26,885 nt of DNA from a virus, in IMG/VR virus record IMGVR_UViG_3300030388_001268, positions 1 to 26,885 of that record; one strand, written 5' to 3'. Made by a program: the position numbers and the translations under genes. Below the pieces are notes generated by a model. It searched no databases. It was not told where the DNA came from and was given only the letters and a program-made list of their open reading frames with translations. Of the stretch, positions 1-26,885 are shown piece after piece (positions within the stretch are counted from its first letter, which is position 1; each line of letters starts with the position of its first letter).

Positions 1-1
1 A

Positions 2-76
2 TCAGACTGGGGTAGTGAGTCTATGACTGCTACTACAAATGCAATCAGTGCTGGTAATGGTTACACGGCTTCCTAA
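2..76 (+). CDS. C-terminal end of an upstream virion-region gene (partial)
   Basis: An open frame enters from the left edge and runs 24 codons (SDWGSESM...GYTAS) to a TAA at 74-76. The other two forward frames meet stops within the first 32 bases. Its residues (Ser, Thr, Gly, Ala, Asn) suit a structural protein, and it lies on the same strand just before the tail gene, so it is probably the last gene of the upstream head/tail block. Too little is visible to name a function. The 53 bases between it and the next start hold no clear promoter or terminator. Confidence 0.5.
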   Translation, partial: SDWGSESMTATTNAISAGNGYTAS

Positions 77-129
77 TTTTGACCTAACTAAAGAAGCTGA
101 CAAAAACTCTGAATAGATAAGGCTATGAA

Positions 130-2055
130 ATGGCATTTACCAAGTTACAGTTTCGCCCCGGCGTAAATAGAGAAACCACCTCGTATACCAACGAAGGGGG
201 ATGGTTTGACTGTGATATGGTTCGGTTCCGTTTTGGCACTCCTGAAAAAATGGGCGGATGGGAAAAGTATTCAGGCAAAAGCTTTTTAGGAAGCTGTCGG
301 GCACTTAAACCATTCGTCGCGTTAAACAGCACAAGCTTTTTAGGTGTGGGAACGCACTTAAAATACTACATAAACGAAGGGGGTGGATATAACGATATTA
401 CACCTATTCGAGTAACAACTTCCGCGGGGGCCGTTACGTTCTCCGCGACAAACAACTCTTCGGTTATTACCGTAACCAACACAAATCATGGAGCTTCAGA
501 TAACGATTTCGTTACGTTTTCGGGAGCCGCATCGTTAGGCGGAAATGTAACCGCGGCTGTTTTGAACCAAGAATATCAAGTAATTGACGTGGTAAACAGT
601 AGTACTTACCAAATTAACGCCCGAGAAGTGGCAACGGTTAGTGAAATCACTGTTGACGGTCAGTATTCGCCTACTTTGGTCGTGGCCAGCGGATCGGACA
701 CCGGAAACGGCGGTTCTAGCGTCGTGGGCACGTACCAAATCACCGTTGGTTTGGACACTACCGTAGCCGGAACGGGCTGGGGTGCAAGTACATGGTCTCG
801 TGGAACATGGGGTTCTGCGGCTAACCTAACTGCGGTGGGCGATACGCTGCGTATTTGGAGCCACGATAACTTTGGTGAAGACTTAATTATTAATGTTCGC
901 AACGGCGGCATTTATTACTGGGACAAATCTTCCAGTTCAGCACCTTATGAACCTGCGGTAGAACTATCAAAACTGGTGGGGGCGGACGATAAGACCCCAA
1001 CTGTCGCAAAACAAATCCTGATTTCCGACAGGGATCGACACGTTATTGTTTTTGGATGTGATTCCGAGACAAATATAGGGGTTCAAGACCCTCTTTTAAT
1101 CCGGTTTTCAGACCAAGAAAACCCTCTTACGTGGTCCGCGCAAGCAACCAACACGGCCGGTGATCTAAGTATAGGCACAGGCTCTGAAATAATCACGGCC
1201 CTCGAAACACGCCAACAAATCTTGGTATTTACCGATAAATCGCTTCACGCAATGCAGTATTTAGGGCCTCCGTTTACGTTTGGTATTAACCTTATTTCTG
1301 AAAACATAACAATAGCCAGTCCTTTGTCCGCTGTTGCAGTGGACGACATGGTGTTTTGGATGGGTGAGGAAGAATTTTACATGTATGGTGGGGGTGTTCA
1401 AAAGCTTCCTTGCTCAGTCCGGGCTTATGTGTTTGAGGACTTTAATACGCAACAAAAAGAAAAAGTTACGGCCTCAATTAACTCCTCTTATTCAGAAGTA
1501 TGGTGGTTTTATCCGTCATCTAACTCCGCATCAGTGGATCGATACGTTGTCTACAACTACCAAGAAAAAATTTGGTATTACGGACAGTTATCGCGGACGG
1601 CTTGGGTTGACAGGGGTATTGCGCAGTACCCCATTGCGGCCTCTACCGATGGGTACCTGTATTTCCATGAGTTTGGCGTAGATGATGGAAGCGCTAATCC
1701 TCCCGCGGCAATCAATGCGTATATAGAAAGCAGTCAAATTGCGATGGGCTCTGGAGACAACTTTGTTTTCCTAAGCAAAATGATACCCGATGTTACGTTC
1801 TCAAAGTCCACGTCTCCCTCTCCCGTGGTTGATTTTACCTTTGAAACACGGAACTTTCCGGGAGCTAATTACCACACGGTTAGTACCAAGAACATTGCTC
1901 GCACGTCTACCGTTCCAATTGAACAATTTACAAACCAAGTTAATTTGCGCCTCCGGGGACGATCTTTTGCCTTTAAGATAGCCTCCGATGACACGGGGGT
2001 GGGATGGCGTTTGGGTACGCCTCGAATTGACGTAAGGCCGGATGGGCGCAGATGA
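130..2055 (+). CDS. Tail / DNA-stabilisation-like virion protein
   Basis: 641 aa. The N-terminus (FRPGVNRETTSY, then GGWFDCDMVRFRFGTPEKMGGW) has the style of phage proteins annotated as packaged-DNA stabilisation (P22 gp10-like) or tail-tubular proteins in podovirus-like genomes: a short entry segment, a W-x-D-x-D-M-V-R-F-R box, then beta-rich sequence. The middle (LTWSAQATNTAGDLSIG, then ALETRQQILVFTDKSLHAMQY, and later DDMVFWMGEEEFYMYGG) looks like repeated propeller-type blades. It would close or extend the portal vertex in the assembled virion. There is no signal peptide or membrane segment. The start at 130 follows a weak AAGG. The stop overlaps the next start by 4 bases. The virion-protein call is fairly sure; gp10-like versus tail tube B is not resolved. 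Confidence 0.6.
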   Translation: MAFTKLQFRPGVNRETTSYTNEGGWFDCDMVRFRFGTPEKMGGWEKYSGKSFLGSCRALKPFVALNSTSFLGVGTHLKYYINEGGGYNDITPIRVTTSAGAVTFSATNNSSVITVTNTNHGASDNDFVTFSGAASLGGNVTAAVLNQEYQVIDVVNSSTYQINAREVATVSEITVDGQYSPTLVVASGSDTGNGGSSVVGTYQITVGLDTTVAGTGWGASTWSRGTWGSAANLTAVGDTLRIWSHDNFGEDLIINVRNGGIYYWDKSSSSAPYEPAVELSKLVGADDKTPTVAKQILISDRDRHVIVFGCDSETNIGVQDPLLIRFSDQENPLTWSAQATNTAGDLSIGTGSEIITALETRQQILVFTDKSLHAMQYLGPPFTFGINLISENITIASPLSAVAVDDMVFWMGEEEFYMYGGGVQKLPCSVRAYVFEDFNTQQKEKVTASINSSYSEVWWFYPSSNSASVDRYVVYNYQEKIWYYGQLSRTAWVDRGIAQYPIAASTDGYLYFHEFGVDDGSANPPAAINAYIESSQIAMGSGDNFVFLSKMIPDVTFSKSTSPSPVVDFTFETRNFPGANYHTVSTKNIARTSTVPIEQFTNQVNLRLRGRSFAFKIASDDTGVGWRLGTPRIDVRPDGRR

Positions 2056-2348
2056 GTAGAGGTCTTGTTCTTCCCTTCTTTCCGTTAGCCCCAACTGACT
2101 ACGAGCAAGCTCACCAAATGGAAGTAATGCGGGCCTTTTCGGTGTTTTTAGGTCAAATAAATAATCCGGGACCTTGGCAGGCCTCGGCTTTAACTCTGCC
2201 TAATTTACAGACAGACAACTATAATTTACCTCTTGGGGGTGTTTTTCAGTATGGCGACGAACTTCGTATTACTGTTGAAAACAAGCCTTATTTAAGAGGA
2301 TCAACAGCAACGGGAGCCGTGGGTAATGTCGCGGTAGCAATAACATGA
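2052..2348 (+). CDS. Small hypothetical virion-region protein (98 aa)
   Basis: 98 aa (MSRGLVLPFFPLAPTDYEQA... GNVAVAIT). The first half has aromatic and proline residues and a possible short helix (YEQAHQMEVMRAFSVFLGQI). The second half looks like beta strands (GGVFQYGDELRITVENKPYL). No catalytic or metal-binding motif is visible. It starts inside the stop of the tail gene (ATGA) and its own stop overlaps the next gene, so it is translationally coupled and probably a minor virion or assembly factor. The family is not recognised. Confidence 0.7.
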   Translation: MSRGLVLPFFPLAPTDYEQAHQMEVMRAFSVFLGQINNPGPWQASALTLPNLQTDNYNLPLGGVFQYGDELRITVENKPYLRGSTATGAVGNVAVAIT

Positions 2349-2578
2349 CGACTGAAACAGTAATTATAATGCCCGACGGCTCAAAATGGCGTCCTGCCAC
2401 TAGCCGAGAGGTGGTAAAATGTGCTACATGTAATAATGAGGTCGATACCCCTGAAGAGATTTCTTCTTATCCAGACGGTAATTGCCCTAATTGCGGTTCT
2501 TTATGGACTGGCGGGGAAAATAGAAGTACAATAATTCAGGTAACTATGCCTGATAGTATCACAGGTGGAGCGGGATAA
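2345..2578 (+). CDS. Small zinc-ribbon protein (77 aa)
   Basis: 77 aa with two cysteine knuckles, CATC at residues 27-30 and CPNC at 47-50, separated by 16 residues, which is the spacing of a zinc ribbon binding one Zn2+. The N-terminus (TETVIIMPDGSKWRPATSREVVK) is probably a small beta sheet. It starts in an ATGA overlap with the upstream gene and ends in a TAATG overlap with the next. Zinc-ribbon miniproteins among virion genes may be assembly or regulatory factors; the partner is unknown. The zinc site is well supported and the function is not. Confidence 0.7.
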   Translation: MTTETVIIMPDGSKWRPATSREVVKCATCNNEVDTPEEISSYPDGNCPNCGSLWTGGENRSTIIQVTMPDSITGGAG

Positions 2579-4347
2579 TGGCAGAGACAGCAAAAAAGAT
2601 TGACACAATGGACGTTCCTGAAGGTGGTATTGCAGACTTTGTAATGTCAGACAAGGACGCGGACGAGATTTACGGACCGGAGGACGATGGATCGGAAGAG
2701 TTTGGCGATGAAGGCATCGCACAGTTTCCCGCCTTAACCAAAAAGATGGCGGCCATGGGTCGTGAGGGCGATGATACAATGGCTCACGTGCAAACAGGTG
2801 AATTAATTATTCCCGCAGCATTCATTGAAGAAAACCCTGAAATGAAAGAAACTATATTTGCTTTCCTAGAACAGCAAGGTGTAAAAGACCCTGAACGCTA
2901 CATTGTGGGTGCTAAAGCCAACAGCATTAACCCCGACACGGGCGCGGCCGAGTTCTTCTTTAAGAAATATTATAGAAAAGTAATTAAAAAAGTTAAAAAA
3001 GTAGTCAAAACGGTTGTTAAAGTAGTTAAAAAGCTTGCGCCTATTATTCTGCCTATTGCTTTGGCGATGACGCCTCTCGGAGCTATTTATGGTGCGGCTC
3101 TAGGCTCTGGAATTGGAACGCTTATTCAAGGGGGTTCAATAAAAGATGCTCTTAAATCGGCTCTTGTCGCAGGTGTTACCGGCGGGGCCATGAAGGGCGT
3201 AGGTAACGTTATGTCAGGGACCGGTAAAACATTTATGAGCGGGTTCACCGATTCTTTAGCAAACCCCGCGGCTCGTTTTGGACAAACAATATCAGGCGCT
3301 AAAACTACTTTTGGAAATGTTTTTGGCGGAGAAGCCGCAAAAGCCGCAAATGCGGGTAAACAAACGTTGTTTTCTGACTTCAAACCTACGGCTGGAGCAA
3401 CTTCATCTGATGTTTTGACTTCAACTTCGGGTGCCAACACTACAGGTGCCAACACTACAGGTGCCGACACTACCACTGCGGCGAACAAAATAAACACTTA
3501 TGAAACACCTAAATTTGGTGAGAGCATTAAAGACGCCTTTACTCCGGGCGGTAAAGGGTTTGGGGAGTCTATGCAAAACGCATTCATGCCAAATGCAAAC
3601 GCGCCAACAGCGACTGATTTCTTAACAAGTGCGAATAAGACTATGAATACGGCCACTGCGGCGGATTTAGCCTTGGCCACTAAAAAGGCTGGTATGGCTA
3701 GCGCAGGACTTATGCGTACATATGGCCCAGCGGCCGCACTCGGAACAGCCGGTGCGGCGGCGTCTGGTTTCTTTACAACCCCGGAACAAGAAGACCCCAA
3801 CCTTTTTGGTCTCAATGAAGACGGAAGTGTAACTACCGGCACAGATTTAGTAAATGCTGATCCAAGCCAATATATGATTAAAGACATTGGAAACCAAGTT
3901 TTAGACTCTGAAACTGGTCAGTATATTAGTAGAGCCGAAGCTGAACGCAGAGCGGCGGAAACTTCTCAAAGCGGATTAGCTAGTTTAAGTACATATCAAG
4001 CGCCTGAACTGACTACATCTCCTGTCGTACCCGCACAACAATTTGCAGGCCTTGATCCAAATTCTTATTTTCTACAAGGAAGTACCCCAAGCGGGCCTTT
4101 TGCTAGACCTTTTGTGGGTCAAACCTTGGCTGACGGTGGTCAAGTATTCCCTCGTAGAAATGGCGGAATTATGCCGGATGAAGGCATCCCTAATCAAGAC
4201 AGTGTTCGTGCCATGCTTATGCCCGGAGAGTTTGTAATGACTACCGACGCAGTAAAAGGGTTAGGTAACGGAAATATGGACCAAGGTATAAAAAACATGT
4301 ATTCAGTAATGCGTAACCTTGAAAATCGTGAAAGGGCAACAACGTAA
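2578..4347 (+). CDS. Internal/ejection-type virion protein with Lys-rich helix and hydrophobic segment (589 aa)
   Basis: 589 aa. Residues 60-125 carry a pattern familiar from phage internal proteins: GDDTMAHVQTGELIIP, then a helix, then ERYIVG and INPDTGAAEFF. Residues 129-152 are a strongly basic helix (KKYYRKVIKKVKKVVKTVV). Residues 153-184 are hydrophobic (LAPIILPIALAMTPLGAIYG), and a Gly/Ala/Thr-rich middle with a 15-bp tandem repeat follows. The C-terminus has a second PGE box (MLMPGEFVMTTDAVKGLG, about 547-564). A basic amphipathic helix beside a membrane-compatible segment would suit a protein ejected into the host envelope, but this is inference. The stop overlaps the next start (TAATG). 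An alternative is a tape-measure or scaffold-like protein. Confidence 0.6.
   Translation: MAETAKKIDTMDVPEGGIADFVMSDKDADEIYGPEDDGSEEFGDEGIAQFPALTKKMAAMGREGDDTMAHVQTGELIIPAAFIEENPEMKETIFAFLEQQGVKDPERYIVGAKANSINPDTGAAEFFFKKYYRKVIKKVKKVVKTVVKVVKKLAPIILPIALAMTPLGAIYGAALGSGIGTLIQGGSIKDALKSALVAGVTGGAMKGVGNVMSGTGKTFMSGFTDSLANPAARFGQTISGAKTTFGNVFGGEAAKAANAGKQTLFSDFKPTAGATSSDVLTSTSGANTTGANTTGADTTTAANKINTYETPKFGESIKDAFTPGGKGFGESMQNAFMPNANAPTATDFLTSANKTMNTATAADLALATKKAGMASAGLMRTYGPAAALGTAGAAASGFFTTPEQEDPNLFGLNEDGSVTTGTDLVNADPSQYMIKDIGNQVLDSETGQYISRAEAERRAAETSQSGLASLSTYQAPELTTSPVVPAQQFAGLDPNSYFLQGSTPSGPFARPFVGQTLADGGQVFPRRNGGIMPDEGIPNQDSVRAMLMPGEFVMTTDAVKGLGNGNMDQGIKNMYSVMRNLENRERATT
3430..3474 (+). repeat. 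15-bp in-frame tandem repeat (3 copies)
   Basis: GGTGCCAACACTACA occurs twice in a row, then as GGTGCCGACACTACC. It encodes GANTT-GANTT-GADTT inside the 589-aa virion protein. The unit is a multiple of three, so copy-number change keeps the frame. It is probably a flexible linker produced by replication slippage. Confidence 0.85.
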
Positions 4348-6584
4348 TGGTCGAAAGAACAGAACAAATAGTCCGCGAAGCCCCCGATATTGAAGCCTAC
4401 AAAATTGGGCTGTTAAAATCCGCTAAAGCACTTTCTGATAAAGGCGTAGAAATACCTCCGCAAATGGTTGCGGAGATGAGCAGTCTACAAATACAAGCGG
4501 GTGAACTTGCTCAAGCAGGGATTGGTGGGTATCAACCTTTTTTAACTGAGGCTGGGTACACGCTTGGTGATGCTCAAACTGCTATCGGCGGAGCTGTAGC
4601 TGGGAGTGCGCCTCTTTTTGATGAGGCCTCAAACTTTATGCGGCAAGGCGCTAATGCTATCCCCGGTCAAATTAGTGCTGCTCAACAAGGGATCACAAAC
4701 GCAATTGGGGCAGGTCAATCCGCTACAGATACATCCACTTTAGGTCTTGGAACTGCCGCAGATAACGCAAGATTAGCCGCAGGACAGTCCACAGCAGATC
4801 AATTGGCCGCTTATGACGCTATACCCGGTCAAATTAGTGCTGCTCAACAAGGAATGACGGGTGCCGCAGGTATGGCGGGGCAAGTTGCAGACGCCTCCAG
4901 ATACGGTGGTACAAACGTTCAAAACACGTTAGCGGGTCAGTTAGGTCAGTCTACAGACCAAGCCCGAACTTACGGTGCATTAGGCGGAAGTGCCCTAAAC
5001 GCAGCTCAACAAGCTAGTGCTGGAGGTCTCGGTGCTTATGAAAGAGCAATGGGCGGAATTGACGATGTTTCAACATTGGCTAGAAATGTTGCGGGACAAG
5101 CTCGAACAGGTGGCCAGACGGCGGCTCAACAAGCCGCGGCACAGACACAATCTGCTATTACTGGTGCCCGAGACATTACTTCTGACGCAGCGCAAGCTTT
5201 ACAACAAGCCGGAGCATTAGGTACTCAAACAGCACAATCAGGAATTGCCGCTTTAGGCGGAACAACGGGAGCTTTTAACCCTAATTCTACTGGCGCATTT
5301 ATGAACCAGTACGAAGATGCGGCTGTTCAACAGGCTCTATCCGACATCCAACGTCAAGGTAACATCGCGGCTCAAGGCCAACGGGCACAAGCCGTAGGTG
5401 CTGGAGCGTTTGGTGGTTCAAGACAGGGTGTCCAAGAAGCCGAAATGGCTCGGAATGTGCTGGAACAGCAAGGCCGTACTGCCGCAGGAATGCGCCAGCA
5501 AGGGTTTGAAAGTGCTTCACAAAGAGCGCAACAAGCTTTTGAATCACAACAAGCTAGAGGACAGCAAGCCGCACAAATTACAGGGGCCCTCGGCTCACAA
5601 GGTGCTTCGGCGGGTATACAGGCTGCGCAATCAGCAGGACAACTTGGTTTGTCCACAGAAGAATTAGCGGCTCGAACTGCGCAACAACAGGGTCAATTAG
5701 GCCTTTCAGCAGAGCAGTTAGCAGCTACAACCGGTATGTCGGCAGAACAGTTAGCACAGCAAGGTGCTACTCAAGGTGGACAGTTAGGTCTTTCTGCTTA
5801 TAATCAATCTGGTCAACTCGGCCTACAGGGTACGCAGGCCGCGGCGAGCATTGGTATGTCAGCCGAGCAGATGGCTTCGGCAAACGCACAAGCCTTGGCT
5901 CAAACGGGCATGAGCTTACAACAGCTTTCTGCGCAAACCGGAATGAATGCGGCTCAATTAGCGGGTCAAATGGCAGGTCAACAGGGTCAATTAGGCTTGC
6001 AGGGCGCGCAAGCGCAGGCTGGAATTGCCGCTCAAGCGGGTCAAACCACTCTTGCAGGCGAGCAGTTTGCCGGTCAGATGGCCGGTCAGCAAGGTCAACT
6101 TGGTCAGGCGCAAGCCAACATGGGAATGCAAGGCGCACAAGCGGCAGGCGGTTTAGGGCTACAAGGCTCCGAGTTGCAAGGCCGGTTGGGCGAAGGCCTT
6201 GGTGGGCTTGGCGCACAACAAGGACAAATGGCCTTGGCACAAGGCGAGGCACTTAGCAATCTGGGTATCAAACAAGCATCTCTTGGTGAGTTAGGTCAAA
6301 ACATGGGTCAAAAACAAACTGGCTTCTTGTTTGATATAGGAAAACAATATCAAGCGCAAAACCAAGCCGAATTGGAAGCTAAACGGCAAACAGAATTACA
6401 ACAAGCATACGAACCATATCAACGGGTCTCGTTTTTGTCAGATATTTATAAGGGCGCTCCGTCGTCTCAACAAAGTCTATCGGCAACTACGGCACCTTCA
6501 GTATCGCCCGCTCAAAGCATTTTGGGACTTGGCGTAGCAGGTCTGTCGGCTTACGCCGGCGGAAAACAAGCGGGGTTATTTTAA
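4347..6584 (+). CDS. Ala/Gln/Gly-rich virion protein with GAFGGSR signature (745 aa)
   Basis: 745 aa, dominated by Ala, Gln and Gly. After a short N-terminal helix come irregular repeats: GQISAAQQG twice, then many variants of QLGLSAEQLA and TGMSAEQLAQQ between roughly residues 430 and 640. The centre carries NPNSTGAFMNQYEDAAVQQAL, then IQRQGNIAAQGQRAQ and AVGAGAFGGSRQGVQEAE, a signature I associate with internal or structural proteins of many podovirus-like marine phages. The C-terminus (YQAQNQAELEAKRQTEL... AYEPYQRVSFLSDIYKG) is a probable coiled coil plus a Gly-rich tail. Predicted to be largely helical, perhaps a rod or a compactable ejection protein. It starts in the stop of the upstream gene and ends directly before the next ATG. 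Virion role likely; exact role unknown. Confidence 0.6.
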   Translation: MVERTEQIVREAPDIEAYKIGLLKSAKALSDKGVEIPPQMVAEMSSLQIQAGELAQAGIGGYQPFLTEAGYTLGDAQTAIGGAVAGSAPLFDEASNFMRQGANAIPGQISAAQQGITNAIGAGQSATDTSTLGLGTAADNARLAAGQSTADQLAAYDAIPGQISAAQQGMTGAAGMAGQVADASRYGGTNVQNTLAGQLGQSTDQARTYGALGGSALNAAQQASAGGLGAYERAMGGIDDVSTLARNVAGQARTGGQTAAQQAAAQTQSAITGARDITSDAAQALQQAGALGTQTAQSGIAALGGTTGAFNPNSTGAFMNQYEDAAVQQALSDIQRQGNIAAQGQRAQAVGAGAFGGSRQGVQEAEMARNVLEQQGRTAAGMRQQGFESASQRAQQAFESQQARGQQAAQITGALGSQGASAGIQAAQSAGQLGLSTEELAARTAQQQGQLGLSAEQLAATTGMSAEQLAQQGATQGGQLGLSAYNQSGQLGLQGTQAAASIGMSAEQMASANAQALAQTGMSLQQLSAQTGMNAAQLAGQMAGQQGQLGLQGAQAQAGIAAQAGQTTLAGEQFAGQMAGQQGQLGQAQANMGMQGAQAAGGLGLQGSELQGRLGEGLGGLGAQQGQMALAQGEALSNLGIKQASLGELGQNMGQKQTGFLFDIGKQYQAQNQAELEAKRQTELQQAYEPYQRVSFLSDIYKGAPSSQQSLSATTAPSVSPAQSILGLGVAGLSAYAGGKQAGLF
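4656..4852 (+). repeat. Near-identical 35-bp duplication, copies 162 bp apart
   Basis: The segment 4656-4690 recurs at 4818-4852 with one base different, including a 29-base exact core beginning CCCGGTCAAATTAGTGCTG. Both copies encode AIPGQISAAQQG in the same frame, and 162 bp is 54 codons. This indicates a past internal duplication within the Ala/Gln-rich virion gene, whose flanks have since diverged. Confidence 0.8.
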
Positions 6585-9500
6585 ATGATGGATAGAGGTG
6601 TAATGCAACGACAAATGTTTGCAAAAGGCGGAGCCGCAGGATTTCCGGACCTTAACGGGGATGGAAACGTAACGTATGCTGATATTTTGCAAGGCAGAGG
6701 CGTTAAAATGCAAGAAGGTGGAGAGCCTATGGATGCTGTTGCCATGGAAGCTCAGAGGCTAGGTATTACGGTACCAGAGCTTTTACAGATAATGCAACAA
6801 CAGGGAATGGCACCTTCTCCCCAAATGGCTCCTTCTCCCCAAATGGCTCCTTCTCCCCAAATGGCTCCTTCTCCCCAAATGGCTCCAAGGACACCCGTAG
6901 GAATGCAAATGGGTGGGGAACCTTCGGCGGCTATGGCCGGTATGCCACAACAAACAATGGCACCGCCTCCATCAATGGCCGGTATGCCACCTCCGGAAAT
7001 AGAAAACATGGCGCAAGCCTCTGATATGGCGACACAAGCAGGGCTTGATCCCGCCATTTTAGAACAAATGTTAGGGCAGGCCTCAGGAAACTTTCAAGGT
7101 ATAGATGCCGCCGCTGAAAATGAAGATTACGAGGGTATAATTAACTCAATCCGAGGCGATCAAATGCCTCTGCAAGAGCGCCGGATGGAATTAGCGGAGA
7201 TGGTTGGAGAGGAAGATGCTCAAAGCACACCAGAATCGGTTTTAACCTTGGTTCAACCCCTTATGCAAATGGCGGCAGTTGATCAAGGCATTGGCGAGTT
7301 AGCTCCCGAAGCAATGAACACCCCTATAGAAGGGGATATGGCCGGAGGCATTATGTCCACGGTAAATATGGGTGCAGAGGAGGCTCCTGTTCCTGTAAAT
7401 TTTAATCAAGGCGGCGCGGTCCAGTATATGGTTTCGGGTGGTGTCGCCGGTCCTGATCCAAGAGCCTTGCAACTTTTTGAGCAAGACAAAGCTTTATACA
7501 ATCAATTAATAGATAGTGGCGATCAAGAAGCTGCTTATGACGAACAGAAAAAAATGACCCAAGCTCAAATGTTGTTTGACATTGCGCAAGGGGCCTTGGC
7601 ATTTGCCACTCCGGGGGAACGGCCCATGAGCCCTGCGGAGCGTTTAGCTCAAGTAGCTCAACCTGTGTTAGGTAACATCGGCGCACGGTCTGGTGAATTG
7701 TTGAAATTTAAACAAGGTCAGGCCTCTGAAAAACGAGCGATTGATCTAGCCGCGTTGCAATCCTCTCAAGCTAAATTAGGGGCTGAAAAATTAGCCGCGA
7801 CTACGACTACGAAACCATCTGTGCTTGCGCCCGGAAGTCAGTTACTTGACTCGCTCGGAAATGTTTTGGCTACGAACAATACACGAGACCCTAAAACAAT
7901 TACATTATCGCCCGGTCAATCGGTGTTTAATGAAAAAGGAGTCCAAATTGCGTCGATGTCAGCAAAACCTGTCACTTACACTCTTAGTCCGGGACAAGCG
8001 GCCTACGATGCAACTGGAAACCTTATTGTAGAAAAAGCGGCCAATCCTCAAGTAATTAATCTTTCTCAGGGACAGATTGCTTATGACATAAAGGGAGTTG
8101 AAATTGCTCGTGGAGCGGAAAAACCCGCAGTTACGCACCTTTTGGGTAAAGATCAAATACTGTATGGCTCTGACGGAAAGGTTATTGCTAGGGGTAAAGA
8201 AACTAAAGAAACAATTACTTTATCCGCCGGTCAAAAAGTAATTGATACGTCTGACGGAACAGTTATTGCTTCAGGGCCGGATAAATTTGAAGCTATTAGT
8301 TTCTATAAAATTGAAAACGGTAACGTTTTACAAGAGTCTGTAAACGTTGGAACAGCAGAAGGCTTAAAACGCGCTGAAACATTAATGAGTCAGAAGTACA
8401 TTGCCGAAAATGAGGAAGCTATGGCTTTCATTAATGATGCTTTTGCTAAAGATAAAGAGCAACGAGCGGAAGAATCCGTAATACGAGCTGAAGCTCGTGC
8501 AAACGATACTACTCTTAGTACGGAAGCTAGAGCCGAAGCTAGAAAAACAGCGGCAGAAGCGCGGGCCGAATTAACTAAGATCAGAGAAGAAGGTCGAAAT
8601 CTTGAAACGCAAATCGCCAAAGAAAAACGTGATTTAGTTACACAAATTGACCAAGAAGGACGAGATGATAATCGTCCTTATAGTAAAGTTATAAATGATG
8701 TTCTTTACCAAATAGACCCTAAAAAACCTGTGGGAGAACAACAAACTGTTCTGATAGACGGTTCAACTCTACCAGACGTCTTTGGATCAGGCTCTCTCGG
8801 CAAAGTTATGGGAATTGTTTCAAACGAAGGGTTGTTGGAAAAATATGCTTCAGGAACACTTTCTCGTGAAACAGATGGTATAGATACCGCCTCTATGGAA
8901 GCGGCATTAAGTGTTTATACGCTTCCATCGGAAACATCTTATAACGAAGCTACTAAAACTTTAGTAACGCAACCGGGTCGTCCTTTAAACCAAGCTCAAA
9001 TTAAAGCGCTTCAAGCTCGTAAACTAGCGGGTCTTAGCCTTCCAACAAATGTATACTTCCCACAAGACGACATTGAGGCTCAAATGGACCTTCTTTTAAA
9101 TCGGGATAATGGAAAAGTTGTTGGTACGGCACCTCTGGCGGAGTTCCTAAACGAAAACGCTTGGGGCAGTCCAGCTTTCCTTCAACAATTAGCAAACAGG
9201 GGTTTAGAAGCATTAACCTTTGGTTATATGGACGCACCTTTCATAGACGCTAAAAATGCCACTGCCGCAGTAACAAACTTAAACCAAGAGTTTGAAACAT
9301 TATTTATGGCTTCTCAAGAAATAAGAGACAGTGTTTTCCAAGGTAAAAAGTTAGAAGCTCTTACTCCAGACCCTGCTAAATTCTGGCAAGGTGAAGGAGA
9401 TGCGCGAGCAAAAGCTCTTAATCTGTATTTAAGGTTGCAACGTCACATAGAACTTACTGAGCAGGCCATCGCCGACGAGTCTGTTCCTATGGCGGCAACA

Positions 9501-9683
9501 GGTCAAGGCTCTGTGTCTGTCAAACGTCAAAGACTTCCTGTTCTGAGAGACCTTGCCGCAGGTTATAGATTGTTAGCACAAATAGATGCGGACGTTAGTG
9601 GTAAAGACCCTGCCGCTATAGAGAGAAGTGGAAAAGAAACCTTGTTATTACAACAATTAAACGACGCTTTAAAACCCAAGTAA
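6585..9683 (+). CDS. Large internal virion protein with EF-hand-like loop, PSPQMA repeats and beta-repeat domain (1032 aa)
   Basis: 1032 aa. In order: (a) residues 20-40, FPDLNGDGNVTYADIL, a D-x-N-x-D-x-N calcium loop like dockerin/EF-hand; (b) four tandem MAPSPQ repeats near 75-100, then Met/Pro-rich sequence; (c) an acidic helical stretch (about 130-260); (d) GGAVQYMVSGGVAGPDPRAL and an Ala-rich helix; (e) about 411-564, six repeats of roughly 26 residues with consensus L-S-x-G-Q-x-x-Y-D-x-x-G-x-x-I-A; (f) a charged coiled coil at about 618-693 (EARANDTTLSTEARAEARKT); (g) a mixed C-terminal domain without motifs I recognise. It starts right after the preceding stop. Its neighbours are other giant virion proteins, so a role in the ejected core or tail is likely. 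No lysozyme or protease triad is evident. Confidence 0.55.
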   Translation: MMDRGVMQRQMFAKGGAAGFPDLNGDGNVTYADILQGRGVKMQEGGEPMDAVAMEAQRLGITVPELLQIMQQQGMAPSPQMAPSPQMAPSPQMAPSPQMAPRTPVGMQMGGEPSAAMAGMPQQTMAPPPSMAGMPPPEIENMAQASDMATQAGLDPAILEQMLGQASGNFQGIDAAAENEDYEGIINSIRGDQMPLQERRMELAEMVGEEDAQSTPESVLTLVQPLMQMAAVDQGIGELAPEAMNTPIEGDMAGGIMSTVNMGAEEAPVPVNFNQGGAVQYMVSGGVAGPDPRALQLFEQDKALYNQLIDSGDQEAAYDEQKKMTQAQMLFDIAQGALAFATPGERPMSPAERLAQVAQPVLGNIGARSGELLKFKQGQASEKRAIDLAALQSSQAKLGAEKLAATTTTKPSVLAPGSQLLDSLGNVLATNNTRDPKTITLSPGQSVFNEKGVQIASMSAKPVTYTLSPGQAAYDATGNLIVEKAANPQVINLSQGQIAYDIKGVEIARGAEKPAVTHLLGKDQILYGSDGKVIARGKETKETITLSAGQKVIDTSDGTVIASGPDKFEAISFYKIENGNVLQESVNVGTAEGLKRAETLMSQKYIAENEEAMAFINDAFAKDKEQRAEESVIRAEARANDTTLSTEARAEARKTAAEARAELTKIREEGRNLETQIAKEKRDLVTQIDQEGRDDNRPYSKVINDVLYQIDPKKPVGEQQTVLIDGSTLPDVFGSGSLGKVMGIVSNEGLLEKYASGTLSRETDGIDTASMEAALSVYTLPSETSYNEATKTLVTQPGRPLNQAQIKALQARKLAGLSLPTNVYFPQDDIEAQMDLLLNRDNGKVVGTAPLAEFLNENAWGSPAFLQQLANRGLEALTFGYMDAPFIDAKNATAAVTNLNQEFETLFMASQEIRDSVFQGKKLEALTPDPAKFWQGEGDARAKALNLYLRLQRHIELTEQAIADESVPMAATGQGSVSVKRQRLPVLRDLAAGYRLLAQIDADVSGKDPAAIERSGKETLLLQQLNDALKPK
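6807..6886 (+). repeat. 18-bp in-frame tandem repeat (4 copies plus partial)
   Basis: The unit ATGGCTCCTTCTCCCCAA encodes MAPSPQ. Copies lie at 6807-6824 (one base different), 6825-6842, 6843-6860 and 6861-6878, and an 8-base partial copy follows. Three copies are identical, which points to recent slippage or unequal exchange. Length variation would only lengthen or shorten a Pro-rich linker. Confidence 0.9.
7816..8275 (+). repeat. Six diverged beta-type protein repeats (about 26 residues each)
   Basis: Repeat cores read LAPGSQLLDSLGNVLAT, LSPGQSVFNEKGVQIAS, LSPGQAAYDATGNLIVE, LSQGQIAYDIKGVEIAR, LGKDQILYGSDGKVIAR and LSAGQKVIDTSDGTVIAS. Successive copies start 75-83 bases apart. The Gly-Gln turn, aromatic/Asp, Gly turn and Ile-Ala strand recur, which suggests stacked beta hairpins. 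DNA identity between copies is low, so the duplications are old and the protein pattern is under selection. Confidence 0.75.
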
Positions 9684-9698
9684 AAAGGTAAATTTTAA

Positions 9699-12600
9699 AT
9701 GGCTGATCCTGTAATCATAGACACAGAAGAGTTTGTTGAACCTGTTGTTGAAACAGAAGAGTTTGTTGAACCTGTTGTTGAAACAGAAGAGTTTCGAGTT
9801 CCTCCTATGCCGGTAGATGACACAATACCGGATGGTTTAGACCCTAATTTTGATTACGCCGACTTTAATAAAAATGGACGCATAAATTTTTCTCCCGAAT
9901 ATTTTAAAGATATTATGACTCTTTTCAAAGGTCGTAAAAGCCTTTCAAACAGAGGGGCTAGACGGTTTCCAAATAAAGAGGGGCAAGAGGAACTTCCTGC
10001 TTCTTATAGCCCTACACAAGCGTTTGCTATTCAAGCGGCTACTGAGTTTAACAGCAAAACAGGTATGGGTAGCTATCAAGAATTAAAAAACGGTACTTCT
10101 AAATTTACTAAAGGTTTAAGATTTACGGATGAAATGATTCTTGAAAAACTAACCAATATGGAAGAAAAAGGTTTTTTAGCAAGTTTAGGCCGTCGCGCCG
10201 TGGCAAATGTTCCCTCTAGTATAGCGTTCGGTACTGGTTTTGCGGCGGGTAAAAGAATCCAAAGCTTTTTACCACCTCTTACTCAAAAAATACCAATGAG
10301 TGGCTACCGACCTATGGACGCGGTATTAAAGACATTACAAGCAGGCCAAACGGCCTACACTGCCGGTCGTTTTTCTCTCCCTTATATAACCGGGATAGGC
10401 GCAAGTATATATGCCAACATCAAAGCGGCAGAACCTTTTAGTGAACTTTTTTTAGGTGAAAAAAAACTTCCAACCCCAGAATCATATTCTGTTATGCGAC
10501 GGGGGGAAGCTGCCGCGGACGTTTTAAGCTTTACACCGTATGCTTTTTATGCAGATCGAGCCTCAACAAACATGCTAACAGATTATTTTGCTAATAGATT
10601 ATCTAGTAATCCGGGACAATTTGGTAGGGCGTTTGATTTAACAGGAAAAAATAAATCTTTTTCTACACAATGGAAAGAAGCGCAAAAGACCGCTCAAAAT
10701 AAGTTTAATCAAAAGGGTGAATACGTGGGTACCCGTGGGGGAAAACAGTTTCAAGGCCCTTTGAATGTAAATGATTTAAACGAACGAGGCGTAGCTGCGG
10801 TCCTTCAAGGTAAAACATCTCCTAAACTATTGAGAATGTTGTTAACTATGGAAAATGCTTTAAAAAAGTCTGGTAAAGACGCCCGAAAAAATAAAAGCTT
10901 AACTCTTTTCTACGAGACACTTGCTGCGGGGGGCGCAAGTACTTTTGTTGGAGAAGCCGCAAAAACTGATCCTTTTGGAATGTCTGAAATGGGTTTTGAA
11001 CTTTTAGGTGGAGTGGCAACTCCTTTATTAGGGGGTCAAACCCTTATGGCCGTAAGCTCTAAAATCAAACCTTATGTAAAAGAACTTGTAACAAACGTTA
11101 AGGATAGAGGCTTTCTTGGAGGCGCAAAGGAAACAGTTAGAGGAGGGATTGAGGAAGGCAAACAAGCTCGTGGTTTTAAACTGATTTTAAACGAGTTGGA
11201 AAAGATGGGCGAACTGGATACCCCTGAACAAATGCAAACGTTATTTACAAACCTTGAACAATACAAAACAATAGATGGTGTAAAACAGACCTCCGGACAA
11301 GCTTCTAAAAGTGTTGTCATACAAGCGATGGAAGCAGCTTTAGCTAGAGATTTTAAGGAATTGAGCGACGCTCAACAAGCGTCAAGAACAAAAGAAATAG
11401 AGCAGATGGATTCAATTTTACGAACTTTAGCGCTTGGTGAAGGGACTGAATTTTCAAGAGAAAGCACTATAATTGCGGCAAAAATACAAGAGGCTGTGTT
11501 TGAACAAACTTTAAACGGGCGTCTTCGTAATGCAGAAGACGCGCTATTATCCAATCTTGAGACACTTAAAAAATCAAATGTACCCGCAGTTGATTCCTCT
11601 GGTCTGCCTTTATCAGAAGAACAACAAGAAATTCTAGAAAGCGAAAGTATAATGGACTTATCAAACAGACTTTTTGATATGCTTTCCGCTCAAAAGAGAT
11701 TTGCTAGAGGCCAACAAAGAACTCTTTATTCCAAAGTTGGTAACGTTGAAGTTAACAAATTCTTTACAGAAGATGGGGAGCCCACTTCTGTTCCTAACTT
11801 TATGCAGTTCCTAATAGATGAAAACGTTATTGACGAGAGTGTCGTAAAAAAAGAGTTGGAAAGTCTGTATCTATTTTCTCAAAGATTTTCAAACAAGCTT
11901 GGATTAAATCAAACGATCAGTTTAGATAACCCTAAATTAGAGGCTTATAAAGAATCTCGAACTAAATTAACAGGTTCCGGAACCGTAAAAATCTTTGACA
12001 ACTTTAATAAATCAATTAGCCCTAACTTTACAGACGATGGTTTGCCTGAAAATGTTACTGATGAAATGATTGACGGTGTACGCCAAGCCCGAAACAAAAG
12101 AAAAGGTGAGAAAGTAAAAGATACGTTTAACCTTTATGATTCTTATATGGACGCCCTTATAGAAAAAAAAGGCCGACAAGGCATTGGCGGCACAACCGAA
12201 GCAGATAGATTAGCTCGAAAAGAAGCTTTAAACAATTTTGATGTACGTGTTGCTTCTTTAATGGAAGGGTTAAACGAAGCAGAAGCGAGTAAATTTTCTA
12301 AGTTTATAGATTCTACTAATGGTATGACTGCGGCACGTAAAGCGTCTGAAATTAGAAAGTATGTTTCAACAGAATCCTTACGTCCCGGTGATCATCCCGG
12401 TATTGTAATGGCTGAAAAAATGGAGTTTATTGCAGATAACCCTCTCAGTTCTGTTTCAGTAGAACAAATAGGCGCGGAAGGCATACCCTTAGACGAACTT
12501 CGCCAGATAAGAACACAAGCTTTAGAAATTTCCCGAAATGGAGATAAATCACCGTCCGTTAGACGTGCCGCTGGTATGTTTGTCGCGGCTGTGGAAGATG

Positions 12601-14348
12601 ATTTATCAAGGTTTGCAGACTTTGCGGGAGACGAGTTAGCCGTAAAAGATTTAAAAAACCTTCAAACGGCCAATGCCTACACTAAAGCTTTTTCAGATGT
12701 ATTTTACCGTAGCTATGTAGGAGATGCTTTGGCTGAAACTAGAGACGGTGGCTTTAGAATTTCTCCAGAAATAATAGCGGCGGAGTTTACTAAATCTAGG
12801 TTTGATCCTAACTTCTTAAAAATTAGAGATATTGAAGAAATTGGTAAATTTATGCGTAAACAAAAAATTCCGGGAGGGGAAGGCGCTGTAGATTCTATTC
12901 ACGGCGTTTTGGATCGTATTGTTCGCGCCGCACGGGTCGAGTCTATAGACCCTCAAACAGGTGTCGTATCTGAACAACGTTTGGCCGATTGGATAAACAA
13001 AAATGCAGAGTTAGAAAATTATTTTCCCGAAATGTTTGCTGATTTAAAACAGTTTGATATTGCGCAAACTCTTTTTAAAGATGTTACAAAAAACAATAAT
13101 GCGCAACGAGCGTTAATAAATAAACAAATCAATTTTTCAACCTTACTTAGAAACAGAAGTGGCGAAATCCGTAACAACCCTCAATCTGCTATTGCAGAGG
13201 CCATGAAAGAAGGTAAAGATCAGGTAAAATCTTTAGATAAATTATTAGAAGTAATTCCAAAAAAAGGACAAACAACAAAAAGTACGGTTTATAAAGTGTT
13301 TGACCCTGAACTAAATATGACTCAAACCTTTTTTGATGAAACCAAGGCCTACAACGCTTCTCAAACAATTCCTAATTCTGTTATAACGCCTACAACTTTG
13401 TCCGTGGGTCGTGATGAGGCAATAGACGGCTTTAAAGCATCTATGTTTGAATATCTAGTTTTTAGTCCGGGACAGAAAAAAAACAAAGCCCTTTCAGACC
13501 CTATCGGCGTGTACAATGAATTATTTGAGAAAAAACTATTAGTAGGAGATAATCAATTTCGCCGAGGAACTCGAAATACTTACAAAACAATGGCAGAGTA
13601 TCTTCAGAGTAAAGGTGTTTTTAATGACCGAGACATAGGAAGTATTAAAAAGACTCTCAAAGCTTTGATTGATGTAAAAACAACAGATGCCGCCAGTCTA
13701 TTAGGTGAAAACTTTGAAGAAGCAAAACCACTTTTAGACTTTGCTTTGGCTGTGTCAGGTTCCGCAATTGGTACAAAATCACAAAGTTTACTGACAGGAG
13801 GCACGGGCGGTCCCGGGTCAATTATTGCGGCAGGTAAAGGTGCGGAAGCCATGAGAAACATTTTCTTGAGAATGCCTCAAGGTCAAAGAATGTTGTTTAC
13901 GGTAGACCTTTTAATGAACCCTGACCTAATGGCAAAAATGCTTCGTCGTTACGGAGATGAAGGTCAGAGAAAAGGAGTGGTTGGAACTATTCAAGACTAT
14001 TTACTAAAAGGTTTTTACTCCACCGCGCCACGTCGTATTTTTGCAATTCAAGACGATCCAGTCGAGGATTCTCCAGACCCAGAAGATTTTAATCCAAACC
14101 TTATTGAAGAAAATGTACCCTTACCACCCTCAAATCAACAAGGGGCTTTGAATACTGTAGTAGCTAAACCTCCCATCAGTGCTGCTACGGTTCCGGCACC
14201 TAGTTTTGTCCCACAGAACGTTTCGCCTGTTAATCAGGCACCCGTACAACCTTCTGGCCCAGTGGACCGAACTAGGTACGCCGCTTTATTTCCGAATGAT
14301 TCGGCAACACAATTAATAAATAGTGGTATAGGAAGTTTAGGAAGTTAA
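9699..14348 (+). CDS. Giant internal virion protein (1549 aa)
   Basis: 1549 aa, the largest gene in the window. It begins with an acidic 10-residue tandem repeat (TEEFVEPVVE twice plus a partial), then a DFNKNGRINFSPEYF segment. A Gly/Ala-rich stretch follows (VPSSIAFGTGFAAGKRIQSF and similar), and after it a mostly helical, charged body. The C-terminus is Pro-rich (VPLPPSNQQGALNT, PAPSFVPQNVSPVNQAP). No lytic transglycosylase, peptidase or NTPase motif is obvious. Size and position match the giant internal core or ejection proteins of podovirus-like phages (compare T7 gp16 or giant proteins in marine podoviruses), but homology cannot be shown by eye. The start at 9699 follows AAAGGTAA. It ends two bases before the next ATG. 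Confidence 0.55.
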   Translation: MADPVIIDTEEFVEPVVETEEFVEPVVETEEFRVPPMPVDDTIPDGLDPNFDYADFNKNGRINFSPEYFKDIMTLFKGRKSLSNRGARRFPNKEGQEELPASYSPTQAFAIQAATEFNSKTGMGSYQELKNGTSKFTKGLRFTDEMILEKLTNMEEKGFLASLGRRAVANVPSSIAFGTGFAAGKRIQSFLPPLTQKIPMSGYRPMDAVLKTLQAGQTAYTAGRFSLPYITGIGASIYANIKAAEPFSELFLGEKKLPTPESYSVMRRGEAAADVLSFTPYAFYADRASTNMLTDYFANRLSSNPGQFGRAFDLTGKNKSFSTQWKEAQKTAQNKFNQKGEYVGTRGGKQFQGPLNVNDLNERGVAAVLQGKTSPKLLRMLLTMENALKKSGKDARKNKSLTLFYETLAAGGASTFVGEAAKTDPFGMSEMGFELLGGVATPLLGGQTLMAVSSKIKPYVKELVTNVKDRGFLGGAKETVRGGIEEGKQARGFKLILNELEKMGELDTPEQMQTLFTNLEQYKTIDGVKQTSGQASKSVVIQAMEAALARDFKELSDAQQASRTKEIEQMDSILRTLALGEGTEFSRESTIIAAKIQEAVFEQTLNGRLRNAEDALLSNLETLKKSNVPAVDSSGLPLSEEQQEILESESIMDLSNRLFDMLSAQKRFARGQQRTLYSKVGNVEVNKFFTEDGEPTSVPNFMQFLIDENVIDESVVKKELESLYLFSQRFSNKLGLNQTISLDNPKLEAYKESRTKLTGSGTVKIFDNFNKSISPNFTDDGLPENVTDEMIDGVRQARNKRKGEKVKDTFNLYDSYMDALIEKKGRQGIGGTTEADRLARKEALNNFDVRVASLMEGLNEAEASKFSKFIDSTNGMTAARKASEIRKYVSTESLRPGDHPGIVMAEKMEFIADNPLSSVSVEQIGAEGIPLDELRQIRTQALEISRNGDKSPSVRRAAGMFVAAVEDDLSRFADFAGDELAVKDLKNLQTANAYTKAFSDVFYRSYVGDALAETRDGGFRISPEIIAAEFTKSRFDPNFLKIRDIEEIGKFMRKQKIPGGEGAVDSIHGVLDRIVRAARVESIDPQTGVVSEQRLADWINKNAELENYFPEMFADLKQFDIAQTLFKDVTKNNNAQRALINKQINFSTLLRNRSGEIRNNPQSAIAEAMKEGKDQVKSLDKLLEVIPKKGQTTKSTVYKVFDPELNMTQTFFDETKAYNASQTIPNSVITPTTLSVGRDEAIDGFKASMFEYLVFSPGQKKNKALSDPIGVYNELFEKKLLVGDNQFRRGTRNTYKTMAEYLQSKGVFNDRDIGSIKKTLKALIDVKTTDAASLLGENFEEAKPLLDFALAVSGSAIGTKSQSLLTGGTGGPGSIIAAGKGAEAMRNIFLRMPQGQRMLFTVDLLMNPDLMAKMLRRYGDEGQRKGVVGTIQDYLLKGFYSTAPRRIFAIQDDPVEDSPDPEDFNPNLIEENVPLPPSNQQGALNTVVAKPPISAATVPAPSFVPQNVSPVNQAPVQPSGPVDRTRYAALFPNDSATQLINSGIGSLGS
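9723..9794 (+). repeat. 30-bp tandem repeat (2 copies plus 12-base partial)
   Basis: Two exact 30-base copies (9723-9752 and 9753-9782, each beginning ACAGAAGAGTTTGTTGAACC) are followed by ACAGAAGAGTTT at 9783-9794. They encode TEEFVEPVVE repeats at the N-terminus of the 1549-aa protein. Exact identity means a recent event. The segment is acidic and probably unstructured. Confidence 0.9.
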
Positions 14349-14349
14349 T

Positions 14350-15039
14350 ATGTCAATTGTAAAATATGCTATGGGTGGTCCCGTATCCTCCCCTTATTCA
14401 AGCTCAATAACACCAATGCAAGGCGTCGGCGGAATGTTTCAAGACCAAAACCAGTTTGGCCGAGACGTAGCTGATTTACGAGGTTCTCCATTACAAAATT
14501 ATCAAGAGTATTTGATGGGAACTTACGGTAAAATGGCGGAAGATGCAGTACAAAAATCTGCCCAACAAGATGTAGAACATTTTGTAAAATTAGTTGACGA
14601 GGCAGAGCGGGCTCATTTTGGAGCAGAAGAAAGCTTTGGCTTTGGCGGTGGACAAATGCACCTTGATAGCCTTTCTGCGTTTGATAAAGTCCCCGATGCC
14701 GTCAACGTCAGCGGTATAACACGCGCTGTAGGCGAAGACGGTGAGGGTGGGATGGGGATGGGGTTTTCAACTACACAAGTTATGGGTGAAGACGGTGGGG
14801 GTGGGATGGCGTTTGGTGGTGGCTTAAAAATGACTACACAAGCTATAGGTGAAGACGGTGGGGGTGGGGGTGAAATGCCGTCGTATGGTGAAATAGCGAC
14901 GGCCTTTGAACCACTAAACCGGTCATCAGACCTTGCATCCGCTGAAATGCTAGGCGGTGGGGGTGAAATGGCGAGGGCCTTTGAACCACAAGGCGTTGGC
15001 GGATTGTTTAAACTTTTTAGCGGTGGTGGAGCCGTTTAA
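14350..15039 (+). CDS. Gly-rich protein, last gene of the virion block (229 aa)
   Basis: 229 aa. The N-terminal half has helical content (DVADLRGSPLQNYQEYLMGT; DAVQKSAQQDVEHFVKLVDE). The second half holds three related units around GEDGGGGM (AVGEDGEGGMGMGF, QVMGEDGGGGMAFG, QAIGEDGGGGGEM) and two units around GGGEMARAFEP/GEMPSYGEIATAFEP. It starts behind GGAAG, two bases after the giant virion gene, and shares its strand and style, so a minor virion or tail component is likely. It stops 18 bases before the end of the convergent helicase gene, and no clear terminator lies between them. Family not recognised. Confidence 0.65.
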   Translation: MSIVKYAMGGPVSSPYSSSITPMQGVGGMFQDQNQFGRDVADLRGSPLQNYQEYLMGTYGKMAEDAVQKSAQQDVEHFVKLVDEAERAHFGAEESFGFGGGQMHLDSLSAFDKVPDAVNVSGITRAVGEDGEGGMGMGFSTTQVMGEDGGGGMAFGGGLKMTTQAIGEDGGGGGEMPSYGEIATAFEPLNRSSDLASAEMLGGGGEMARAFEPQGVGGLFKLFSGGGAV

Positions 15040-15057
15040 CAAAGAAGTGACGCGCTT

Positions 15058-16506
15058 TTACCTTAACCAGTCTTTAGCGTCTTCTCCCAACACCTGACCG
15101 GCAATGTCAATTTTACTGCGCAACGCCTTTAGTATTTTTTCATCGATTGTATCAGGCGAAACCATGTCAATATAGGTGACCTTGTTTGTCTGTCCAATGC
15201 GGTGGGCGCGATCCTCGGACTGTAATCTAATCTCCAAGTCATAACTATTTGAAAAGTAAATTACGGTGTTGGCGGCTGTAAGTGTAATGCCATACCCGCC
15301 TGTACGGGGTTGCCCCACAAAGAACCTAAGTGGATCGTTTTTATCTTGAAAGCGCGTAACAATAGCCTGACGTTCATCTTGTGGAGTACCGCCAAAGTAT
15401 GTTGCCACAGAGTCCAGACCAAATCTTTCTTGTAGCGCTCGTTCTATGCGTAAGATGTCATGCGTATAAGTAGCCCAGATAATAGCCTTACCCTGCACCT
15501 CATCCGTTAGCTCCAATAATTCCTTTAGCCTGTTGCTTGCAATAGTTTGTATTTCCCCCTCGTCGGGCTGTAGAAAACCGCAACATATCTGTTGTAAGCG
15601 CATGATCTGCGTAAGAACACTAGCCGTTGTTGCAAGCTCCCCACTGTCTAACTTTGCCAAAGCTAACTTTTTCATTTGTGTGTAAAGTTTTTTTTGCTCT
15701 GGCGTAAACTCTATCTCACGGCGTACATAAACTTTCTCAGGTAAATCCAAACAGTCTTCTTTTAATACACGATTACTAAACAAATCTAACTTTTCAGAAA
15801 GTTCTTCTAACCTCCTGTAACCTACGATCTGTTGAAAGCTCCGGTGACCCATGGTGCGTTGTTGAATATTGGCGTACCGCGCCTGAAAAGCAAAGTAGCT
15901 GTTAAACCCTAGCGCCTTGTTCTTTAAGAAATCACACTGACTAAACAAATCCATAGGGCTTTTTGTTATTGGTGAGCCCGTTAAGATACGGCGATACTTT
16001 GAGTATTCCTGCAACCTTAAAATGTTCTTTGTCCGGGCCGCTTTACGATTTTTAATTGTGGTGCTTTCGTCCACAACCACAATGTTATTAGGGTTTTGAT
16101 ATAAGAACGCTAAAGCGGCCTCCGTCCCACGGCTCGTAGAAAACGCCTCTATGTTTATTACAAACAATTTAAGACCCTTATAGTCTCCCACAATAAAGTC
16201 TTTTAAGTCCGTTTCCATACGTTTTGTCTTAACGGGCGTCCAACGTAAGATGTTTCGATTTATCCTATCGGGTAGATGAGCTGGTATCTCATTCTTGACC
16301 CAATTGTCATAAACCCCCTTGGGTGCAACAACTAACGCAGAATCTATCTTGCCAGCTTCAAAAAGAACCGCCATGGTATCTATAGCCACTTTAGTTTTGC
16401 CTGTTCCCATTTCCATAAACAGCGCATAATACTCCTCGGCCCACGAGGCTTCTAACGCGTTACGTTGGTGATCATATGGGTTGGTTTTGTATTTGAATCC
16501 GTGCAT
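15058..16506 (-). CDS. SNF2-type superfamily 2 helicase/ATPase
   Basis: 482 aa, reverse strand. Helicase motifs in order: Q-like motif YDHQRNAL (11-18), Walker A GTGKT (34-38), motif II VVDEST (144-149, DEST in place of DEAH), motif III LTGSPI (175-180), and the C-terminal lobe with GYGITLTAANTVIYF and QSEDRAHRIGQT (motifs V and VI of the SNF2 group). SNF2 proteins translocate on double-stranded DNA. Phage versions occur in replication modules and may remodel protein-DNA complexes or branched DNA. The length fits the minimal two-lobe core without extra domains. The start at 16506 is preceded by AGGGGA six bases upstream. It is the only reverse gene in the left two-thirds of the window, convergent with the virion block and divergent from the replication operon. 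Confidence 0.9.
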   Translation of the reverse strand: MHGFKYKTNPYDHQRNALEASWAEEYYALFMEMGTGKTKVAIDTMAVLFEAGKIDSALVVAPKGVYDNWVKNEIPAHLPDRINRNILRWTPVKTKRMETDLKDFIVGDYKGLKLFVINIEAFSTSRGTEAALAFLYQNPNNIVVVDESTTIKNRKAARTKNILRLQEYSKYRRILTGSPITKSPMDLFSQCDFLKNKALGFNSYFAFQARYANIQQRTMGHRSFQQIVGYRRLEELSEKLDLFSNRVLKEDCLDLPEKVYVRREIEFTPEQKKLYTQMKKLALAKLDSGELATTASVLTQIMRLQQICCGFLQPDEGEIQTIASNRLKELLELTDEVQGKAIIWATYTHDILRIERALQERFGLDSVATYFGGTPQDERQAIVTRFQDKNDPLRFFVGQPRTGGYGITLTAANTVIYFSNSYDLEIRLQSEDRAHRIGQTNKVTYIDMVSPDTIDEKILKALRSKIDIAGQVLGEDAKDWLR

Positions 16507-16528
16507 AGGTATCCCCTAAAAAAACTTC

Positions 16529-16569
16529 TTGACAACTGTAGGGTATAAGATATTATCTGTATTTGTCAA
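16529..16569. promoter_or_regulatory. Face-to-face divergent promoters with central dyad
   Basis: Forward: TTGACA (16529-16534), 16-base spacer, TATTAT (16551-16556), reading toward the replication operon. Reverse: TTGACA on the other strand (16569-16564), 16-base spacer, TATACC (16547-16542), reading toward the SNF2 gene. The two core promoters overlap almost completely, so polymerase on one should exclude the other. An 11-base dyad, AGATA-T-TATCT (16548-16558), lies over the forward -10 and could be an operator. Confidence 0.65.
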
Positions 16570-16586
16570 GGCCCAAACGGTGCCTT
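16568..16586 (+). promoter_or_regulatory. Short hairpin in the replication-operon leader
   Basis: AAGGC (16568-16572) can pair with GCCTT (16582-16586), with CC/GG extending the stem past a T bulge and leaving an AAAC loop. It falls just after the predicted forward transcription start and ten bases before the GGAG ribosome site (16596-16599). There is no T-tract, so it is not a terminator. It may affect mRNA stability or translation. Confidence 0.35.
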
Positions 16587-16607
16587 TAACCACGAAGGAG
16601 ACTCGAA

Positions 16608-17189
16608 ATGAGTAACGACGTACTAAAGATGATGGAACAAGATTTTGAGGATACTATCGCCTCTTCTGTCGAAAAGATAGACCAACAAGGCCTTACTACT
16701 GTAGCTGAGTTGGCCCGACAAATCCGTGATGAAGAACTTTGCATTGATGACCTTGAAACAGACCTCAAGGCCGCCAAGAAAAGGCACTTAAAACTTACGG
16801 ACGAAGACATGCCCGCAATGCTTGCAGAAATAGGCCTTTCTTCTTTTGTCTTGGATGACGGTTCTACCGTTCAAGTCAAACAAACGTATGGAGCCTCCAT
16901 ACTGGTTAACAATCGTCCGCAAGCATATGATTGGCTACGTGATAAAGGGTATGATGACATTATAAAGAATACTGTCTTATGCCAGTTTGGCCGTGGCGAG
17001 GACGATCAAGCCCACGCTTTCTCAGCATTTGCTGAAAGAGAAGGTTTTGTGCCCACGCAGAAAACCGAAATTCACCCTCAGACGCTACGTGCGTTTGTCA
17101 AAGAGAGGTGCGAGGCAGGAGAAGAGTTTCCGATGGAATTATTCGGAGCTTATGTCGGTCAACGCGCAGTTATTAAAAAAGGTAAGTAA
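16608..17189 (+). CDS. Conserved phage protein, first gene of the replication operon (193 aa)
   Basis: 193 aa. The N-terminal half is helical (residues about 15-70: TVAELARQIRDEELCIDDLE, then LKAAKKRHLKLTDEDM), probably a coiled coil. The C-terminal half is mixed, with FVLDDGSTVQVKQTYGASI, AYDWLRDKGYDDIIKNTV and a final HPQTLRAFVKERCEAGEEFP. I recognise this layout from a family of uncharacterised tailed-phage proteins often encoded beside an ssDNA-binding-type gene, but cannot give a firm family name. Start chosen at 16608: GGAG sits nine bases upstream and a promoter precedes it. The next gene begins after one intervening base, suggesting cotranslation and perhaps a joint role in replication or recombination. 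Confidence 0.7.
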   Translation: MSNDVLKMMEQDFEDTIASSVEKIDQQGLTTVAELARQIRDEELCIDDLETDLKAAKKRHLKLTDEDMPAMLAEIGLSSFVLDDGSTVQVKQTYGASILVNNRPQAYDWLRDKGYDDIIKNTVLCQFGRGEDDQAHAFSAFAEREGFVPTQKTEIHPQTLRAFVKERCEAGEEFPMELFGAYVGQRAVIKKGK

Positions 17190-17190
17190 T

Positions 17191-17976
17191 ATGACACAAT
17201 CAAAAGAAGTGGCTAAAAAAGAAGAAACAGGAGTTGCTGAGTTCAACCCTGCAATGTTTGAAGCGGACGCCGGTGGTGGTCTACAGGATTTGGGGCAAGA
17301 AGATTTAGCCCTGCCGTTTCTTAAAGTTCTATCAGGTAATGACCCTGTATTGGACGTCAACGATGACGCTCGTAAAGGTGACATCTATAACACCGTCACA
17401 GGAGCCTTGTACAAGGGCAAGACGGGTATTCGAGTAATTCCATGCGCATATCAACGTAGGTTTATTCAGTGGGCTCCACGGGGCGTTGGAAGCGGTGCGC
17501 CAACGGCTATCTATGAGCCAAGTGACGCTCGTCCAAAAGTAGAGCGGTCTAAGGATGACAACAAAGATTACGTGATGGACGGTTCGGGTGAATACATCGA
17601 AGAAACGCACCAGCACTTTGTAGTTCTGCTTGCGGAAGACGGTTCGATGGAAACAGCTTTGATTGCAATGAAATCTACGCAACTTAAAAAATCGCGTAAG
17701 TGGAACAGCATCATGGCGTCACGATCAATGATGGGATCAAACGGTCCTTTCACACCACCACGCTTTGCATACATCTATGACTTGAAGACTATTGGGGAAG
17801 AAAACTCCAAAGGTTCATGGCATGGTTGGGAAATGTCAGTAGAAGGTCCAGTGTCAGACGCTCACATGTATACACGGGCAAAAGAATTTGCATCAAGCAT
17901 TACCGCAGGGGATGTTGTTGTGAAACACTCAGATGAAGAAGCATCAAGTAAAAACGATAACGATATACCGTTTTAA
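17191..17976 (+). CDS. Candidate single-stranded DNA-binding protein with DIPF tail (261 aa)
   Basis: 261 aa. The last residues are SDEEASSKNDNDIPF: an acidic, disordered tail ending Asp-Ile-Pro-Phe, the same tip (DIPF) that bacterial SSB proteins use to recruit replication partners. The body (EDLALPFLKVLSGNDPVLD, GIRVIPCAYQRRFIQWAPR, HQHFVVLLAEDGSMETALI, GPFTPPRFAYIYDL) is beta-rich with many aromatic and basic residues, as expected for an OB-like fold, but it is longer than typical SSB. Start chosen at 17191: the frame is open further upstream to 16987, but that would overlap the previous gene by about 200 bases, and 17191 follows GGTAAG directly after that gene's stop. Placed just before the primase. 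Alternative: an unrelated phage protein with a convergent tail. Confidence 0.65.
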   Translation: MTQSKEVAKKEETGVAEFNPAMFEADAGGGLQDLGQEDLALPFLKVLSGNDPVLDVNDDARKGDIYNTVTGALYKGKTGIRVIPCAYQRRFIQWAPRGVGSGAPTAIYEPSDARPKVERSKDDNKDYVMDGSGEYIEETHQHFVVLLAEDGSMETALIAMKSTQLKKSRKWNSIMASRSMMGSNGPFTPPRFAYIYDLKTIGEENSKGSWHGWEMSVEGPVSDAHMYTRAKEFASSITAGDVVVKHSDEEASSKNDNDIPF

Positions 17977-17985
17977 TTAATGTAT

Positions 17986-18014
17986 GCGGCGGGGTAATAA
18001 TGCTCCGCCGCTTT
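17986..18014 (+). terminator. Rho-independent-type terminator between SSB candidate and primase
   Basis: GCGGCGG (17986-17992) pairs with CCGCCGC (18005-18011), a 7-bp all-GC stem with a 12-base loop, followed by TTTCTTTC. It would close the two-gene operon 16608-17976 or set a lower level for the primase operon. No clear sigma70 promoter lies between it and the primase start (ribosome site GTGGGG). Confidence 0.7.
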
Positions 18015-18033
18015 CTTTCGAGTGGGGTAAATA

Positions 18034-19572
18034 ATGTCAGCAGAAAAGTTTACGGCCATCTTTGATGGTTTAAAAGAAGCCTACGGCTACTTTAGAATAG
18101 AAAATACAGGGGCAAATGGTAAGGCCAAAGGCAAAGCGGGCATATTAAGAGAACCGCGCAATGAAAAACTTTGGAGCAACCATTTATCAGGAGCCGGTGC
18201 CGGTTTAGGCATTATTCCAATTAACGAAGACAACTGTTGTAAGTGGGGTTGTATAGATATTGATCAATACCCTCTGGATCACACTATCCTCGTAGATAAA
18301 ATACGCCGTTTAAAAATACCAATGGTGGTTTGCCGCTCAAAGTCAGGCGGAGCCCATTGCTTCCTGTTCGCAAGTGAATGGACAGAAGCTAAAGATATGC
18401 AGAAGGCTCTGCAATCAATAGCCGCGGCCCTCGGATATGGCGAGAGTGAGATATTCCCAAAGCAGATTAAGCTACACCTCGACCGCGGGGATGTAGGTAA
18501 CTTTCTTAATCTACCTTATTATGACCACAAAAATGGTTTACGTTACGCATTCTTAGATGACGGCACTTCGGCAACGTTAGAAGAATTTATTGAATTGTAC
18601 GAAAAACATGTACAAACTCCAGAACAAATTGTTAAGCTTCAAGTAGTAGGTGGCGGAGAAACCGACCTACTCAAGGACGGTCCGCCCTGCCTACAGATAC
18701 TATGTAAAGCTCGCATCAGCGAAGGAGGACGAAATAATGGTCTGTTCAACATCGGTGTTTACTTACGCAAGGCGTATCCAGACAGTTGGGAGTCAGAGAT
18801 TTTACGCTTCAACATGGAGTACATATCTCCGCCACTGCCACTCTCGGAGGTAAATGTTGTTGCCAAACAAGTAGAGCGGAAAGATTACGCGTACAAATGT
18901 TCAGACGCTCCGATCAATTCGCACTGTAATAGAGACTTATGTCGGACACGTAAGTTCGGCATAGGAGCCGCGGTAGCCGGTGCTACAATCGCAAATCTCC
19001 GAAAATATAACTCTACCCCACCCGTCTGGTTTATGGATGTAAACGGCGAGCCCTTAGAAATGGACACTGACGCATTGATGAACCAGATGACATTTCAAAA
19101 AGCTTGTATGGAGCAGCTTAACTTTATGCCACGCTCTGTTGCCAAACAACAATGGGAAGCTCGGATAAGCACACTGCTTAACGAGATGAAAGATAACGAA
19201 AGTGCAATCATTGAGGTGGCTCAAGACGCTAGTATAAGCGGTCAGTTTTACGATTACTTAGAAGAGTTCTGTCGCCATTTACAGGTTGCGCAAGATAAAG
19301 AAGAAATCTTACTTCGTAAACCTTGGACTGATGAAGAGGTTAATATTACATACTTCCGCCTAAAAGATTTTGAAAACTTCTTGAAAAAGAATAAGTTCTT
19401 TGAATATAAGTCACACCGTATTGCTCAACGCCTACGGGACATTAATGGAACTAGCCTTGTTATGAAGATCAAAAGCCGTGCTGTACGCGTCTGGCAAATC
19501 CCGTCTTTTGATAATGTAGATATTGATATTGATCCGCCTGAATTTGGATCACAACAGGAGGCTCCATTCTAA
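18034..19572 (+). CDS. Archaeo-eukaryotic-type (AEP) primase with C-terminal Cys cluster
   Basis: 512 aa. Residues 73-79 (CIDIDQY) supply the hhhDxD metal-binding pair (D75, D77). SKSGGAH (102-108) matches the s-x-H motif. FPKQ (141-144) and NFLNLPYY (156-163) resemble later conserved strands of AEP primases. Residues 219-303 hold four spaced cysteines (C219 in PPCLQ, C289, C298, C303) across a helical PriCT-like region, then a KFGIG segment. These could bind zinc or an iron-sulfur cluster, as in archaeal and eukaryotic primase large subunits. The C-terminal 200 residues resemble a helical/winged domain and end acidic (DNVDIDIDPPEF). It would prime phage replication with the SSB candidate, the UvrD-like helicase and PolA nearby. 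The stop overlaps the next small gene. A TOTE-type or primase-polymerase identity is possible. Confidence 0.8.
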   Translation: MSAEKFTAIFDGLKEAYGYFRIENTGANGKAKGKAGILREPRNEKLWSNHLSGAGAGLGIIPINEDNCCKWGCIDIDQYPLDHTILVDKIRRLKIPMVVCRSKSGGAHCFLFASEWTEAKDMQKALQSIAAALGYGESEIFPKQIKLHLDRGDVGNFLNLPYYDHKNGLRYAFLDDGTSATLEEFIELYEKHVQTPEQIVKLQVVGGGETDLLKDGPPCLQILCKARISEGGRNNGLFNIGVYLRKAYPDSWESEILRFNMEYISPPLPLSEVNVVAKQVERKDYAYKCSDAPINSHCNRDLCRTRKFGIGAAVAGATIANLRKYNSTPPVWFMDVNGEPLEMDTDALMNQMTFQKACMEQLNFMPRSVAKQQWEARISTLLNEMKDNESAIIEVAQDASISGQFYDYLEEFCRHLQVAQDKEEILLRKPWTDEEVNITYFRLKDFENFLKKNKFFEYKSHRIAQRLRDINGTSLVMKIKSRAVRVWQIPSFDNVDIDIDPPEFGSQQEAPF

Positions 19573-19724
19573 TGCCAAATGTATTTAAAGCCGTGCGTAA
19601 TGCCGAAATTGTTCGACTTATTGATGAGCAAAAAGTTACCATGACAGCAATAGCTAAGTGGTTCGGAATATCCAAACAACGGGTTCAACAAATATATAAA
19701 CGCGAAAAAACTAGAAATGTTTAG
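19572..19724 (+). CDS. 50-aa helix-turn-helix protein
   Basis: A short gene starting at the end of the primase gene (ATG overlapping its TAA) and ending eight bases inside the helicase gene. The 50 residues (MPNVFKAVRNAEIVRLIDEQ... YKREKTRNV) contain a clear HTH: VTMTAIAKWFGISKQRVQQIY, with the Ala/Gly turn and SKQRVQQI recognition helix of sigma region 4-like or LuxR-type HTHs. At this size it is just the DNA-binding unit. It might be a regulator or an adaptor for the flanking primase and helicase. Tight coupling on both sides and good HTH sequence make it a likely real gene. Confidence 0.75.
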   Translation: MPNVFKAVRNAEIVRLIDEQKVTMTAIAKWFGISKQRVQQIYKREKTRNV

Positions 19725-21234
19725 GATTTTTGGCCCGCCCGGAACAGGGAAGACGACCACTCTACTAAACATGGTAGATGAAGCTTTAGCGGCGGGTACT
19801 CACCCTCACCGCATTTCTTTTCTTGCCTTTACCCGTAAAGCCGCAAACGAGGCAAAAGAACGTGCCGCCGCTCGCTTTGGTTTAGACGCAAAGAAAGACT
19901 TGGTTTATTTTCGGACCCTGCATTCACTAGCACTAACCATGACAGACATCCGCCCCGAGCAAGTAATGCAAGAGATCAACTATAGAGAACTGAGTAAAAA
20001 GATCGGTATCTCTTTAGGGGGGTCAAAGAACACTAACTTTGATGATGACGTCCCATCCATGGTATCGAGTAACGATCCTATTTTAGGATTAATTAACTTA
20101 GCTCGCCTACGAAAAATTAACTTGCGCGACCAGTATAACATTAGCAACCTTGAAGACGACTGGAACACCGTAAATTATGTGGATAAATGTTTAAGAGAAT
20201 ACAAAGAAAAACTAGGCCTGTACGATTTTACCGACATGTTAGCTCAGTTTGTGTCTGGAAAAAACACGTACTGTCCTGAATTTGATCTGTGCTTCTTAGA
20301 TGAAGCGCAGGATTTAAGTCCGCTACAATGGGATATTGCTCATATACTAGATGAAAACTCTAAACGTATGTATTGTGCAGGAGACGACGACCAAGCTATC
20401 TACCGATGGGCCGGTGCCGATGTTGATCACTTCATTAATTTGCCCGGAGGGTCTGAGACATTGTCCCAATCATACCGTGTCCCTCAAACTGTACACAAAC
20501 TGGCAGAAAATGTCGTGCGCCGCATTACACGAAGATTTCCAAAACGATACGAACCAAAAAAAGACCGAGGCAATGTGGCGCGTATCAATCATATAAGTTC
20601 TCTGGACATGGCACAAGGGTCTTGGCTAATTTTATCTCAAGCAGGTTATCAACTCCAACCAGTGGCCCGTGACTTGAAATCAAACGGTTATTTGTTTACA
20701 TACCGCGGCCACCGGTCTATCAGCGAAAAAATATCCGATGCCGTCAACGGTTGGGAACAGATGCGCAAGGGTAAAGAAATATCGGGAGAAGTGGCACGTA
20801 AGATTTACAGCTATATGTCTACGGGAAATCGTATAACACGAGGTTATAAAAAGCTCCGCGATTTAGACGACGACGAAATGGTAACGATGGACGTTTTAAT
20901 TAGCAAGCACGGATTACTTGCCGATCCTAAATTAATATGGTCCGAAGCCATGGATAAAATGCCTGAGATAGACAGGGCATACATCACGGCTATGTTGCGT
21001 CGCGGTGAAAAGTTTAATGGTATTCCCCGTATTACGGCGTCCACGATCCACGGGTCAAAGGGCGGAGAAGCCGATAACGTCGTACTGTTCACGGACCTGA
21101 GTTCCGCGGCAGATAACGATATGAGAATTAATCCCGATGATATGCACCGAGTTTTTTATGTGGGGGTAACGCGTACCCGACAGAATTTGTATATTGTTGA
21201 ACCAGAAGACGCGACAAGGAGCTATGATTTATGA
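19717..21234 (+). CDS. UvrD/Rep-like superfamily 1 DNA helicase
   Basis: 505 aa. Motifs in order: Walker A GPPGTGKTTT (6-15), Ia-like FTRKAANEAKERA (38-50), Ib-like FRTLHSLA (65-72), Walker B DEAQD (195-199), motif III GDDDQAIYRW (222-231), motif V-like TASTIHGSKGGEADNVVLF (440-458), motif VI VFYVGVTRTRQNLYIV (479-494). This is the UvrD/PcrA pattern, a 3'-5' translocase on ssDNA. The protein is shorter than host UvrD (over 700 aa) and begins almost at Walker A, so the upstream Q motif is missing. It lies between primase and PolA and may be the replicative or fork-restart helicase of this phage. The stop overlaps the next start (ATGA). Confidence 0.92.
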   Translation: MFRIFGPPGTGKTTTLLNMVDEALAAGTHPHRISFLAFTRKAANEAKERAAARFGLDAKKDLVYFRTLHSLALTMTDIRPEQVMQEINYRELSKKIGISLGGSKNTNFDDDVPSMVSSNDPILGLINLARLRKINLRDQYNISNLEDDWNTVNYVDKCLREYKEKLGLYDFTDMLAQFVSGKNTYCPEFDLCFLDEAQDLSPLQWDIAHILDENSKRMYCAGDDDQAIYRWAGADVDHFINLPGGSETLSQSYRVPQTVHKLAENVVRRITRRFPKRYEPKKDRGNVARINHISSLDMAQGSWLILSQAGYQLQPVARDLKSNGYLFTYRGHRSISEKISDAVNGWEQMRKGKEISGEVARKIYSYMSTGNRITRGYKKLRDLDDDEMVTMDVLISKHGLLADPKLIWSEAMDKMPEIDRAYITAMLRRGEKFNGIPRITASTIHGSKGGEADNVVLFTDLSSAADNDMRINPDDMHRVFYVGVTRTRQNLYIVEPEDATRSYDL

Positions 21235-21392
21235 ATTGTTGGCAATGTGGAACAGAATTAATTTGGGGCGGCGACGAAGATTGTGAAACGATAGATGACA
21301 CAACGGGTGACGATCATACGATAGTTACCAACTTATCGTGCCCTGAATGCGAAAGCTTTGTATTAGTTTATCACTCAAAGGAAAAAAAATGA
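21231..21392 (+). CDS. 53-aa zinc-finger miniprotein
   Basis: 53 aa from an ATG overlapping the helicase stop to TGA at 21390-21392. CWQC (3-6) and CPEC (37-40) are separated by an acidic stretch (GGDEDCETIDDTTGDDHT), giving a probable four-cysteine zinc site. AAGGAG lies nine bases upstream; an ATG seven bases earlier in another frame sits too close to that site and gives only 20 codons. It shares an ATGA overlap with the following gene. Function unknown; perhaps a small partner of the helicase or polymerase. Confidence 0.7.
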   Translation: MNCWQCGTELIWGGDEDCETIDDTTGDDHTIVTNLSCPECESFVLVYHSKEKK

Positions 21393-21535
21393 AAATGACA
21401 TGGGATGAATGGAAAGCGCACGAACAATCTAAACGTGCCCAAGAAAAAGACCCTAAAAGAACGGTCAAATTTGAATACGATAAAGAAAATGGTGAAATGG
21501 TTCACTGTGGCGATGTAGATCAGGTGACAAATTAA
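21389..21535 (+). CDS. 48-aa charged hypothetical protein
   Basis: 48 aa (MKMTWDEWKAHEQSKRAQEK... DVDQVTN), rich in Lys, Glu and Asp: an N-terminal helix and a short strand segment (RTVKFEYDKENGEMVHCG). The start overlaps the upstream stop (ATGA) and follows AAAGGAAA. Its stop overlaps the next start (TAATG). No motif is recognised; coupling on both sides is the main evidence that it is translated. Confidence 0.6.
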   Translation: MKMTWDEWKAHEQSKRAQEKDPKRTVKFEYDKENGEMVHCGDVDQVTN

Positions 21536-21894
21536 TGAAACGCAATGAATTATTAAATAAAGCAGAAACCTTAATTACAGGGGATCGTGCAAAAGACTAC
21601 GGTGATGCCTACGAAAATCACGGGCGTATCGCTGATGGTTGGAACATTATTATGAATGGAGCTTTAAAGAGCCACGGCTTTTTAACTCCGTCACACGTAA
21701 CCTTAATGATGGACTGGGTAAAAACCAGTAGGCTCATCGAAACAATAGACCATGAGGATTCATGGGTTGATAAGGCGGGATACACCGCTCTGGGGGCAGA
21801 GTTTATCGAAAGAGATGCTCGACCTGTAAATAAAATTATTGAGGAAATAAAAAATGGCAAATCTACAAATGGCTATGTTCGCTCCAAAGAGTGA
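21535..21894 (+). CDS. DUF6378-like phage protein (119 aa)
   Basis: 119 aa. It resembles the small phage family annotated DUF6378: LITGDRAKDYGDAYENHGRI near the N-terminus, then VTLMMDWVKTSRLIETIDH and EDSWVDKAGYTALGAEF. The conserved Asp, His and Trp residues of this pattern are present; the biochemical activity is unknown. Family members tend to sit in replication or nucleotide-metabolism modules, as here. The last 41 bases overlap the DNA polymerase start, so the two are probably coexpressed. The DUF call is from memory of the pattern, not a search. Confidence 0.7.
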   Translation: MKRNELLNKAETLITGDRAKDYGDAYENHGRIADGWNIIMNGALKSHGFLTPSHVTLMMDWVKTSRLIETIDHEDSWVDKAGYTALGAEFIERDARPVNKIIEEIKNGKSTNGYVRSKE

Positions 21895-23749
21895 ATGGAT
21901 GCCACCCCTTGAGTTACCAGACATCACAAGTGCCGCTAAGATCGCGATTGATGTTGAAACACGCGACCCGAACCTAAAAAAGAATGGTCCCGGATGGCCT
22001 ACCGGTGATGGGGAGGTTGTAGGATATGCCGTGGCAATAGACGGTTGGTCTGGTTACATACCCATTAGGCATTACGGGGGCGGCAATTTAGATGAAAAGA
22101 TTGTAAACCGTTGGCTTAAAAAGGTGTTTGAGTGTCCCGCAGATAAAATCATGCACAACGCACAATATGATCTAGGTTGGATTAAACGCATGGGCTTTAC
22201 TGTTAATGGACGCATTATTGACACAATGCTTGTAGCGTCGCTCTTAGATGAAAACCGGTTCAGTTACAGTCTGAATGCGTTGGCCTACGAACACTTGGGC
22301 AAAACCAAATCAGAAAAAGCTCTTGTTGAAGCTGCAAGAGAGTTTGGCGTCGATCCAAAAGCTGAGATGTGGAAAATGCCGGCCATGTATGTCGGGCCCT
22401 ATGCGGAAGTAGATGCTGTACTTACCTTAGAATTATGGAATTACTTTTCTACAATGTTAGGTAAAGAAGACCTTTGGAGCATAGCTAACACAGAACTCGA
22501 CCTCTTACCGTGCCTTGTTGATATGACAATGCGAGGCGTTAGAATAGACGTAAACCGCGTCGAACGAACCAAAGACATGCTTTTGAAGCGTGAAAAAAAA
22601 GTGATGAAAGAAATTGACCGTATTACAGGGTCTAGGGTTGAAATCTGGGCGGCACAATCTTTGTCTAAAGCGTTTGATAAATTAGATATAACTTATCCAA
22701 AAACAGAAAAAGGCGCTCCATCGTTCACAAAACATTTTCTAAACGAACATGCGCATCCTGTGTCTAAGTTAATTGTTGAAGCCCGTAACCTGAACAAAAC
22801 TTCAGGTACGTTTATAAACACAATTATAAAACATTGTAGAGCTGACGGACGCATACATTCTCACATAAACCAAATCCGATCAGACGATGGGGGAACAGTC
22901 AGCGGTAGAATTTCAATGTCAAACCCCAACCTACAACAAATTCCGGCCCGCGATCCAGAGCTAGGACCTATGATCCGAAGTCTATTCTTGCCGGAAGAAG
23001 GCGATCAGTGGGCGGCCATCGATTACTCGCAACAAGAACCACGCATCTTGGTTCACTACGCACATGTCTACGGCAAAACACGAGGTATTCCACTCGAAGG
23101 TGCGGCCGAGTTCGTCGAAGCATACAACACGGACCCCGCAACAGACTTCCATACAATGGTTGCGGAGATGACAAACATTCCCCGTAAGCAAGCAAAGACA
23201 ATTAATCTCGCGCTAATGTATGGTATGGGTGTAAATAAAATGGCTGAAAGCTTAGATATTACAGTAGAAGAAGCCAAAAAACTCGTCAAGCAATACCACA
23301 ACCGCGTACCTTTTGTTAAAGGTTTGATGACCGGCGTAATGAACAGACTGAACGAAAATTCTTCGGCAGGGGCTCTGCGCTCACTGGGCGGCCGTAAGTG
23401 CCGCTTTGACATGTGGGAACCCGATACGTTCGCAATGAACAAAGCCCTGCCTTACAGGGAAGCGGTGTCCACCTACGGGGCCACTACGCGTCTAAAGAGG
23501 GCTTACACATATAAAGCCCTGAACCGGTTGATCCAAGCGTCTGCCGCAGACATGACAAAAAAAGCAATGGTGGCTCTTTACCAAAAAGGAAAGCTCCCAC
23601 TTGTGCAAATTCATGACGAAATTGCTATGTCCGTAAAAAATCTTGACGAAGCTAATGAAATAGCTAGGATAATGGAGAATGTTCTTCCGTTAGAGGTCCC
23701 CAGTAAATGTGATATTGAAATGGGACCGTCTTGGGGTGAGTCCATGTAG
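21854..23749 (+). CDS. polA: DNA polymerase I (family A) with 3'-5' exonuclease domain
   Basis: 631 aa. The exonuclease domain is intact: Exo I D33-x-E35 (AIDVETRD), Exo II HNAQYD (101-106), Exo III Y183-x3-D187. The polymerase domain has motif A D390-YSQQE395, motif B RKQAKTINLALMYG (R444, K448, Tyr in MYG) and motif C HDE (587-589). The residue aligned with E. coli Phe762 is Leu452. There is no 5'-nuclease domain, as usual for phage PolA. It should be the replicative polymerase, working with the AEP primase, helicases and SSB candidate upstream. Start: GAGG about ten bases before 21854, overlapping the previous gene by 41 bases. A strong terminator follows. Confidence 0.95.
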   Translation: MANLQMAMFAPKSEWMPPLELPDITSAAKIAIDVETRDPNLKKNGPGWPTGDGEVVGYAVAIDGWSGYIPIRHYGGGNLDEKIVNRWLKKVFECPADKIMHNAQYDLGWIKRMGFTVNGRIIDTMLVASLLDENRFSYSLNALAYEHLGKTKSEKALVEAAREFGVDPKAEMWKMPAMYVGPYAEVDAVLTLELWNYFSTMLGKEDLWSIANTELDLLPCLVDMTMRGVRIDVNRVERTKDMLLKREKKVMKEIDRITGSRVEIWAAQSLSKAFDKLDITYPKTEKGAPSFTKHFLNEHAHPVSKLIVEARNLNKTSGTFINTIIKHCRADGRIHSHINQIRSDDGGTVSGRISMSNPNLQQIPARDPELGPMIRSLFLPEEGDQWAAIDYSQQEPRILVHYAHVYGKTRGIPLEGAAEFVEAYNTDPATDFHTMVAEMTNIPRKQAKTINLALMYGMGVNKMAESLDITVEEAKKLVKQYHNRVPFVKGLMTGVMNRLNENSSAGALRSLGGRKCRFDMWEPDTFAMNKALPYREAVSTYGATTRLKRAYTYKALNRLIQASAADMTKKAMVALYQKGKLPLVQIHDEIAMSVKNLDEANEIARIMENVLPLEVPSKCDIEMGPSWGESM

Positions 23750-23762
23750 TTTTTTTCTGCTC

Positions 23763-23780
23763 GACAAAGCTACGCTTGTC
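23763..23780. repeat. Imperfect hairpin, left copy of a motif flanking the ATP-grasp gene
   Basis: GACAAAGC-TAC-GCTTGTC can fold on itself (GACAA/TTGTC plus GC/GC with one bulge). The first 16 bases match 24620-24635 at 14 positions (GACAAAGC-GAG-GCTTG). The two copies lie in direct orientation on either side of the reverse-strand ATP-grasp gene. Confidence 0.45.
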
Positions 23781-23787
23781 CTACTTT

Positions 23788-23820
23788 ACCCCAACCCTTA
23801 AAAAAGGTTGGGGTTTTTTT
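23788..23820 (+). terminator. Strong terminator after DNA polymerase
   Basis: ACCCCAACC (23788-23796) pairs with GGTTGGGGT (23806-23814), a perfect 9-bp stem with a 9-base loop, followed by TTTTTT to 23820. It ends the replication operon. The T-tract touches the stop codon of the convergent ATP-grasp gene (23819-23821). On the reverse strand the stem is followed by AAAG, so it is not a good terminator in that direction. Confidence 0.9.
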
Positions 23821-24568
23821 ATTTTAACTCGGTATAAATAGCTTTTGCTAAAGCACCACCTACAACATTATTAAAAGCTGCAAACATGGGCCCGCTGTTT
23901 ATTTCTAAAAAAACATCTCCCATAAAATCCGCCGCGCAAAAAGTTAAACCTAAACCACGCGCCACGGTTCTTACCTTATTTACCATGTCTGGAGAAAAAT
24001 AATGCGACGACACTTTCGTATGGGGATCATCACGGTAATCCAACTCCGTAGTTTCTAACTTAAAACCAAAATGCTGTTCTCCTATTAAAAACAAACGTCT
24101 ATTTGTCCCCTTCATACGATGTTGGATAATACCTGTGTACAACGATTCATTACCTGACTGACAATGCAGACCCCCCGTAAGTGGTTTAACAATGCAATCG
24201 CCGTCTATAGGCCCCTTACCAATAATTGTGCGCGGTATTTTAAGACCCGCGGCTAGGGCTCGACGAAGATTAGCGGCCTTGATAGGGGTTATGTGGTCAT
24301 AGTTTCGATTATAACAGGCTATCTCTGGATTAGATTTAAGATAATTAACCATAAGATACCAATTATTATACCGTTGGTGTGTGTTTTCACTAAAAACGTT
24401 AGCTCTGCCAAAAAACCCGCTAATAGTAACAGGTTCTCCACCCTGCACAAGAATGTTTGTGTTCAAGTCCCACGTATAATCAGCCTCCTGATCCAGAAAC
24501 AAATCAAAATATGGTCGTAATGATGCAATGTTCGGGTCCTGCATCTGGCCAAAGAGAACAAAACTCAT
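23819..24568 (-). CDS. ATP-grasp ligase-like protein (249 aa)
   Basis: 249 aa. The second half has the ATP-grasp pattern: IVKPLTGG (K128 and the Gly-rich phosphate loop, 126-133), GIIQHRMKGTNRRLFLIGEQ (adenine-binding strand and hinge, 146-165), and FCAADFMGDVFLEINSGPMF, where E222-x-N224 and D214 are the expected Mg-ATP ligands. Residues 87-115 (YNRNYDHITPIKAANLRRAL... IPRTII) resemble the pre-ATP-grasp segment of RimK-like and graspetide-ligase-like enzymes. Such enzymes activate a carboxylate by phosphorylation and join it to an amine, alcohol or thiol; the substrate here is unknown. Start chosen at 24568: AGGAGGT lies six bases upstream, better than an ATG at 24592. The gene runs against all its neighbours and has its own divergent control region, like a moron. 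Confidence 0.8.
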   Translation of the reverse strand: MSFVLFGQMQDPNIASLRPYFDLFLDQEADYTWDLNTNILVQGGEPVTISGFFGRANVFSENTHQRYNNWYLMVNYLKSNPEIACYNRNYDHITPIKAANLRRALAAGLKIPRTIIGKGPIDGDCIVKPLTGGLHCQSGNESLYTGIIQHRMKGTNRRLFLIGEQHFGFKLETTELDYRDDPHTKVSSHYFSPDMVNKVRTVARGLGLTFCAADFMGDVFLEINSGPMFAAFNNVVGGALAKAIYTELK

Positions 24569-24583
24569 AAATTTACCTCCTTT

Positions 24584-24640
24584 TTCTTGCATTCTTGCAT
24601 ATTATCTTATAATATCCTAGACAAAGCGAGGCTTGGAGAG
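24584..24640. promoter_or_regulatory. Divergent control region with dyad and tandem repeat
   Basis: Two tandem copies of TTCTTGCA (24584-24599) are followed by a perfect 7-bp dyad ATATTAT-CTT-ATAATAT (24599-24615). The dyad contains TATAAT (24608-24613), a good forward -10 for the ribbon-helix-helix gene, and on the reverse strand TATAAG/TAATAT, usable as a -10 for the ATP-grasp gene. Neither direction has a strong -35 (TTGCAT forward, 15-base spacer). GGAGAG (24635-24640) is the ribosome site for the forward gene. GACAAAGCGAGGCTTG (24620-24635) is the right copy of the flanking hairpin motif. Confidence 0.6.
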
Positions 24641-24646
24641 AAAAAA

Positions 24647-24829
24647 ATGGATACAACACGTTGGAAAAGTGTCCTCGTACCACGCGAGGTCTATGAAGAA
24701 ATAAAAAAACTGTCTAAAGCAGAGGGCCGAACCATTGGAGGGCAACTTCGATTGGTATTTGACTGGTACAAGGACGCACAAACCGCGGATCACGAAGCTG
24801 TGGTTGAAGATACTGTTAATGACAAATAA
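24647..24829 (+). CDS. Ribbon-helix-helix (CopG/ParD-like) regulator (60 aa)
   Basis: 60 aa. KSVLVPREVYEEIKKLSKAE followed by GRTIGGQLRLVFDWYK matches the ribbon-helix-helix layout: a short N-terminal strand (SVLVP), helix (REVYEEIKKLSKAEG), turn, and second helix (TIGGQLRLVFDWYK). Such proteins dimerise and insert the beta strand into the DNA major groove at short dyads. The acidic C-terminal tail (DHEAVVEDTVNDK) is probably disordered. Start at 24647 behind GGAGAG; an upstream in-frame ATG at 24587 overlaps the promoter and lacks a ribosome site. A matching dyad lies just upstream, so autoregulation and control of the divergent ATP-grasp gene is a natural guess. No toxin partner is seen. 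Confidence 0.7.
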   Translation: MDTTRWKSVLVPREVYEEIKKLSKAEGRTIGGQLRLVFDWYKDAQTADHEAVVEDTVNDK

Positions 24830-24992
24830 CGTTGAAAATCCTATACATAGACGGCTGATAAAAAACAAATGCCCAAAATGTGAACAAACTTTACAAATAA
24901 TTGAAAAAACAGATAAAAAACTTGTGAGAAAGTGCCATACATGCTTTCTGACAATAGAAGATGACCCTAATTACGCCGAATACCCGCAATAA
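24819..24992 (+). CDS. 57-aa zinc-ribbon miniprotein
   Basis: 57 aa (MTNNVENPIHRRLIKNKCPK... DDPNYAEYPQ). CPKC (18-21) and CHTC (39-42) form a likely zinc ribbon, with basic residues around both knuckles and an acidic C-terminus. The start overlaps the regulator gene by 11 bases, and the good cysteine spacing supports translation. Nucleic-acid binding is plausible; the target is unknown. A structured, noncoding stretch follows. Confidence 0.65.
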   Translation: MTNNVENPIHRRLIKNKCPKCEQTLQIIEKTDKKLVRKCHTCFLTIEDDPNYAEYPQ

Positions 24993-25110
24993 GTATGCGA
25001 TTTAGTATTGCTTATCCCATACAAACGTGGCACATTAACCGTGCAGCTTAAGTTGCACTCCGTAGTAAAAGGTCCTCAGTTGCTTGCCCGCGACTGGGGA
25101 CAATTTTTTT
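24993..25110 (+). ncRNA. Structured leader or small RNA ending in a terminator
   Basis: Three stem-loops in 118 bases. P1: GTATGCGAT (24993-25001) with ATCCCATAC (25014-25022), eight pairs with one C-C mismatch. P2: GTGCAGC/GTTGCAC (25041-25058) closing a TTAA loop, with one G-U pair. P3: GTCCTCAGTTGC (25072-25083) with GCGACTGGGGAC (25090-25101), 12 pairs including two G-U, loop TTGCCC, followed by AATTTTTTT: a textbook terminator. GTGC (25041-25044) can instead pair with GCAC at 25030-25033, so P2 has a competing fold. The next gene's GGAGA site begins right after the T-tract. It may be an attenuator or riboswitch-like leader, or a small RNA. No convincing own promoter is seen. Confidence 0.55.
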
Positions 25111-25121
25111 GGAGACTAAAC

Positions 25122-25325
25122 ATGGCAGATTTTATTAATGGCCTAATGGCTAAAAAACCCAATGAAAAAGCCCCCGCTTTTGTTAAGTGTAATCTAAGTA
25201 TAAAACGTGTAGAATTAATTGCATGGTTGTCCGAAAAAAGTGATGATTGGATCAACGTACAAGTTAAGGAAAGCGGACGCACGGGTAATTGGTACGCTGA
25301 AATCGATAATTGGAAGCCCAAGTAG
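25122..25325 (+). CDS. 67-aa hypothetical phage protein
   Basis: 67 aa (MADFINGLMAKKPNEKAPAF... EIDNWKPK). KAPAFVKCNLSIKRVELIAW, then LSEKSDDWINVQVKES and GNWYAEIDNW, suggests a small alpha/beta fold. Similar short proteins occur in phage early regions, but I cannot name a family. Start at 25122 with GGAGA seven bases upstream; the frame is open to about 25008, but that stretch is the structured leader with a terminator, so the longer form is unlikely. Expression probably depends on reading through the terminator at 25072-25110. Confidence 0.65.
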   Translation: MADFINGLMAKKPNEKAPAFVKCNLSIKRVELIAWLSEKSDDWINVQVKESGRTGNWYAEIDNWKPK

Positions 25326-25330
25326 GGCTC

Positions 25331-25360
25331 TTGACACGAACGCATAAAATCCCATATAGT
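25331..25360 (+). promoter_or_regulatory. Sigma70-type promoter
   Basis: TTGACA (25331-25336), 18-base spacer, TATAGT (25355-25360). Transcription would start near 25367, giving a leader of about 20 bases before the AlpA-like gene, whose GGAG site is at 25377-25380. It begins six bases after the preceding stop. Consensus -35 and near-consensus -10 point to early expression by host RNA polymerase. Confidence 0.75.
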
Positions 25361-25386
25361 AAGAACACATAACTATGGAGATTACT

Positions 25387-25749
25387 ATGTCAAATAAAAT
25401 AATGCTTGCAAAAATAGACGTTTGCAAAAAATATGAAATTAAGGCCCCAAAATTGGAATATCACATAAAAAAAGAATCTTTCCCTAAAGGAGAGATAATC
25501 AACGGTATGCGCTACTTTAGTGAAGCTGAAATAGAAAAATACGCTGAAGCTAATAAAACGTTTAAAAAACCTTCCCACAAAGAAATGGGTAAAGCTGAAG
25601 CCATCGACTACAACCTTACAAATAATAACGTTTGGGTAAACGTGGCCCCAGAACCGTGGTACATCCGACATAAACTCTTGGTTCGAGCCCTCTTAACAGC
25701 AATCGTGGCAGGAACCGCCGCCGCAATCGTGTCGAGTGTTGTAGGATGA
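25387..25749 (+). CDS. AlpA/HTH_17-like DNA-binding protein with C-terminal membrane helix (120 aa)
   Basis: 120 aa. Residues 8-54 match the small MerR-superfamily fold of AlpA, excisionase and HTH_17 proteins: KIDVCKKYEIKAPKLEYHIK, then SFPKGEIINGMRYFSEAEIEKY (the FP-x-G wing followed by a terminal acidic helix). Residues 57-75 are a charged linker. Residues 98-118 are a single hydrophobic helix (LVRALLTAIVAGTAAAIVSSV) after WYIRHK, ending two residues from the C-terminus, so a tail-anchored topology with the DNA-binding domain in the cytoplasm is likely. Start at 25387 with GGAG six bases upstream; an in-frame ATG at 25375 would place the ribosome site inside the gene. Own promoter. The stop overlaps the next start. 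Control of an integration/excision or early switch is possible, but no integrase is visible. Confidence 0.65.
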   Translation: MSNKIMLAKIDVCKKYEIKAPKLEYHIKKESFPKGEIINGMRYFSEAEIEKYAEANKTFKKPSHKEMGKAEAIDYNLTNNNVWVNVAPEPWYIRHKLLVRALLTAIVAGTAAAIVSSVVG

Positions 25750-26111
25750 AAGCAGTTATCAAATTGTGGGGCGAAGATCGCGAACCATTGGCTGAATTAA
25801 TTGTACCGCAAGACAATTATTATGTTGAGCGGGTTTGGAAAATGGCTGACGAAATGGCATTGAATTTGTCGCATTCGGATAACTGGGGCTTGGAGATGAC
25901 AATTACGGCTGATTATGCAAACCCCGCGCCTAAAAAGTTAAGAGGGCCCGACATACATGGATTGAAGCAAGCTATTAAAGCCTTGGAAGACTTACTAGAA
26001 GAACCTGATGTATTACTAGGTAATGCTGTTGAGTCAGGTGGCAAACTATACTCAGACACAGCCGCTGGCTTAATGAATGCACTAGAAATACTAAAAGGAG
26101 ATTCAAAATGA
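25746..26111 (+). CDS. 121-aa hypothetical protein
   Basis: 121 aa (MKAVIKLWGEDREPLAELIV... LEILKGDSK). The N-terminal half looks like a beta-rich strand pair (VIKLWGED, LAELIVPQDNYYVERVWKMA). The C-terminal half is helical with an acidic run (IHGLKQAIKALEDLLEEPDV). No catalytic motif. It starts in an ATGA overlap with the AlpA-like gene and overlaps the next start, so it belongs to the same short operon behind the promoter at 25331. Function unknown. Confidence 0.6.
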   Translation: MKAVIKLWGEDREPLAELIVPQDNYYVERVWKMADEMALNLSHSDNWGLEMTITADYANPAPKKLRGPDIHGLKQAIKALEDLLEEPDVLLGNAVESGGKLYSDTAAGLMNALEILKGDSK

Positions 26112-26215
26112 AAGTTCAAGTATATCTAGCAAAAGCCGTAGAAGACCCCGAAAAACTTAAACTTGAAATAATGCTTAATGAAGTCTTCAAAAAGGTCTTC
26201 GGGGCAAATTGGTGA
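26108..26215 (+). CDS. 35-aa peptide
   Basis: 35 aa (MKVQVYLAKAVEDPEKLKLE... VFGANW), starting inside the previous stop and preceded by an excellent AAAGGAG (26094-26100). One strand plus an amphipathic helix (PEKLKLEIMLNEVFKKVF). Its TGA overlaps the GTG start of the next gene. The good ribosome site and double coupling are the evidence for translation. It has no Thr/Glu-rich core, so it does not look like a graspetide precursor for the ATP-grasp enzyme. Confidence 0.5.
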   Translation: MKVQVYLAKAVEDPEKLKLEIMLNEVFKKVFGANW

Positions 26216-26403
26216 ACGAAGGGTCAACCGATTACATAGCAAAGTTAATGCTTGAAGATTCAGTGAAGGCGTTTAAATCACGAGATCATTTAGTTAAAAA
26301 ACTGATTAAATTAATTTATACAAAGGCTACCATCGAAGAGCTGCGTCATTTCTCCAAGATGTTTGACCGTCTAGCAGATGAACAGGAAAGAAATAACTCT
26401 TGA
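26212..26403 (+). CDS. 63-aa helical hypothetical protein, probable GTG start
   Basis: 63 aa (MNEGSTDYIAKLMLEDSVKA... DEQERNNS). Start chosen at GTG 26212: GGGG lies seven bases upstream and the codon overlaps the preceding stop; a TTG at 26209 is an alternative. Almost entirely helical (DYIAKLMLEDSVKAFKSRDH; IEELRHFSKMFDRLADEQER), perhaps a helical hairpin. Its TGA (26401-26403) lies inside the -35 of the next promoter. No family recognised. Confidence 0.6.
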   Translation: MNEGSTDYIAKLMLEDSVKAFKSRDHLVKKLIKLIYTKATIEELRHFSKMFDRLADEQERNNS

Positions 26404-26428
26404 CTTTATCGCATACCTGTGATAGTAT
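26400..26428 (+). promoter_or_regulatory. Promoter-like sequence for the last small gene
   Basis: TTGACT (26400-26405), 17-base spacer, TAGTAT (26423-26428); predicted start near 26435. A second pair inside the leader, TTGACA (26482-26487) with CATACT (26504-26509), 16-base spacer, could be an alternative promoter or chance. Confidence 0.5.
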
Positions 26429-26434
26429 GTATTT

Positions 26435-26522
26435 ATAGGTGGGAATAACCCATCTTATGAAGCGGGCAAGCTTCATGTTCTTTGACAATGGACCACGGTC
26501 CTACATACTACGGAGGTTTACC
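26435..26522 (+). promoter_or_regulatory. Structured 5' leader (three inverted repeats)
   Basis: Stem 1: AGGTGGG/CCCATCT (26437-26443 with 26449-26455), loop AATAA. Stem 2: ATGAAGC/GCTTCAT (26457-26463 with 26470-26476), loop GGGCAA. Stem 3: GGACC/GGTCC (26490-26494 with 26497-26501), only two bases between arms, more likely a DNA dyad than an RNA hairpin. Stems 1 and 2 begin at the predicted transcript start. GGAGG (26512-26516) precedes the ATG at 26523. No T-tract follows any stem, so this is not an attenuator of the terminator type. Confidence 0.5.
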
Positions 26523-26732
26523 ATGACTGATTATAATCAGTTGAGTAACGAAGAACTATTACAGTTCTATCGAAACGCTTTAGAAACTTATTCTGGAGCT
26601 ATTGGGCATCAGAAAAGTCTTCGCAACGAGAATGCCGCAAAAGTATATGCGGAAATTCTTAAAGAGAGAGGACAAACTGTTCCTAACTCTTGTGAAGGAA
26701 AAGGCGTTTATAATGGTGTTGGCTCAAGCTAA
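26523..26732 (+). CDS. 69-aa helical hypothetical protein
   Basis: 69 aa (MTDYNQLSNEELLQFYRNAL... GVYNGVGSS). Two helices (NEELLQFYRNALETYSGAIG; LRNENAAKVYAEILKERGQT) and a flexible Gly/Ser tail with one Cys. Start at 26523 with perfect GGAGG six bases upstream; the frame is open back to 26439, but that would cover the structured leader. Strong ribosome site, own promoter and own terminator suggest a monocistronic, well-expressed early gene. Function unknown. Confidence 0.65.
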   Translation: MTDYNQLSNEELLQFYRNALETYSGAIGHQKSLRNENAAKVYAEILKERGQTVPNSCEGKGVYNGVGSS

Positions 26733-26737
26733 ACCAT

Positions 26738-26770
26738 AGCCCGCGGTTCACGGATCGCGGGCTTTTCTTT
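26738..26770 (+). terminator. Rho-independent terminator
   Basis: AGCCCGCG (26738-26745) pairs with CGCGGGCT (26756-26763), a perfect 8-bp stem with a 10-base loop, followed by TTTCTTT. It closes the 69-aa gene and marks the end of the small-gene region in this window. Confidence 0.9.
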
Positions 26771-26885
26771 GCGGTGCGGTTACAAATAAACGCGTTATAT
26801 GTATATAGGAGCTGAAAAAAAAAATAAAAGTTTTTTGTAAATATAGGCGTAACCGGTGTAACCGTGTAACTTTGGTTGTTTTCTC
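26771..26885. other. Noncoding stretch with 9-bp tandem repeats at window edge
   Basis: No convincing gene. Contains A- and T-tracts (ten A residues near 26815, TTTTTT near 26831) and tandem 9-mers GGCGTAACC, GGTGTAACC and GTGTAAC (26846-26870). An inverted GGTTAC lies at 26778-26783. Tandem short repeats beside AT-rich sequence resemble iterons or protein-binding arrays, so an origin, regulator or integrase-arm site is possible. The reverse strand is open across the stretch but low-complexity and lacks a start. Confidence 0.5.

Follow-up and report, generated by a model that had tools for sequence, protein, structure and literature searches.

The viral record IMGVR_UViG_3300030388_001268 of IMG/VR (positions 1-26,885; this whole stretch of 26,885 nucleotides is the window) carries, between a DNA polymerase gene and a ribbon-helix-helix (RHH) gene, an open reading frame for an ATP-grasp protein, which raises the question of what kind of ligase a phage would carry here and what that ligase would modify. 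A sequence-only reading had placed the protein among ATP-grasp ligases of RimK or graspetide type and proposed that it is a possible moron. Graspetides are short bacterial peptides that inhibit proteases. The features at this locus are:

21854-23749, plus strand: DNA polymerase A gene (phrog_17, E 8e-121), one edge of the cargo site.
23788-23821, plus strand: terminator-like hairpin (hairpin 23788-23814), with stem ACCCCAACC/GGTTGGGGT followed by a T-run.
23819-24568, minus strand: gene for a predicted graspetide-type ATP-grasp ligase, 249 aa plus stop, an intact open reading frame assigned from a structural model and from fold and profile matches.
23897-23929, minus strand: D214 to E222-x-N224, predicted Mg-ATP site, invariant in 28 phage homologues.
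24032-24040, minus strand: D177-Y178-R179 motif, equivalent to D-F-R of PsnB in the alignment to that enzyme, invariant in 28 phage enzymes.
24185-24187, minus strand: K128, predicted ATP-binding lysine (KPLTGG), invariant in the same 28 and aligned with KPVAGG of PsnB.
24576-24582, minus strand: Shine-Dalgarno sequence AAGGAGG, read from the sequence, 7 nt before the ATG.
24587-24617, plus strand: conserved promoter-like block within the divergent control region, 5' of the RHH gene, kept in ligase-plus and ligase-minus relatives.
24647-24829, plus strand: divergent RHH gene, bounding the cargo site on the other side (RHH_5 at E 6e-4, under the family cut-off).

Comparison with relatives indicates a genuine and intact ligase gene that purifying selection maintains. 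All full-length copies in the relatives compared are intact open reading frames, and their nucleotide differences fall mostly at codon position 3 (e.g. 18/13/76 by codon position), so the reading frame is more than a chance one. The perfect Shine-Dalgarno sequence described earlier is indeed in place, and although an alternative in-frame ATG upstream at 24592 would give a protein of 257 aa, it is the M-x-x-x-LFGQM start that is kept in relatives. K97, K128, D177-Y178-R179, D214, E222 and N224 are invariant across the 28 phage homologues, which bears out the earlier view that the Mg-ATP site is intact.

The gene had been described as transcribed against all its neighbours and as lying between a strong terminator and a divergent control region. 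It does oppose both immediate neighbours, the polymerase and RHH genes, but the helicase gene at 15058-16506 likewise lies on the minus strand. Both flanking elements are present, but the hairpin carries its T-run on the plus strand only and would therefore terminate the polymerase transcript rather than that of the ligase, for which no terminator of its own was found. The RHH gene has 246 viral relatives and occurs with or without the ligase in related phages; it is followed at 24819-24992 by the gene for a small zinc-ribbon-like protein with a conserved LTIEDDP..AEYP tail, found in many but not all relatives. Both products were considered as ligase substrates and dropped, since both are also encoded where the ligase is absent and the tail of the RHH protein is variable.

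The gap between the polymerase and RHH genes is a cargo site that ranges from 66 to 2145 bp and holds different genes in different relatives. The ligase is absent from relatives at 95-98% polymerase identity, and deletion remnants that keep parts of both ends are found in L043, L026-L028 and L073-L074, whereas many other relatives carry it intact. Judged from gene content across these genomes, the ligase is accessory, moron-like cargo, as had been proposed, and is not degraded in all close relatives. The internal deletions arose independently, some apparently at short sequence repeats. The hotspot (window 23750-24646, L029-L108) also holds unrelated genes, including a family of 152-154 aa (FVYNDGGR..AGDCV.R.IAIA) and several small ORFs.

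Direct searches of PHROGs and of Pfam, R2K/CDC123 and other ATP-grasp families included, returned nothing for the ligase, with ATP-grasp_3 appearing weakly (0.002) in 2 of 11 relatives. No relatives were found among 50,697 phage records; those in IMG/VR range from 35 to 100% identity. The sole genome-contig match (L017) was a spurious one to a PAP2-type protein, and a TIGR04187 search of that contig's own genome found nothing. Searched as a single sequence, the ligase had its best PDB match in PsnB, though a weak one. A profile built from 11 diverse phage enzymes matched PsnB at E 4.5e-16, AMdnB at 7.5e-10, CdnC at 1e-7 and PruB at 1.3e-7, and these four together with the microviridin ligases 5ig8 and 5ig9 make up the six top PDB matches; D-Ala-D-Ala ligase (E 1) and RimK-type enzymes (1.3) come next. 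An AlphaFold2 model built from 28 diverse phage sequences, without the bacterial homologues, reached a pLDDT of 91.5 and a pTM of 0.87 with an ATP-grasp fold, where 10 close homologues had given a pLDDT of 40. Its top Foldseek matches in the PDB were PruB (5e-14) and PsnB (7e-14, TMq 0.78), then AMdnB, MdnC and MdnB; the first 25 chains were all graspetide ligases, with RimK next, and predicted viral proteins were remote matches only (about 10% identity). In addition, the TIGR04187 model (ATP-grasp ribosomal peptide maturase) matched 11 of 11 diverse family members. It matched the ligase at E 5e-9 and 35.7 bits, below its curated cut-off of 350 bits, but bacterial homologues that sit beside clear precursors also score far under it (40.5 bits), so the cut-off delimits a subfamily rather than the family as a whole; we make no claim of TIGR04187 membership for the ligase.

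A RimK-like enzyme would instead attach amino acids such as Glu to phage or host proteins, at acidic side chains or at the C-terminus, and RimK does come within a few orders of magnitude in the fold search. We find this scarcely credible, given that sequence profiles place graspetide ligases far above RimK-type enzymes, that the RimK model TIGR00768 gave no match for the ligase, and that the paired motif described below puts Thr before Glu/Asp, as is typical of graspetides (PMC7823629). Of the earlier assignment, the ATP-grasp fold and the graspetide type are retained and the RimK type is not, although RimK is close in fold. Profiles and predicted fold together make it well supported that the 249-aa protein is a compact graspetide-synthetase-type ATP-grasp ligase.

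Of 198 Bacteroidota genomes, three encode homologues spanning the length of the enzyme, at 32-34% identity (E to 2.6e-15). Directly upstream of each lies an 80-aa ORF ending in cores such as TTLAMGEEDVATTLAMGEEDIATTLAMGEEN, and these TTLAMGEED-type cores fit the plesiocin-like arrangement, in which nucleophiles precede acids (PMC7823629). The plesiocin-like clusters of precursor and ligase (L121:985-2133, L122:963-2136 and L123:1456-2616) lie beside a racemase-like gene. They are the closest cellular homologues found, and they share with the phage system the LFGxxxDPNIASL start and nearly identical cores, but their enzymes are longer (about 285-297 aa) and their precursor adjoins the ligase.

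When the window was scanned for this motif, one substantial ORF carried the pattern, with three repeats that match the bacterial cores:

14350-15039, plus strand: proposed substrate, a 229-aa virion-cluster protein whose gene lies downstream of that for a putative internal virion protein of 1549 aa.
14716-14751, plus strand: core repeat 1, ITRAVGEDGEGG, from the motif scan of the window.
14770-14805, plus strand: core repeat 2, TTQVMGEDGGGG, from the same scan.
14833-14868, plus strand: core repeat 3, TTQAIGEDGGGG, from the same scan.

The sequence-only reading had seen no obvious precursor nearby, but these plesiocin-like repeats lie within the window at 9-10 kb from the ligase, and other phages have the equivalent gene immediately beside the ligase. 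The double Thr is present in only two of the three repeats. Three such motifs arose in 0 of 20,000 residue shuffles of the 229-aa protein, and two motifs in only 1 of 1497 residue-shuffled ORFs. Homologues of the protein in related phages are about 680 aa long and have a C-terminal SLT transglycosylase domain (PF01464, E 4e-22 in L138); the repeat-bearing candidate substrates as a whole are 223-1061 aa, lie in virion gene clusters and are in several cases joined to an SLT domain. No leader peptide was recognised by inspection in these candidates or in the window protein, whose repeats are mid-protein, and the missing short leader-bearing precursor is a difference in the type of substrate and not in the enzyme. 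A cognate substrate with repeated Thr-before-acidic cores, as expected of a graspetide ligase, is thus predicted from the repeats of this ORF and from the association and adjacency described below.

Across related phages, at least two repeats in a virion-cluster protein were found in 6 of 6 ligase-bearing contigs of at least 17 kb and in 0 of 12 contigs without an intact ligase, two of which carry a degraded one (Fisher p 5e-5, or 1.6e-4 with the near-identical phages G199 and G200 counted once), although these p values overstate independence because the contigs are related. One ligase-lacking contig, G222, ends within the polymerase and was scored by its near-identity to G221 over the homologue of the 229-aa protein; without it the table reads 6/6 against 0/11. 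G221, a close relative that lacks the ligase, keeps a well-aligning homologue of the window ORF from which exactly the repeat block is missing, and G204, whose polymerase is 98% identical, has neither the ligase nor the window repeat ORF. Two of the six ligase-bearing contigs (G202 and G203) carry the repeats, with TTMAMGEE cores, in another protein, whose gene is inserted immediately behind the portal gene, an insertion not found in their ligase-lacking relatives. A second repeat-bearing protein with such cores stands right after the portal gene in many related phages (L163:535-1524, L164:16935-18194, L187, L195, L210, L220 and others), and L164:18702-19175 encodes a GroES-like (Cpn10) protein within the head gene cluster of a phage that has the ligase.

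Viral contigs were scanned with a DNA pattern for TTxAMGE[ED] that had been built independently of the ligase sequence, and this recovered seven contigs, each encoding a divergent ligase homologue immediately 5' of the repeat gene and in the same orientation. With the ligase family extended, about 20 contigs have a motif-bearing ORF that begins within about 10 nt of the ligase stop, and two adjacency-type contigs show the gene order polymerase, RHH, ligase, repeat gene. In the tree, the window-type enzymes, with ligase and substrate apart, form one clade (support 96/92) among the operon-type enzymes. The 131 distinct core windows from 35 contigs have Thr at position 1 in 82 and Ala at position 4 in 117, whereas the search pattern itself sets the Thr at 2, the Gly at 6 and the Glu at 7, which therefore do not count as evidence. 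Cores are divergent (TTLAVGEQ) in the operon lineage L270-L273, and L267 and L268 have one good core only. Fourteen contigs carry repeats without a ligase, but none of their sequence includes the polymerase or RHH gene, so the ligase site is not covered and they are no counterexample. Single TTYAMGEE-type matches elsewhere in the scan (L186, L193 and L212, for example) fall in unrelated proteins and were left out of the counts; another conserved phage protein (..RWFFGVVEDRDDPK; L186, L193, L194, L212, L216) has one TTYAMGEEG at its N-terminus, which probably has no connection with the ligase system.

Coincidence would mean that the repeats are ordinary Gly-rich structural sequence and that the ligase targets an unrelated host protein; the related contigs are not independent, and the ORFs of these phages have a high content of G, E, T, A and M. 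However, the ligase directly adjoins the repeat gene in divergent phage lineages, near-identical cores stand beside the bacterial homologues, and shuffled ORFs rarely yield two motifs, so that we give this explanation very little credence. On these genomic comparisons, the genetic pairing of ligase and repeats is well supported.

We consider it likely that, in the repeats of its own virion-cluster proteins, the phage links Thr to Glu/Asp side chains, as PsnB does on plesiocin. With ATP, the ligase would phosphorylate a Glu/Asp side chain in the T-T-x-A-[MVI]-G-E-[DE] repeat, and the neighbouring Thr hydroxyl would attack it, releasing water and leaving an ester cross-link (-18 Da per link). 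The substrate would be the product of ORF 14350-15039 here and other virion-cluster proteins in relatives, giving proteins with several small stapled hairpins. We infer the ester bond and its position by analogy with PsnB; that the modified proteins enter the virion is a further inference. The shorter N-terminal half of the enzyme and the lack of an obvious leader suggest that the ligase recognises the repeat itself.

The cross-linked repeats might alternatively be cut out of a multi-core precursor by a protease, yielding free peptides, such as protease inhibitors, and not a modified virion protein. The bacterial homologues adjoin short multi-core precursors, all graspetides characterised as of PMC8939145 are protease inhibitors, and plesiocin potency increases with motif number (PMC13097080). 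However, the phage repeats lie within large virion-cluster proteins, several with an SLT domain, and no dedicated protease or transporter was noticed in passing next to the ligase, which makes this route unlikely. Cross-linking between molecules, with the ligase joining repeat proteins to one another or to further virion proteins, has a precedent in an engineered graspetide synthetase that couples two proteins (PMC12291112), and the repeats stand in Gly-rich, likely flexible segments. This seems more doubtful still, given that Thr and Glu/Asp occur inside the same eight residues of each repeat, as in intramolecular plesiocin-like cores.

The proposed intramolecular stapling would most resemble the PsnB/plesiocin system, with which the phage shares the ATP-grasp fold, the Mg-ATP residues, the D-[FY]-R motif, a single ligase and repeated Thr-before-Glu/Asp cores. 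However, PsnB has 334 aa against 249 aa in the phage enzyme, and in place of the plesiocin precursor the candidate substrate is a large virion-cluster protein without an evident leader, whose gene can be unlinked from that of the ligase. PruB (9bou), AMdnB, MdnB/MdnC and CdnC also match by fold and profile, but they are bacterial enzymes for short precursor peptides with other core patterns, whereas the RimK family of alpha-L-glutamate ligases, phage RimK-like proteins included, shares the ATP-grasp fold but is remote by sequence and catalyses a different reaction. A literature search combining graspetide with phage or virus, thin in its coverage of subscription papers and thus not proof of absence, found no report of a phage-encoded graspetide ligase, and a survey of graspetides makes no mention of phages (PMC8939145).

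The benefit of stapling to the phage is speculative, and might be protease resistance, inhibition of host proteases by the ejected proteins or stiffening of a Gly-rich linker. Phages often eject the proteins of such virion clusters together with their DNA, and hairpins stapled in this way could then withstand or inhibit host proteases. We tentatively suggest that widespread uncultured phages use graspetide chemistry on packaged and ejected virion proteins, some with a lytic transglycosylase domain, to form hairpins that resist proteases, and possibly inhibit them, and that act during entry in the envelope or cytoplasm of the host. If true, small and possibly leader-independent ligases of this kind would be useful for protein stapling, a group of phage genes without a family match in the libraries searched would be explained, and graspetide chemistry would be extended to a new use, the natural modification of proteins.

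Follow-up and report, generated by a model that had tools for sequence, protein, structure and literature searches.

An AlpA-like winged-helix protein with a predicted C-terminal membrane anchor and a tandem-repeat operator in a group of uncultivated phages

The window analyzed here is the whole 26,885-nt stretch of the viral record IMGVR_UViG_3300030388_001268. It carries an ORF that is open throughout and encodes a 120-aa protein, preceded by a promoter, a repeat element and the gene for a small ribbon-helix-helix (RHH) protein. The features of this region are as follows.

24587 to 24611, plus strand: promoter region of the RHH gene with a degenerate operator, GCATATTATCTTATA, from sequence comparison
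24647 to 24829, plus strand: gene for the RHH protein, 60 aa, the rival candidate for reading the operator (RHH_5 match below threshold; relatives in IMG/VR)
25331 to 25360, plus strand: sigma70-type promoter TTGACA-N18-TATAGT, matching 11 of 12 consensus positions; -35 box and spacer conserved in 19 loci
25340 to 25356, plus strand: putative operator within the promoter spacer, ACGCATAAAATCCCATA, made of 10-bp units in tandem, conserved in 19 loci and recurring group-wide
25377 to 25380, plus strand: ribosome-binding site GGAG, conserved across aligned loci
25387 to 25749, plus strand: gene for the AlpA-like winged helix-turn-helix (wHTH) protein with predicted tail anchor, 120 aa (18 close IMG/VR homologues; 57 distinct complete family members)
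25417 to 25554, plus strand: predicted wHTH domain, residues 11-56
25654 to 25674, plus strand: juxtamembrane PWYxxHK motif, residues 90-96, recurring partially before the helix in several clades
25675 to 25743, plus strand: predicted C-terminal membrane helix, residues 97-119, from hydropathy and the structural model
25746 to 26111, plus strand: downstream ORF from the ORF list, overlapping the AlpA-like gene by ATGA
26400 to 26428, plus strand: promoter-like sequence from the promoter scan, TTGACTTTATCGCATACCTGTGATAGTAT, carrying one CGCATA unit equally far from the -35 box

The GGAG is spaced six bases from the ATG of the AlpA-like gene, and a second in-frame ATG at 25375 overlaps it in 18 of 18 homologous loci. 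Pfam and PHROG searches with the downstream ORF gave no match. Divergent from the RHH gene, and with a common upstream region, lies a 257-aa ORF (23819-24592, minus strand) with a 259-aa counterpart in G018. A 69-aa ORF (26523-26732) has a subthreshold match to Nuclease_act, the anticodon nuclease activator (E=1.9e-4, 21.8 bits, cut-off 25). At 26459-26489 stands a leader hairpin, GAAGC-GGGCAA-GCTTC, followed by TTCTTTGACAAT, which we take to resemble the rrn/lambda boxA. In 17 records, GGGCAA is flanked by five complementary pairs (GT allowed) in 30 of 305 cases, whereas for the reversed loop there are none in 202; these 30 hairpins have many different stems, and leaders hold some but not all of them. 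Hairpin and boxA-like stretch are possibly a nut-like antitermination site.

The first-pass annotation of this DNA had placed an AlpA/HTH_17-like domain at residues 8-54. Pfam HTH_17 matches the window protein at residues 11-56, albeit at E=0.0029 and 18.3 bits against a cut-off of 27 bits, and PHROG gives no match at E up to 1. Within the close alignment, HTH_17 is matched by 4 of 12 members (E up to 1). Among divergent homologues, 4 of 10 pass the HTH_17 and/or Phage_AlpA cut-off (L062, L085, L086 and L122; best scores 32 and 29.1 bits), and all 10 scanned match phrog_66, "excisionase and transcriptional regulator". An AlphaFold2 model built with 24 family sequences shows a β-α-α-β-β-α winged-helix fold at residues 6-55 (block pLDDT ~79-85 over residues 11-60), with a mean pLDDT of 73 and a pTM of 0.41 for the model overall. 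In a PDB comparison of the modeled domain, two viral DNA-packaging entries rank first (Z 7.7 and 7.5), followed by NmlR, RdfS, BldC, RacA and pSK1 Par, among others, at Z ~6-7; all matches stay below Z 8, and such values alone are not telling. Taken by profile and model, the N-terminal half of the protein is predicted to be an AlpA/MerR-type wHTH, in line with the AlpA-like domain first proposed.

The C-terminal half ends in a hydrophobic segment. A single arginine, R100, lies within the hydrophobic last 24 residues, and the best 19-mer (residues 97-115) has a mean Kyte-Doolittle (KD) value of 2.17, which is reached in 120 of 20,000 shuffles of the protein and in 13 of 20,000 within nine residues of the C-terminal end. 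The model forms a detached helix at residues 96-119 (block pLDDT 71-80), matching the single helix annotated earlier at 98-118; the alternative then envisaged, a helix buried in a soluble core, is not what the model shows. Across 24 family proteins tested, the hydrophobic moment is low (0.01-0.13), arguing against an amphipathic surface helix. The absence of a periplasmic domain, also claimed at first pass, extends to the family, since beyond their best 19-mer the 32 helix-bearing proteins have 0-9 residues left. The charge before the helix (K+R-D-E) ranges from -2 to +3 and is not uniformly positive, hence the membrane topology can be deduced only weakly. Comparison of the window protein with L007 and L008 separates the two halves: the HTH is 79 and 75% identical, the C-terminus 29 and 32%, and the tails have KD values of 2.05 and 2.15. 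The helix sequence has thus been swapped under a well-conserved HTH while its hydrophobicity was kept, and hydrophobicity itself seems to be under selection. As far as sequence can tell, such an exchange is what a membrane anchor predicts.

Whether homologues keep both domains was asked at first pass, and nearly all of them do. An IMG/VR scan yields 18 contigs with proteins 53-100% identical to the window protein, and the C-terminus is hydrophobic in 18 of 18 as judged by eye. The wider family was found with an HTH-only model run over 75 RHH loci (L055-L129) at E<1e-5; the model derives from proteins first chosen by a hydropathy filter but covers HTH columns only. It matches 55 of the 75 loci, of which 5 are cut at the contig end and the remainder represent 33 distinct complete proteins, 32 of them with the C-terminal helix. 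Pooled with a second scan (44 loci) and other loci, the family comprises 57 complete and distinct proteins, which fall into 19 clusters at 70% identity, although the underlying loci overlap or repeat near-identical contigs. By hydropathy, 56 of the 57 proteins, in 18 of 19 clusters, are single-pass and tail-anchored, having one C-terminal hydrophobic helix of about 19 or more residues; such a tail occurs in 20 of 139 ORFs of similar length from the same loci. In the sole member without the helix, L074 (5581-6063), the AlpA HTH runs in frame into an RHH domain. The fusion lies ~40 bases from the contig end, and over 126 bases its RHH portion shares 98.4% identity with the separate RHH gene of that contig, so it may be an assembly chimera or artefact.

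The linker between wHTH and helix varies in length and sequence, and identity to the window protein drops to 16-25% outside its own clade. Homology of the window clade to the rest of the family is therefore deduced from position, architecture, fold class and the similar PWYxxHK-helix C-terminus and not from strong HTH identity. With regard to position, an AlpA-type gene stands downstream of the RHH gene in 49 of 55 RHH loci having at least 1,500 bases downstream. In one of the other six (L117) it is found further along the contig, 4 kb away, and in L190 11334 a gene 4 kb from the RHH gene still has the hydrophobic C-terminal helix. Among 17 RHH contigs searched, most of them chosen as known gene carriers, 5 (5.3-10.9 kb) have no match to the family alignment. 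The view that membrane-tethered DNA-binding proteins are uncommon in phages may hold overall, but within this group such a protein is usual.

Among 50,697 records of named phages, tblastn found no full-length homologue. Three queries were used: the window protein and a homologue from clade B matched nothing, and a divergent homologue picked up three weak matches, confined to the HTH and spanning 28-34% of its length, in two Nitratiruptor phages and one Vibrio phage. Two alignment scans of GTDB bacterial and archaeal genomes confirmed no relative. By DNA polymerase, the closest named phages are DSL-LC04 (57%), 023Pt_psg01 (53%), HTVC023P (49%) and HTVC027P (48%). In the literature covered, mostly outside subscription journals, we found no description of tail-anchored AlpA-type phage proteins, and a term search of one paper on HTVC023P-type pelagiphages (PMC9599517) turned up none of the words AlpA, helix-turn-helix, transmembrane, integrase and promoter. 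A profile search alone would label the members AlpA-like or excisionase, or leave them unnamed like the window copy, and the anchor would be overlooked.

Expression of the AlpA-like gene appears to be tied to a repeat element. Its promoter is the best of nine sites found in a promoter scan, against 8.5 expected from shuffles; since the scan itself is no richer than shuffles, the promoter owes its credibility to conservation, the -35 box and much of the spacer being kept in 19 of 19 aligned loci. The spacer contains TCGCATANNATCSCATA, a 10-bp unit repeated in tandem. Precisely 18 IMG/VR contigs contain the pattern TTGACANNNRCGCATAAWATCCCATAT, namely those with close homologues; the pattern was derived from the same contigs, and the informative part is its absence everywhere else. 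A looser form of the operator, with at most one mismatch, turns up 66 times in 70 RHH loci that lack a close AlpA homologue, and its reversed pattern not once. Ten long contigs (427 kb) hold 37 sites against 0 reversed, and 17 records (424 kb) hold 59 against 1 when at least 13 of 15 positions are matched, 51 of them outside ORFs; these site sets overlap, and orthologous sites inflate the counts (G023 and G026 yield identical sites). In a motif-free count, CGCATA and TCGCAT are the commonest intergenic 6-mers repeated at 10-bp spacing, though repeats belonging to other arrays, spaced at 8, 9 and 27, outnumber those at 10 bp in total. ATCGCATA ranks first or joint first among intergenic 8-mers in 9 of 16 records, the window not being among these nine.

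The units stand in up to threefold tandem. They occur in both orientations relative to TTGACA or -35-like boxes, which fits an operator better than part of a core promoter. On these comparisons, the recurrent tandem GCATA element has the hallmarks of an operator. The stretch just before the AlpA-type gene was judged by eye in 36 loci, some of them near-identical: 22 show the element clearly and 3 weakly, and in the remaining 11 an ORF overlaps the gene start or ends within ~26 bases. G022 (53.8 kb) is a counter-example: it encodes both proteins, yet sites appear there only when two mismatches are allowed, and then four. Four named phages that lack the gene (W01-W04) served as controls; with up to two mismatches allowed, they show 0, 1, 1 and 3 sites, compared with 0, 1, 1 and 0 for the reversed pattern, and one of those in 023Pt_psg01 has a single mismatch. 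We rejected the repeat as a phage-polymerase promoter: a T7-like RNA polymerase was found in 0 of 9 phage contigs while the T7 positive control matched, and transcription is thus presumably carried out by the host polymerase.

Two proteins could read this operator. One is the AlpA-like protein, binding head-to-tail with one protomer per 10-bp unit. The units are tandem, asymmetric and repeated up to three times in a row, the AlpA-type gene has them in its own promoter, and there is precedent in the head-to-tail wHTH proteins BldC, RdfS and lambda Xis, the first two of which match the modeled fold at Z ~7. BldC, a 68-residue protein, binds 9-bp direct repeats head-to-tail (PMC5859096), and RdfS occupies ~10 bp per molecule (PMC11963761). 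As at BldC and RdfS sites, the repeat in the AlpA-gene promoter has about one turn per unit, binding of the AlpA-like protein to it being putative. The recognition helix nevertheless differs completely between clades, KAPKLEYHIKK in the window clade and SxPTxYRRxK-like elsewhere, under the same operator, so the AlpA-like protein may not be its reader. When k-mers were counted in search of an element particular to the window's AlpA class, none was prominent by eye. We therefore hold recognition by the AlpA-like protein to be possible, with the balance somewhat against it.

The other candidate is the RHH protein, encoded 0.7 kb upstream of the AlpA-like gene. It matches RHH_5 at E=6e-4 and 19.9 bits against a cut-off of 26, has at least 246 relatives in IMG/VR (80 loci kept) and gave just three chance-level matches to named phages. 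Its N-terminal 45 aa are nearly invariant across the group, although this conservation is partly by construction as the loci were gathered by RHH similarity. One contig of 10.9 kb (L189, G031) has the RHH gene and four operators at up to one mismatch, with no AlpA-type gene found between the RHH gene and a terminase-small-subunit-like ORF or elsewhere in the contig. In the second scan, both genes occur in 38 of 43 loci, and the other five have just 25-1,002 bases upstream; co-occurrence is thus too tight to separate the two readers. We lean, without confidence, towards the RHH protein as an equally good or better reader, and it is a possible master regulator of the phage group.

A further repeat array lies at 26849-26870. 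This iteron-like GTAACCGGTGTAACCGTGTAAC has AT-rich flanks, is nearly identical in the divergent sister phages G019, G020 and G025, and is a candidate replication origin. Its GTAACC units were considered as the target of the AlpA-like protein and rejected, as the array stays nearly the same in divergent phages and does not track the AlpA recognition helix.

What the AlpA-like protein does at the membrane can be read in several ways. We consider it somewhat more likely than not that it is a phage-encoded, tail-anchored DNA-binding protein which docks DNA at the inner membrane and whose synthesis is controlled through the operator. The C-terminal helix would insert into the inner membrane with the wHTH facing the cytoplasm, and the wHTH would bind specific DNA, most likely the phage's own, leaving the bound DNA docked at the membrane. 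The pay-off might be regulation of bound promoters, organization of the replicating genome, or both. Synthesis of the protein would be set at the operator, whose reader would be either the AlpA-like protein or the RHH protein encoded upstream; self-reading would amount to autoregulation through head-to-tail binding at one turn per protomer, as in BldC. Retention of HTH and C-terminal helix across very different relatives suggests DNA docking on the inside of the membrane. Counterpoints are the HTH score below the Pfam cut-off, the marginal insertion score of the helix, fold matches below Z 8, the lack of close operator sites in G022 and the helix-less L074. Of the ideas put forward at first pass, a DNA-binding domain on a membrane anchor is strongly supported by family-wide conservation, and both holding of phage DNA at the membrane and membrane-held regulation are consistent with it. 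Sensing of the infection state and release by proteolysis found no specific support; no sensor domain follows the helix.

Membrane-held regulation would mean that the anchor keeps the wHTH inactive or in position until a membrane event or a protease frees it to act on phage or host promoters. The phrog_66 matches of all 10 divergent homologues and the variable linker fit such a transcription factor, but it would have to work without a sensor or extracytoplasmic domain beyond the helix, and we consider it rather unlikely. Less likely again by a clear step is a soluble protein whose hydrophobic tail is an oligomerization device or a C-terminal degron instead of a membrane anchor. The family helices are rich in Gly and Ala with small-xxx-small patterns such as GGLLAG, a naive sum on a Hessa scale is marginal for the window helix (+0.5; the worst member, L107, at +1.8), and L074 has an RHH domain where others have the helix. 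Against this stand the 19-mer KD values of 1.7-3.2 in the 24 proteins tested, with hydrophobicity staying where the sequence is replaced, and a model with a separate helix, low pTM and no core. A conventional AlpA/Xis excisionase or recombination directionality factor whose tail is incidental, as the names of the nearest PHROG and Pfam families would have it, is very improbable given the conserved tail and 12 records, five of them 52-56 kb and some perhaps incomplete, that gave no match to tyrosine integrase (PF00589; control matched 14 of 14) or large serine recombinase (PF07508; control matched 3 of 14), an excision role thus being unlikely.

Docking of DNA, the reading we favor, has partial parallels in known systems. 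The AlpA and HTH_17 excisionase-type regulators (PF05930, PF12728, phrog_66) share the wHTH by profile and fold, whereas the phage family has a C-terminal membrane helix and no integrase was found in these phages. BldC likewise is not known to have a membrane anchor. RacA, the Bacillus chromosome anchor, resembles the window protein in its MerR-like wHTH of similar fold but anchors through partner proteins, while the window protein carries the membrane helix in the same chain. In phage phi29, p16.7 has an N-terminal anchor and a homeodomain-like DNA-binding domain; here the anchor is C-terminal and the domain AlpA/MerR-like. CadC and ToxR end in a C-terminal periplasmic sensor domain, for which the few residues after the helix of the phage proteins leave no counterpart. 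RacA anchors chromosomes at the cell poles (cited in PMC5859096) and binds as a symmetric dimer (PMC5859096). The phi29 membrane proteins p16.7 and p1 have been proposed to keep phage DNA or its replication machinery at the membrane, p16.7 acting on terminal protein and ssDNA (PMC4974454), and CadC and ToxR combine DNA-binding and membrane parts within one chain (PMC5430869). By analogy, RacA and phi29 p1/p16.7 would be the nearest functional parallels, the architecture being common to none of these systems.

In a more specific and distinctly speculative form of docking, which we regard as unlikely, the tail-anchored protein on tandem 10-bp GCATA units would zip early promoters onto the inner membrane and so couple silencing to genome placement. 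Units one helical turn apart would set the protomers on one face of the DNA with their tails pointing the same way. If this were true, superinfecting DNA might perhaps be captured at entry as well. Only for a few phages, phi29 being one, is it known where the DNA lies in the cell and what keeps it in place. A compact wHTH with a tail anchor in a sizeable group of uncultivated phages, together with a definable operator network, would offer a simple system in which DNA docking can be tested.
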